From NCBI GenBank assembly GCA_913009415.1, contig CAJVYM010000007.1, positions 1 to 43,184 on the forward strand: DNA of 43,184 bases, written 5' to 3'. Source of the DNA: an uncultured bacterium (GTDB lineage Bacteria > Bipolaricaulota > Bipolaricaulia > UBA7950 > UBA9294). Of the stretch, positions 1 through 43,184 are shown piece after piece (within the stretch, counting starts at the first letter, position 1; each line of letters begins with the position of its first letter). The notes below the pieces were generated by a model. The model had not been told where the DNA came from. It saw nothing but the letters and a program-made list of their open reading frames with translations, and ran no database searches. The position numbers and the translations under genes are program-made.

Positions 1-115
1 GAGGAGAGTACGTGAAAGGAAGTAGGATAGAGTAGGATGGGGAGAAATAATGAATAAGTCAAAGCAAGAAATAAAAACATTTATTTTTTGTGCTTTTTTT
101 GTTTTTTTTTTTTTT
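1..115. other. Non-genomic read tail
   Basis: Low-complexity purine-rich sequence followed by a long T tract (about 101-115) that directly abuts an Illumina adapter. Read on the minus strand, this is genomic insert, then adapter, then poly-A, then noise. That is the pattern produced when a read runs through the insert and off the end of the flow-cell oligonucleotide. I treat it as artefact, not as a terminator or a gene. Confidence 0.9.
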
Positions 116-173
116 AATGATACGGCGACCACCGAGATCTACACTCTTTCCCTACACGACGCTCTTCCGATCT
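116..173 (+). other. Illumina P5/TruSeq read-1 adapter
   Basis: The 58 nt beginning AATGATACGGCGACC and ending GCTCTTCCGATCT match the Illumina universal adapter over its full length. The adapter was not trimmed before assembly. Read on the minus strand it adds an artefactual C-terminal peptide (RSEERRVGKECRSRWSPYH) to the truncated gene that begins at 416. Confidence 0.98.
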
Positions 174-416
174 TTTGAATCTTTCTAGGTACTTAACTCG
201 ATCAAATTCATCGTGTGTAAATGGTGATTTATCAATGAGTCGGTCAATGGTCGATCTTAAGCGCCAACATTCTTCAGCCTGTCCCCGGTACGCGAATGTA
301 GGATAATCCAACAAACGTCCGTTTACTAAGCTAAAAAAGGCATCCCACTGATCAAGGCGAAACTCAAGGATTCCGTGACCTAGGTAATGTTCTTTGATTG
401 GCATCCGCACTTTCAT
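174..416 (-). CDS. FRG-domain protein, 3' truncated by contig end
   Basis: Only the first 81 residues are genomic; the reading frame then enters the sequencing adapter. The segment around residues 43-60 contains YRGQ, then W-x-L, then a downstream basic residue, as in FRG domains (named for the conserved F/Y-R-G motif). FRG proteins are common in phage-defence and mobile regions, but their biochemical role is poorly known. The start at 416 gives a plausible N-terminus (MKVRMPIKE). The gene is more AT-rich than the core genes to its right, as is its neighbour at 513-1238, which suggests transfer. Function cannot be said from this fragment. Confidence 0.7.
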
Positions 417-512
417 AGCATCGACCGATCCTAGTGTTTAAGCTAACTTACTGCTGTGGGGCGCGCGGCAGTTTTGCGCGTCCCTACCAGCAGATCATTA
501 TGTGATTTTGTC

Positions 513-1238
513 TTAATTTAAACGATGTTCTAAAATGTCCTTAATCTTTTTCCCAATATCAGAAATTCGCACAGTTAATTCAGATCCCTCAACTATATAT
601 GGTTCACTCGCTCTCTTCCAGTCATCCTGATCTCTAACCATTACATCTGGTGATACTAATTCAAACAGTTCTGAAGTGGCAATATTACCAGCTTCATCCA
701 AGGTCAGGTAATCGTCACGATCTTCAATCCGATATTTCCACCCATTCTCATTTTTCCATCCTGACTCAACAAACCATTTCAGGTCTTCCAGTATTACTTG
801 ATCAACAATATAAGAGGCCCTTAAAAATTCGTCATAGCTCATTCTTTCTGATAAAAAAGCTGAGAATAAAAGAGCGATTATTTGTGATTTCTCATAGTCT
901 TCACACTTATCAATTATGTATAGGAGTTTTTCACCAACTTTCGTCCTAAATTTACCGGAATTGTCAATTCTGTCTATCATTTTATGACGTTTTGTTGCCG
1001 ATATATTTTTAAGTTCGGAAATAAAATAGATTATCTTTTTTAGAAATAGAATTTCCTTGATTCCCATACTGGCCTTTCCAAGACCAATAACAGTGCCAAT
1101 AATGGGAATATCTTTTGCAATACCATCCTCAATAAGGCTGTCCGCAAAAACTTCAGCTAATCCGATCGTGGCATTTTGCAAGTCACTATCTTTTAAGGTC
1201 TGGCTAAAAGAATGTGATAATTTATTTAGTTCTGACAT
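513..1238 (-). CDS. Hypothetical protein, AT-rich, with a hydrophobic segment
   Basis: A 241-residue protein that I do not recognise. Residues about 43-75 form a hydrophobic stretch (DIPIIGTVIGLGKASMG... then LFLKKIIYFI) that could be a membrane hairpin or a buried helix pair. The rest is charged and helical, with an acidic/aromatic section (WKNENGWKYR) and a lysine-rich C-terminus. Base composition is clearly AT-richer than the core genes. It lies downstream of the truncated FRG gene in the same orientation, about 97 bp beyond that gene's start, and next to toxin-antitoxin genes, so a defence or mobile-element role is possible but unproven. Confidence 0.75.
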   Translation of the reverse strand: MSELNKLSHSFSQTLKDSDLQNATIGLAEVFADSLIEDGIAKDIPIIGTVIGLGKASMGIKEILFLKKIIYFISELKNISATKRHKMIDRIDNSGKFRTKVGEKLLYIIDKCEDYEKSQIIALLFSAFLSERMSYDEFLRASYIVDQVILEDLKWFVESGWKNENGWKYRIEDRDDYLTLDEAGNIATSELFELVSPDVMVRDQDDWKRASEPYIVEGSELTVRISDIGKKIKDILEHRLN

Positions 1239-1338
1239 TTCACTACTTCACATAACTCATTATTCTACCCAAAATCTCCCTCTTGCCGGGAAATCAAGCC
1301 CCCGACGTTACGCATTCTATAACTCCATCTCTGTACTG

Positions 1339-1545
1339 TCAAGAGGAGAACTGAAGAAACGGTTTGATCGGAATCAGCCCAGCGATTAATGCAACATTCT
1401 CCAAGTACAGCTCAGTCGCTTCCTTCCAGTTTGCGAGTGCGTCGGAAGGGGAGTCGCCTGCGCTTGCTACCCCAAGCTCTGAACACTTGGCAACGTATCC
1501 TTCCGGCTCTTTCCAGATTGTTGCTGTCAGCTTGTATGTAAGCAT
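1339..1545 (-). CDS. HicB-family antitoxin, solitary
   Basis: A short protein with the HicB/UPF0150 pattern: an N-terminal strand (MLTYKLTATIWKE), then EGYVAKCSELGVASAGDSPSDALANWKEA, matching the degenerate RNase-H-like fold of HicB antitoxins. HicB normally neutralises the mRNA interferase HicA. No HicA-like frame (about 60 residues with the catalytic His) is visible within the roughly 100 bp on either side, so this is a solitary copy. An upstream in-frame ATG at 1569 would add 8 residues. I prefer 1545 because the first beta strand begins there, but GACAGGA abuts this ATG directly, so the start is uncertain. Confidence 0.7.
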   Translation of the reverse strand: MLTYKLTATIWKEPEGYVAKCSELGVASAGDSPSDALANWKEATELYLENVALIAGLIPIKPFLQFSS

Positions 1546-1632
1546 TCCTGTCACAACCCTGGGAAGCATCCACCATCGCTTCCTGTCTTCAGGCTAGCAC
1601 CGCAGACAGGGATTGTCAAGCGGAAAGGACAA

Positions 1633-1878
1633 TCACGCCTTTCCCAGATCTTTTCGCACATGCGGGATCAACCCTCCGTCTTCGAGGATTGCGAGGACTT
1701 CCTTCGAAAGTGCTGGAAAGTGATACTCATTACCCTCGTGAATCACCATACCATTCTCGAAGTCGATCGAGAGGGTATCGCTCTTTTTCATCGCGTCGAT
1801 GTCTTCTGAAAGCTCGATCACGGGAAGGCCGTTGTTGACCGCGTTGCGAAAGAAGATGTGCGAGAAGGATTTGGCGAT
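1633..1878 (-). pseudogene. LeuD 3'-end fragment, copy 1
   Basis: About 246 bp homologous to the 3' end of the complete leuD-like gene at 3431-3922, from IAKSF through the stop codon. The reading frame is open throughout and ends in the equivalent place (PHVRKDLGKA). Over the last 62 residues roughly 12 amino acids differ from the full copy, with additional silent changes. Homology stops abruptly at the upstream edge, inside a codon run ending in ATCGCC. It cannot encode a functional swivelling domain because the N-terminal half is missing. See the finding on leuD 3' ends flanking toxin-antitoxin modules. Confidence 0.85.
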
Positions 1879-1987
1879 TTTGTCCCTCTCCGGCCCAAGA
1901 GATCGGGCGATGTGCTATCGAGGGGAGGTTTGTGCTACTATCGTTGTCAGGCAGAGAAGTAGCCGCTGGTCAAGGAGGTCGTTGGTA

Positions 1988-2317
1988 GTGAAGCTGTTAC
2001 CAGAGGAGCGAGTTTGGCTGGACGATTTCATCGAGGCCATCCGCCATGGCTTCCCTGGACTGATCAAGCAGGTGACAGTCTTCGGTTCAAAAGCACGTGA
2101 AGATGCCACTCCCGATTCCGACCTGGATGTGCTCGTTATCATCATAGGGAAAGAAGATCTCAAATCCCGTATCCGTTTGCTTGGATATGAGTTAGCGCTG
2201 GGGAAGGATGTGGTGCCTTCTATCGCAGTTTACACCGTCCAAGAGATTGAACAACGCAGAGAGCACCGCTCACCCTTCCTAGAGGCGGTGGAGCGGGAGG
2301 GTGTGGTGATCTCGTGA
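1988..2317 (+). CDS. MNT-type minimal nucleotidyltransferase (antitoxin of MNT/HEPN pair)
   Basis: A 109-residue protein with the nucleotidyltransferase signature VFGSKAREDATPDSDLDVLV (GS...D-x-D). MNT proteins paired with HEPN toxins act as antitoxins, in studied cases by AMPylating the HEPN partner. The frame opens earlier, but I choose GTG at 1988 because a perfect Shine-Dalgarno (AAGGAGGT, 1972-1979) lies 8 nt upstream. The upstream part of the frame is antisense to the leuD fragment. It overlaps the HEPN gene by 4 nt (GTGA) and is transcribed opposite to the flanking genes. Confidence 0.85.
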   Translation: MKLLPEERVWLDDFIEAIRHGFPGLIKQVTVFGSKAREDATPDSDLDVLVIIIGKEDLKSRIRLLGYELALGKDVVPSIAVYTVQEIEQRREHRSPFLEAVEREGVVIS

Positions 2318-2721
2318 GGGAAGTCCAGATTAGAGCCGAATGGCGACGAGCTGTGAAGGCCCAGGGAGCAGCGGATCTCTTGCTCGAAGAAGGTTTTTAC
2401 GAAGATGCCGTCTCGCGAGCCTATTATGCCGTCCTTCATGCGGCCAAGGCCGCGTTGCTTGCGCGAGATATAGTAACAGAGAGCCATACTGCTGTGAGGC
2501 GTCTCTTCGGAAAAGAGCTGGTGCAACAGGGTCTTCTCGAGAAGGAGTGGGCGATGATCTTCGCACATGAGCAGGATGAAAGAGCTTCCGCTGATTACGA
2601 TGTAGAGTTGACCTTTTCCCAAGATGTTGCAGGACAGCGCGTAGAGGAGTCAAGACGTTTTCTGAAACGAATCTGCTCCTTTCTGCAGAGAGAAGGGCTC
2701 GATGACATGGTTCCGGTTTGA
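2314..2721 (+). CDS. HEPN-domain protein (putative RNase toxin)
   Basis: A 135-residue all-helical protein with the HEPN core SRAYYAVLHAAKAALLA near residues 34-50, followed by R51-x6-H58, which resembles the R-x(4-6)-H catalytic motif of HEPN ribonucleases. The GTG start overlaps the stop of the upstream nucleotidyltransferase gene, as is typical for MNT/HEPN toxin-antitoxin pairs. The pair sits between two leuD 3'-end copies. Whether it is an active toxin or a housekeeping pair cannot be told from the sequence. Confidence 0.85.
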   Translation: MREVQIRAEWRRAVKAQGAADLLLEEGFYEDAVSRAYYAVLHAAKAALLARDIVTESHTAVRRLFGKELVQQGLLEKEWAMIFAHEQDERASADYDVELTFSQDVAGQRVEESRRFLKRICSFLQREGLDDMVPV

Positions 2722-2769
2722 GCTTCTCGGCCCGCATAGCCTTGAGTGCGAAATCTTACAATGCAACAC

Positions 2770-2903
2770 TCATCCCCTCCCCAACGCCTTCCGCACGTGC
2801 GGAATCAGACCACCGTCTTGGAGGATGGCGAGGACTTCTTTGGGTAGTGCGGGAAACTGATACTCATTACCTTCGTGGATAACGACGCTTATCTCAAACT
2901 GGG
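2770..2903 (-). pseudogene. LeuD 3'-end fragment, copy 2
   Basis: About 130 bp matching the last 40 codons of the leuD-like gene (VVIHEG... through PHVRKALGRG and the stop). The frame is intact to the equivalent stop codon, and similarity ends just beyond it. On the other side it breaks within about 5 bp of the stop codon of the DUF2283 gene. It differs from both copy 1 and the full gene by scattered substitutions, so it is not a recent identical duplication. Confidence 0.8.
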
Positions 2904-2905
2904 CC

Positions 2906-3136
2906 TTAGCTCTTCTCGGCAGCTTTCTCCAGCGGTCTAGTAATCTCAAAATTGACTGTAGAGAGATCAGCAACGGTGAGATGTGCGGAAGCATCTAGAA
3001 TCTCGATACCAATGATGTTTCCATCGATGTCATAATCAAGAATGAATCCATCCTTGATCTCGTCGCTCTCATGATACCCGCCCTCTTGGAGCTTGATGTA
3101 GAGGGCGTCTGCTTCTTCATCATATCTAACTCTCAT
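2906..3136 (-). CDS. DUF2283-family small protein (putative antitoxin)
   Basis: A 76-residue protein starting MRVRYDEEADALYIKL and continuing to GFILDYDIDGNIIGIEILDAS, the typical DUF2283 pattern of a beta-rich fold. Genes of this family commonly sit next to DUF4258 genes and are thought to form toxin-antitoxin-like pairs; biochemical proof is limited. ATG at 3136 overlaps the stop of the DUF4258 gene (ATGA) and has a GGGAGG ribosome site about 7 nt upstream, so I prefer it to an in-frame start at 3151. The C-terminus (KAAEKS) ends next to the second leuD fragment. Confidence 0.8.
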   Translation of the reverse strand: MRVRYDEEADALYIKLQEGGYHESDEIKDGFILDYDIDGNIIGIEILDASAHLTVADLSTVNFEITRPLEKAAEKS

Positions 3137-3393
3137 CGGCTTCCCTCCCAATACTTGTCAATCTTTGAAGTCCAATACGCTGTTATCACCTTCGTCGTTC
3201 CTTCTGCTTCAATATACACCACGCGCAGTAGGAATTCTTGATTCGCACGATTCGTGATCCCCTGCACAATCTGCTTGTTTCCCTTCCCCTTTATAACTTG
3301 TTGCGGCTTCCTGATCAATTCCTCAACGGTCTCTCTTGCGATCTCCCGTTCTTCCAGAGTACCTTCTGCATGCTTACTATACTGAACTTTCAT
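3133..3393 (-). CDS. DUF4258-family protein (putative toxin partner)
   Basis: An 86-residue protein with YSKHAEGTLEEREI near the N-terminus, a central IRKPQQVIKGKGNKQIVQG segment and a C-terminal VVYIEAEGTTKVITAYWTSK. This is the DUF4258 pattern, related to the RelE/BrnT-like beta-sheet RNase fold. It is the first gene of a two-gene unit with the DUF2283 gene, overlapping by ATGA. The unit follows leuD by about 37 bp in the same orientation, so it could be read through from the metabolic operon. Confidence 0.8.
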   Translation of the reverse strand: MKVQYSKHAEGTLEEREIARETVEELIRKPQQVIKGKGNKQIVQGITNRANQEFLLRVVYIEAEGTTKVITAYWTSKIDKYWEGSR

Positions 3394-3430
3394 GCGAACC
3401 GCCTAGATTTCTAGTACTACGACAGAATAC

Positions 3431-3922
3431 TCACGCCTTCCCTAATGCCTTCCTCACATGCGGGATCAGGCCGCCGTCTTCTAGGATGGCGAGAACTTCC
3501 TTGGGTAGTGCGGGAAAGTGATATTCCTTACCTTCGTGGATGACGATGCCGTTCTCAAAGTCGATTTTGACGCTGTCGTCCTTCTTCATTTCATCGATCC
3601 CTTCTCTTAACTCGATCACGGGAAGGCCGTTGTTGATCGCGTTTCTAAAGAAGATGCGTGAGAAGGATTTGGCGATCACCGCTGCCACTCCGGCTGCCTT
3701 AAGACAAGTTGCCGCTTGCTCGCGCGATGAGCCGCAGCCGAAGTTCGCCCCGGCGACAATCACGTCCCCTGTCTTCACTCCCTTAGCAAAGCTCGGATCG
3801 AGATCCTCCATGGCGTGCTCGGCCATCTCCGCCGGCTCCATCGGTTGGTAGGTGTACTTGCCAGGGAAGATGACGTCGGTGTTGACGTCGTCCCCGTACT
3901 TCCAGACCCACCCTTCGATCAT
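3431..3922 (-). CDS. LeuD-like small subunit of an aconitase-family hydro-lyase
   Basis: A 163-residue swivelling-domain subunit: GWVWKYGDDVNTDVIFPGKY at the N-terminus, then NFGCGSSREQA near residues 61-71 (the conserved GSSRE loop that contacts substrate), SFSRIFFRNAINNGLP, and a C-terminal GGLIPHVRKALGKA. It pairs with the adjacent large subunit by an ATGA overlap. The specificity loop after the first strand reads KYTYQ. The archaeal isopropylmalate and homoaconitate enzymes I know have YL-x there, so the substrate should not be assumed to be isopropylmalate. The neighbours are citrate-lyase genes, not leuA/leuB. Its 3' end is the parent type of two fragments at 1633 and 2770. Confidence 0.88.
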   Translation of the reverse strand: MIEGWVWKYGDDVNTDVIFPGKYTYQPMEPAEMAEHAMEDLDPSFAKGVKTGDVIVAGANFGCGSSREQAATCLKAAGVAAVIAKSFSRIFFRNAINNGLPVIELREGIDEMKKDDSVKIDFENGIVIHEGKEYHFPALPKEVLAILEDGGLIPHVRKALGKA

Positions 3923-5190
3923 TTCGCACCTCCTTCAAACACTTCACGCGGATCGGTGATGACGCCGGTCAGTACCGATGCGGCCACCGTCGCCGGCGAG
4001 GCGAGGTAGATCTCCGCTTCGCGCGATCCCATCCTTCCCTTGAAGTTGCGGTTGGCCGTGGACAGGCAGACCTCACCCGGTGCTAACACTCCCTGATGCG
4101 CACCGAGGCAGGGGCCGCAACCGGGATTGAGGACCATCGCTCCGGCGCGGACGAATGTATCGACTAATCCCTCGGATAGGGCATCGAGCAATACCTCCTG
4201 CGATGCCGGGAGCACGAGCATGCGCACACCCTTGGCGATCTTCTTCGCATCGATGATGCGCGCCGCCAGGCGCAGGTCCTCCAGCCGTCCGTTGGTGCAC
4301 GTGCCGAGGAGAACCTGGTCGATCTTGGTCCCCGCGACATCCTCCACCGGGGAGACGTTGTCCACCGTGTGCGGTTTTGCCACCTGCGGGCCAAGTTGCG
4401 AAGCGTCGAACTTCAGCACCTGTTCGTACTGAGCATCGGGATCGGGATAGACGGGATAGTACTCGCGCACGGCGCGGCCTTCGAGGAAGCGGAACGTCTT
4501 GTCATCGGGAGCGATGTACCCGTTCTTTGCCCCACACTCGATCGCCATGTTGGACAGGATCATGCGTGAGGCCTGGCTCATCTCGCTGATCGCCTCGCCG
4601 GAGAATTCGATGGACTTGTACAACGCTCCGTCGGCGCCGATATCACCGATGATCTTCAATATGAGGTCCTTCGAGGTGACCGGTTCACGCAGCTTTCCAT
4701 GCACGACGATCTTGATGCTCTCCGGCGTCTTCAGCCAGATCTTGGATGTCGCGTACAGCACGGCCATCTCCGAGCGGCCGATCCCTGCGGAGAAGGCACC
4801 GAACGCGCCGTAGGTGGTGGTGTGGGAGTCCGAACCGAGGATGAGGGCGCCAGGGAGGGCGTACCCCTTCTCCGGCAGGACCTGATGGCAGATCCCAACA
4901 CCAGCATCGTAGAAGTGTTCTATCCCCTGATTAGCGACAAACTCGCGGATCTCCTTGTGTCCCAGCGCGTACTTCTCCGTGGATGCTGGGACCGTGTGGT
5001 CGAGGACGATCACGAACCGCCCCGGGTCCTTCACCCGCTCTACACCGATCTTGGCGAAGATCTTGCTGATCGCCGCGGTATTGTCGTGCGACATACAAAA
5101 GTCGGGCGTGATCTCCACAATCTGGCCCACCTCGACGTAGTCGAGACCAGCCTTTTGCGCGAGGATCTTCTGCGCGAACGTCATTTTCAT
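3919..5190 (-). CDS. LeuC-like large subunit of an aconitase-family hydro-lyase
   Basis: A 423-residue [4Fe-4S] hydro-lyase subunit of the LeuC/homoaconitase/2-methylmalate-dehydratase group. The three cluster ligands are visible as C298 (GTCTNGR) and C358/C361 (NPGCGPCLG). HDNTAA, LGSDSHTTTYGAFGAF and KGRMGS are further family motifs. I choose ATG 5190: AGGGGGTGAT lies 6-7 nt upstream, whereas a GTG at 5199 has no such spacing. It forms a heterodimer with the LeuD-like protein. Isopropylmalate, citrate/aconitate, homocitrate and mesaconate/citramalate are all used by relatives; operon context with citrate-lyase subunits favours a substrate linked to acetate release. Confidence 0.88.
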   Translation of the reverse strand: MKMTFAQKILAQKAGLDYVEVGQIVEITPDFCMSHDNTAAISKIFAKIGVERVKDPGRFVIVLDHTVPASTEKYALGHKEIREFVANQGIEHFYDAGVGICHQVLPEKGYALPGALILGSDSHTTTYGAFGAFSAGIGRSEMAVLYATSKIWLKTPESIKIVVHGKLREPVTSKDLILKIIGDIGADGALYKSIEFSGEAISEMSQASRMILSNMAIECGAKNGYIAPDDKTFRFLEGRAVREYYPVYPDPDAQYEQVLKFDASQLGPQVAKPHTVDNVSPVEDVAGTKIDQVLLGTCTNGRLEDLRLAARIIDAKKIAKGVRMLVLPASQEVLLDALSEGLVDTFVRAGAMVLNPGCGPCLGAHQGVLAPGEVCLSTANRNFKGRMGSREAEIYLASPATVAASVLTGVITDPREVFEGGAK

Positions 5191-5195
5191 ACCGA

Positions 5196-5744
5196 TCACC
5201 CCCTTGGGGAATTTGTTCCCGCAATCGTATCGAAGTTCATGAAATCGGCCAGATGGACGACCACTGCCTCGGGCGTGCGCTTGTACGGGTCGCCCTCCTT
5301 GGAGTGGGTTGCGATGACGTGTTGCACCTCTGGAGGGATGCCGTTAGCATCGGCAAGGGCGACACCGGAGAAGGGGTGGCGCACAAGCTTACCCTCCGCG
5401 CTCTTGCGGAATTCTCCGTTCGATTCTTCCATCTCCAACAGCTTTCCCACATCGTGCAGTAGCGCACCGGCAAGGATGATGTCGCGATTCAAGAAAAGCT
5501 TGCCCTGATAGATCTCTTCAAAGGTTTCGTAGACGTGCAGGCAGATCTTGGTAACGCTCCTCACGTGCTGAGCGAAGTTGATATCCACCACCTTGGCCAG
5601 GGTGAACGGCATCCGCTCGATGTCGAATGCTTTCCAGCCACCGCGCACTATGGCGTCCTCCCACGTTTTGGTCACGCCCTCGCGCAGCTTTTTGTCCTCG
5701 ATCAGATTGATCTCCGGCAGAACCCGCAACAACTCTTCTCTCAT
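5196..5744 (-). CDS. HD-domain phosphohydrolase
   Basis: A 182-residue protein with metal-binding HD residues: His near 60 (AQHVRSV), the LLHDVGK doublet near 97-98, HPFSG near 123, then HVIATHSKEGD and VVHLADFMNFD. These fit the HD superfamily of metal-dependent phosphohydrolases. The substrate is unknown. The gene sits inside the citF-leuCD operon: ATG 5744 forms an ATGA overlap with the citF stop and has GGAAGG upstream (an in-frame ATG 6 nt earlier, at 5750, lies directly on that site). This position suggests either repair or recycling of a nucleotide-like cofactor, such as the lyase prosthetic group, or signalling. That is inference only. Confidence 0.85.
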   Translation of the reverse strand: MREELLRVLPEINLIEDKKLREGVTKTWEDAIVRGGWKAFDIERMPFTLAKVVDINFAQHVRSVTKICLHVYETFEEIYQGKLFLNRDIILAGALLHDVGKLLEMEESNGEFRKSAEGKLVRHPFSGVALADANGIPPEVQHVIATHSKEGDPYKRTPEAVVVHLADFMNFDTIAGTNSPRG

Positions 5745-7285
5745 TGCCATCCTTCCACCCTCCTTACTACATCGATAACCGTTCCGTCACGCCACTCGAT
5801 GAGCGCGATCACTTCATCGCCGAACACCGGCTTTCGCGGTGGGCGGGTGAGACGATCGGCCTCGGTTTTCATTTCTGCAAGCTCGCGCACCGGAAGCCCG
5901 GCGGCGACGAACCGCTCCTTCAGATCCTCTCTCCTTGGGTTTATCGCGATCCCACGCTCGGTGACGATCACATCGATCACCTCGCCCGGGGTGGTCACGG
6001 TGGTCACGCTATCTACGATAACTGGGAGCCGCCCGCGCAGGGTGGGGACGGTGATCAGCGTCAGTTTTGCGCCCGCGGCGACCTCTTGGTGTCCACCGAT
6101 TCCGTGCAGGAGCTGGCCATCGGAGTGGGTGTTCACATTTACATTGAAGTCGAGGTCGACCTCCGTCGCCCCGAGGAAGGCGGCGTCGAGCATGTATGTA
6201 GAGCAGCCGCGCGAATCGTAGTTGGCGTAGTGACCGGGGTCCATGAGTACATGGTTCTGATCATGCCGCATCGATTCGATTGCCGCCAGGTCGAATGCCT
6301 GCCCATTCAAGATGACACGCAACAACCCTTTGTGCAGGATGTCGACCAGGTACTTCGTTACCCCTCCAATGGCGAAGCTGCCGACGATTTCAGCACGGGC
6401 CATCTCCTCGCCAACGTACTTCGTCGCGGCGAGCGATATCCCGCCAGCCCCGCCCTGAAAGCTGAACCCGTCCACAATGCATCCCGATGCCTTAACCGCT
6501 GCCGCCGCCAGGCGCGCGATCTTCAGCCGCGTCGGCGAGCGGGTGATCTGCAGCGTTCCCGAGGCGATGCTGTTCGGATCACCGATCTCATCGACAACAA
6601 CAACGTAATCGGTCCATCCCTGCTGGATCTCGAACGGATAGGCCGGGTAAGGAGCGAGGTCGTTGGTCACCACCACCGTCTTCTCGGCGTACTGGGCGTC
6701 GATCGCGCTGTAGCTGATCGGACCACACGGGGTCTTTCCGTAGATACCGTTAGCATTTCCATACGGATCGGCCTGCGCGGCGGCGATGAACGCCACGTCG
6801 ATATGCACGTCTCCCGCCTCGACCGCCCGCCAGCGGCCCCCATGTGAGCGAAGGATTCCCGGCTGCGCGAGCTTTCCCCCTTGTGAGACGAACGCTCCAA
6901 TCGGCCCGTTCATCGAACCCTCGATCCGCGTCACCACACCGCTCTTGATGTGGTCGATCACCGGCTCGTGCACCGGGAAGAGCGCGGTGGGGAACAACCT
7001 AAGGTCATTGATCCCCATGCGCGCGCAGGCGTCGACGACCATGTTCACCAGGTAATCGCCGTTTCGAAAGGCGTGATGGAAGGAGACCGTCATCCCACTC
7101 TTGAGACCGGTCGCCTCGATCGCCTCTTCGATGGAATGTAGGACCTTGTTCTCATTTGGCCCGATGAATTTCTGCGGACGGGCTGCCTTGCGCCCGGTGG
7201 GAGTCGTTGCGAACGCCCCTTCGAACGGTCGTAAGACGCGACCAGCGATCTTCTCCGGTATCTCTCTGCCGAGTGAGTTTTTCAT
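5741..7285 (-). CDS. citF: Citrate lyase alpha subunit (citrate:ACP transferase) CitF
   Basis: A 514-residue protein with CitF landmarks: LGREIPEKIAGRVLRPFEGAFA at the N-terminus, VSFHHAFRNGDYLVN, GSMNGPIGAFVSQGGKL, ADPYGNANGIYGKTPCGPISYS, and the C-terminal TERGIAINPRR. CitF moves the acid onto the acyl carrier, exchanging it for acetate. The ATG at 7285 overlaps the citDE stop (ATGA), with AAAGGGGG 6 nt upstream; the ATG at 7291 lies immediately after that site. Homologues serve citrate lyase and citramalate lyase, so the exact hydroxy-acid is open. The activating ligase CitC and the prosthetic-group enzymes CitG/CitX are not in this window. Confidence 0.9.
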   Translation of the reverse strand: MKNSLGREIPEKIAGRVLRPFEGAFATTPTGRKAARPQKFIGPNENKVLHSIEEAIEATGLKSGMTVSFHHAFRNGDYLVNMVVDACARMGINDLRLFPTALFPVHEPVIDHIKSGVVTRIEGSMNGPIGAFVSQGGKLAQPGILRSHGGRWRAVEAGDVHIDVAFIAAAQADPYGNANGIYGKTPCGPISYSAIDAQYAEKTVVVTNDLAPYPAYPFEIQQGWTDYVVVVDEIGDPNSIASGTLQITRSPTRLKIARLAAAAVKASGCIVDGFSFQGGAGGISLAATKYVGEEMARAEIVGSFAIGGVTKYLVDILHKGLLRVILNGQAFDLAAIESMRHDQNHVLMDPGHYANYDSRGCSTYMLDAAFLGATEVDLDFNVNVNTHSDGQLLHGIGGHQEVAAGAKLTLITVPTLRGRLPVIVDSVTTVTTPGEVIDVIVTERGIAINPRREDLKERFVAAGLPVRELAEMKTEADRLTRPPRKPVFGDEVIALIEWRDGTVIDVVRRVEGWQ

Positions 7286-8445
7286 CGCCATCCCCCTTTC
7301 ATCAGGTCGGCAAGGGCGATGGTTCGCACGGCCCGTTCGAAGACCGGTTTATCGATCATCTTCCCTCCGATAGCGACGGCACCGATCCCTTCCTTCTCCG
7401 CCTTTTGCGCGATAGAGATGATCTTCCTTGCCATATCGATCTCCTCATCAGTCGGGCGAAAGACACTGTGTATCGGCTCGACCTGGCGCGGATTAATCGC
7501 TCCCTTTCCGACAAAGCCAAGGTCGCGAATGTGCTCAGTCTCAGCGATCAGACCCGCCTCATCGTCGACATCGGCATAGACCGTATCAGAAGCCTGGATT
7601 CCGGCAGAGGCACAGGCGGCAACGATCCTTGAACGTGCGTAGAGGAGCGCATCCTGCGTGCGGCGCGCTCCGACGTCTCGCGTGTAGTCCTCCGCGCCAA
7701 AGGCGATGATCACCACACGTTCGCTCGCTGAAGCGACCTGTTCGGCGTGCAGCACGCCCTTTCCTGTCTCGATGATCGGCATGATGAACGTGGAGCCGGG
7801 ATCGATCCCCAAATCCTTCTCCAAGCGGGTCAGTTCGTCGGCCAGCTCTACAACATCCGCGGCCGATTCAGCCTTGGGTAGGCAGATTCCGTGCGGTGCA
7901 GGGAGCATCACCTCCGCCAAATCGTCTCTCCCGTAAGTTGCAAGCGGGTTTATCCGCACCCACACCTCGGGGAAGTCGACGGCAGCCAGTAGGTGCTTTA
8001 CCAAGATGCGGGCAGCGAACTTCTCCGCTAGCAGGACAGAGTCCTCCAAATCAAGAAGCACACAGTCCGCTCCGTGAAGCTCCATCCCCACCAACAGGCG
8101 CGGGTTGTTCCCCGGCGCGTACAGGCGCGTCCTGCGCAGGCGGTCACGAGCGTTCCCCGGTCGCATTGCGCCCGTCTTCCAGGGGACGACATCTGATAAC
8201 ACACTCCGCACCGCCGCCTCGACGCGCGCCCGGATGACGTAGTCGAGCGCGCCGCGCTCTTCGACATCGACGCTCACTTTCGGGGAGCCAAGTGCCGCAA
8301 GGGTCTCTTCGACAACAGCGTGCAACCCCTCGATGAACAGAGCCTCGTTTCCCGTTTCTATCTTGACTGCAGTCTTACTCGACCGCGTCACTTGGACGAT
8401 GCAATCTCCTTTGCTCGCTGAACCGACGACGAATTGCTCACTCAC
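7282..8445 (-). CDS. CitD-CitE fusion: acyl carrier plus citryl-CoA/ACP lyase beta subunit
   Basis: One 387-residue protein. Residues 1 to about 85 resemble the acyl carrier CitD (VGSASKGDCIV at the start; GALDYVIRARVEAAVR at its end, matching the carrier's DKGALDC-x-x-RAR-x-EA). From about residue 100 it is CitE: RRTRLYAPGNNPRLL, GADCVLLDLEDSV, VWVRINPL, CLPKAES and AFGAEDYTRDVGA, a TIM-barrel lyase. CitD and CitE are normally separate subunits. At the ungapped position of the prosthetic-group serine (E-S-x-D in enterics) there is Lys12, with Ser11 and Ser9 just before, so the attachment residue is uncertain. The start is GTG at 8445, with a GGGGGT ribosome site. Confidence 0.87.
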   Translation of the reverse strand: MSEQFVVGSASKGDCIVQVTRSSKTAVKIETGNEALFIEGLHAVVEETLAALGSPKVSVDVEERGALDYVIRARVEAAVRSVLSDVVPWKTGAMRPGNARDRLRRTRLYAPGNNPRLLVGMELHGADCVLLDLEDSVLLAEKFAARILVKHLLAAVDFPEVWVRINPLATYGRDDLAEVMLPAPHGICLPKAESAADVVELADELTRLEKDLGIDPGSTFIMPIIETGKGVLHAEQVASASERVVIIAFGAEDYTRDVGARRTQDALLYARSRIVAACASAGIQASDTVYADVDDEAGLIAETEHIRDLGFVGKGAINPRQVEPIHSVFRPTDEEIDMARKIISIAQKAEKEGIGAVAIGGKMIDKPVFERAVRTIALADLMKGGWR

Positions 8446-8457
8446 TGCGACCCCCTA

Positions 8458-9369
8458 TTATGACATAAGCAGCGCCATTACCGCCTTCTGCGCGTGCATA
8501 CGGTTCTCCGCTTGATCGAAGATCGCGCTTCCTTTACTGCGCGATGCGGCGTAGGTGATCTCCTCATTATAGTGGGCGGGCAGGCAGTGCATCACCAGCG
8601 CTTCCGGATCGGCAAGCTTGAGGAGGTCTTCATCAACGGTGAACCCGGCGAAGGCATGCTTCTTCTGTTCAGCCTGTGCCTCCTGCCCCATGCTCGCCCA
8701 CACATCGGTGTACAGTACGTCCGCCCCCGTCGCTGCTTCCTTGGGATCGTGCATGATCTCCACGCTCCCGCCGATCGCGCGTGCTGCCTGCACGACCTCA
8801 TCGTTCGGCTCGTAGCCTTGAGGACAGGCGATGCGGAAGTTCATCCCCACCTTGGCGCAGCCGTTGATCAGGGAATGTGCAACGTTGTTCCCGTCACCGA
8901 TAAAGGTGAGTGTCAGCCCGGCAAGTTCGCGCTTCTTCTCCATGATCGTCAGCAGGTCACCGAGGATCTGGCACGGGTGGTAGCGATCGCACAGGGCATT
9001 GATCACCGGCACGTCCGCGTACTTGGCCAGATCGAGGATCGCCTGATGTTCGAACACGCGCGCCATGATCCCATCCACGTAGCCCGAGAGGACGCTGGCG
9101 ATATCCTCGGTCGTCTCGCGCTTGCCAAGCTTGATGTCATCCGGCCCGAGGTAGATCGCCTGCCCGCCCAGTTGGTACATCCCGTTCTCGAACGAGACGC
9201 GCGTTCGTAATGATGGCTTCTGAAAGATCATCGCCAGGGTCTTTCCTGCGAGGACATCGTGCTTCACCCCGGCGCGGTGTTCGAGCTTCAGATTGCGCGC
9301 CGTCTCCAGGATCTCGTAGATATCCTCGGTGGTAAGATAGGAAAGGGCGATAAGGTCCTTTACATTCAT
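8458..9369 (-). CDS. argF: Ornithine carbamoyltransferase
   Basis: A 303-residue protein with carbamoyl-phosphate motif SLRTR (residues 53-57), HPCQILGD, DVWASMGQE and HCLPAH; the last two are diagnostic for the ornithine enzyme over aspartate transcarbamylase. It converts ornithine and carbamoyl phosphate to citrulline, or runs in reverse in citrulline/arginine breakdown. AGGAGG lies 8 nt upstream of the ATG. It is the first full gene of an operon with citrate-lyase and hydro-lyase genes, an unusual partnership that hints at a catabolic role. A 30-codon ORF upstream ends in an ATGA overlap with its start. Confidence 0.92.
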   Translation of the reverse strand: MNVKDLIALSYLTTEDIYEILETARNLKLEHRAGVKHDVLAGKTLAMIFQKPSLRTRVSFENGMYQLGGQAIYLGPDDIKLGKRETTEDIASVLSGYVDGIMARVFEHQAILDLAKYADVPVINALCDRYHPCQILGDLLTIMEKKRELAGLTLTFIGDGNNVAHSLINGCAKVGMNFRIACPQGYEPNDEVVQAARAIGGSVEIMHDPKEAATGADVLYTDVWASMGQEAQAEQKKHAFAGFTVDEDLLKLADPEALVMHCLPAHYNEEITYAASRSKGSAIFDQAENRMHAQKAVMALLMS

Positions 9370-9458
9370 CTGTTGTTGCCTCCTGTATCGCTTGATTTGG
9401 TTAACAGTAATACGGGATAGGAAGGATGCTTCAGACGAACACTTCGCATGATGACCAT
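9366..9458 (-). CDS. 30-codon leader ORF upstream of argF
   Basis: A small frame missed by size cut-offs: it begins ATG GTC ATC ATG CGA and ends AAC AAC AGA TGA, with the TGA overlapping the argF ATG as ATGA. The ribosome site GAGGAGGGG lies just upstream. The product begins MVIMRSVRLKHP and has a central VLLLT run. It contains three Arg codons, one of them immediately before the stop. The combination of strong ribosome site, clear frame and exact stop/start coupling supports translation. It could be a regulatory leader peptide or a coupling device. No attenuator hairpin is obvious within it. Confidence 0.55.
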   Translation of the reverse strand: MVIMRSVRLKHPSYPVLLLTKSSDTGGNNR

Positions 9459-9484
9459 CTTCCCCTCCTCAAGCAGTAAGGCGA

Positions 9485-9513
9485 ATGATAGCCGATCGGT
9501 GATTGACAGCCAA
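9485..9513 (-). promoter_or_regulatory. Putative sigma70 promoter of the argF-cit-leuCD operon
   Basis: On the minus strand: TTGGCT (9513-9508), a 17-nt spacer, then TATCAT (9490-9485). The predicted start near 9478 lies about 20 nt upstream of the leader ORF. The -35 matches consensus at 4 of 6 positions and the -10 at 5 of 6. Confidence 0.5.
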
Positions 9514-9540
9514 GAGCAAAGAACGCGGATTCTGGGTTGT

Positions 9541-9960
9541 CTAAGGTTTGATGCGAATGGAGTAGATCCCCAGGCGGTTGGCGCCTAGGATATCGGTAAA
9601 CAGGCGGTCGCCAATCATCACCGCCTGCTTTGGCGGGATGCCTATCTGGGCGAGGATTCCCAGGAATCCCTTCTTACGCGGCTTGCTCGCGCGGCAGCGA
9701 AGCGGATATTTCGCCGCCAAGTCTACGATCACCGGATCATTAGTCCCGATCCGACGGTTGGTGAGGATGCCAACGTGAAACCTCATCTTTGTGAGCTTAT
9801 CGAGAAGTGCGGTAATCTCAGGAGCAAGCTGAGCCGGTCTCCTGCCACCAAGCGTATTATCAAGATCGAACAGGATGGCCCGCTTTCCGAGGCTATACAG
9901 CCTTTCGTAGTCGACATCGATGATCGATCTTGCTTCCTCACGTGCCCGTAGCAGGTTCAT
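9541..9960 (-). CDS. YqeG-family HAD-IIIA phosphatase
   Basis: A 139-residue HAD hydrolase with motif I DLDNTL near residue 32, motif II TNR near 67, a lysine in the KPRKKGF segment (motif III) and motif IV GDRLFTDI near 117. This is the small YqeG-type phosphatase (relatives include phosphatidylglycerophosphate phosphatases of the GEP4 type). It is the last gene of the nusA-led cluster, overlapping the DUF4911 gene by 23 nt. A link to the CDP-alcohol phosphatidyltransferase at 20279, as a phosphatidylglycerol-phosphate phosphatase, is possible but only inferred. Confidence 0.88.
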   Translation of the reverse strand: MNLLRAREEARSIIDVDYERLYSLGKRAILFDLDNTLGGRRPAQLAPEITALLDKLTKMRFHVGILTNRRIGTNDPVIVDLAAKYPLRCRASKPRKKGFLGILAQIGIPPKQAVMIGDRLFTDILGANRLGIYSIRIKP

Positions 9961-10195
9961 CGTCCTCCCCGCGAGAGAATTCGCCGATTTGTGCCCGTTG
10001 TCGCAGGCGCTCCATCACCTCTTCAAACTCATCCTCCATTCCCGGGGCGACGTAGATCTTGAAGAACATCTTTCCATCGCGCAGGCGCCAGTCCCGGCGC
10101 ACGTTCGCCAGACCGTCGTAGGCGCTGAGGATCGCGTCGATGAAGTGGATCTCGTGCTCAGTCGTGTTCACCCAGTAGACACTTGCCTCGCGCAT
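9938..10195 (-). CDS. DUF4911-family small protein
   Basis: An 85-residue protein, REASVYWVNTTEHEIHFIDAILSAYDGLANVRR at the start and MFFKIYVAPGMEDEFEEVMERL near the end. This is the DUF4911 arrangement of a small alpha/beta protein, function unknown. Its ATG at 10195 overlaps the mazG stop by one base (TGATG), which implies translational coupling. A GTG one codon upstream is also in frame. DUF4911 genes often lie beside small HAD phosphatases, as here. Confidence 0.75.
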   Translation of the reverse strand: MREASVYWVNTTEHEIHFIDAILSAYDGLANVRRDWRLRDGKMFFKIYVAPGMEDEFEEVMERLRQRAQIGEFSRGEDDEPATGT

Positions 10196-10797
10196 CACTG
10201 TTCAACCTCGTTCCTCTGCTGCGAGAAATAAATGGTTGCCTTGCGCAGTGCGATCTCCGGGTCGATACCGCCCTGCCACGCTTGTGCTATCGCTGCCAGG
10301 ATCACCCCGCCGGCGTGTGCCTCATCGTTCGGGTAATCCGCCCGTTTGATCTCACCTGGCGATGAAGACAGGTGATCGACGAGCTTCCTCGCCGCAAGAA
10401 GCGCGGGAAGCTGCGCTTTGGCGTGCCCTTCCTGCTTCTTCACCTCGTCCCACGTGCGACGGATGGAATCGATGTCGCTTGGGGCATCGGCAAAGACGTG
10501 TGGATGCCGCCGAATCAGCTTGCGCACAAGGCCATCAATCACATCTTCGATCGTAAACTGATCGTTTTCGGAGGCTATTTGAGAGTGCAACAACACCTGC
10601 AGCAACAGGTCTCCGAGCTCGTCCGCCAGCGCATCTGGAGCGCCACGATCGATCGCCTCGATCACCTCGTGCGCCTCTTCCAGGACGTACGGGCGCAGAC
10701 TGACATGTGTCTGCGCCCGATCCCATGGGCATCCATCCGGTGCGCGCAGCCTGGCAATCAGCGCGGCAAGATCTGAAAAGGTATTACGATCCGTCAC
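10195..10797 (-). CDS. mazG: MazG nucleoside triphosphate pyrophosphohydrolase
   Basis: A 200-residue all-alpha NTP pyrophosphatase. RLRAPDGCPWDRAQTH near the N-terminus, EEAHEVIEAID (the E-E-x-x-E metal site) near residues 40-50, and DELGDLLLQVLLHS (E-x-x-D) near 59-72 are diagnostic, as is KLIRRHPHVF. It hydrolyses NTPs to NMP and pyrophosphate, clearing aberrant nucleotides. It is about two thirds of the length of the two-domain E. coli enzyme, so it is the single-domain form with a short C-terminal extension. It overlaps the upstream parvulin gene by 14 nt. Confidence 0.92.
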   Translation of the reverse strand: MTDRNTFSDLAALIARLRAPDGCPWDRAQTHVSLRPYVLEEAHEVIEAIDRGAPDALADELGDLLLQVLLHSQIASENDQFTIEDVIDGLVRKLIRRHPHVFADAPSDIDSIRRTWDEVKKQEGHAKAQLPALLAARKLVDHLSSSPGEIKRADYPNDEAHAGGVILAAIAQAWQGGIDPEIALRKATIYFSQQRNEVEQ

Positions 10798-13483
10798 TTG
10801 ACCCTTGCGTCGGATGGACCGTATTGCTCTTGGTTTGGCTCGCCTGCGGCTGCGCCGTGCTGCTTCCAGTCTGCGGCTGCACCGTCTCGCTTGGCGTCTG
10901 GGTCGACGGCGTTACCCCCAGCTTTACGAGCATGGCCGTGACCTCGGATGCCTTATAACCGGGAGCATCGGAGGTGAGTTTCTGCAGCTTTGCCTTTGCG
11001 TCCTTCTCGTCTCCCTGCGCCATGTACAGCGTTCCCAGTTGGAAGAGTGCATCCAGGCCGGCGTCGCTCAGCGGCTTGTTCTGCCCAACCTGTGCCTGAT
11101 CTACATCGACGATCTTGTTGTACAGATCGATCTTATCCGCAGCAACCGAGGCGTGCTGCAGGCCGCGCTTCAGGTAGTCGATCGCCGTACTATACTGGGT
11201 CCGCCATTTGTACGCCTCGGCGATTCCTCGATAGGCTTCGAGCGAGTCAGGTTTGGCATTGAGGACGGCGGCATACTGTTTGATCGCCGCGCTCCACTTG
11301 TATTCACTCGCGTAGACTGCGGCAAGCTTCAATTTCAGGTCCATATCATCGGGGACGAGTGAGACAAGCTTATTGCCAATCTCTTCCTTCTTCCCGTTAT
11401 CAAACGTTCTGGAGAAGGCCAGGCGGTAATTGCTGATAGCTCCCTGCTTGTCTCCCTGCTTCATGAGCGTCTCGGCCAGGCCAGAGTAGGCTTCGGCCTT
11501 GTACGGTGAGCGCAGGATGACGTGCTGGAAGTTCTGCTTTGCGTTCTCCAGGTCGCCACCAGCAAGGTAGGCATTCCCTAGCTTGATGTACACATCGAGC
11601 GAACCTCCATTCGAAATCGCCTTTGTGTACTGATCGACAGCCTCTTTCTCGTACTGCGCGATCTTATTATTCAGATCCTTGAGGGTTGCATCCTCATCCG
11701 ATGTACGATTCGTTTTTGCGCTGAGCGCGTCGCGTTTTGAGGCGGCCGCATTCAATCGCTCATAGGCAACGTCCCCGAGACCGATGATCAGCTTGATGTT
11801 CTTCGGATCGGTCTGTGCGATCTGGTCGAGCGTCTTCTGCGCACCATCGACGTCTTTCAACGCCAGGTAGGCCGAGGCAAGCTTGGTCAGGATGCTCACG
11901 TCCCCGGGCCGTAGCTTGAGGGCAGCCTGGTACTGCTGCACAGCGCGCTTGTAGTCGCCACTCTTCACCGCCATGTCCCCCGAGCCGATGTAGGCGGGAA
12001 CATAGGTCTTATCCTTACTGATCGCCTCCTGGAAGCGCGTATCCGCCCCCAGAGTGTCCCCGCGTTCGGCAAGGAGTTTGCCGTAGAGGTAGATCACTGT
12101 CGTATTGTCCGGAGCAAGGGTAAGAACGCGCTGCAGGAACTTTTCATCGGTATTGGTGTTTTCCAGAGCCTTCAGGTAAGCACTCAGAGCATTCTTCTTG
12201 TCAGTGTCGATTTCTTTTGCCAATGTCGCAATCTGCTGCTTATCAGCAGCGGTCTGATCGGTCTTGTCATCGAGCGTTTTCTTTTGCTGCTGAGCGGCGG
12301 TCATCTTCGCTTCGTAGATGCGACCGATGTAGTAGGGAAGATACGAATCATCCGATGAGCCCGAATCGAGGATGCGCTGGAACTCCGCCAACCCCTTATC
12401 CTTGTCTTGTTGCTCGATCATGTAGGCGTTAACAAGCGGCATCTCAACGGTGATCTGCGCCTGATCGTGGATCTTCTTGTACCAATCGTTGAACTTCTTG
12501 TCGCCGATCTCCTTTACGTAGTCATCGTGCACCTTGGTCTTTACTTCGGCAAGGGTCGGGGTGTGCGCCGGTTTGTGTCCAGTAACCTTGATGATGTGAT
12601 AGCCGTACTGGGTCTTCACTGGCTTGCTCACCTCACCGACCTTCATCGAGAAGGCTGCGTCTTCAAATGCCTTGACCATCCGTCCGCGACCGAACCAGCC
12701 AAGGTCGCCACCCTTGTCCTTGGTGCCGGTATCGATCGAGTACTTCTTGGCCAGTGTGGCAAAGTCGGCGCCTTTGTTCAGTTCGTCGAGAACCTTGTTC
12801 GCCGTAGCAAGGTCTTTAACGAGGATGTGTGAAGCGCGTACCTGCTCCGGCTCGGTGTACTTTGAGACGTTCTTTTCAAAATAGGCGGCCAGTTGATCGT
12901 CACTGGGTTCAATGTTCCCAACGACCGCATTGCGCAATGTCTTATCGCGCAACTGCATTTCGACGCTATCTCGCATCTCTTTCTTAAACTGCTCAAGGGT
13001 TTTGTTCTGCCCGTGCAGGTAAGTCACAAGCTGTGCTTCCGTGATCTTGTAGTTGCTCAGTAAGTCGTTGTACTGTTTGTCCGCCTGAGCATCCACATCC
13101 TTCGACGCAATGCGGATCTTCATCTGTTTAGCTTGTTGGGCATAGAGAGCCTCTCGGATCAACTGCTGCATCGCTTGGCCCTTGATCGATAGCTGGAGGT
13201 AGGCACCATTAGCACCGCTAAACAGGGAACTCGGGTCCTGCCCCATTTGCTGATAGTACTGGCGGTACTGGTTAGAGAGGTTCGTCGATGCAGTGTCCAG
13301 TTGGCTGTGTAGGATCTTTGTCCCGTTCACTATTGCTGCGACGCTCGCTTGGTCACCAGTGCGGGATGAGTTCTTGAACATCCCCGCCTGATTGAGACCG
13401 ATCAGCCCAACACCACCGATGATGAAGGCTACAACAATAGCCCAAATAATCGTCTTCTTATGCCGCTCGAAAAAGTTATACAT
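10784..13483 (-). CDS. Membrane-anchored parvulin peptidyl-prolyl isomerase with TPR repeats
   Basis: An 899-residue protein. Residues about 10-30 (TIIWAIVVAFIIGGVGLIGL) form a single membrane anchor. A SurA/PpiD-like N-terminal chaperone region follows, then a rotamase (PpiC) domain near 215-310 beginning RASHILVKD and containing GGDLGWFGRGRMV and YGYHIIKV. The remaining half, from about residue 400, consists of tetratricopeptide repeats. The tail is rich in Gln/Ser/Thr. It probably assists folding of exported proteins at the outer face of the inner membrane. The parvulin-plus-long-TPR combination is less common than PpiD alone. AAAGGAG precedes the ATG. Confidence 0.88.
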   Translation of the reverse strand: MYNFFERHKKTIIWAIVVAFIIGGVGLIGLNQAGMFKNSSRTGDQASVAAIVNGTKILHSQLDTASTNLSNQYRQYYQQMGQDPSSLFSGANGAYLQLSIKGQAMQQLIREALYAQQAKQMKIRIASKDVDAQADKQYNDLLSNYKITEAQLVTYLHGQNKTLEQFKKEMRDSVEMQLRDKTLRNAVVGNIEPSDDQLAAYFEKNVSKYTEPEQVRASHILVKDLATANKVLDELNKGADFATLAKKYSIDTGTKDKGGDLGWFGRGRMVKAFEDAAFSMKVGEVSKPVKTQYGYHIIKVTGHKPAHTPTLAEVKTKVHDDYVKEIGDKKFNDWYKKIHDQAQITVEMPLVNAYMIEQQDKDKGLAEFQRILDSGSSDDSYLPYYIGRIYEAKMTAAQQQKKTLDDKTDQTAADKQQIATLAKEIDTDKKNALSAYLKALENTNTDEKFLQRVLTLAPDNTTVIYLYGKLLAERGDTLGADTRFQEAISKDKTYVPAYIGSGDMAVKSGDYKRAVQQYQAALKLRPGDVSILTKLASAYLALKDVDGAQKTLDQIAQTDPKNIKLIIGLGDVAYERLNAAASKRDALSAKTNRTSDEDATLKDLNNKIAQYEKEAVDQYTKAISNGGSLDVYIKLGNAYLAGGDLENAKQNFQHVILRSPYKAEAYSGLAETLMKQGDKQGAISNYRLAFSRTFDNGKKEEIGNKLVSLVPDDMDLKLKLAAVYASEYKWSAAIKQYAAVLNAKPDSLEAYRGIAEAYKWRTQYSTAIDYLKRGLQHASVAADKIDLYNKIVDVDQAQVGQNKPLSDAGLDALFQLGTLYMAQGDEKDAKAKLQKLTSDAPGYKASEVTAMLVKLGVTPSTQTPSETVQPQTGSSTAQPQASQTKSNTVHPTQGSSDGS

Positions 13484-13513
13484 CTTCAGTCACTCACTCC
13501 TTTGGGCAGAAAC

Positions 13514-13871
13514 TCAAGTTCTGCAGAATGGTACATAGATCGCTTCGCCCGGGCAAGGGAGGAAAACGATCCTACACAAACTCTCCACATTGGCTTCCCG
13601 GCACCGGGGATAACAGGCACGCAGCATGAACTTAGCTGCCGTCCTCTCTTCTCCCAGAGCCTGCAAGGCAGCAAACTCTGGCCTAAAGTGGAGATTGACC
13701 TCGCCTGAGTGCAAGATACCTACGCGCAAGCGCGATCGTCTTCATTCCCTGGGTGGCCACACGCTGGCTGATCGCCTGCATCTCCACTTTATTCCCCGCG
13801 CGGATGTCGTTGGCGATTGCCTCCTGCACCCGGGTCGGATCCCGATGAGCTCTAAATCTCCTCTCCACCAT
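13514..13871 (-). pseudogene. spoVS: spoVS homologue, frameshifted
   Basis: From ATG 13871 the frame reads RAHRDPTRVQEAIANDIRAG, then VEMQAISQRVATQGMKTIALARRYLA. This aligns with B. subtilis SpoVS (SSPNSVAGALAGVLRERG... then AIGAGALNQAVKAVAIARGFVA). That frame stops at 13683. A second frame carries the missing end, SGEVNLHFRPEFAALQALGEERTAAKFMLRA (matching VDLICIPAFTDIQIDGEERTAIKLIVEPR), so a shift of about 1-2 nt lies near 13709-13712. The second frame then runs on to 13514. SpoVS is an Alba-like protein found next to rny in many genomes, as here, and is not restricted to spore formers. It may be a real pseudogene or an assembly/sequencing error. Confidence 0.75.
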
Positions 13872-13882
13872 CGCCTCCGACG

Positions 13883-15397
13883 CTATTTCGCGCTCTCGGT
13901 GAACTGTGTCTTTCGAATCACGTTGACCCTGATCTCTCCTGGATAGCTGAGCTCTCCCTCGATCGCGCGCGCGATGTCATAGGCCAGCTTTGATGCTACC
14001 TCATCGCTTGCTCGCTCTGGCTGCACCATCACTCGTACCTCGCGTCCCGCCTGCAACGCGTATGCCTCCTGCACAGCGGGGAAGGATCGACACAGCTCCT
14101 CTAATTCGTGCAAGCGCTGGATGTACCGCTCAAACGTCTCCTGCCGCGCTCCGGGACGCGCAGCGGAGAGGGTGTCCGCGGCCTGAATGAGAACATCGAG
14201 AACACCTTTTGGCTCAATGTCCTCGTGATGGGAGGCTATCGCGTGCACAACTTCGGGCCCTTCGCCATATCGACGCGCCAGGTCCGCGCCGATCAGGGCA
14301 TGCGGGCCATCTACCTCGTGGTCGACAGCCTTGCCTATATCATGCAGCAGACCAGCGCGTTTCGCCTTCTGCGCGTTGATCCCCAACTCATCTGCTAGCA
14401 TCTTAGCGATGGAACTCACCTCGAACGAGTGTGCAAGCTGATTTTGGCCATAACTCGTGCGATACTTGAGACGGCCGAGGAGCGCAGCAAGTTCAGGATG
14501 AATGTCGATACCCAAATCAAACGCCGCCTTTTTCCCTTCCTCTTTGATCTTCTCTGCAAGACGCGCCTTCGCTCGCTGCACCTTCTCCTCGATCTGCGCC
14601 GGATGAATACGTCCGTCCTCGATTAACCGGACGAGGGCCATGCGTGCTACCTCGCGCCGCAGGGGATGGAAACAGGAGAGGACGACCATCTCCGGCGTAT
14701 CATCGACGAGAAGCTCGACGCCAGTGAGGGCCTCGAAGGTCTTGATGTTTCGTCCCTCACGCCCGATGATCCGCCCCTTGAACTCCTCCGATGGGATAGG
14801 GACAGAGCTCGTCGTATGCTCTTCCACGTACTCTGCCGCATATCGCTGCACCGCTGTGGCGAGGATCTTCGCCGCGCGCTGCTGTGCCTCTTCGCGCGCT
14901 CTTCGCTCGGACTCTTCTATCTTGCGGGAGAAGAACCGTTGAGATTCGCTCTCCACCACGCGCAACAGGTGTTCGCGCGCATCACTTTGGCTCCAGCCGG
15001 AAACCCGTTCCAACTGAGCCCGCGCCGCGTCCAAGAGCTCGGATCCTTCGGCCTTCAGGCGTTCTACCTCTTCCTCATCCTTGCGCAGTGAGTCCTCTAT
15101 CTGCTCCAGGTAGTTTGACTTCTTCCCCAGCCGATCCTCGCGCCGGAGAATGCGTTCCTCCATGCGAGAGAACTCCTCCTCGCGGCGCTTGCTGCGTTCT
15201 TCGAGTTCACCCCGTAGTTTCTGAATCTCGCGCTGTCCATCGAGAAGCGTAGTTGCCTTCAGCTGTTCAGCCTCTTCATGCGCCTGGCGCAGGTACTCCT
15301 CTTCCTGACGTCGCCGCGGCACGCTCCCGATAAGATATCCGGCTACAACTCCAGCAATGACACACAATCCCAGCCCGATATAGCCTATTAAACCCAT
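13883..15397 (-). CDS. rny: Ribonuclease Y
   Basis: A 504-residue endoribonuclease that initiates mRNA decay. It has an N-terminal membrane segment (LIGYIGLGLCVIAGVVAGYLI), a long coiled coil to about residue 190, a KH domain with GRIIGREGRNIKTFEALTGV, and an HD domain with HSFEVSSIAKML then AGLLHDIGKAVDHE. Length and order match the family. It is followed 11 nt later by the spoVS homologue, a conserved neighbourhood. It lies in a minus-strand cluster that begins with nusA. Confidence 0.95.
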   Translation of the reverse strand: MGLIGYIGLGLCVIAGVVAGYLIGSVPRRRQEEEYLRQAHEEAEQLKATTLLDGQREIQKLRGELEERSKRREEEFSRMEERILRREDRLGKKSNYLEQIEDSLRKDEEEVERLKAEGSELLDAARAQLERVSGWSQSDAREHLLRVVESESQRFFSRKIEESERRAREEAQQRAAKILATAVQRYAAEYVEEHTTSSVPIPSEEFKGRIIGREGRNIKTFEALTGVELLVDDTPEMVVLSCFHPLRREVARMALVRLIEDGRIHPAQIEEKVQRAKARLAEKIKEEGKKAAFDLGIDIHPELAALLGRLKYRTSYGQNQLAHSFEVSSIAKMLADELGINAQKAKRAGLLHDIGKAVDHEVDGPHALIGADLARRYGEGPEVVHAIASHHEDIEPKGVLDVLIQAADTLSAARPGARQETFERYIQRLHELEELCRSFPAVQEAYALQAGREVRVMVQPERASDEVASKLAYDIARAIEGELSYPGEIRVNVIRKTQFTESAK

Positions 15398-15443
15398 TAT
15401 TTTCCGTCCTTTGTACGCCTGTCACTCCCAAAGTAACTACTCA

Positions 15444-18269
15444 TTATACCCGTTTTTCTCCTCCGATATGCAAAACAGCGGGGAGGAAGATAAGGCTGAA
15501 CAGAAGCGTGAACCCGATACCGAGCAATGCTGACACACCAAGGAGACGCAGTCCCGGAGTGCGCGCAATCAGTAAACTAGCAAAGACAAGCATCGTCGTA
15601 AGCGAAGTAACAATGATCGCCATTGTCGTCATCCGTCCCGCTCGTTCAACAGCTCCATCGGGCAAGATCGACCGCTCCTCGAGGTAACGATGGATGATGT
15701 GAATCCCGTCATCCACGCCTATACCAATCAACAACGGCGATATCGTAATGTTGATGAAGTTGAAGTCCACATGCAACAGACGCATCCCACCGAGCATCCA
15801 CACATACCCGAGGATAAGCGGAGAAGCAGCGATCAGTGCACGTACCCACCCACCCATGCTACGCCACAGCATGATCATGATCATTACTATTGCAAATGCT
15901 GTCGATACCAGGAAATCACGCCGCATGTAATCCTCAAGTTTCCCCGCCACAAGCGGCATACCGAAGAATCTATCGGCAAACGAAGCGGCATAGGTGTTGA
16001 ACTTCTGCATATTCCCTTCTTGATAGATTGTCCTGACCATGCGTGCCTGAATGATATAGCTGCCATCGGGAGCAAGGAAACGCGCTCTGATTCCCTCAGG
16101 AAGAGACATGACAATGTCGCGCAATAGCGTCTGTGCAGGAGGAAGATCCTTCACATCAGTGAGGCTCTGGTTCAGGCCAACTAGCTCCTCCTTAAGAGCG
16201 GAGATCTCCTTCTGCGCCACGGGAACATCTATCGCATTGAGCCTGTTCTGCACCGTTTTCAATTGCGCCTGGATCGCATCAGCGCTGAGGGCAAGCTGCG
16301 GCTCACCGTTCATCGCAGAGATGTACTGCAGAAAGCCAAACTGAGCCAGCAAAGTCCTTATCTGCGTTTGCGCGGATGCTCTCTCGCTCAAGCTACGGTC
16401 GATGATGCCTAATTGATCGATGTATGAGGCTATGTTCAAGTTATCGAGCACTTTCTTCTGTTGCGCTAGATTTACAGGAAGCAGACTCAACGCAGAGTCT
16501 ATTCCCTTTACGAGGTCGCTCTTCTTCAGATGGCTGACGATGTTCGTAAGATCTTTTTCGTCCTTGGCAAAAAACGTGTAGTAGTCGCCAATGCGAGTGC
16601 TCTTCTCCCCAAATGCTCTCAGTACATTCTGCAGCACCTGCTGGCTTTTCACACGTGGGACCAAATCGTTGCTGGAGAAGACAAAGTGAGTCTGTGCAGC
16701 CTGGAAAGCAATGAAGAATGTCAAGATAAGGACGATGACGAATATCGCCCGCGCCTTTCCGGTGACAAACTGGAAGAAACGGGTCAGATGAGGTGCGTAG
16801 TTGATCACGCTCTCTCGATGGTGAAAGCGAAACAAGAAGTGAAAGAGCGTGACCAACGACGGAAGAAGGAAGAGCGTAGTAACAAAGGAGAGGAGAACGC
16901 CCATGCCGGTAATCACGCCCATATCAAACAGGGCTCGCGAGCGCGCAAGAAGAAGGCCGAGGAAGACGATAGCTGTTGTCAGGGCACCAATAAGCGACGC
17001 CTCTCCCTTCTTCCACACAGTCAGGTAGAGGGCACGGTTAAACGAGGTCCCCTTGCTCCGTTCTTCCGCATATCGAGATATTAGATGTATGCTGTAGTCG
17101 ATCCCTATTCCAAGCACAAGTGCTGGGAGGAATGTAGTCACCAGATTGAATCCACCCACGGCGAACTTCGCCCAGGCCATGGTGAGAACGACGCTCATCA
17201 GGAGAGGTATGAGGGCGACAATGCTGTAAAAGATGGAGCCGAAGCCTAAGAAGAGTATTACTAATACCCCGATCGAGGAGATGATTGTGCTGCGCAGCAT
17301 GTCGGAATTGATCACCAAGTGCGTCTCCGTGTTGAACGCGTACGTCCCGGTCACACCAACGGTCACTCCAAGTTTCTGCAGGTCGACCTGAGACAACGCC
17401 GCCTGCAATCTCGTCATCACGTGCGCACAGTACGTCACGCCGCGGTCGGAGGGATAGCGAGGGAGCACGTTGATGAGAAGCTTCGTGTGGTCACTGGAGA
17501 AGAACGGCTCTGGTTTGCGCACAATCTGCTCTGCCGACGGAGCGAATACCTTCTTGATTTCCCGTACGTCTGCAGTTACCTTGGAAAGGCCGCCCAGATT
17601 GTCGATGGTTGCGATAATTCCCGTGTTCAGGGACGTGAGCCCAGCAAGCTGAGCCTTGACTGCGGCGATCCCGTTCTGGTCGGATAGGGTAGTTGTGGCC
17701 TCTCCACTGTACAGGGCCTTCGTAAACGCATCATTCACCTTGCGGTAAGCGGTGACAATGTCGGTGGTTAATAGGGGGGCAGTGCGTTCTGATCCGGAGA
17801 TCGTCTTCTCAGCGGACTCAACACTCGCCTCGATTTGGGCAAGCTCATCCTTGTTCAGGCGATAGAGCACGAGGTACTGATCTGGAATCTCCGGGGCAAG
17901 TTCGCGTGTGTAAGTAACCTCAGTAAACTCCGGATCCTTGTCAAGCTGCGTCTTAATCTGTTGCGCAACAGAGAGAAGCCTGTCCGCACGCTCTTTCTCG
18001 CTCATGGCGCTCGGAGAATCTAATGAGACGAGAAGGGCCAAGTAGTCGCTCTGCAACAGCGACTCCTCCGTGTGTCGATAGTTATCAATCAATGGATCGT
18101 TCTGTGGAAGCAGATCCAGGAATGACCCATGGATGGGGATGTTGCGCACGTAGTAACCAGCAGCCCCCGTGATCAAGACAGACGCTATCACCACCCACCA
18201 GGCATATCGTCTGCTGATGCGAAAGATGCGGTAAAAGGCCCGCTTTTTGGTCGGTCTCATCCTCACCAT
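15444..18269 (-). CDS. MMPL/RND-family membrane transporter
   Basis: A 941-residue protein with two repeats of one membrane segment, a large exported loop and five membrane segments. The first helix is near residues 25-45; the second bundle starts near 330 (STIISSIGVLVILFLGFGSIFY). GIGIDYSIHL and GIGVDDGIHI are the paired GxxxDY/D motifs in helix 4 of each repeat, typical of RND proteins and implying proton coupling. This two-repeat, partner-less form is often called MMPL or RND-superfamily exporter and moves lipids or hydrophobic compounds. Substrate unknown. An in-frame ATG at 18260 is an alternative start. It follows nusA by 10 nt. Confidence 0.88.
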   Translation of the reverse strand: MVRMRPTKKRAFYRIFRISRRYAWWVVIASVLITGAAGYYVRNIPIHGSFLDLLPQNDPLIDNYRHTEESLLQSDYLALLVSLDSPSAMSEKERADRLLSVAQQIKTQLDKDPEFTEVTYTRELAPEIPDQYLVLYRLNKDELAQIEASVESAEKTISGSERTAPLLTTDIVTAYRKVNDAFTKALYSGEATTTLSDQNGIAAVKAQLAGLTSLNTGIIATIDNLGGLSKVTADVREIKKVFAPSAEQIVRKPEPFFSSDHTKLLINVLPRYPSDRGVTYCAHVMTRLQAALSQVDLQKLGVTVGVTGTYAFNTETHLVINSDMLRSTIISSIGVLVILFLGFGSIFYSIVALIPLLMSVVLTMAWAKFAVGGFNLVTTFLPALVLGIGIDYSIHLISRYAEERSKGTSFNRALYLTVWKKGEASLIGALTTAIVFLGLLLARSRALFDMGVITGMGVLLSFVTTLFLLPSLVTLFHFLFRFHHRESVINYAPHLTRFFQFVTGKARAIFVIVLILTFFIAFQAAQTHFVFSSNDLVPRVKSQQVLQNVLRAFGEKSTRIGDYYTFFAKDEKDLTNIVSHLKKSDLVKGIDSALSLLPVNLAQQKKVLDNLNIASYIDQLGIIDRSLSERASAQTQIRTLLAQFGFLQYISAMNGEPQLALSADAIQAQLKTVQNRLNAIDVPVAQKEISALKEELVGLNQSLTDVKDLPPAQTLLRDIVMSLPEGIRARFLAPDGSYIIQARMVRTIYQEGNMQKFNTYAASFADRFFGMPLVAGKLEDYMRRDFLVSTAFAIVMIMIMLWRSMGGWVRALIAASPLILGYVWMLGGMRLLHVDFNFINITISPLLIGIGVDDGIHIIHRYLEERSILPDGAVERAGRMTTMAIIVTSLTTMLVFASLLIARTPGLRLLGVSALLGIGFTLLFSLIFLPAVLHIGGEKRV

Positions 18270-18279
18270 ACGCGACCGC

Positions 18280-19248
18280 CTAGCTGGCCTCCTCGCTAGG
18301 GCTGGTCACCTCGATGTCGTACCCGACCAGCTTTGCGGTCAGGCGGACATTCTGCCCTCCCTTTCCTATCGCTAGGGAGAGTTCGTCATCTGGAACTATC
18401 ACCTTGGCATGGTGGGTCTTCTCATTGAGGTCAACGGAGATAACGGAAGCCGGCTCAAGGCCATTCTTAAGAAGCTGCTCCACAGAATCGCTCCAGCGAA
18501 CGAGATCAATCTTTTCTCCCGAGAGTTCGCGAGTTACGACCCGCACACGTGCGCCTCCGGCTCCGACACAGGTCCCAACGGCATCGACGTTCGGGTCAAG
18601 AGACTCAACCGCCACCTTGCTGCGACGCCCGGGCTCACGAGCTATCCTGCGCACCACAAGCGTGCCTTCTTCGATCTCAGGAACCTCCAACCGCAGAAGC
18701 TGATGAACAAACTCGGGATGGGCGCGAGACAGGAGGACGCGCGGGTCACCCTGCGTCCGCTCGACGCTGACGAGATACGTCCGCAGCCGATCGCCCGCAT
18801 GATAGCGCTCTCCGGGGATGCGCTCCGAGTTGGGCAAGATGGCCTCTGCCTCTCCTAGGTTAACCCACACGTCCTTGCCTTCGAAGCGATGAATCGAGCC
18901 ACTGATGATCTCACCGACTCGGTTGATGTATAGGTTATACACGATATCACGCCTCGTGCGCGTTATTGCCTGACGAATCGCTTCCTCTGCCTTCTTCGTG
19001 GCGATGCGACCAAATTTAGCCAACTCAATTCGCTCACCATTGATGAAGATATCCCCTGAATGCTGGTCGATTTCCACATCGACCTCACTATCAGGATCGG
19101 TGTGGTGCTCCTCGCGGTAGGCCGCCGCCAGGCCCTGTCGGATGGCATCGTACAGGTCCTCGCGCGGGACTCCCTTCTCTTTTGCCATCTCTTCCAAGGC
19201 TTCTATGAACGCAATATTCATCTCATCCCGAATAAGGCTTCGGTTCAC
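18280..19248 (-). CDS. nusA: Transcription termination/antitermination factor NusA
   Basis: About 322 residues, with an N-terminal RNA-polymerase-binding domain (FIEALEEMAKEKGV), an S1 domain (VGEIISGSIHRFEGKDVWVNLGEAEAILP) and tandem KH domains (DPNVDAVGTCVGAGGARVRVVTREL, then ELSLAIGKGGQNVRLTAKLVGY). It binds elongating polymerase and modulates pausing and termination. I choose GTG 19248 because AGGAAGGAGA precedes it; ATG 19221 gives a more family-like N-terminus (MNIAFIEAL) but has a weaker ribosome site. Unusually, rimP and infB are not beside it; an MMPL gene follows directly. Confidence 0.93.
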   Translation of the reverse strand: MNRSLIRDEMNIAFIEALEEMAKEKGVPREDLYDAIRQGLAAAYREEHHTDPDSEVDVEIDQHSGDIFINGERIELAKFGRIATKKAEEAIRQAITRTRRDIVYNLYINRVGEIISGSIHRFEGKDVWVNLGEAEAILPNSERIPGERYHAGDRLRTYLVSVERTQGDPRVLLSRAHPEFVHQLLRLEVPEIEEGTLVVRRIAREPGRRSKVAVESLDPNVDAVGTCVGAGGARVRVVTRELSGEKIDLVRWSDSVEQLLKNGLEPASVISVDLNEKTHHAKVIVPDDELSLAIGKGGQNVRLTAKLVGYDIEVTSPSEEAS

Positions 19249-19336
19249 TCTCCTTCCTAAAGAAGAACAGCACCCACCGGCAGGCAAGCGGCCGCCCCGC
19301 TCTCCAGTGCGCTTCCATTCTTCACATGATCCTCGT

Positions 19337-19366
19337 ATTATACGCTACAGCAACATCGGCAAACAA
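19337..19366 (-). promoter_or_regulatory. Putative sigma70 promoter of the nusA operon
   Basis: On the minus strand: TTGTTT (19366-19361), an 18-nt spacer and a consensus TATAAT (19342-19337). The predicted start near 19330 leaves a leader of about 80 nt before GTG 19248. It overlaps the upstream region of the divergently transcribed rluD. Confidence 0.6.
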
Positions 19367-19376
19367 TAGGGGCATA

Positions 19377-20288
19377 ATGAGCCATACAGAATCAACGGTA
19401 GCAGAATCCGAAAGCGGGCAACGACTCGATCGCTACCTAGCCGGAAACATGCGTGATATTTCCAGGAGCACGCTCCAGCGGCTGATCCGCAAAGGGCACG
19501 TAACAGTGGGAGAAAGAGTGATCACCCAGCCTTCGTACCGTATTCGATCGAATCAGAGGGTATCATGCCTGCTGCCAGAGGAGGAGGGCCTCGTTCCCAA
19601 GGCCATCGATCTCGATATTCTGTACGAGGACGACTTTATCGTTGTTATCAACAAGCAGCCCGGACTCATCGTTCACCCTGGCGCGGGGCAGAATGCCCCC
19701 ACTCTGGTGGAGGGGCTCCTTGTCAATCGCGATCTGCCCATCGACGACGACCCGACACGTCCGGGGATCGTTCATCGCCTGGATAAGGATACAAGTGGTA
19801 CGATCGTCGTTGCCAAGACTGCAGAAGCGATGCACTCGCTGAAGGAACAGTTCGCCGCGCGCACGGTCCACAAGCTGTACATCGCTAAAGTGGAAGGGAG
19901 CGTGAACGAGGAAGAAGGGATGATCGACGCCCCCATCGGACGCGATCCGGCCAACCCTCGCCGAATGGCGATTAATCCCCAGGGACGAAGCGCTCAAACG
20001 GAATTTCGCGTTCTGAAGAGGAGCACTGATTCCAGTCTCCTCATGGTGCACCTGCGCACGGGACGTACGCATCAGATACGCATCCACATGCGCTACATCA
20101 ATCACTCGATCATCGGTGATATGCTCTACGGGCACGCTGGTACGCGATTGATGTTGCACGCTTGGCGTCTGGAGTTCACACACCCTCAGACCGGAGAATA
20201 CATGTCATTCTCAGCTCCAGTGCCGCCTGAATTTGCTATTCCGCAGGAGATATCGCTCGATGACATGGCAAACGACCTTCACTTTTGA
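19377..20288 (+). CDS. rluD: RluD-type 23S rRNA pseudouridine synthase
   Basis: A 303-residue protein with an N-terminal S4 domain (RLDRYLAGNMRDISRSTLQRLIRKGHVTVG) and an RsuA/RluA-family catalytic domain. The motif HRLDKDTSG contains the catalytic Asp, and LRTGRTHQIRIHM is the second signature. It is likely to modify helix 69 of 23S rRNA like RluD, though relatives with other sites exist. ATG 19377 has AGGGG 6 nt upstream; an earlier in-frame ATG at 19326 overlaps the nusA promoter and is unlikely. Its 3' end overlaps the convergent phosphatidyltransferase gene by 10 nt. Confidence 0.9.
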   Translation: MSHTESTVAESESGQRLDRYLAGNMRDISRSTLQRLIRKGHVTVGERVITQPSYRIRSNQRVSCLLPEEEGLVPKAIDLDILYEDDFIVVINKQPGLIVHPGAGQNAPTLVEGLLVNRDLPIDDDPTRPGIVHRLDKDTSGTIVVAKTAEAMHSLKEQFAARTVHKLYIAKVEGSVNEEEGMIDAPIGRDPANPRRMAINPQGRSAQTEFRVLKRSTDSSLLMVHLRTGRTHQIRIHMRYINHSIIGDMLYGHAGTRLMLHAWRLEFTHPQTGEYMSFSAPVPPEFAIPQEISLDDMANDLHF

Positions 20289-20788
20289 TGAGAGATTCTC
20301 ATTGCTCCAATTAGGTAGTCTACTCCTGCAAGGTAAGTTGTGCCAACAGCGACGTAAAACAGGACAGTGCCATAGCCTACGTTGGCGAGCATTAGGCTCA
20401 TCGCGAGGAACGTGAGTACGGAAGCCGCCTTTCCCAGTATGCGCGATCCCTGCACCTTCCTCGCCAGGAAATGAAGGAAGAGCGCACCAATGCCCAGCGC
20501 CACCTGCGGGACGAAAAACAGCACGAGCCATAACAGGGGAATCGTTCCCATCGTCCACAGTGAGACGACAAGCGATGCATAGAGGGCCTTATCTACCGCC
20601 GGATCAAGGACCTTGCCCAGCGCGCTCACCTCGTGCCTGCTGCGCGCCATCATGCCATCGAGTACGTCACCGGCACTGGCAGCGAGGAACAGCGCCAGGG
20701 CTACCTCGCGCCTCCCAGCGGTGAGGAAGATAACAATCGGGACAATCAAGGTCGCACGGGCAATGGTTATCTTGTTGGCAAGTGACAT
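20279..20788 (-). CDS. CDP-alcohol phosphatidyltransferase (PgsA-like)
   Basis: A 169-residue membrane enzyme with a perfect family motif D-x2-DG-x2-AR-x8-G-x3-D-x3-D (GDVLDGMMARSRHEVSALGK followed by VLDPAVD) near residues 40-67. It has several hydrophobic helices. It transfers a phosphatidyl group from CDP-diacylglycerol to an alcohol; glycerol-3-phosphate (PgsA) is the commonest acceptor in an isolated gene like this, but other alcohols are possible. Start ATG 20788, divergent from the GTPase gene. It is convergent with rluD and overlaps its end. Confidence 0.88.
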   Translation of the reverse strand: MSLANKITIARATLIVPIVIFLTAGRREVALALFLAASAGDVLDGMMARSRHEVSALGKVLDPAVDKALYASLVVSLWTMGTIPLLWLVLFFVPQVALGIGALFLHFLARKVQGSRILGKAASVLTFLAMSLMLANVGYGTVLFYVAVGTTYLAGVDYLIGAMRISHQK

Positions 20789-20832
20789 ATCACCCTAATC
20801 ATAATCGCGCTCCCTCCCCGGATACAAGCCCC

Positions 20833-20862
20833 TTGAAGGCCATTCGTCACTCTCGGTATAAT
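20833..20862 (+). promoter_or_regulatory. Putative promoter of the cDPGS-family gene
   Basis: TTGAAG (20833-20838), 18-nt spacer, consensus TATAAT (20857-20862). The start would be near 20869, giving a short leader with AAGGAG at 20881-20886. Confidence 0.6.
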
Positions 20863-20893
20863 GCCACACCTGATGTGCAAAAGGAGTGATGGG

Positions 20894-22201
20894 ATGAAGA
20901 AGCGAGTCATCATCATGGGGGCGGCAGGGCGCGATTTTCACAACTTTAACGTCTATTTTCGCGACAACGATGAGTACGACGTAGTGGCGTTCACGGCGAC
21001 GCAGATCCCGGATATCGAGGGGCGAATGTATCCCGCAGAGCTGGCCGGGAAACTCTACCCAAACGGCATCCCGATCGAGTCGGAATCCGACCTGGAGAAA
21101 CTGATCGCAGAAAAGAATGTCGATCTCGTCGTCTTCGCCTACAGCGACGTCACCAATCAATACGTCATGGAGCGTTCCGCGCTCGTCAACGCAGCCGGCG
21201 CCAATTTTATGCTGATGGGAACCAAGTCGACCATGGTCGAACCGAAGAAACCACTGATCTCGATCACTGCTGCCCGCACGGGCTCGGGGAAGAGCCAAAC
21301 GACCAGGCGCGTGAGCGAGATCCTCAAGGCGCGTGGCAAGAAACTAGCCGTCATCCGCCATCCGATGCCCTATGGCAATCTCGTGAAGCAGGAGTGGCAG
21401 CGCTACGCGACGTACGCCGACCTCGATAAGTATGAATGCACGATCGAGGAGCGTGAAGAGTACGAGCCGCACATCGATAACGGAACGATTGTCTACGCCG
21501 GTGTGGATTACGAGAAGATCCTGCGTAAGGCCGAGGAAGAGGCGGACATCGTCATCTGGGACGGGGGAAACAACGACTTTTCCTTCTACAAGCCCGATCT
21601 TTCTATCGTCGTTGTGGACCCGCACCGCGCCGGGCACGAGCTCCTCTACTACCCAAGTATCGTCAACTTGCGCACAGCGGACATCGTGGTGATCAACAAG
21701 GTGGATACCGCATCTTTCGATGACATCCAGTTCGTGCGCCACAACGTGACCGGCGTCAATCCGAGAGCGCGCATCATCGAGGCCGCGTCGCCAATTACGG
21801 TCGATGATCCCTCCGTCATCCGCGGCCATAGGGTACTCGTCATCGAGGACGGACCGACGCTCACGCACGGTGGGATGAAGTACGGTGCCGGCACCATCGC
21901 CGCCAAGCGGTTCAACGCAAGCGAAATCATCGATCCGCGGCCCTACACCGTCGCCTCGATCACCGATACCTACAACAAGTACCCCAAGATTGGGCATCTC
22001 CTACCGGCGATGGGATACGGCGACCAGCAGATCAAGGACCTGCAGGAGACGATTGATCGCGTCGACTGTGACGCTGTAGTCATCGGTACGCCGATCGATC
22101 TCTCGCGCTTGATCTCATTTAAGGTGCCTGTAACTCGCGTGCGCTACGAGCTGCAGGAGATCGGACTACCCACCTTGGATTCACTGTTGAAGGACTTCTA
22201 A
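20894..22201 (+). CDS. Cyclic 2,3-diphosphoglycerate synthetase-family GTPase
   Basis: A 435-residue protein. MKKRVIIMGAAGRDFHNFN begins an N-terminal Rossmann-like region; a P-loop follows (TAARTGSGKSQTTR, near residue 130), with DGGNND and VINKVD as nucleotide-binding motifs. This is the family of archaeal cyclic-2,3-diphosphoglycerate synthetase, widespread in anaerobic bacteria where its product is unproven. In methanogens the product is a thermoprotectant. ATG 20894 has AAGGAG 7 nt upstream; an earlier in-frame ATG (20861) overlaps the -10 box. It is monocistronic, with its own promoter and terminator. Confidence 0.82.
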   Translation: MKKRVIIMGAAGRDFHNFNVYFRDNDEYDVVAFTATQIPDIEGRMYPAELAGKLYPNGIPIESESDLEKLIAEKNVDLVVFAYSDVTNQYVMERSALVNAAGANFMLMGTKSTMVEPKKPLISITAARTGSGKSQTTRRVSEILKARGKKLAVIRHPMPYGNLVKQEWQRYATYADLDKYECTIEEREEYEPHIDNGTIVYAGVDYEKILRKAEEEADIVIWDGGNNDFSFYKPDLSIVVVDPHRAGHELLYYPSIVNLRTADIVVINKVDTASFDDIQFVRHNVTGVNPRARIIEAASPITVDDPSVIRGHRVLVIEDGPTLTHGGMKYGAGTIAAKRFNASEIIDPRPYTVASITDTYNKYPKIGHLLPAMGYGDQQIKDLQETIDRVDCDAVVIGTPIDLSRLISFKVPVTRVRYELQEIGLPTLDSLLKDF

Positions 22202-22225
22202 ATAGAACAATCAAGTGAATACTGG

Positions 22226-22251
22226 CCCCGCACTTACATCAGAGTGCGGGG
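22226..22251. terminator. Hairpin terminator between the cDPGS-family gene and convergent genes
   Basis: A perfect 9-bp stem, CCCCGCACT (22226-22234) and AGTGCGGGG (22243-22251), with an 8-nt loop. It lies 25 bp after one stop codon and immediately before the stop of the convergent small membrane gene, so it can serve both strands. The T tract is weak. Confidence 0.7.
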
Positions 22252-22425
22252 TCACTTTGCTTGCAGTGTGAACAGAAGCGCGAGGGCCAATCCCATGACA
22301 ACGCCCGTGGTAAGCCCGAACAGCACATCGTGAAACCCGGCTCCCACCAGCGTTCCAACTACTAACCCCATCGAGAGGAGAAAGATAAAGTGCCTCGCCC
22401 TCCCTCTAAGCAGCCTACGCCACAT
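22252..22425 (-). CDS. Small membrane protein
   Basis: From ATG 22425 a 57-residue protein: a basic start (MWRRLLRGRARH) followed by two hydrophobic segments (FIFLLSMGLVVGTLVGAGF and LFGLTTGVVMGLALALLF). Family not recognised. It overlaps the end of the cupin/HD-GYP gene by about 11 nt, so the two are probably co-translated. Another ATG at 22440 would add five residues. It ends at the terminator hairpin. Confidence 0.6.
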   Translation of the reverse strand: MWRRLLRGRARHFIFLLSMGLVVGTLVGAGFHDVLFGLTTGVVMGLALALLFTLQAK

Positions 22426-23332
22426 CGGGATCCCCACCACTTACGTTGACCACGCGCAAGAAAGCACGAACGACCTGTGGGTCAAATTGAGAGCCTGCAT
22501 TCTTTTTTAGCTCAGCAATCGCTGTTTCCTTGGAAAGGGCCTTTCGATACGGCCTGTCGGAGACCATCGCATCGTACGCGTCGACGACAGCGATGATCCG
22601 CGCCTCGATCGGAATGTCATCACCGGCAAGGCCGCGCGGATATCCACTCCCGTCGTAGCGCTCGTGATGAGCACGCACTACCTTCGCTGCATCGCGTAGG
22701 AATTCCTTGCCCTCGAGCATCCGCGCACCGTACTCGGGATGCCTGCGCATCTCCACCCATTCCTCATCTGTTAGAGGCCCTGGCTTATTAAGAATCTCAT
22801 CCGGAACCTTGACCTTACCGACATCGTGCAGGTACGCGGCATACGAGAGGGTGATCAACTGATCGCCGTTCAGATTGACCTTCTCGCCTGTTGCAATCGC
22901 CAACCGCTCCAGGCGATGACAATGCCCTTCCGTTTCCTCGTCCTTCTCCTCAACCGAGCGTGCAAGCTCCAGGATCTCTTGGATCTCATCGCGCATTAGG
23001 TGGAAGCTCGGGGGAGAGGAGATCAGGAGAAGTTCAACGTCCTGTTCCACCTGGAAATGGGCCCGTTGTGAGAGACCGTGATGATAGATATAATCGCCGA
23101 CGTGCAGGAGAACATCATCATCCGTAATACGCAGCACACCACTGAGAACGTAGATGAATTCAAAGCCTTCCCAGTCACTCGCCGCATCGAGGTAAAAATA
23201 TTTCCCGGCAGGTATGTGCTGCCGGGTAACATCGAACGCTCCTTGCTGAACGAGTAGGTCCAGCGTGGTCGCCTTCTTCCCTATATGCTCTCGCCGGTCA
23301 GATTTCCGAACGATCGTTAAGCCCGCGGCCAC
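22415..23332 (-). CDS. Cupin-HD-GYP protein
   Basis: A 305-residue protein with an N-terminal cupin-like barrel (about 30-105: IPAGKYFYLDAASDWEGFEFIYVLSGVLRI, VGDYIYHHG) and a C-terminal HD-GYP domain (about 125-300). The latter contains YLHDVGKVKVPDEILNKPGPL, HPEYGARML, HHERYDGSGYPRGLAGDDIP and VVDAYDAM. HHERYDGSGYP is the H-H-E-x-x-D-G-x-G-Y-P motif that marks HD-GYP phosphodiesterases of cyclic dinucleotides. The cupin probably senses a small ligand. The combination suggests a one-component sensor whose output is cyclic dinucleotide hydrolysis. Located between a small membrane protein and a secreted peptide. Confidence 0.85.
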   Translation of the reverse strand: MAAGLTIVRKSDRREHIGKKATTLDLLVQQGAFDVTRQHIPAGKYFYLDAASDWEGFEFIYVLSGVLRITDDDVLLHVGDYIYHHGLSQRAHFQVEQDVELLLISSPPSFHLMRDEIQEILELARSVEEKDEETEGHCHRLERLAIATGEKVNLNGDQLITLSYAAYLHDVGKVKVPDEILNKPGPLTDEEWVEMRRHPEYGARMLEGKEFLRDAAKVVRAHHERYDGSGYPRGLAGDDIPIEARIIAVVDAYDAMVSDRPYRKALSKETAIAELKKNAGSQFDPQVVRAFLRVVNVSGGDPDVA

Positions 23333-23360
23333 GCCGGACCCCTTTTCTCAGAGACTTCTC

Positions 23361-23558
23361 TCAACCACCACCGACGTGGATCGGGCTGCTGTCCGTGGTC
23401 AATCGCGGCCCACCGCCGACATGTATCGGGCTGGATGAAGTGAGCCTCGGTCCTCCACCGACGTGAATCGGATTGGCCGACACTGTTACTGCCGCAATGG
23501 CGACAAATAAAGACACCACCATCACGATCAAGAGTAACGTTTTCGCAAGTCGCTTCAT
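23361..23558 (-). CDS. Secreted repeat peptide
   Basis: A 65-residue precursor. A 28-residue signal peptide (basic MKRLAK, long hydrophobic core, VSA cleavage site) leads to a mature 37-residue peptide made of three PIHVGGG units, the first two followed by PRLT, separated by SSS and TDSS. There are no Cys residues. ATG 23558 has AGGAGG upstream; an earlier in-frame ATG (23606) would bury the signal peptide. The product is exported, possibly processed into short peptides or metal-binding through its regularly spaced His. I do not recognise the family. It is 28 bp downstream, in map order, of the start of the HD-GYP gene and on the same strand. Confidence 0.7.
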   Translation of the reverse strand: MKRLAKTLLLIVMVVSLFVAIAAVTVSANPIHVGGGPRLTSSSPIHVGGGPRLTTDSSPIHVGGG

Positions 23559-23746
23559 TTTCGTGCCTCCTTGCTCTTGAGATTTCAATTTTATTATGCC
23601 TAGCAAGAGTATGTCTTAGACATCGGTGGCGCAAACCCGCAATCCATTCGTTATTCAATATCATTACGTAGTCCATTTTCATAACAGGCTCTAGCATATC
23701 TCCCCTGACGTCGCAACGCAAACGATAGATTCCCCCAAGAGCGCCT

Positions 23747-24955
23747 TTAGAGATTCCTCATCCCACGCACGGCAAGTGCCCCTAGGCCCGCAAGCGCGGC
23801 CGCAATCCCGCACGCAACGATGATCGTCGGCGCGGTGATTAGGGTGAGGATCGCGCCGGTGGCAGCAAGGGAGATCGGCTGCAGACCGTCGGTGATCGCC
23901 GACTGCGCCGCGAAGACGCGCCCTTGCAGCGCGTTTGGCACGCGCGTCTGGAAGATGACCGCCTCAATGATGTTGACGATCGCCACGGCAAAGCCGACCA
24001 ATCCCAGCGAGACGACTGAAAGGCTCATCCCCCGCGACAGCCCGAATACTGAGAGCATCGCTCCAAGGAGGGTTAACCCGCCGATGATCAGCAGACCGTG
24101 GCGCCGCAAACGCTTCATCCGGGCGGTGAGCAGACCGCCGATGACTATCCCCACGGATAGAGCGGAGCCGAACAGGCCAAACCCGCGTGCACCTGCATGG
24201 AGAACATCCTTGGCCATTATCGGAAAGAGGATGCTTGTCGGGGCGAGGATGAAGTTTATGAGAGCAAAGAGGAGGAGCATGAAGAACAGGACCTTACGCT
24301 CGTAGAGGAACCTGAAACCGATGGCGACATCGGAGAAGACCGAACTCAAGCCTTTCCCCGCACGCATTCGCGGTGAGGGGAAGGAGGATGCAAGAAGAGA
24401 GAGCGCGGCGATCAAGAACGTGAACGCATCGACCCACATCGTCGGACCGCTCCCGATCATCCCAACAAGTATTCCCCCGACCGCTGGTCCGGCGATCCCG
24501 GCGGCACCTGCAGAAATCTGATAGAGGGAATTCGCCTTCGTCAACTGTTCCCCTGGCACCAGGTTGGGGATCGAAGATTGAAGCGACGGACGATGGAAGA
24601 GAGTCGCCGTGGAGGCAAGAGCGGTGAAGAGGTAGATCTCCCACACCTGCAATCTACCGATCAACAGTAGAGTGGCCGCGGTACCTATGATGATACCGTT
24701 CACCAAGTCCATCGCCAGCATCAGCTTGCGGCGGTCGAGCCGATCGATGAATACCCCTGCGATCGGTCCAAGAAAGAGGGTTGGAAGGGCCGAAGCAATG
24801 GCCACACCAGCAAGTGCGGCCGCTGATCCGGTCTTCTCAAGCACCCACCACAGAAGCGCGATGTAGGTCAACCGGCTGCCAAACATCGAGAGGCTCTGCC
24901 CTGCCCAGACAAGGACGAAGTTACGATTCCGCCATAAAGGTGTGTTATTGTTCAT
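23747..24955 (-). CDS. Major facilitator superfamily exporter
   Basis: A 402-residue transporter with about 12 hydrophobic helices, beginning MNNNTPLWRNRNFVLVWAGQSLSMFGSRL. The helix 2-3 loop contains the FIDRLDRRKLM motif of MFS drug/siderophore exporters of the EntS (MFS_3) type. Substrate unknown. The open frame extends upstream to 25099, but that part is antisense to the PFOR upstream region, and the first membrane segment follows ATG 24955 at the normal distance. Confidence 0.85.
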   Translation of the reverse strand: MNNNTPLWRNRNFVLVWAGQSLSMFGSRLTYIALLWWVLEKTGSAAALAGVAIASALPTLFLGPIAGVFIDRLDRRKLMLAMDLVNGIIIGTAATLLLIGRLQVWEIYLFTALASTATLFHRPSLQSSIPNLVPGEQLTKANSLYQISAGAAGIAGPAVGGILVGMIGSGPTMWVDAFTFLIAALSLLASSFPSPRMRAGKGLSSVFSDVAIGFRFLYERKVLFFMLLLFALINFILAPTSILFPIMAKDVLHAGARGFGLFGSALSVGIVIGGLLTARMKRLRRHGLLIIGGLTLLGAMLSVFGLSRGMSLSVVSLGLVGFAVAIVNIIEAVIFQTRVPNALQGRVFAAQSAITDGLQPISLAATGAILTLITAPTIIVACGIAAALAGLGALAVRGMRNL

Positions 24956-25086
24956 CGGCGTTACATTAAAGTATATCGACTCCTGTTCTCCAATCAAACC
25001 TTTGGAGGGAGCCCAGAAACAATCGCCGCTTTTATCGGCCCTCGAAGCCAATGGCTGCAGTCCAGGTAAGAAGGTTCGTCTCCTCG

Positions 25087-25115
25087 TTGTGCAAGGCAAA
25101 GTGGAGGGTTACAAT
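25087..25115 (+). promoter_or_regulatory. Putative promoter of the PFOR gene
   Basis: TTGTGC (25087-25092), 17-nt spacer, TACAAT (25110-25115). A second AT-rich hexamer TATAAA at 25131-25136 could serve an alternative start. AGGAGG at 25151-25156 is the ribosome site. Confidence 0.45.
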
Positions 25116-25135
25116 CGTGACTGTGTGACCTATAA

Positions 25136-28720
<3,585 letters not shown>

Positions 28721-28751
28721 TCTACACTATTTTGTAGCCTCAGAGAGTGAT

Positions 28752-28792
28752 AACGGGCCCAACCTAAGAAAGGTCGGGCCCGTTTCTTTGTT
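28752..28792. terminator. Rho-independent terminator after the PFOR gene
   Basis: A 9-bp GC-rich stem, AACGGGCCC (28752-28760) and GGGCCCGTT (28776-28784), with further inner pairing (CCT/AGG), followed by TCTTTGTT. It lies 31 bp after the nifJ stop. The convergent dppC stop is 7 bp further on, so it probably serves both strands. Confidence 0.85.
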
Positions 28793-28798
28793 CGATGA

Positions 28799-29680
28799 TT
28801 ATTGCAGGCGTGGATCGAGGCTGTCGCGCAGTCCATCGCCAAACAAGTTAAACCCGATTACTGTGAGGAGAATCGCTAGGCCGGGGAAGGTGGCCATCCA
28901 CCAGTACTGTTGGATGTAGTTCCTGCCGATGGTGATCATCGCCCCCCACTCCGGCTGCGGCGGCTGCGCACCGAGGCCGATGAAGCTCAGCGCCGCTGCG
29001 GTGAGGATCGCATTTCCGATGTCCATCGTCCCTTGAACGATGATCGGGGAGAGAGAATTTGGCAGGACATGGCGCAGAATAATGCGAAAGTCATTTGCCC
29101 CTACCGCCCTTGCCGCCTCAACGTAGGTATTGGTCTTTATCGCTAGCACTTGACCCCGAATGAGACGCGTGTACCACGGCCACCAGGTGATCAGCATCGC
29201 CTCCATTGCATGGATCAATCCCGGCCCTAGCGCTGCAGCGAGGGCCATCGCTAACACCAACGATGGGAAGGCGAGGAACATGTCGGTGATCCGCATGATC
29301 ACCTCGTCCACCCACCCGCCGCGGTAGGCCGCGATTGCACCGATGGGAAGACCGATTACCACCGCGCCAAGAATGGTCAAGAGACCGACCATGAGGTCGA
29401 TGCGCGATCCGTAGATGACACGGCTCAGAATGTCCCGTCCCATGTCATCCGTTCCGAAGGGATGTGCCCCCGAGGGGGGAGCGGTCACCGCACTGAAGTT
29501 GATCTGGGAGGGGTTGTACGGGGCGATATAAGAGGCAAAGATGGCGATCACGACCACACTCAGCACCACAGCAATACCGAAGACCACGAGCGGAGAACGG
29601 AAGAGCTCGCGCAGGATCAGACGTCGCCGCGAGCTTCGTTTTCCTCCCCCAACGCTATTATCCATTTTGGCCATATTCAT
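28799..29680 (-). CDS. ABC peptide transporter permease, DppC/OppC type
   Basis: A 293-residue permease with an N-terminal helix (SPLVVFGIAVVLSVVVIAIF), the DppC N-terminal region ending HPFGTDDMGRDILSRVIYGSRIDLMVG, and the EAA loop (EAARAVGANDFRIILRHVLPNSLSPIIV) that contacts the ATPase. It forms the inner-membrane channel with the DppB-like protein. An ATG two codons in (29674) has better spacing to AGGAA. It is the last gene of the operon; no DppD/DppF ATPase genes follow, so they must be elsewhere or shared. Confidence 0.9.
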   Translation of the reverse strand: MNMAKMDNSVGGGKRSSRRRLILRELFRSPLVVFGIAVVLSVVVIAIFASYIAPYNPSQINFSAVTAPPSGAHPFGTDDMGRDILSRVIYGSRIDLMVGLLTILGAVVIGLPIGAIAAYRGGWVDEVIMRITDMFLAFPSLVLAMALAAALGPGLIHAMEAMLITWWPWYTRLIRGQVLAIKTNTYVEAARAVGANDFRIILRHVLPNSLSPIIVQGTMDIGNAILTAAALSFIGLGAQPPQPEWGAMITIGRNYIQQYWWMATFPGLAILLTVIGFNLFGDGLRDSLDPRLQ

Positions 29681-29683
29681 TTC

Positions 29684-30706
29684 CTAGCTGTAGCGAATCC
29701 GTGTGTCGATTAACGCATAGAACACGTCAACGAGGAGGTTCGCCGTAACATAGGCGATCGCCACGATCAGCGCCACCCCCATTATCGCCGGGAAATCGAG
29801 CGAGGTAATTGTTCCTACGGCGTAGCGACCCATTCCCGGCCAGGAGAAGATCGTCTCCGTGAGAAAGGCACCACCAAGGAGCATACCAAAAGTGAGGCCA
29901 ATCACTGTCACAGTCGGGATGAGTGCGTTCTTCAGCGCATGCTTGTAGATGACAGCCGACTCAATGAGACCCTTTGCACGCGCAGTACGCACGTATTCTT
30001 GCTCCATCACATCGAGCATGCTCGATCGCACCATTCGCGTTACGACCGCCAAGGAAGCGTAAGAGAGCGTGATCGCCGGGAGAATGATATGCGCCAAGCT
30101 ACTCCCCAACACGGGCCAGTTCCCGGTGAACAGGGAATCGAAGATGTACAGCCCCGTGATCGTATGGAGCGGATGAGAAGCCAAGATCTGCGCTCCAACG
30201 CGCCCGTTCATCGGGAGCCATCCCAGCCGATAGGATATGACCATCTGCAGCAGCAGCCCCAACCAAAAGATGGGCACCGATACCCCTGTAAGGGAGAAGA
30301 TACGCGAGATATGATCAAGCCACTGGTTCCGCTTCACCGCCGAGATGATCCCCAATGGAATCCCCATGAACACGGTGATTGCCAAAGCAAGGAGAGTAAG
30401 CTCAAACGTCGCTGGGAAATACTCGCGCAAGTCTTCCGCAACCGGGCGATGCGTGGTGAGGGACTTGCCGAAGTCGCCGTGGAACAGGTCCTTCAGGTAA
30501 ATCACGTACTGCACGTAGATCGGTCTGTCGAGACCGAGTTCATGGCGATAGGCGACAATCTGATCCTTGTGTGCATGCGGCCCAAGGGAGAGGGCAACTG
30601 GATCGCCGGGAATGAGATGCGAGACGGTGAACGTGATGAGAGTCATCCCGATAAGCACCGGGATGACAAGAAGAATCCTCCGCATGATGTAGATCTGTAG
30701 GCCCAT
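29684..30706 (-). CDS. ABC peptide transporter permease, DppB/OppB type
   Basis: A 340-residue permease with the DppB start (IMRRILLVIPVLIGMTLITF, HLIPGDPVAL) and the EAA loop (YVRTARAKGLIESAVIYKHALKNALIPTVTV). About six membrane segments. It pairs with the DppC-like protein 3 bp downstream. The ribosome site is weak; a hairpin lies just upstream, between this gene and the solute-binding gene. Confidence 0.9.
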   Translation of the reverse strand: MGLQIYIMRRILLVIPVLIGMTLITFTVSHLIPGDPVALSLGPHAHKDQIVAYRHELGLDRPIYVQYVIYLKDLFHGDFGKSLTTHRPVAEDLREYFPATFELTLLALAITVFMGIPLGIISAVKRNQWLDHISRIFSLTGVSVPIFWLGLLLQMVISYRLGWLPMNGRVGAQILASHPLHTITGLYIFDSLFTGNWPVLGSSLAHIILPAITLSYASLAVVTRMVRSSMLDVMEQEYVRTARAKGLIESAVIYKHALKNALIPTVTVIGLTFGMLLGGAFLTETIFSWPGMGRYAVGTITSLDFPAIMGVALIVAIAYVTANLLVDVFYALIDTRIRYS

Positions 30707-30718
30707 GGTTTTTTAGAA

Positions 30719-30748
30719 GCCAAGGGAGGCAACGCGCCCCCCCTTGGC
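30719..30748 (-). terminator. Intercistronic hairpin between dppA- and dppB-like genes
   Basis: Arms GCCAAGGG (30719-30726) and CCCTTGGC (30741-30748) are perfectly complementary, with extra G/C pairs inside. There is no T tract after it on the minus strand. Such hairpins between a binding-protein gene and its permeases often stabilise the upstream message or partly terminate, giving excess binding protein. I infer that role here. Confidence 0.6.
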
Positions 30749-30764
30749 AAGAAATACTTGAGTG

Positions 30765-32354
30765 TTAACCTTCTTTGTAGAGGTTATAGAAATTAGGCAT
30801 TCGTTCGAGCATCGGGTTGTACGTCTCAGCAAAGCCCTTCACCCAATCGCGCATGGCGAGGAAGCGCTCATTCTGATAGACGAAGATCCAAGGAGCATCG
30901 CTCACGATCAGCGCCTGTGCCTGCATGTAAAACTCAACGCGTTTCTGGTGGTCCGTCGCGACCTGTGCGGCGGCAAGAGCTTTGTCCAGAACCGGGTTCG
31001 AATAATACGTAGCGTTCCCAGGCGTTCCCCAGTTTTGCGTAGCGAACATCGAGAACACGTAGTCATCAGGGTCGGCGTAATCCGGGACCCAACCCCAGGC
31101 GAAGACCTCTGGTGCATCTTTCCAACCGTTCGTCACCTGCTGGTAGAAGGCGGCATGCGTGTACCCCTGAATCTTCAGGGTTACTCCAAGCTCCTGGAGA
31201 GCAGCCTGCAAGGCAAGACCGAGCCGGCGGTTGATGTCGCTTCCAGTGTAGTAAGCGAACGTAAGCGTGAACCCACCATCCGGATATCCGGCGGCCGCCA
31301 TCAGCGCCTTCGCCTTCTTGAGGTCGGTCGGATACATGAACAGGTTATCATCATGTCCCCATAGACCCTTCGGCACAGGGCCCTGGAGGAGCATTGCGTT
31401 CCCCCTTAGTACACCCTGCAGCACTCCCGCGTAGTCGAAGGCATAGGAGAAGGCCCGACGGATCAACGGGTTATCGGTGTACTTCTTCTGGCAGTTGAAA
31501 CCGATGTAGGTGATCGCCAAGCTGGGACCCTTGAAGATCGTCACTCCGGGCTTTCCCCGCATCGCTGGGATCTGATCGACATCGATCCCGCCCGCGATGT
31601 CTATGTCCCCACGTTGAAGCATCATCTTCTGGTCGGAGACTTCGGTCACCGGCTTTATGATAACGGTCGAGACGTGCTTTCCACCCCAACCTTGCCAGTA
31701 GTCGGCGAATTTCTTTAAGACAACCTGTACGTTCGGTACCCACTGCGTCATGACATAAGGCCCAGAACCGGCGTCGTTCTTCTGCAGCCACGCCTGCCCG
31801 AGGTCACCATTTGTCTCGTGTGACATTACGAGGGTCGAGTTCATGATCGATCCACCCACGTAGGCGATCGTGTACAGGAACGGCGCGTATGCGTGCGTCA
31901 GGGTGATCTGCACGGTGTAGGCGTCGATCACTTTCACGCTGTTGAGGTCAAGATCCTGCGTGTAGATCCAGGACGGCCCCTTGTTGATCTTGAGCATTCG
32001 GTCGAAGCTGAACTTCACATCCTTGGCTGTGACTTCCGTACCATCGTGGAACTTGACCCCTTTGCGGAGGTAGAACGTGTACGTCTTACCATCCGTGGAG
32101 ATGTCCCATTTTGTCGCCAATCCTGGTATCAAGTCAGTACTCGCGCCGTTGTAGCGCACGAGCCGATCGTAAACATTCTGCACCACCCGTGCGGCTTCGA
32201 CATCGTAGCCGATGGACGGATCCACTGTATCCACGCCACCGTAGGCAGCCCAGATCAATGTGTCTGGGTTTGGAACGGTTTTTGCTAAACCCACAACACC
32301 GACAATCAGGGCTAACAGTGCGATCAAACTAACACCAACAACTAGCTTCTTCAT
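30765..32354 (-). CDS. ABC transporter substrate-binding protein, peptide/nickel (DppA/SBP_bac_5) family
   Basis: A 529-residue exported protein. The signal peptide is MKKLVVGVSLIALLALIVGVVGLAKT without a lipobox Cys, so it is not a lipoprotein by sequence. DPSIGYDVEAARVVQNVYDRLV, the family motif YTFYLRKGVKFHDGTEVTAKDVKFSFDRML and the C-terminal DAPWIFVYQNERFLAMRD fit the SBP family 5 (oligopeptide, dipeptide, nickel). The ligand cannot be read from sequence. It is first in the operon, behind a strong promoter, followed by a hairpin and the two permeases. Confidence 0.92.
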   Translation of the reverse strand: MKKLVVGVSLIALLALIVGVVGLAKTVPNPDTLIWAAYGGVDTVDPSIGYDVEAARVVQNVYDRLVRYNGASTDLIPGLATKWDISTDGKTYTFYLRKGVKFHDGTEVTAKDVKFSFDRMLKINKGPSWIYTQDLDLNSVKVIDAYTVQITLTHAYAPFLYTIAYVGGSIMNSTLVMSHETNGDLGQAWLQKNDAGSGPYVMTQWVPNVQVVLKKFADYWQGWGGKHVSTVIIKPVTEVSDQKMMLQRGDIDIAGGIDVDQIPAMRGKPGVTIFKGPSLAITYIGFNCQKKYTDNPLIRRAFSYAFDYAGVLQGVLRGNAMLLQGPVPKGLWGHDDNLFMYPTDLKKAKALMAAAGYPDGGFTLTFAYYTGSDINRRLGLALQAALQELGVTLKIQGYTHAAFYQQVTNGWKDAPEVFAWGWVPDYADPDDYVFSMFATQNWGTPGNATYYSNPVLDKALAAAQVATDHQKRVEFYMQAQALIVSDAPWIFVYQNERFLAMRDWVKGFAETYNPMLERMPNFYNLYKEG

Positions 32355-32702
32355 TCTATTGTCCCTCCTTATTGGACGATCTCTTACAACTTAAACCTCC
32401 GCAGAACTATCACCTCCTCATATTGAACTGCAGAACTACCATACCGCTTTGGCCCCGGCTTGTCAACCCCCTCATCGCACAATAATGGCGGTAGCTTGAT
32501 ACAAGCAACAAGATGTGATAACAAGAACCCAACTATATCATCGTGCCCCCACTAGATAAGCTGAATATAATGCAGGAAGGCCTGATCTTTGGTAGTATCA
32601 TTTGAGGTTTAGCACTAGCTGCTAAGTGTTATTGCTTTGCTGGAAATCGTTGCCCTTATTCGTGCATGATAGCAAAATATCGGAAGTTAGGAGGGCTAAG
32701 AG
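32355..32702. promoter_or_regulatory. 348-bp divergent intergenic region with a strong dppA promoter and direct repeat
   Basis: On the minus strand, TTGACA (32466-32461), a 17-nt spacer and TATGGT (32443-32438) form a near-consensus promoter for the binding-protein gene. Its leader is about 77 nt. A 9-bp direct repeat, GCAGAACTA on the plus strand, occurs at 32401-32409 and 32430-32438, 29 bp apart; the upstream copy touches the -10 box, so it could be an operator. The leader also contains GGAGGTGAT and a three-codon ATG AGG AGG TGA frame. No convincing promoter for the nitroreductase was found in the remaining 240 bp, and no gene. Confidence 0.6.
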
Positions 32703-33299
32703 ATGTCAACAAATAGTAATTGCCAAGTTCTGCGAGCAATCCGCGATCGCCGGAGTACGCGTGATTTCCTCGATACGCCTGTGGAGACGGCAGCCATTTC
32801 GCGAATTGTCGACGCCGGGCGCTTGGCGGCATCGGGGGCGAATAGACAGCCGTGGCACTTCGTTGTGGTCGATGATCCAGCAATCAAACACAATCTTCGC
32901 TCAATCTGTGAGGCTGCTGAGGAGAGATACTACGAGAACGCCAATGAAAAACTGCGCGGGTGGTTTGCCGCCCACTCGATCAGCCCAAGCAAGCCGTTTC
33001 TGGAGCGCGCACCAGTGCTGATCGCAGTCTTCTTCGATCCGCGCGCTCCCTATGCTATCCCCTCGGTATGGATCGCCATCACGCACATGCTACTGCAGGC
33101 TACGCAAGAAGGGCTGTACTCCTTGCCGTACACTCCCTCGGGTGCTCAGTTGGGCCCTGAACTGGAGGTTCCAGCAAAGTATAGCGTGGCAGCGCTCCTT
33201 CCGATCGGACACGCAGAGCGACCTGTGGGACAACCGCGTCATTCCCTATCTCAGGTTGCCTCATACAACAAATACGGGGTGCCGTTCGGAGACGAATGA
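32703..33299 (+). CDS. Nitroreductase-family protein
   Basis: A 198-residue FMN-dependent oxidoreductase: LRAIRDRRSTRDFLDTPVE at the N-terminus (RRSxRxF phosphate-binding motif), GRLAASGANRQPWHFVVVDDP, and a C-terminal glycine-poor LLPIGHAERPVGQPRHSLSQV. Length and motifs match the family that reduces nitro groups, flavins or quinones; the physiological substrate is unknown. AGGAGG precedes the ATG. It is convergent with the Crp-like regulator, with only 13 bp between stop codons. Confidence 0.9.
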   Translation: MSTNSNCQVLRAIRDRRSTRDFLDTPVETAAISRIVDAGRLAASGANRQPWHFVVVDDPAIKHNLRSICEAAEERYYENANEKLRGWFAAHSISPSKPFLERAPVLIAVFFDPRAPYAIPSVWIAITHMLLQATQEGLYSLPYTPSGAQLGPELEVPAKYSVAALLPIGHAERPVGQPRHSLSQVASYNKYGVPFGDE

Positions 33300-33312
33300 T
33301 GATAGAATCGCC

Positions 33313-33975
33313 TCATGAACGCGCACGGCACTTCTCGCGCAGTCCCTCTTCGTTCTTGATAACGATGCGGTAGCGGCTCTTATCGAGTATGCCCTCACGG
33401 GCAAAGCGATTGAGTGCGAGGGTCGTGTTCTCCCGCGCCGAGCCGATCATGTCCGCCAGATCCTTGTGAGTGAGCTGAAAGCCTATCAGGATACCATCCT
33501 TCGTTTTCACACCGTACTCATCCGATAGCTTGAGGAGCTGCCGCGATAGGCGGGCTTGGATATCCTTGAACGCGAAGTCTTCCAGCGTCTCCTCAAGGAC
33601 ACGCGCCCTACCCGCAAAGTGCTTGAGCATCAATTGTAGATAGGATGGATCAGCGTTCACCGCATCGACAAAGTCTCTCTTGCTCACCCGGCGCACAAAA
33701 GAATCCTCGATTGCAGAGGCCAGATATCTACGGTGTTTCTCTCCGACAAGGCACATCTCACCGAAGATCTGATCGGGATCGAGGATAGCGATGGTGAGTG
33801 TCTTGCCGCTCTCATCGAGAAACGATAGCTTGATCCTTCCTTCTTCCACAAGGTAGACGGCGTTGCTGGGAGTCCCGGGGTGGAATATCGTCTCCCCCCG
33901 TTCCACATCGATCGATTCGCCCATTCCCGTTAACAGGCCCTTAATACTCGTCTTCTCACGAACCGATTGCATCAT
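33313..33975 (-). CDS. Crp/Fnr-family transcriptional regulator
   Basis: A 220-residue regulator. An N-terminal cyclic-nucleotide-binding-like barrel (IDVERGETIFHPGTPSNAVYLVEEGRIKLSF, PDQIFGEMCLVGE) is followed by a dimer helix and a winged helix with FQLTHKDLADMIGSARENTTLALNRFAREGIL. There is no N-terminal Cys cluster, so it is not a canonical oxygen-sensing Fnr; the GEMCL-x-GE loop resembles, but does not prove, cAMP binding. AGGGGG precedes ATG 33975. It lies 188 bp beyond the 16S 3' end on the same strand. Confidence 0.9.
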   Translation of the reverse strand: MMQSVREKTSIKGLLTGMGESIDVERGETIFHPGTPSNAVYLVEEGRIKLSFLDESGKTLTIAILDPDQIFGEMCLVGEKHRRYLASAIEDSFVRRVSKRDFVDAVNADPSYLQLMLKHFAGRARVLEETLEDFAFKDIQARLSRQLLKLSDEYGVKTKDGILIGFQLTHKDLADMIGSARENTTLALNRFAREGILDKSRYRIVIKNEEGLREKCRARS

Positions 33976-34163
33976 GTGACCCCCTTAAGTTACAACGTGT
34001 CAAGGGTAGCTCAGTTGCAAAAGTGCTGCGAGGAAAAGACACGCTTCAAGAGGTAAAGTTCCCGGTAAGAAAAGGTAACATGCGTCACCTTTAGGAAAGG
34101 AATACGGGAGAAAAGGGATAGCGTGATACATGTCAAAGTGTGTGCTGGTCTGAAACTCCCTAA

Positions 34164-35729
<1,566 letters not shown>

Positions 35730-35768
35730 TTAGCTTTTGATCCTTACTGTTAACTCAAAATTGACAAG

Positions 35769-35788
35769 GTTCCTCATTTACGAGGAAC
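35769..35788 (-). other. Leader hairpin upstream of 16S rRNA
   Basis: GTTCCTC (35769-35775) pairs with GAGGAAC (35782-35788) across a 6-nt loop, in the transcribed leader between the predicted rrs start and the mature 5' end. It may be part of precursor processing or antitermination. Little more can be said. Confidence 0.45.
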
Positions 35789-35835
35789 TCATTACCACGC
35801 TATCCACTTTTCAATGACCAGTCACTACAAACGGA

Positions 35836-35864
35836 AGTATACCAAGCCTTGCAGCGCGTGTCAA
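35836..35864 (-). promoter_or_regulatory. 16S rRNA promoter
   Basis: Minus strand: consensus TTGACA (35864-35859), 17-nt spacer, TATACT (35841-35836). It predicts transcription from about 35829, roughly 100 nt before the mature 16S end. It is the strongest-looking promoter in the window along with that of the binding-protein gene. Confidence 0.75.
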
Positions 35865-35914
35865 GCAAATTCGAAAAGCGAATCGATGACCGCTCTGCAT
35901 GCCGTTTCCTTCCG

Positions 35915-35943
35915 TTGTTGCTGCTTAATCGTGTAAGTATACT
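35915..35943 (+). promoter_or_regulatory. Putative promoter of ddl
   Basis: TTGTTG (35915-35920), 17-nt spacer, TATACT (35938-35943). The predicted start near 35950 puts the ribosome site TAAGGAGG (35952-35959) almost at the 5' end of the message. It is divergent from the 16S promoter, 50 bp away. Confidence 0.55.
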
Positions 35944-35965
35944 CTGCGAGGTAAGGAGGGTGCAA

Positions 35966-36892
35966 GTGACCGACAAACGGATCGCTGTTCTCGCGGGGGG
36001 AGACTCACCAGAACGGGAAGTGTCACTCATCTCAGGTAAGACCGTGGAATCAGCTTTACAACAACTTGGATGCGATTCTGTGCTCGTCGCCATCGATAAC
36101 GCGAACGACATCGTTCCCGCCCTGACAGAGGGTGACACCGTATTCAACGTCCTCCACGGAGGGGCGGGAGAGGACGGGACGATCGCGTTGTTACTCGATG
36201 TATTAGGAATATCCTATCCAGGATCGCGTCCACAGGCGTGTGCACGGGCGATGGACAAGGAGCGGACAAAGGACATCCTCACGCGCAACAACATTCCAGT
36301 CCCACCTGGCCGGGTGTGCAGCGATCACCAGGAGATCCCTTCGTTCTGCGCCGACACACTTGAGGCTCTCGACCTTCCCCTCGTCATCAAACCGATCAGC
36401 CAGGGCTCAAGCATCGGCGTGCACATCGTAGAAAGCGAGACGGAGCTTCTCGCGCGTGCCGAGGATGTAGCAGCGCAATTCGGCCCGTTCATCATCGAAA
36501 GATACATCCCTGGGCGCGAGCTGACAGCAGCGATCCTCGATACTGGAAAGGGCGAACAGGCCCTGCCGCTCGTGGAGATCGTGCCCAGGGAAGGGTTCTT
36601 CAACTACTCGGCCAAGTACGATGAGGGGATGACGGAGTTCATCGTGCCCGCCCAGCTCGACGGGCAGGTTGCCGCGCGGGTCAAGGAGATTAGCCTCGCG
36701 GCACACCGCGCGCTCGGGTGCTCCGGTTACTCGCGCGTGGACATTCGCCTGGCAGATGACGGGGCGCCGTACGTCTTGGAAGTGAACACCAACCCGGGGA
36801 TGACACCGATGAGCGACCTTCCCCGTGCCGCGGCAGCAGCGGGGATTGATTTCCCGAGTCTCGTACAGATGATGCTCGAAACAGTGAAATAA
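35966..36892 (+). CDS. ddl: D-alanine--D-alanine ligase
   Basis: A 308-residue ATP-grasp ligase: VLAGGDSPEREVSLISG at the N-terminus, LHGGAGEDGTIALLLDVLGISYPGS, ARAMDKERTKDIL, PLVIKPISQGSSIGV, and the C-terminal metal site LEVNTNPGMTPMSDLPRAA. It makes the D-Ala-D-Ala dipeptide for peptidoglycan. I choose GTG 35966, 6 nt after TAAGGAGG; GTG 35960 is too close to that site and the longer frame overlaps the promoter. The substrate-loop HGGAGEDG has Ala where HGxxGEDG usually has Lys/Pro. It is not in a mur cluster. Confidence 0.93.
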   Translation: MTDKRIAVLAGGDSPEREVSLISGKTVESALQQLGCDSVLVAIDNANDIVPALTEGDTVFNVLHGGAGEDGTIALLLDVLGISYPGSRPQACARAMDKERTKDILTRNNIPVPPGRVCSDHQEIPSFCADTLEALDLPLVIKPISQGSSIGVHIVESETELLARAEDVAAQFGPFIIERYIPGRELTAAILDTGKGEQALPLVEIVPREGFFNYSAKYDEGMTEFIVPAQLDGQVAARVKEISLAAHRALGCSGYSRVDIRLADDGAPYVLEVNTNPGMTPMSDLPRAAAAAGIDFPSLVQMMLETVK

Positions 36893-36902
36893 GGAGGCAG
36901 AC

Positions 36903-37547
36903 ATGAAGATAACATGGATCGGACACTCGTGTTTTCTGATCGAGGGAAAAGATGTAAAGGTGATAACGGACCCCTACGACGAACACATCCCGTACAGGGC
37001 ACCCAGCTTCCCGGCCGACGTGGTCACGGTGAGCCACGAGCATTCCGACCATAATGCTGTTGATCGTGTTCCCGGCTCTCCAGAAGTCGTGCGTGGCCCG
37101 GGAGAGCACACGGCACACGGCGTCAAGTTCACGGGAATCGCAACATTTCATGACGAAGAGCGGGGGAAGAAGCGTGGAGAGAACACGATCTTTACCTTCG
37201 CTATTGACGGAATAGTGTTCGCTCACTTTGGCGACCTGGGGCACATGCTAAACGCGGAACAACTGGCCCGGCTAGCTGACGTAGAGGCAGTCATGATCCC
37301 CGTTGGCGGATACTTCACGATCGATGCGGCGCAGGCAGCGGGCATCGTGGCGCAACTTCCGCACGTAAAGGTGATCCTCCCCATGCACTACAAGACCGAC
37401 GTGTTGGGTGCGGACTTCCCGATCGATTCGGTGGACAAGTTCACGAGTCAGATGCAGAATATCGTGGAAATTGGCAGCGCGGAGGTCTCCATCACTGCAG
37501 GCGACCTTCCCGTACACCCGGAGGTGTGGATCTTACACTATGCTTGA
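36903..37547 (+). CDS. UPF0173 metallo-beta-lactamase-fold hydrolase
   Basis: A 214-residue MBL-fold protein beginning MKITWIGHSCFLIEG, with TDPY, the metal-binding SHEHSDHNA and further His at FAHFGDLGH and ILPMHYKTD. This is the YtkL/UPF0173 pattern (related to the lactonase UlaG). The substrate is unknown. It starts 10 bp after ddl, preceded by AAGGAGG, and overlaps the next gene, so it belongs to the ddl-tlyA operon. Confidence 0.88.
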   Translation: MKITWIGHSCFLIEGKDVKVITDPYDEHIPYRAPSFPADVVTVSHEHSDHNAVDRVPGSPEVVRGPGEHTAHGVKFTGIATFHDEERGKKRGENTIFTFAIDGIVFAHFGDLGHMLNAEQLARLADVEAVMIPVGGYFTIDAAQAAGIVAQLPHVKVILPMHYKTDVLGADFPIDSVDKFTSQMQNIVEIGSAEVSITAGDLPVHPEVWILHYA

Positions 37548-38766
37548 TGTATCGGAACGAACCAAAGAACTGAAAGGATCGCCCATTCGACGCCTTGTCC
37601 CGTTGGCTGTCGCCGCTAAGAAACGAGGGATAGAGGTCTATCATTTAAACATCGGCCAGCCGGACATCCCCACGCCGCGCTCGTTTATGGAGGGGGTCAG
37701 AAACGCGAAGATTGATGTCCTTTCTTACGCCCCGGCGCGCGGGATCCCGGTGACAATCGATGCTCTCATTGGCTTCTACTCCGACATGGAGATCGCCCTG
37801 ACGGAGGATGAACTGCGCGTCACCATCGGTGGGAGCGAGGCGTTCGCTTTCTCGTTGCAGGCAACGTGCAACCCCGGTGACGAGGTGCTCATTCCAGAGC
37901 CGTTCTACCCTAACTACTACGGACACGCGCTCATGAACGGAATCAAGGTCGTCCCGATCACGACAAAGATCGAGGATGGCTTCCACCTCCCTCCGATCGA
38001 AGAGATTGACGTGCTCGTAACTCCGCGCACGAAGGCGATCCTCTTCTCCACTCCATCCAATCCGACCGGCGTTGCCTACACACGCGACGAGATGCAGTCC
38101 ATTGCCGATCTGGCGATCAAGCATGATCTGTACGTGATCTCCGACGAACCGTACCGTGAGCTGATGTACGAAGGAGAGGCGGTCAGCATCCTCGAGTTCC
38201 CGGAGCTGCACGACAATGCCATCCTCGTCGACTCGATCTCCAAGCGCCTCTCGGCATGCGGAGCGCGTATCGGAACCCTCGTTACGCGCAATCGCGAGTT
38301 GATGAAATCGATCGACAAACTGTGCATGATCCGTTTGTCGGCGCCGACGTTCGAGCAGCTCGGCTTGGTCGCGTTCCTCAATGATCCCAACTACAAGGAA
38401 GACATCGCCGCGATGAGGACCAAGTTCCATTCCCGCCGCGACACCCTGTACGAGGCACTGCAGACGATACCCGGCGGGATCAGCCGCACACCGGAGGGGG
38501 CATTCTACGTGTTCGTCAAGTTCCCGCAACTCGATGACTCCGAGGAGTTCGTCAAGTTCATGATGAACGATTTCAACCTCGATGGTGAGACGACAATGGT
38601 CGCACCTGGAGCAGGCTTCTACGCCACACCAGGAAGAGGAAACGACGAAGTACGCATCGCCTACGTACTGGAGGAGCCAAAGCTCATACGCGCTGTAGAG
38701 GTCCTCAAAGCAGGGATCGAGGCGTACGTGGAGCAGCGTCAGCGTGTCACGGCAGCCGCTGGATGA
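37540..38766 (+). CDS. Class I/II pyridoxal-phosphate aminotransferase
   Basis: A 408-residue fold-type I aminotransferase. LNIGQPDIPTPRSF contacts substrate, SNPTGVAYTRDE and SDEPYRELMYEGE bind PLP, and the Schiff-base lysine lies in DSISKRLSACGARIG. The C-terminal R residue of the DEVRIAYVLEE segment is the carboxylate-binding Arg. It resembles the aspartate/aromatic (AspC-like) subgroup; amino-group donor and acceptor are uncertain. ATG 37540 overlaps the upstream gene by 8 nt; the open frame extends upstream but only as antisense noise inside the hydrolase gene. Confidence 0.9.
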   Translation: MLDVSERTKELKGSPIRRLVPLAVAAKKRGIEVYHLNIGQPDIPTPRSFMEGVRNAKIDVLSYAPARGIPVTIDALIGFYSDMEIALTEDELRVTIGGSEAFAFSLQATCNPGDEVLIPEPFYPNYYGHALMNGIKVVPITTKIEDGFHLPPIEEIDVLVTPRTKAILFSTPSNPTGVAYTRDEMQSIADLAIKHDLYVISDEPYRELMYEGEAVSILEFPELHDNAILVDSISKRLSACGARIGTLVTRNRELMKSIDKLCMIRLSAPTFEQLGLVAFLNDPNYKEDIAAMRTKFHSRRDTLYEALQTIPGGISRTPEGAFYVFVKFPQLDDSEEFVKFMMNDFNLDGETTMVAPGAGFYATPGRGNDEVRIAYVLEEPKLIRAVEVLKAGIEAYVEQRQRVTAAAG

Positions 38767-39488
38767 GGGAAAGACTCGACAAGGTTATCAAGCAACGGGG
38801 CTTGATCCGCAGCAGATCTCGTGCACAGCGGATGATTGCCGCTGGCAGAATTCGTGTAGCTGGGAAGATCCTCCTGCGACCAGGGCATCCAATCGATCCC
38901 GAGGCGCAGATCGAGATTGTCTCTCGCGAACCATTCGTCAGCCGTGGCGGGGAGAAACTCGCCGCGGCCTTGCACACCTTCGACATCGACCCGGCAGGCA
39001 AGTGCTGCCTCGACATCGGAAGCTCCACCGGCGGGTTCACTGATTGCCTGCTGCAACACGGAGCAGAGCTGGTGCACAGCGTCGACGTGGGGCACGATCA
39101 GCTAGACGTCCGCCTGCGCAATCACCCGCGGGTCGTCGTACACGAGGGGATCAACGCCCGCTATCTCGTGCCGCAGGACATCGGAGAACACGTCGATCTC
39201 GTGACGATCGACGTATCGTTCATCTCGCTGAAACTTGTGCTTCCACCACTTGTCGACATCCTCACTCCGGGGGGCGAGATCATCGCCCTCGTCAAACCGC
39301 AGTTCGAGGTGGGTAAAGATCGACTGCCCGGCGACGGCGTGGTAAAGAACACAGATGATCGCGATGCCGTGCTCGCGGAGATCCGCGCGTTCATCGAAGC
39401 GGAAACACCGTGGAAGGTCATTGCGGACATGATCTCTCCCATCCAAGGTGAGAAGGGGAACGTCGAGTTTCTAATCCACCTGCGCTAG
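38763..39488 (+). CDS. tlyA: TlyA-family rRNA 2'-O-methyltransferase
   Basis: A 241-residue protein with an S4 RNA-binding domain (RERLDKVIKQRGLIRSRSRAQRMIAAGRIRV) and an FtsJ-like methyltransferase with SAM motif LDIGSSTGGFTDCLLQ and VTIDVSFISLKLVLP. TlyA-type enzymes methylate 16S and 23S rRNA cytidines (capreomycin sensitivity in mycobacteria). Its ATG overlaps the aminotransferase stop (ATGA), so it is translationally coupled. It is convergent with the AbiE pair, 30 bp apart. Confidence 0.92.
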   Translation: MRERLDKVIKQRGLIRSRSRAQRMIAAGRIRVAGKILLRPGHPIDPEAQIEIVSREPFVSRGGEKLAAALHTFDIDPAGKCCLDIGSSTGGFTDCLLQHGAELVHSVDVGHDQLDVRLRNHPRVVVHEGINARYLVPQDIGEHVDLVTIDVSFISLKLVLPPLVDILTPGGEIIALVKPQFEVGKDRLPGDGVVKNTDDRDAVLAEIRAFIEAETPWKVIADMISPIQGEKGNVEFLIHLR

Positions 39489-39518
39489 AGCGCTATCACT
39501 TGGAGTGTTCAACGCCCT

Positions 39519-40322
39519 CTACGCCTGGCGCAACGCAGAGAGAATGATCTCACGAGCAAGGAGTGCCCGGTCTTCGGGCCTTTCCAAGAATGGTCCAGCG
39601 TCCTCTGCAATCCTTCCAAAATCCAATCCAGCAATCTTATCAGCGATAACCTCGCGCCAGTTTCCCGCCCGCACCTGTGGACCGTTCCACCCTGTCTGAG
39701 TCAGAGCATTTTGCAGCAAACGAATATTCGGATCCGCACCATCGGGGCGGGAGAGGTACCAGAGCAAGTCGTAGATGTCTCGCCCCTTCGTGTAGGGCCG
39801 TGCGAGCAAGGCATGCAATTTTCCCGCCATCAGCGAGGGGATGTCGTAATGGAGAAGGGCAAGAAGAAAGTGGCGATTGATCAATGTCGTCTTCGTAGTT
39901 GCACCAGCAGGCGGGCGGGTGTCTATCTCGATCTTCACAGACAACTTCTCCGTTCGATGTGGTGACAGTCCGGCTTCATACAGCAGCCCGGGCAGCCTGA
40001 CGAATGCGGAGTGAATGGGATCTCCTTCGTGTGGATGCATCGTCACGTCGAATCCAGCATTGGTCAAATCTGACTCCACCCGATTGAGAAGGCGACCAAA
40101 GCTGTAACCTTTTGCATGCTCCAAGGAGAAATCGAGATCCTCAGAATATCGATGCAACCCGTACAAAAACCGCAGCGCCGTTCCACCAACGAAAGCAATT
40201 CGCTCAAACGCTCGTACCAATTGCAGGGAGTAGAGAACGTGTGCTTGCAGGTATTCGCGCAAAACGTTCCTCTGTTGCCCCGGTGGGGCTTTGCCAGCAA
40301 GTTGCAGGGCGCGATCCTTCAT
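39519..40322 (-). CDS. abiEii: AbiEii-type nucleotidyltransferase toxin
   Basis: A 267-residue protein with the AbiEii signature FVGGTALRFLYGLHRYSEDLDFSLE near residues 44-68 (GG-S/T...D-x-D nucleotidyltransferase core), followed by ISR..-like downstream motifs (RDIYDLLWYLSRPDGAD). AbiEii is the toxin of type IV toxin-antitoxin systems that abort phage infection; a related enzyme modifies tRNA. It overlaps the antitoxin gene by ATGA. It may serve phage defence or element maintenance. Confidence 0.88.
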   Translation of the reverse strand: MKDRALQLAGKAPPGQQRNVLREYLQAHVLYSLQLVRAFERIAFVGGTALRFLYGLHRYSEDLDFSLEHAKGYSFGRLLNRVESDLTNAGFDVTMHPHEGDPIHSAFVRLPGLLYEAGLSPHRTEKLSVKIEIDTRPPAGATTKTTLINRHFLLALLHYDIPSLMAGKLHALLARPYTKGRDIYDLLWYLSRPDGADPNIRLLQNALTQTGWNGPQVRAGNWREVIADKIAGLDFGRIAEDAGPFLERPEDRALLAREIILSALRQA

Positions 40323-40957
40323 GAAAGATCGTACTCCTTCAGAAAAACGCTTCGATACTGCAAGAGACGTTCTGCCCCAGTGATGAGTTTCTTCACGCCG
40401 CTTCGACGCGCAAATGCCAACAACCGTTTCTCATCGAGACGATCCAGGTTCTGAAAACGCATTTCTTGAATCTCCTCGGCAGTCGCCACACCCGATCGAA
40501 AGTAGAAAAGATCTAGAATCGCCTTCTCCGGCAGAGCGATGACGCACTCTTGCCCTTGCAAGCTCTCCGACGCAAATCCCCAGAATAGGCCTCGTCGAAT
40601 GTGACGATAACGAAACGTTCCCAATACATTTTCCAGCACACATGGACGCGCTGTCGTCACGGAAGTCACGACAGCGACTGCTTCTGGAATGAGATCGTAC
40701 CAAGCGAGCGCACTCTCCATGCTCATGTACGACGGATACATCAGGCGATTTGCGACATGTTCAAGGGGAAGATCGACCCTTCTGTACGGAGGCGCGAGCG
40801 CATACTTTCCACGAGCCAATTTAATGAGGCGTCCCGCTTTGACCCATCGACTCAGTTGTGCTTGGAGCGCATCGGGATTGGACTCCCCTGCGTACACCAT
40901 GGCGGGTTCAATTACCGCGCAATCGTTGAATCGCTCGAGAAACGTGCTCCATTTCAT
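40319..40957 (-). CDS. abiEi: AbiEi-type antitoxin, winged-helix DNA-binding
   Basis: A 212-residue protein. The N-terminal winged helix (LQAQLSRWVKAGRLIKLARGKYAL) is followed by the antitoxin domain (YPSYMSMESALAWYDLIPEAV, VTSVTTARP, YRHIRRGLFWGF, LPEKAILDLFYF), the pattern of AbiEi antitoxins. AbiEi normally represses its own promoter by binding inverted repeats. No ribosome site precedes ATG 40957, and the predicted transcription start falls at about this base, so the message may be leaderless. Confidence 0.85.
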   Translation of the reverse strand: MKWSTFLERFNDCAVIEPAMVYAGESNPDALQAQLSRWVKAGRLIKLARGKYALAPPYRRVDLPLEHVANRLMYPSYMSMESALAWYDLIPEAVAVVTSVTTARPCVLENVLGTFRYRHIRRGLFWGFASESLQGQECVIALPEKAILDLFYFRSGVATAEEIQEMRFQNLDRLDEKRLLAFARRSGVKKLITGAERLLQYRSVFLKEYDLS

Positions 40958-40963
40958 AGCAGA

Positions 40964-40992
40964 AGAATAACATTATTGTTATCTTTTTGCAA
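40964..40992 (-). promoter_or_regulatory. abiE promoter with overlapping palindromic operator
   Basis: Minus strand: TTGCAA (40992-40987), 17-nt spacer, TATTCT (40969-40964). Inside the spacer, and touching the -10, lies the inverted repeat TAACA-ATAA-TGTTA (40968-40981), a good candidate for AbiEi autorepression. Confidence 0.6.
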
Positions 40993-41065
40993 CGTCAGCG
41001 AGATATAACCGAGACGCCCGAAGCGTGCGTTACAAATCGTGCAAGTCGGGAAGTGCATCGTCGCG

Positions 41066-41110
41066 TTGCCGTGGCAAATGCTAGCCTGCGATAGCATGAT
41101 ACCACGGCAA
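41066..41110. other. Imperfect long hairpin in gene-free region
   Basis: TTGCCGTGG (41066-41074) pairs with CCACGGCAA (41102-41110); inside, TGCTA (41079-41083) pairs with TAGCA (41092-41096). The two stems are separated by an asymmetric internal loop of 4 and 5 nt, and the apical loop is 8 nt. It could be a structured RNA, a recombination site or an element end. It lies in the roughly 510-bp stretch 40958-41468, which holds no credible gene. Confidence 0.5.
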
Positions 41111-41407
41111 ACAGATCCTCAACTGGAAGGGCCTCAGTACCTTTTTCCATTATAACGCTCCTCCACCAACATCATCGGAGACTGTCCCGCTATAGCCGAG
41201 CAAGAAAACCGTAGCAAGTTACGAGGCATCGAGAAGCAAAGCGTTAAGGGTCTAATCGGAGTTGATCGACATGCTGAAGCTTGATGTACTTCGCAATCCA
41301 AACAAGGTGACACTTGAGGTCGTACATCGCGTGCCTGATTCGCCTGAAAGAGCCCATTTATCCCATACTAGCAGCTTTATTCGCCTTCGGCAAATCTCCA
41401 CTTTCCT

Positions 41408-41427
41408 CCCCCCAGCAAGCTGGGGGG
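41408..41427. repeat. Perfect GC-rich palindrome
   Basis: CCCCCCAGC and GCTGGGGGG flank a 2-nt AA loop. It is 41 bp past the stop of the vsr gene on its downstream side, so it might act as a vsr terminator, but there is no T tract. Tightly folding palindromes of this kind also occur at the ends of IS200/IS605-type elements; no transposase is present here. Confidence 0.5.
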
Positions 41428-41468
41428 TATCCACCGGAGGGCCTTTATGAAGGGCTATCCCTACCAAA

Positions 41469-41972
41469 CTAGCCTCCTATTCCGTGTGGCCGCTCCACGA
41501 GGCGCTCCGAATCCTCCACCATCGCCCGAGTGCCTGTGCGGTGATCGCTGGGCAGCTCTTGGCGGGCCTTACGCACTACATCCGCCAGGTGTTCCCCTAG
41601 AGTCACGTCGTCTCGAGTCCAGCATTCCCAAATAACGTGGACGGTCCACCCGCGTTCCTCAAGCGCTACGGCGGCGCGTTTGTCTCTCTTGACGACCCCT
41701 TCTCTCTTCGTGCGCCAGTATTCCGCGTGGGTCTTCGGCTCCACCCTGCCCCATCTGCAATTGTGAGAGTGCCAGAAGCACCCATGCACGAAGACCACTT
41801 GTCTACTTCCTGACAAGACAATATCCGGGCACCCCGGAAGGTCCCGCTTGTGCAAGCGGAAGCGAACCCCCGCTGCATGCAGATATCGCCTGACTCTGAG
41901 CTCTGGCATTGTGTCGGAGCTCCGAATGTGTGACATACAACGTCGCCGTGCGGCAGGCGAAAGATTATCCAT
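41469..41972 (-). CDS. vsr: Very short patch repair endonuclease Vsr
   Basis: A 167-residue nuclease with Vsr landmarks: RCMSHIRSSDTMPELRVRRYLHAAG, DLPGCPDIVLSGSRQVVFVHGCFWHSHNC and YWRTKREGVVKRDK. PD...(V)F-x-HGCFWH-x-H-x-C forms the catalytic/zinc site. Vsr nicks T:G mismatches produced by deamination of 5-methylcytosine, and is normally linked to a DNA cytosine methyltransferase. None is visible between here and the right end at 43184. The C-terminal 20 residues (after PSDHR) look non-conserved. Confidence 0.92.
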   Translation of the reverse strand: MDNLSPAARRRCMSHIRSSDTMPELRVRRYLHAAGVRFRLHKRDLPGCPDIVLSGSRQVVFVHGCFWHSHNCRWGRVEPKTHAEYWRTKREGVVKRDKRAAVALEERGWTVHVIWECWTRDDVTLGEHLADVVRKARQELPSDHRTGTRAMVEDSERLVERPHGIGG

Positions 41973-41996
41973 GTAGGTACCAGCCCTTATGGGCGA

Positions 41997-42749
41997 TCAG
42001 AGATCGCCGAACACCGCTTCCCCCATGCCACGTGAGTACTCGGGGTTCACTTCGTTCGACGGGGTATACGTCAGTCCGATCTGCGGGTATTCGCGATGAC
42101 ATCTGTACAGCGCAATAGCAGAGAGTTTCGGCCCAACAGATGTCATAACGATGTTGAACCTCGATAGATAGGGTTTCACTCTCCTTACAAGCGTCGCGAA
42201 GCCATGGTCAGACGAGAAAGCGTCAATGTCGAAAAGCTCCACACTAGGCGCTCCGTTGAACTGCTTCCTGTGCAGAGCCGGATTCCTCTCAAGGTTTTCC
42301 ATTCTTGGCCCAACTTGAGTGCCAAGCAACGTAATGGCTGGTTCATACTCACTCCTTAGCTGCTCCACTCTCTGCGTATCATAACCAGTGATGACAACAA
42401 GAGCAGTTGGCCTTCCTGGCTGCGCAATCCCGGAGAGCTTTAGCACTAGCCGTGGTGTACCAGGATCTCGCGTAAGCCACTTATCGTTATAAGCACCGGG
42501 CTTGAAGTAAACGTACTTAATCTTTGCTGAAAGTGACTCGAGCATCCAGAGACTCGTCCAGATTGCCTCCCTAGGCATGGTAGAGATATTCAGTAGCACA
42601 TCCTTTCCTTCCACGTTCAGTTGGTCAAATGCTGACATCATGTTGCGCCAAGCTGAGATCGGATCATGATATGATAGGCGAATGGGTCTGTACTCTACTC
42701 CAGCCCGTTCACAAGCCACTCTCATCGTCTCGCGGCTTGCAGACGTCAT
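41997..42749 (-). CDS. Unknown two-lobed Rossmann-like (CARF-like?) protein, N-terminus interrupted
   Basis: From ATG 42749 the protein is 250 residues, but the same frame continues upstream with conserved-looking sequence: AIVSVVGWEERFVLG, then ESFLAFYYD. This runs back to an in-frame TAG at 42881-42879 and, beyond it, ATG GCG AAA GTC AGG from 42896. The part present has alternating strands and helices: DVLLNISTMPREAIW resembles the ligand-loop region of CARF domains (strand, N-x-T/S, small residues, helix), and a second lobe runs from TALVVITGYD to VMTSVGPKLSAIALY and IGLTYTPSNEVNPEYSRGMGE. Family not firmly recognised. Next to vsr and AbiE it may be a defence-related ligand sensor. Confidence 0.6.
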   Translation of the reverse strand: MTSASRETMRVACERAGVEYRPIRLSYHDPISAWRNMMSAFDQLNVEGKDVLLNISTMPREAIWTSLWMLESLSAKIKYVYFKPGAYNDKWLTRDPGTPRLVLKLSGIAQPGRPTALVVITGYDTQRVEQLRSEYEPAITLLGTQVGPRMENLERNPALHRKQFNGAPSVELFDIDAFSSDHGFATLVRRVKPYLSRFNIVMTSVGPKLSAIALYRCHREYPQIGLTYTPSNEVNPEYSRGMGEAVFGDL

Positions 42750-42979
42750 TCTTTCTGTTGCATCGTAATAGAACGCGAGAAATGATTCCGCTCCGTGACT
42801 GCCAAGTAACTGCTGAGATCCAAGGACAAACCGTTCCTCCCATCCGACAACCGAGACGATTGCTCTAGCGGGACTTTCCTACCTGACTTTCGCCATTAGG
42901 CCAATTTGACCCGCTGGTAATCGCGCAAGTGTAGATAGCACGCCTTTTTTTCAAGAAATAACGTATGGGTAGCAAATCA

Positions 42980-43022
42980 TTGGTATATTGTCCTTGACAA
43001 TACCAACTAAATGGTGTATTGT
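42980..43022 (+). promoter_or_regulatory. Promoter with overlapping operator for the last gene
   Basis: TTGACA (42994-42999), 17-nt spacer, TATTGT (43017-43022). The -35 box is embedded in an inverted repeat: TTGGTATATTGTC (42980-42992), CTT, GACAATACCAA (42996-43006), complementary apart from a 2-nt AT insertion in the left arm. This arrangement fits repression, probably by a local regulator. Confidence 0.6.
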
Positions 43023-43056
43023 ATGGCTAATAGTATCCGTACAGGAGGCCCCTGCT

Positions 43057-43184
43057 ATGGGAACACTGAAGAAGAAACAACCACCCGGTTGCCCCAAACC
43101 GGTCTACTACCACCGCGAGGTCTTTCGGGAGAAGATCAACCCCGAGGATCGCAGCAAAGGGAAAGGGCGCGGATCAGGACCATC
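43057..43184 (+). CDS. Unknown protein, 3' truncated by contig end
   Basis: Begins ATG at 43057 with AGGAGG at 43043-43048 and stays open for 42 codons to the end of the window. The visible part is very basic and Pro/Gly-rich (MGTLKKKQPPGCPKPVYYH, then REVFREKINPEDRSKGKGRG). No family recognised. The strong promoter, operator and ribosome site argue that it is a real, regulated gene. Confidence 0.6.
   Translation, partial: MGTLKKKQPPGCPKPVYYHREVFREKINPEDRSKGKGRGSGP

Follow-up and report, generated by a model that had tools for sequence, protein, structure and literature searches.

It is an open question how toxin-antitoxin pairs on chromosomes spread where no mobile element lies nearby. The locus described here poses it in a concrete form: downstream of an intact leuD gene there are two additional leuD 3' ends, with small gene pairs between them (Table 1). 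The window, i.e. the whole stretch of 43,184 nucleotides that we analysed, is contig C7 of a draft metagenome assembly (genome G000; G-numbers denote genomes, g-numbers genera and C-numbers contigs), and the nearest relatives of this draft genome are Candidatus Bipolaricaulota, a little-known, uncultured group. A previous reading of the sequence alone (the sequence-only reading) had proposed that cassettes were inserted serially at the 3' end of leuD, each bringing a donor 3' end that restores the gene. We asked whether relatives retain the expected empty sites, where the extra gene ends came from, and which kind of recombination could have placed them.

Displaced leuD 3' ends and their cargo

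Table 1. Features of the leuD locus, in the order in which they follow leuC (positions in the window)
Feature	Position	Strand	Basis or remark
leuC	3919..5199	-	PF00330; upstream neighbour of leuD
leuD, intact, 163 aa	3431..3922	-	TIGR02087, 198 bits
Cassette 2 (DUF4258 + DUF2283)	2899..3430		Pfam; empty site in G086; distribution
DUF4258 gene, cassette 2	3133-3393	-	PF14076
DUF2283 gene, cassette 2	2906-3136	-	PF10049
Copy 2, displaced leuD 3' end, codon 122 to stop	2770..2898	-	Collinear with G086 leuD 3' end and downstream DNA
Cassette 1 (HEPN + MNT)	1879..2769		Pfam; PADLOC PDC-S09; identity profile; dS
HEPN toxin-like gene, cassette 1	2314-2721	+	PF05168
MNT nucleotidyltransferase, antitoxin-like gene, cassette 1	~1982-2317	+	PF01909
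Copy 1, displaced leuD 3' end, codon 83 to stop	1633..1878	-	Followed by ancestral leuD downstream DNA as in G084
HicB-like small gene	1339..1569	-	Ancestral downstream neighbour of leuD; 5' end directly after leuD in G084
Integron-platform-like repeat, attI-like	1250..1342	-	TTGACA-N17-TAGAAT promoter and leader ending at GTT core
ORF, 241 aa, no family match	513..1238	-	Place fits first gene cassette after attI-like repeat

Copy 1 corresponds to leuD nucleotides 247-492 (246 bp, 79.7% DNA identity, E ~1e-57) and copy 2 to nucleotides 364-492 (129 bp, 83% DNA identity, E ~4e-33), and with such E-values chance likeness to leuD is excluded. Both copies stop at the leuD stop codon and their frames are open, with no stop or frameshift, as the sequence-only reading had it; its limits for copy 1 hold, but the end it gave for copy 2 (2903) was a few bases generous. 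There are no further repeats of this kind in the 43-kb window.

The cargo was also named correctly in that reading: the matches of all four cassette genes exceed the Pfam cut-offs. Cassette 1 encodes adjacent nucleotidyltransferase and HEPN domain proteins, as in type VII-like MNT/HEPN toxin-antitoxin systems, a class characterised by neutralisation of the toxin through adenylylation (the MntA equivalog model NF047752 matches the MNT gene below its cut-off only). As for the HicB gene reported after copy 1, the gene is present but its family assignment is weak (PF15919, E 0.03; PF24113, E 6e-4, below cut-off).

Since the window comes from a draft metagenome assembly, one might suspect an assembly or binning artefact, the more so as an exact Illumina TruSeq universal adapter was left at positions 116-173; with an adapter in its first ~173 bases this contig edge is artefactual, and bases 1-173 are not to be trusted. 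The junctions of the leuD copies, however, sit well inside the window, far from the contig edge, and the same structures recur in independent assemblies of different species, which contradicts an artefact and makes this explanation scarcely credible. Another contig of the same genome (C134) has adapter-like sequence at its end as well. An Rfam search of window positions 1-6000 gave no credible match.

Empty sites, cassette transfer and the age of the copies

We searched 100 genomes of the phylum, and made additional local alignments, for partial leuD 3' copies. Copies 3' of leuD were found in G086 (g1), G097 and G098 (g13), G079 (g8), G075 (g6) and G089 (g11), and G088 (g11) has leuD 3' copies on separate contigs. 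Comparable copies are therefore found in five genera of one family; none was found outside this family, where second matches are paralogues (~30-45% identity). Start points of the copies in relatives range between about codon 43 and codon 143, their ends lie at or near the stop codon, and every copy found beside leuD is downstream of it in direct orientation. At all occupied loci that hold leuD the leuD match spans the full length, so the target gene is intact.

A stepwise series can be followed from G084 through G086 to the window. In G084 (g1) leuD is joined directly to DNA leading into the HicB-like gene (the contig stops 204 nt past leuD). In G086, of the same genus, the order is leuD, HEPN/MNT, leuD 3' copy and HicB, i.e. 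one cassette and one displaced end; in the window it is leuD, DUF4258/DUF2283, copy 2, HEPN/MNT, copy 1 and HicB, with two displaced ends. From 2898 to ~1250 the window is collinear with G086 from leuD codon 122 on (1651 bp, 87%). It follows that copy 2 is a former leuD 3' end with its old downstream DNA still attached, and that G086 is the empty site for cassette 2. The window inserts are thus flanked by direct copies (129 and 246 bp) and have empty sites in G086 and G084. Cassette 2 is missing from G086, common to the window and G098, and present as a remnant in G089; cassettes occur in both orientations.

Relatives also carry differing cargo between leuD and coaD, the kind of variation that the sequence-only reading had suggested looking for. 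The conserved coaD-M16 peptidase-pnp block lies 3.8 kb downstream of leuD in G098, 12.1 kb in G097 (only the first part of the block, as the contig ends there) and 7.3 kb in G095, and from these differing distances the stretch from leuD to coaD is a variable slot. In G097, for example, genes of the HicB, PIN, TIR-8xMP and kinase-like kinds are among the cargo of this slot.

Some leuD 3' ends have other neighbours. On contigs C34 and C55 of G088 (L091/L092) a leuD 3' copy adjoins fba/gpmA/coaD, and coaD-M16-pnp has the opposite orientation to that in G098; at the copy these contigs have 151 identical bases in common, like an assembly-graph branch. Fragments of the leuD 3' end away from leuD adjoin a GNAT gene in G000 (C14; L103, 8646-9114) and G081 (C55/C62; L104/L126), accompanied by a HicB-platform unit in G000 C14 and G081 C62. 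Both ends of G081 C62 have matches within C55, as would be expected of two variants of one locus.

The MNT/HEPN cassette has moved between lineages. Over 7.9 kb upstream of leuD the window and G086 share 80.6% DNA identity; the value is 85% in leuD, reaches 95.3% in the HEPN/MNT cassette at the same place, and falls to 72-80% as soon as copy 1 begins. Likewise, dS is 0.21 for HEPN and 0.11 for MNT, against 0.91 for leuC, 0.69 for leuD and 0.69 for HicB. Compared with this background, the cassette must have entered one lineage or both after they had separated, and the edges of the transferred cassette are leuD-derived sequences. The points of exchange between G000 and G086 differ on the two sides (one near the leuD stop, the other near codon 83), so interchromatid or double exchange fits better than a single crossover with one circle.

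The longer copies differ from their own leuD mostly at synonymous sites: dN/dS is 0.09 for copy 1 of the window, 0.13 for the G086 copy and 0.16 for the G097 copy, with no stops. We simulated duplication followed by decay, with one duplicate constrained and the other unconstrained (400 runs each). Amino-acid changes as few as those in copy 1 of the window and in the G086 and G097 copies were seen in 0/400 runs in each case; several other copies are improbable under decay (P 0.0025-0.02), and the short ones (G098 copy 2 and the G075 copy) are compatible with decay after duplication. The synonymous excess and the simulation together indicate that most of the differences date from a time when the two versions were functional genes of separate lineages. 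Judged by this substitution pattern, the longer copies diverged under purifying selection before they were displaced, as the import of donor 3' ends predicts.

These results bear on the explanation by tandem duplications of leuD within the lineage, with cargo inserted later and decay of the copies. That all copies beside leuD lie downstream in direct orientation agrees with it, but a dN/dS of ~0.1 without stops, the stepwise empty sites and a transferred cassette bounded by copies do not, and we regard it as very improbable. Simple decayed duplicates, which the sequence-only reading had itself raised as an objection, are rejected for the longer copies; the short copies in G098 and G075 are uninformative in this respect.

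Phylogeny, the test proposed in the sequence-only reading, gives a less decisive picture. In trees of ~240 bp, copy 1 of the window groups with the leuD genes of g13/g9 (support 90/89) and the G079 copy with those of g3/g7 (support 89/76); the G088 copy groups with its own leuD. The foreign groupings are suggestive of capture, but not significant, since AU tests on these ~240 bp (p 0.17-0.38) do not reject a grouping of each copy with its own leuD. Copy 2 looks mosaic: 7/9 informative sites in its first half match the window leuD and 6/7 in its second half match the G086 leuD (16 informative sites, breakpoint chosen post hoc), and such a switch is the pattern that a crossover within the leuD arm would leave. 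We infer that the leuD 3' end in the window is likewise a mosaic with donor sequence.

Restriction-modification (R-M) systems offer the closest published relative. According to PMC1643837, PMC3031569 and PMC3874152, which describe the studies of Nobusato 2000 and Furuta 2010, these systems insert with duplication of a long target stretch of variable length. A toxin-antitoxin module might similarly enter the chromosome by itself and duplicate a long target, the copies decaying afterwards. The architecture, the variable length and the addiction-module cargo are similar (PMC3874152, PMC3031569), as are the lack of a known mobile element and the detection by genome comparison, and the grouping of the G088 copy with its own leuD would fit. 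However, copies made in this way begin identical, and the longer copies differ mainly synonymously, unlike decay; this disfavours such an origin for copy 1, and the pre-insertion divergence that the longer leuD copies carry points to donor-borne ends. The window further differs from the R-M insertions, as these sources describe them, in its cargo (MNT/HEPN and DUF4258/DUF2283, with no restriction-modification system) and in being serial at the 3' end of one core gene that is kept whole. Overall we consider this origin unlikely.

Probable homologous recombination and the integron neighbourhood

Donor-borne 3' ends could have been joined to leuD by homologous recombination or by a site-specific recombinase, and the sequence-only reading had left both open. 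The copy starts are variable, there is no fixed core and no integrase in the window, the copies look hybrid and the edges of the transferred cassette lie in homology; RecA-type recombination is therefore favoured. Probably, then, the leuD 3' end is an integration address used by homologous recombination, at which donor-borne toxin-antitoxin cassettes are stacked.

The process might run as follows. In DNA arriving from a related bacterium, a small toxin-antitoxin cassette would be attached to a leuD 3' end, and recombination inside leuD would yield an intact hybrid leuD, its last part being the donor's, with the cassette next to it. The recipient's own 3' end, from the codon where the cassette was joined, would stay downstream with the old flanking genes. 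Repeated rounds would stack cassettes proximally, the newest adjoining leuD and the oldest being most distant. The flanking leuD arms would permit renewed movement of cassettes between lineages by ordinary recombination, with leuD unharmed, and addiction modules would oppose their own loss. Either end joining of a linear fragment and a subsequent single crossover, or interchromatid integration, may have produced the founder junctions.

The recombination was probably homologous rather than site-specific, and the DNA was perhaps taken up by transformation. Genes for ComEC and DprA are found near each other on contig C62 of G000. ComEC and DprA occur also in bacteria without known competence, and their presence permits transformation but does not prove it.

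Experiments in other bacteria suggest that both founder routes are plausible. In E. coli, one-ended homology to the lacZ 3' end gave mostly partial duplications of the lacZ end (109-950 bp), which the authors attribute to a single crossover of circles whose lacZ fragment had been partly lost (PMC3240628). The inserted segment and the partial 3' duplication with variable start resemble the leuD case, but the lacZ case is laboratory plasmid conjugation and the leuD site a natural recurrent hotspot (PMC3240628). In pneumococcus, taken-up DNA bridging sister chromatids gave tandem duplications (PMC3784515). Recombination of imported DNA between sister chromatids is the likeness here; the S. pneumoniae merodiploids, unlike leuD, are large duplications between repeats with no cassette cargo (PMC3784515).

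The main competitor is an integrase acting in trans, IntI or another tyrosine recombinase, that uses the leuD 3' end while the element carries the replacement end. Restoring the 3' end of a gene is typical of site-specific integrating elements; in tyrosine recombinase islands the element supplies the 3' end, the displaced end lies at the far side, and serial insertion is possible. The neighbourhood also has integron features. A platform repeat of ~100 nt, a promoter-leader, is found at 16 places in six genomes upstream of unrelated genes, and in many relatives it ends at a GTTRRRY-like core. On the coaD contig of G096 it adjoins a divergent gene for an integron integrase (TIGR02249, 399 bits, cut-off 265; PF00589), hence the repeat looks like an attI platform, belonging to an integron in Bipolaricaulota. 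This integrase gene is in the same island as the leuD slot, on its coaD side, and G096 was the only relative in which our tests found intI. In G000, G086 and G097 the HicB-like gene and the attI-like repeat come after a leuD 3' copy, and the repeat also follows a mobB copy in G086, where it is downstream of a displaced MazE/Doc pair. Other sites of the repeat are on contigs C14, C33 and C16 of G000; C36, C163, C33 and C259 of G086; C277 (twice) and C35 of G097; C137 and C64 of G096; C62 and C19 of G081; and C125 of G085.

Against such an integrase, copies start at many codons, where a fixed core would give one start, and cassettes lie in both orientations. No attC was found at the leuD junctions in a strict RYYYAAC/GTTRRRY and folding screen, and the window indeed lacks an integrase, as had been noted from its sequence (no PF00589 match in contig C7). 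The window thus differs from tyrosine recombinase islands in having no integrase and no fixed core in the copies. It resembles a chromosomal integron in the attI-like repeat and promoter 3' of copy 1 and in one possible cassette, the ORF at the end of Table 1, followed by a single attC-like hairpin at 445-500; it differs in having no intI and no attC at the leuD junctions, and the toxin-antitoxin pairs are not attC-type cassettes. An integrase in trans is thus improbable, though a little less so than a long target duplication, and of the two kinds of recombination the homologous fits better and the site-specific less well. The simple model by homologous recombination leaves the attI-like repeats beside the copies and the leuD fragments at a second locus unexplained.

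The G096 integrase (C137; L141, 1477-2736) has ~115 extra N-terminal residues before its SAM-like domain. Truncated copies of this N-terminal stretch are found on G086 C163 and C52, G097 C35 and G000 C1.

The same architecture at mobB and the spread of toxin-antitoxin pairs

Serial insertion with displaced 3' ends is found at a second core gene. The order in G086 is mobB, DUF6036 nucleotidyltransferase gene, mobB fragment (codons 110-137), MazE/Doc, HicB, mobB 3' copy (codons 56-165) and another MazE/Doc. In G000, mobB runs straight into MazE/Doc, in contiguous alignment with the distal copy of G086 (80.5% over 954 bp), and G000 is accordingly the empty site for the G086 mobB insertions. The leuD site is therefore not unique, since mobB carries the same arrangement.

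A third mobB fragment is present on G086 C52. Searching 620 kb of G000 and G086 for more copies of gene 3' ends turned up mainly short dispersed repeats. Two candidates from G000 do not follow the leuD pattern: a triple repeat on C18 (L180, 700-3582) consists of diverged 5' ends of a restriction-enzyme-like gene (79-81% identity), and C22 (L184, 12749-19368) has tandem N-acyl-amino-acid-deacylase-like paralogues whose 3' ends are most alike (82%). In viral contigs searched for a vehicle, no leuD relative and a single weak HEPN match were found.

Of the sequence-only reading, the central claim of serial insertion with a donor 3' end restoring leuD stands, on empty and occupied sites in one genus, a transferred cassette and copies that evolved under selection. 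Calling the hotspot undescribed was too strong, because the entry of R-M systems with long target duplications is a related case already published. Papers on leuD as a site of integration, or on integrons in Bipolaricaulota, were sought with no relevant result, and in the literature searched, which covered few subscription journals, we came across no description of this architecture for toxin-antitoxin pairs.

A broader generalization can be offered only tentatively: the 3' ends of core genes in Bipolaricaulota (leuD, mobB) may be homology-armed docks for recombinase-free toxin-antitoxin cassettes that move between lineages, stacked in recorded order, with intI-less platforms participating. 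Each insertion leaves a fossil gene end, from which the order of events can be read and possibly the donor and the crossover too. Other such sites can be sought by a simple pattern, in which small gene pairs alternate with a stack of diverged, partial 3' copies of a single core gene. Our results suggest that small toxin-antitoxin pairs can spread by ordinary recombination with no enzyme of their own; if this is general, a short gene-end arm would suffice to mobilise addiction modules by recombination.

Follow-up and report, generated by a model that had tools for sequence, protein, structure and literature searches.

A repeat peptide encoded beside a cupin–HD-GYP protein in Bipolaricaulota is a candidate multi-copy pheromone precursor

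Multi-copy Phr pheromone precursors appear to be the closest working analogue of the locus described here. In Bacillus, Phr precursors are reported to carry 1–4 identical or near-identical pheromone copies, the tested copies are functional, and conservation falls on the units and not on the linkers between them (PMC11343458). Rap–Phr systems of the RRNPPA type pair a Sec-exported precursor of about 50–120 amino acids with an adjoining gene for a cytoplasmic partner; the short unit is typically C-terminal, some precursors are multi-copy, and output proceeds through binding of response regulators or DNA. SHP/Rgg signaling likewise places a short peptide signal beside a receptor gene and relies on uptake by an oligopeptide permease, but SHPs are single-copy, are exported mature by PptAB without a cleavable signal peptide, and act on Rgg receptors that are transcriptional regulators (PMC7564271).

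We analyzed a 43,184-nucleotide stretch of DNA from an uncultured Bipolaricaulota bacterium (contig CAJVYM010000007.1; hereafter the window) in which a gene for an exported repeat peptide adjoins a gene, c1, that encodes a degenerate cupin joined to an HD-GYP domain. The locus resembles Rap–Phr in that an exported precursor gene sits next to the gene of a partner that looks cytoplasmic, the unit is C-terminal and sometimes repeated both in the window's family and in outgroups, and the units rather than the linkers are conserved. It differs in its P-I-x-V-G-G unit, in its occurrence mostly outside Bacillota, and in an expected c1 output of c-di-GMP turnover. The c1 protein also departs from RRNPPA receptors, since a Pfam scan detects no TPR family and its predicted model is a beta barrel with HD helices, and we therefore reject RRNPPA membership. 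We file the pair, which would work like RRNPPA signaling yet lacks the defining receptor, as a candidate peptide pheromone precursor with a co-encoded cytoplasmic partner. Compared with HD-GYP c-di-GMP phosphodiesterases (4mcw; PA4781, 4r8z; DvhD, 9rbz), c1 carries the same complete domain by both sequence and fold, but its N-terminal domain is a cupin without the usual metal-binding histidines instead of a receiver, PAS or GAF domain, and it has a constant adjoining propeptide gene.

The repeat peptide and its cupin–HD-GYP neighbor

A sequence-only reading of this DNA had described an exported peptide with three PIHVGGG repeats, which proved correct: the open reading frame lies at exactly 23558..23361 (-) and encodes MKRLAKTLLLIVMVVSLFVAIAAVTVSA followed by NPIHVGGGPRLTSSSPIHVGGGPRLTTDSSPIHVGGG (65 aa), with 37 mature residues after an A-x-A site (Table 1). 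That reading knew of no described family, in agreement with our finding of no match above cut-off to Pfam, NCBIfam or PHROGs profiles and none in the papers searched. In nearly all relatives unit 1 starts one residue past an A-x-A-like site, and a strong Shine-Dalgarno sequence precedes the family homologues wherever the contig includes the gene start. The repeat is independently detected in the DNA as three copies of 24 nt with spacings of 45 and 42, the copies being 83–88% identical to the reference copy. The promoter-like site upstream is a consensus match only, one of 3 such sites found in the region versus 0.8 expected. A complete bacterial 16S rRNA gene at 34164–35729 (-) of the window is useful for placing the MAG.

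Table 1. Coordinates of the repeat peptide, its expression signals and c1 in the window
Feature	Position	Strand	Basis or remark
Exported repeat peptide gene, 65 aa	23361..23558	(-)	Open reading frame and homologues in 22 family genomes
Predicted Sec signal peptide, residues 1–28, cleavage between VSA and NP	23475..23558	(-)	Read from sequence
Unit 1, PIHVGGG	23451..23471	(-)	
Unit 2, PIHVGGG	23409..23429	(-)	
Unit 3, PIHVGGG, C-terminal	23364..23384	(-)	
Shine-Dalgarno AAGGAGG of peptide gene, just 5′ of ATG	23566..23572	(-)	
Promoter-like site AAGACA-18-TAAAAT, further upstream of Shine-Dalgarno	23588..23617	(-)	Consensus match only
c1, degenerate cupin and HD-GYP protein, 305 aa	22415..23332	(-)	Starts 28 nt after peptide stop
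c1 N-terminal cupin domain, ~residues 1–112, putative peptide-sensing	22997..23332	(-)	Fold prediction and Foldseek
c1 HD-GYP domain, HD, HHE and GYP motifs intact	22445..22978	(-)	PF13487 5e-46; 4mcw 3.6e-37

The predicted c1 model has a mean pLDDT of 86, and the cupin assignment draws on a weak, below-cut-off Pfam Cupin_2 match together with Foldseek matches to cupins. The cupin retains Glu58, an invariant residue that occupies the position of the motif-1 Glu. Residues H169, D170, K173, H198, H223, E224, G230, Y231, P232 and D254 are invariant, and the HD-GYP motifs and metal ligands are conserved across 30 aligned proteins with one exception, a truncated copy in genome G006 that is missing the first-helix His. 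The c1 product is predicted to be a c-di-GMP phosphodiesterase-type protein that should break down c-di-GMP; the window's genome encodes three GGDEF proteins. A cyclic-dinucleotide sensor had been noted beside the peptide; this neighbor is refined here to a degenerate-cupin and HD-GYP protein, whose constant partnership with the peptide the earlier reader did not see.

Selection on the repeated unit

Searching 84,980 species genomes with the peptide recovered nine relatives, seven of them from Bipolaricaulota or Bipolaricaulis, and a search of 60 related genomes identified homologues with 2–5 units in 22 genomes of one Bipolaricaulota family, the window's genome included. The unit repeated in each precursor is a version particular to it, and the versions differ between lineages, including PIHVGGG (3 or 4 copies), PIHVGGS (4 copies), PVHIGGS/PVHVGGS/PIHIGGS (2 copies), PINVGGT (4 copies), PINVGGL (5 copies), PINVGGE (3 copies), PIQVGGT (3 copies), PIEVGGE (2 copies) and PIHVPGGP (2 copies). 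All copies within one gene change in step between lineages, and linker length is free to range between 2 and 32 residues. In all family members the last unit forms the C-terminus or ends no more than 4 residues from it.

This unit diversity bears on the idea, also raised from the window sequence, of a small metal-binding peptide. Its His and Gly amides would then act as in a copper-binding octarepeat, and the regularly spaced His-x-Gly-Gly of the window version fits such a role, but related precursors replace the His with N, Q, E, S, T or K and keep the rest of the unit, and no metal genes are conserved near the peptide in the loci compared. Because the His is dispensable in related units, we consider metal binding highly improbable and reject membership among metal-binding His-Gly repeats, whose His ligand is not conserved here.

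Comparison of copies within the same gene (23 genes, 72 units) revealed 281 synonymous and 5 non-synonymous codon differences, where random single changes would be expected to be 28% synonymous. Third positions differed in 286 of 588 comparisons (49%), first positions in 13 and second positions in 11; pairwise unit comparisons share branches and these counts are thus not independent events, but the contrast is too large for this to alter the conclusion. Given the extent of third-position divergence and the ratio of synonymous to non-synonymous differences, the copies are old at the DNA level yet held identical in protein. Units differed by a mean of 0.06 residues per 7-mer within a gene versus 1.43 between genes, a value as low as the former being reached in 0 of 10,000 permutations. 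These comparisons show, at the level of sequence, that the repeat peptide is a real gene with units under purifying selection. The probability of a chance or decaying reading frame that happens to carry a DNA repeat is accordingly vanishingly small: the codon-difference counts refute it, conservation in 22 genomes with Shine-Dalgarno sequences speaks against it, and we found no point in its favor. The sequence-only reading had tied such decay to a failure of relatives to maintain both repeat number and sequence; unit sequence is maintained, but relatives carry anywhere between 2 and 5 copies.

Unit identity within genes combined with shifts between lineages is the pattern that would be expected of copies that all have to match a single evolving partner, and the 281:5 ratio together with lineage-specific units would, if the pheromone reading is true, provide a clean natural data set for pheromone–receptor co-evolution. 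Two contigs of genome G014 terminate near repeat peptides (L050:8153-8344 and L051:8034-8225) that have identical repeat DNA and different signal peptides, probably tandem or strain copies collapsed in assembly.

Pairing with c1 within and beyond the family

The peptide gene is apparently the first gene of an operon with c1, lying on the same strand at a spacing of 28 nt in the window and 22–300 nt in relatives with both genes on the contig. This is the most constant pairing of the peptide, with order and strand conserved: both genes are present in 22 genomes of the family tally, and in 11 genomes both are absent or c1 is damaged. In G006 (L090:3822-4628), no peptide gene lies upstream and the HD domain of c1 has lost 33 residues through an in-frame deletion, apparently a case of joint decay.

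On the other side of the peptide, a PFOR gene is also frequent in synteny and is divergently transcribed. An MFS_3-type transporter gene (23747-25099, -) lies directly upstream on the same strand in the window, and likewise in this genus and several others. The MFS neighbor noted earlier is present, but among the loci compared it adjoins the peptide in just 9, and whether or not the system includes the transporter, c1 is the steadier neighbor. These nine loci and the small size of the exported peptide would suit a secreted antimicrobial or toxic peptide of bacteriocin type, with c1 or the MFS protein providing regulation or immunity and export. We judge this very unlikely, as the loci contain no immunity-like gene, c1 and not the MFS gene is the constant companion, and the unit has no cationic or amphipathic character and no database match.

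The c1-like proteins of other Bipolaricaulota families follow exported propeptides of 66–123 aa with one terminal unit, ending for example in FDPIHVVGG, FDPIHIGGSGG, FDPINIID, VDPIHVTK or DNPISIGGSGQN. Genome G096 encodes tandem propeptides ending in FDPPKLIG and FDPPTLIG upstream of a single cupin-HD-GYP-GGDEF gene (L095:4894-5683); a second pair in the same genome (L094) ends in FDPINIID, a unit type unlike that of the tandem pair. A propeptide-body profile searched against 100 genomes gave eight matches, of which seven were strong and all lay next to c1-like genes or at the end of a contig, with the eighth being weak (E 0.006) and located within an unrelated 277-aa frame. One strong match, in G089, ends in FDPIHVIGG, and the G089 c1 gene starts at that same end of the contig. 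No recognizable peptide accompanies two or three c1-like genes (G054, G048:C10 and G039, the flank of the last being masked). From these comparisons, the repeat array found in the family of the window looks like a C-terminal peptide that has been multiplied. Several outgroup c1-like proteins are extended by GAF and GGDEF domains; the GGDEF fusions (L093:3907-5937, L094:4278-7277, L095:5756-7780, L099:3459-5948 and L101:1333-3045) mostly have a GAF domain in between, and they may place both breakdown and synthesis of c-di-GMP behind one peptide-paired cupin.

The single-unit precursors also weigh on a further explanation, which casts the repeat protein as an exported effector, such as a surface, envelope or matrix component or a protease substrate, whose repeats bind an outside partner; c1 would then share no more than its regulation, and the cupin would sense a different cue. 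c-di-GMP enzymes often control surface proteins, tight operon pairing fits a regulator plus its output equally well, and identical units are expected of any multivalent binder. Outgroup precursors, however, keep one unit at the extreme C-terminus of different bodies, an arrangement that is pheromone-like and not multivalent adhesin-like, and the unit diversifies between lineages while the c1 pairing persists. We consider an exported effector rather unlikely.

The cupin also occurs beyond the phylum. A search of plasmid records with the cupin domain returned only one match, an 809-kb plasmid of Peptoclostridium acidaminophilum DSM 3953 (NZ_CP007453.1) encoding an HD-GYP protein that carries this cupin (30% identity, E 4e-8). 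An exported 112-aa propeptide ending in IDPMTVH (gene EAL2_RS11110), annotated as 'hypothetical protein', is encoded 25 nt past this gene (L116:4995-6270), so that the pair has the architecture found in Bipolaricaulota with the gene order reversed. The propeptide has no detectable homology to the Bipolaricaulota propeptides (hhalign probability 3%). We found no cupin-domain relatives in viral contigs or phage records. With the P. acidaminophilum pair, tests could be run in a cultured host.

A candidate route from secreted peptide to c-di-GMP

On balance, we lean towards reading the repeat peptide as a Phr-like multi-copy pheromone precursor whose co-encoded receptor or effector would be the cupin–HD-GYP protein and not a TPR protein. 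Phr counts in favor of this reading as a precedent for a multi-copy pheromone precursor. The suggestion that the precursor is cut into identical short peptides gains good comparative support from the identical units in each gene, their concerted change between lineages, the free linkers and the single C-terminal copy in outgroups. For the steps after translation, we infer that the propeptide would leave the cell through Sec, and that signal peptidase, followed by other proteases, would release from it several copies of a short peptide close to [D]P-I-x-V-G-G-x, which would serve as a cell-to-cell or self-sensing signal for co-encoded c1. Some SHPs likewise have Asp at the start and Val-Gly-Gly at the end. 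Since c1 looks cytoplasmic, re-import of the mature peptide must be assumed, presumably through an Opp-type oligopeptide permease, after which binding to the cupin domain would change c-di-GMP phosphodiesterase output. In an AlphaFold2 prediction of a read-through peptide–linker–c1 chain from G023 (TAG read as Gln), the peptide is disordered with a pLDDT of about 25.

We compared unit residue 3 with the columns of the c1 alignment and observed that cupin position 49 tracks it best. Asp49 accompanies 19 of 19 His units and Tyr, Phe or Thr accompanies 7 of 8 non-His units, the exception being an Asn unit with Asp49 at L094; two further loci agree (His/Asp in G089 and Thr/Ser in P. acidaminophilum). 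Some HD-domain columns correlate with unit residue 3 nearly as well. Phylogenetically independent contrasts number just 2–3, with which a sign test is unable to reach significance, and enrichment of cupin over HD columns is not above control, being also seen for purely phylogenetic labels; for these reasons the coupling of His with Asp49 is suggestive only.

It is quite possible, if short of probable, that these pairs represent a categorically new class of peptide signaling that spans two or more phyla. Its exported PIxVGG-type pheromones, multi-copy in one family, would be read directly by cupin-HD-GYP(-GGDEF) enzymes, and a peptide quorum signal would in this way set c-di-GMP without a transcription factor. 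The papers searched contain no cupin–HD-GYP pheromone system and no peptide pheromone tied to a cupin–HD-GYP protein. If true, the proposal would give Bipolaricaulota, an uncultured phylum, a peptide pheromone system where those papers describe none, and would directly link a secreted peptide to c-di-GMP turnover, two signaling worlds that they do not join. The window's genome has 13 SBP_bac_5 matches, which makes re-import possible, and one SBP_bac_5 oligopeptide-binding protein gene, at 31026-32132 (-) about 8 kb from the peptide, is a possible importer component.
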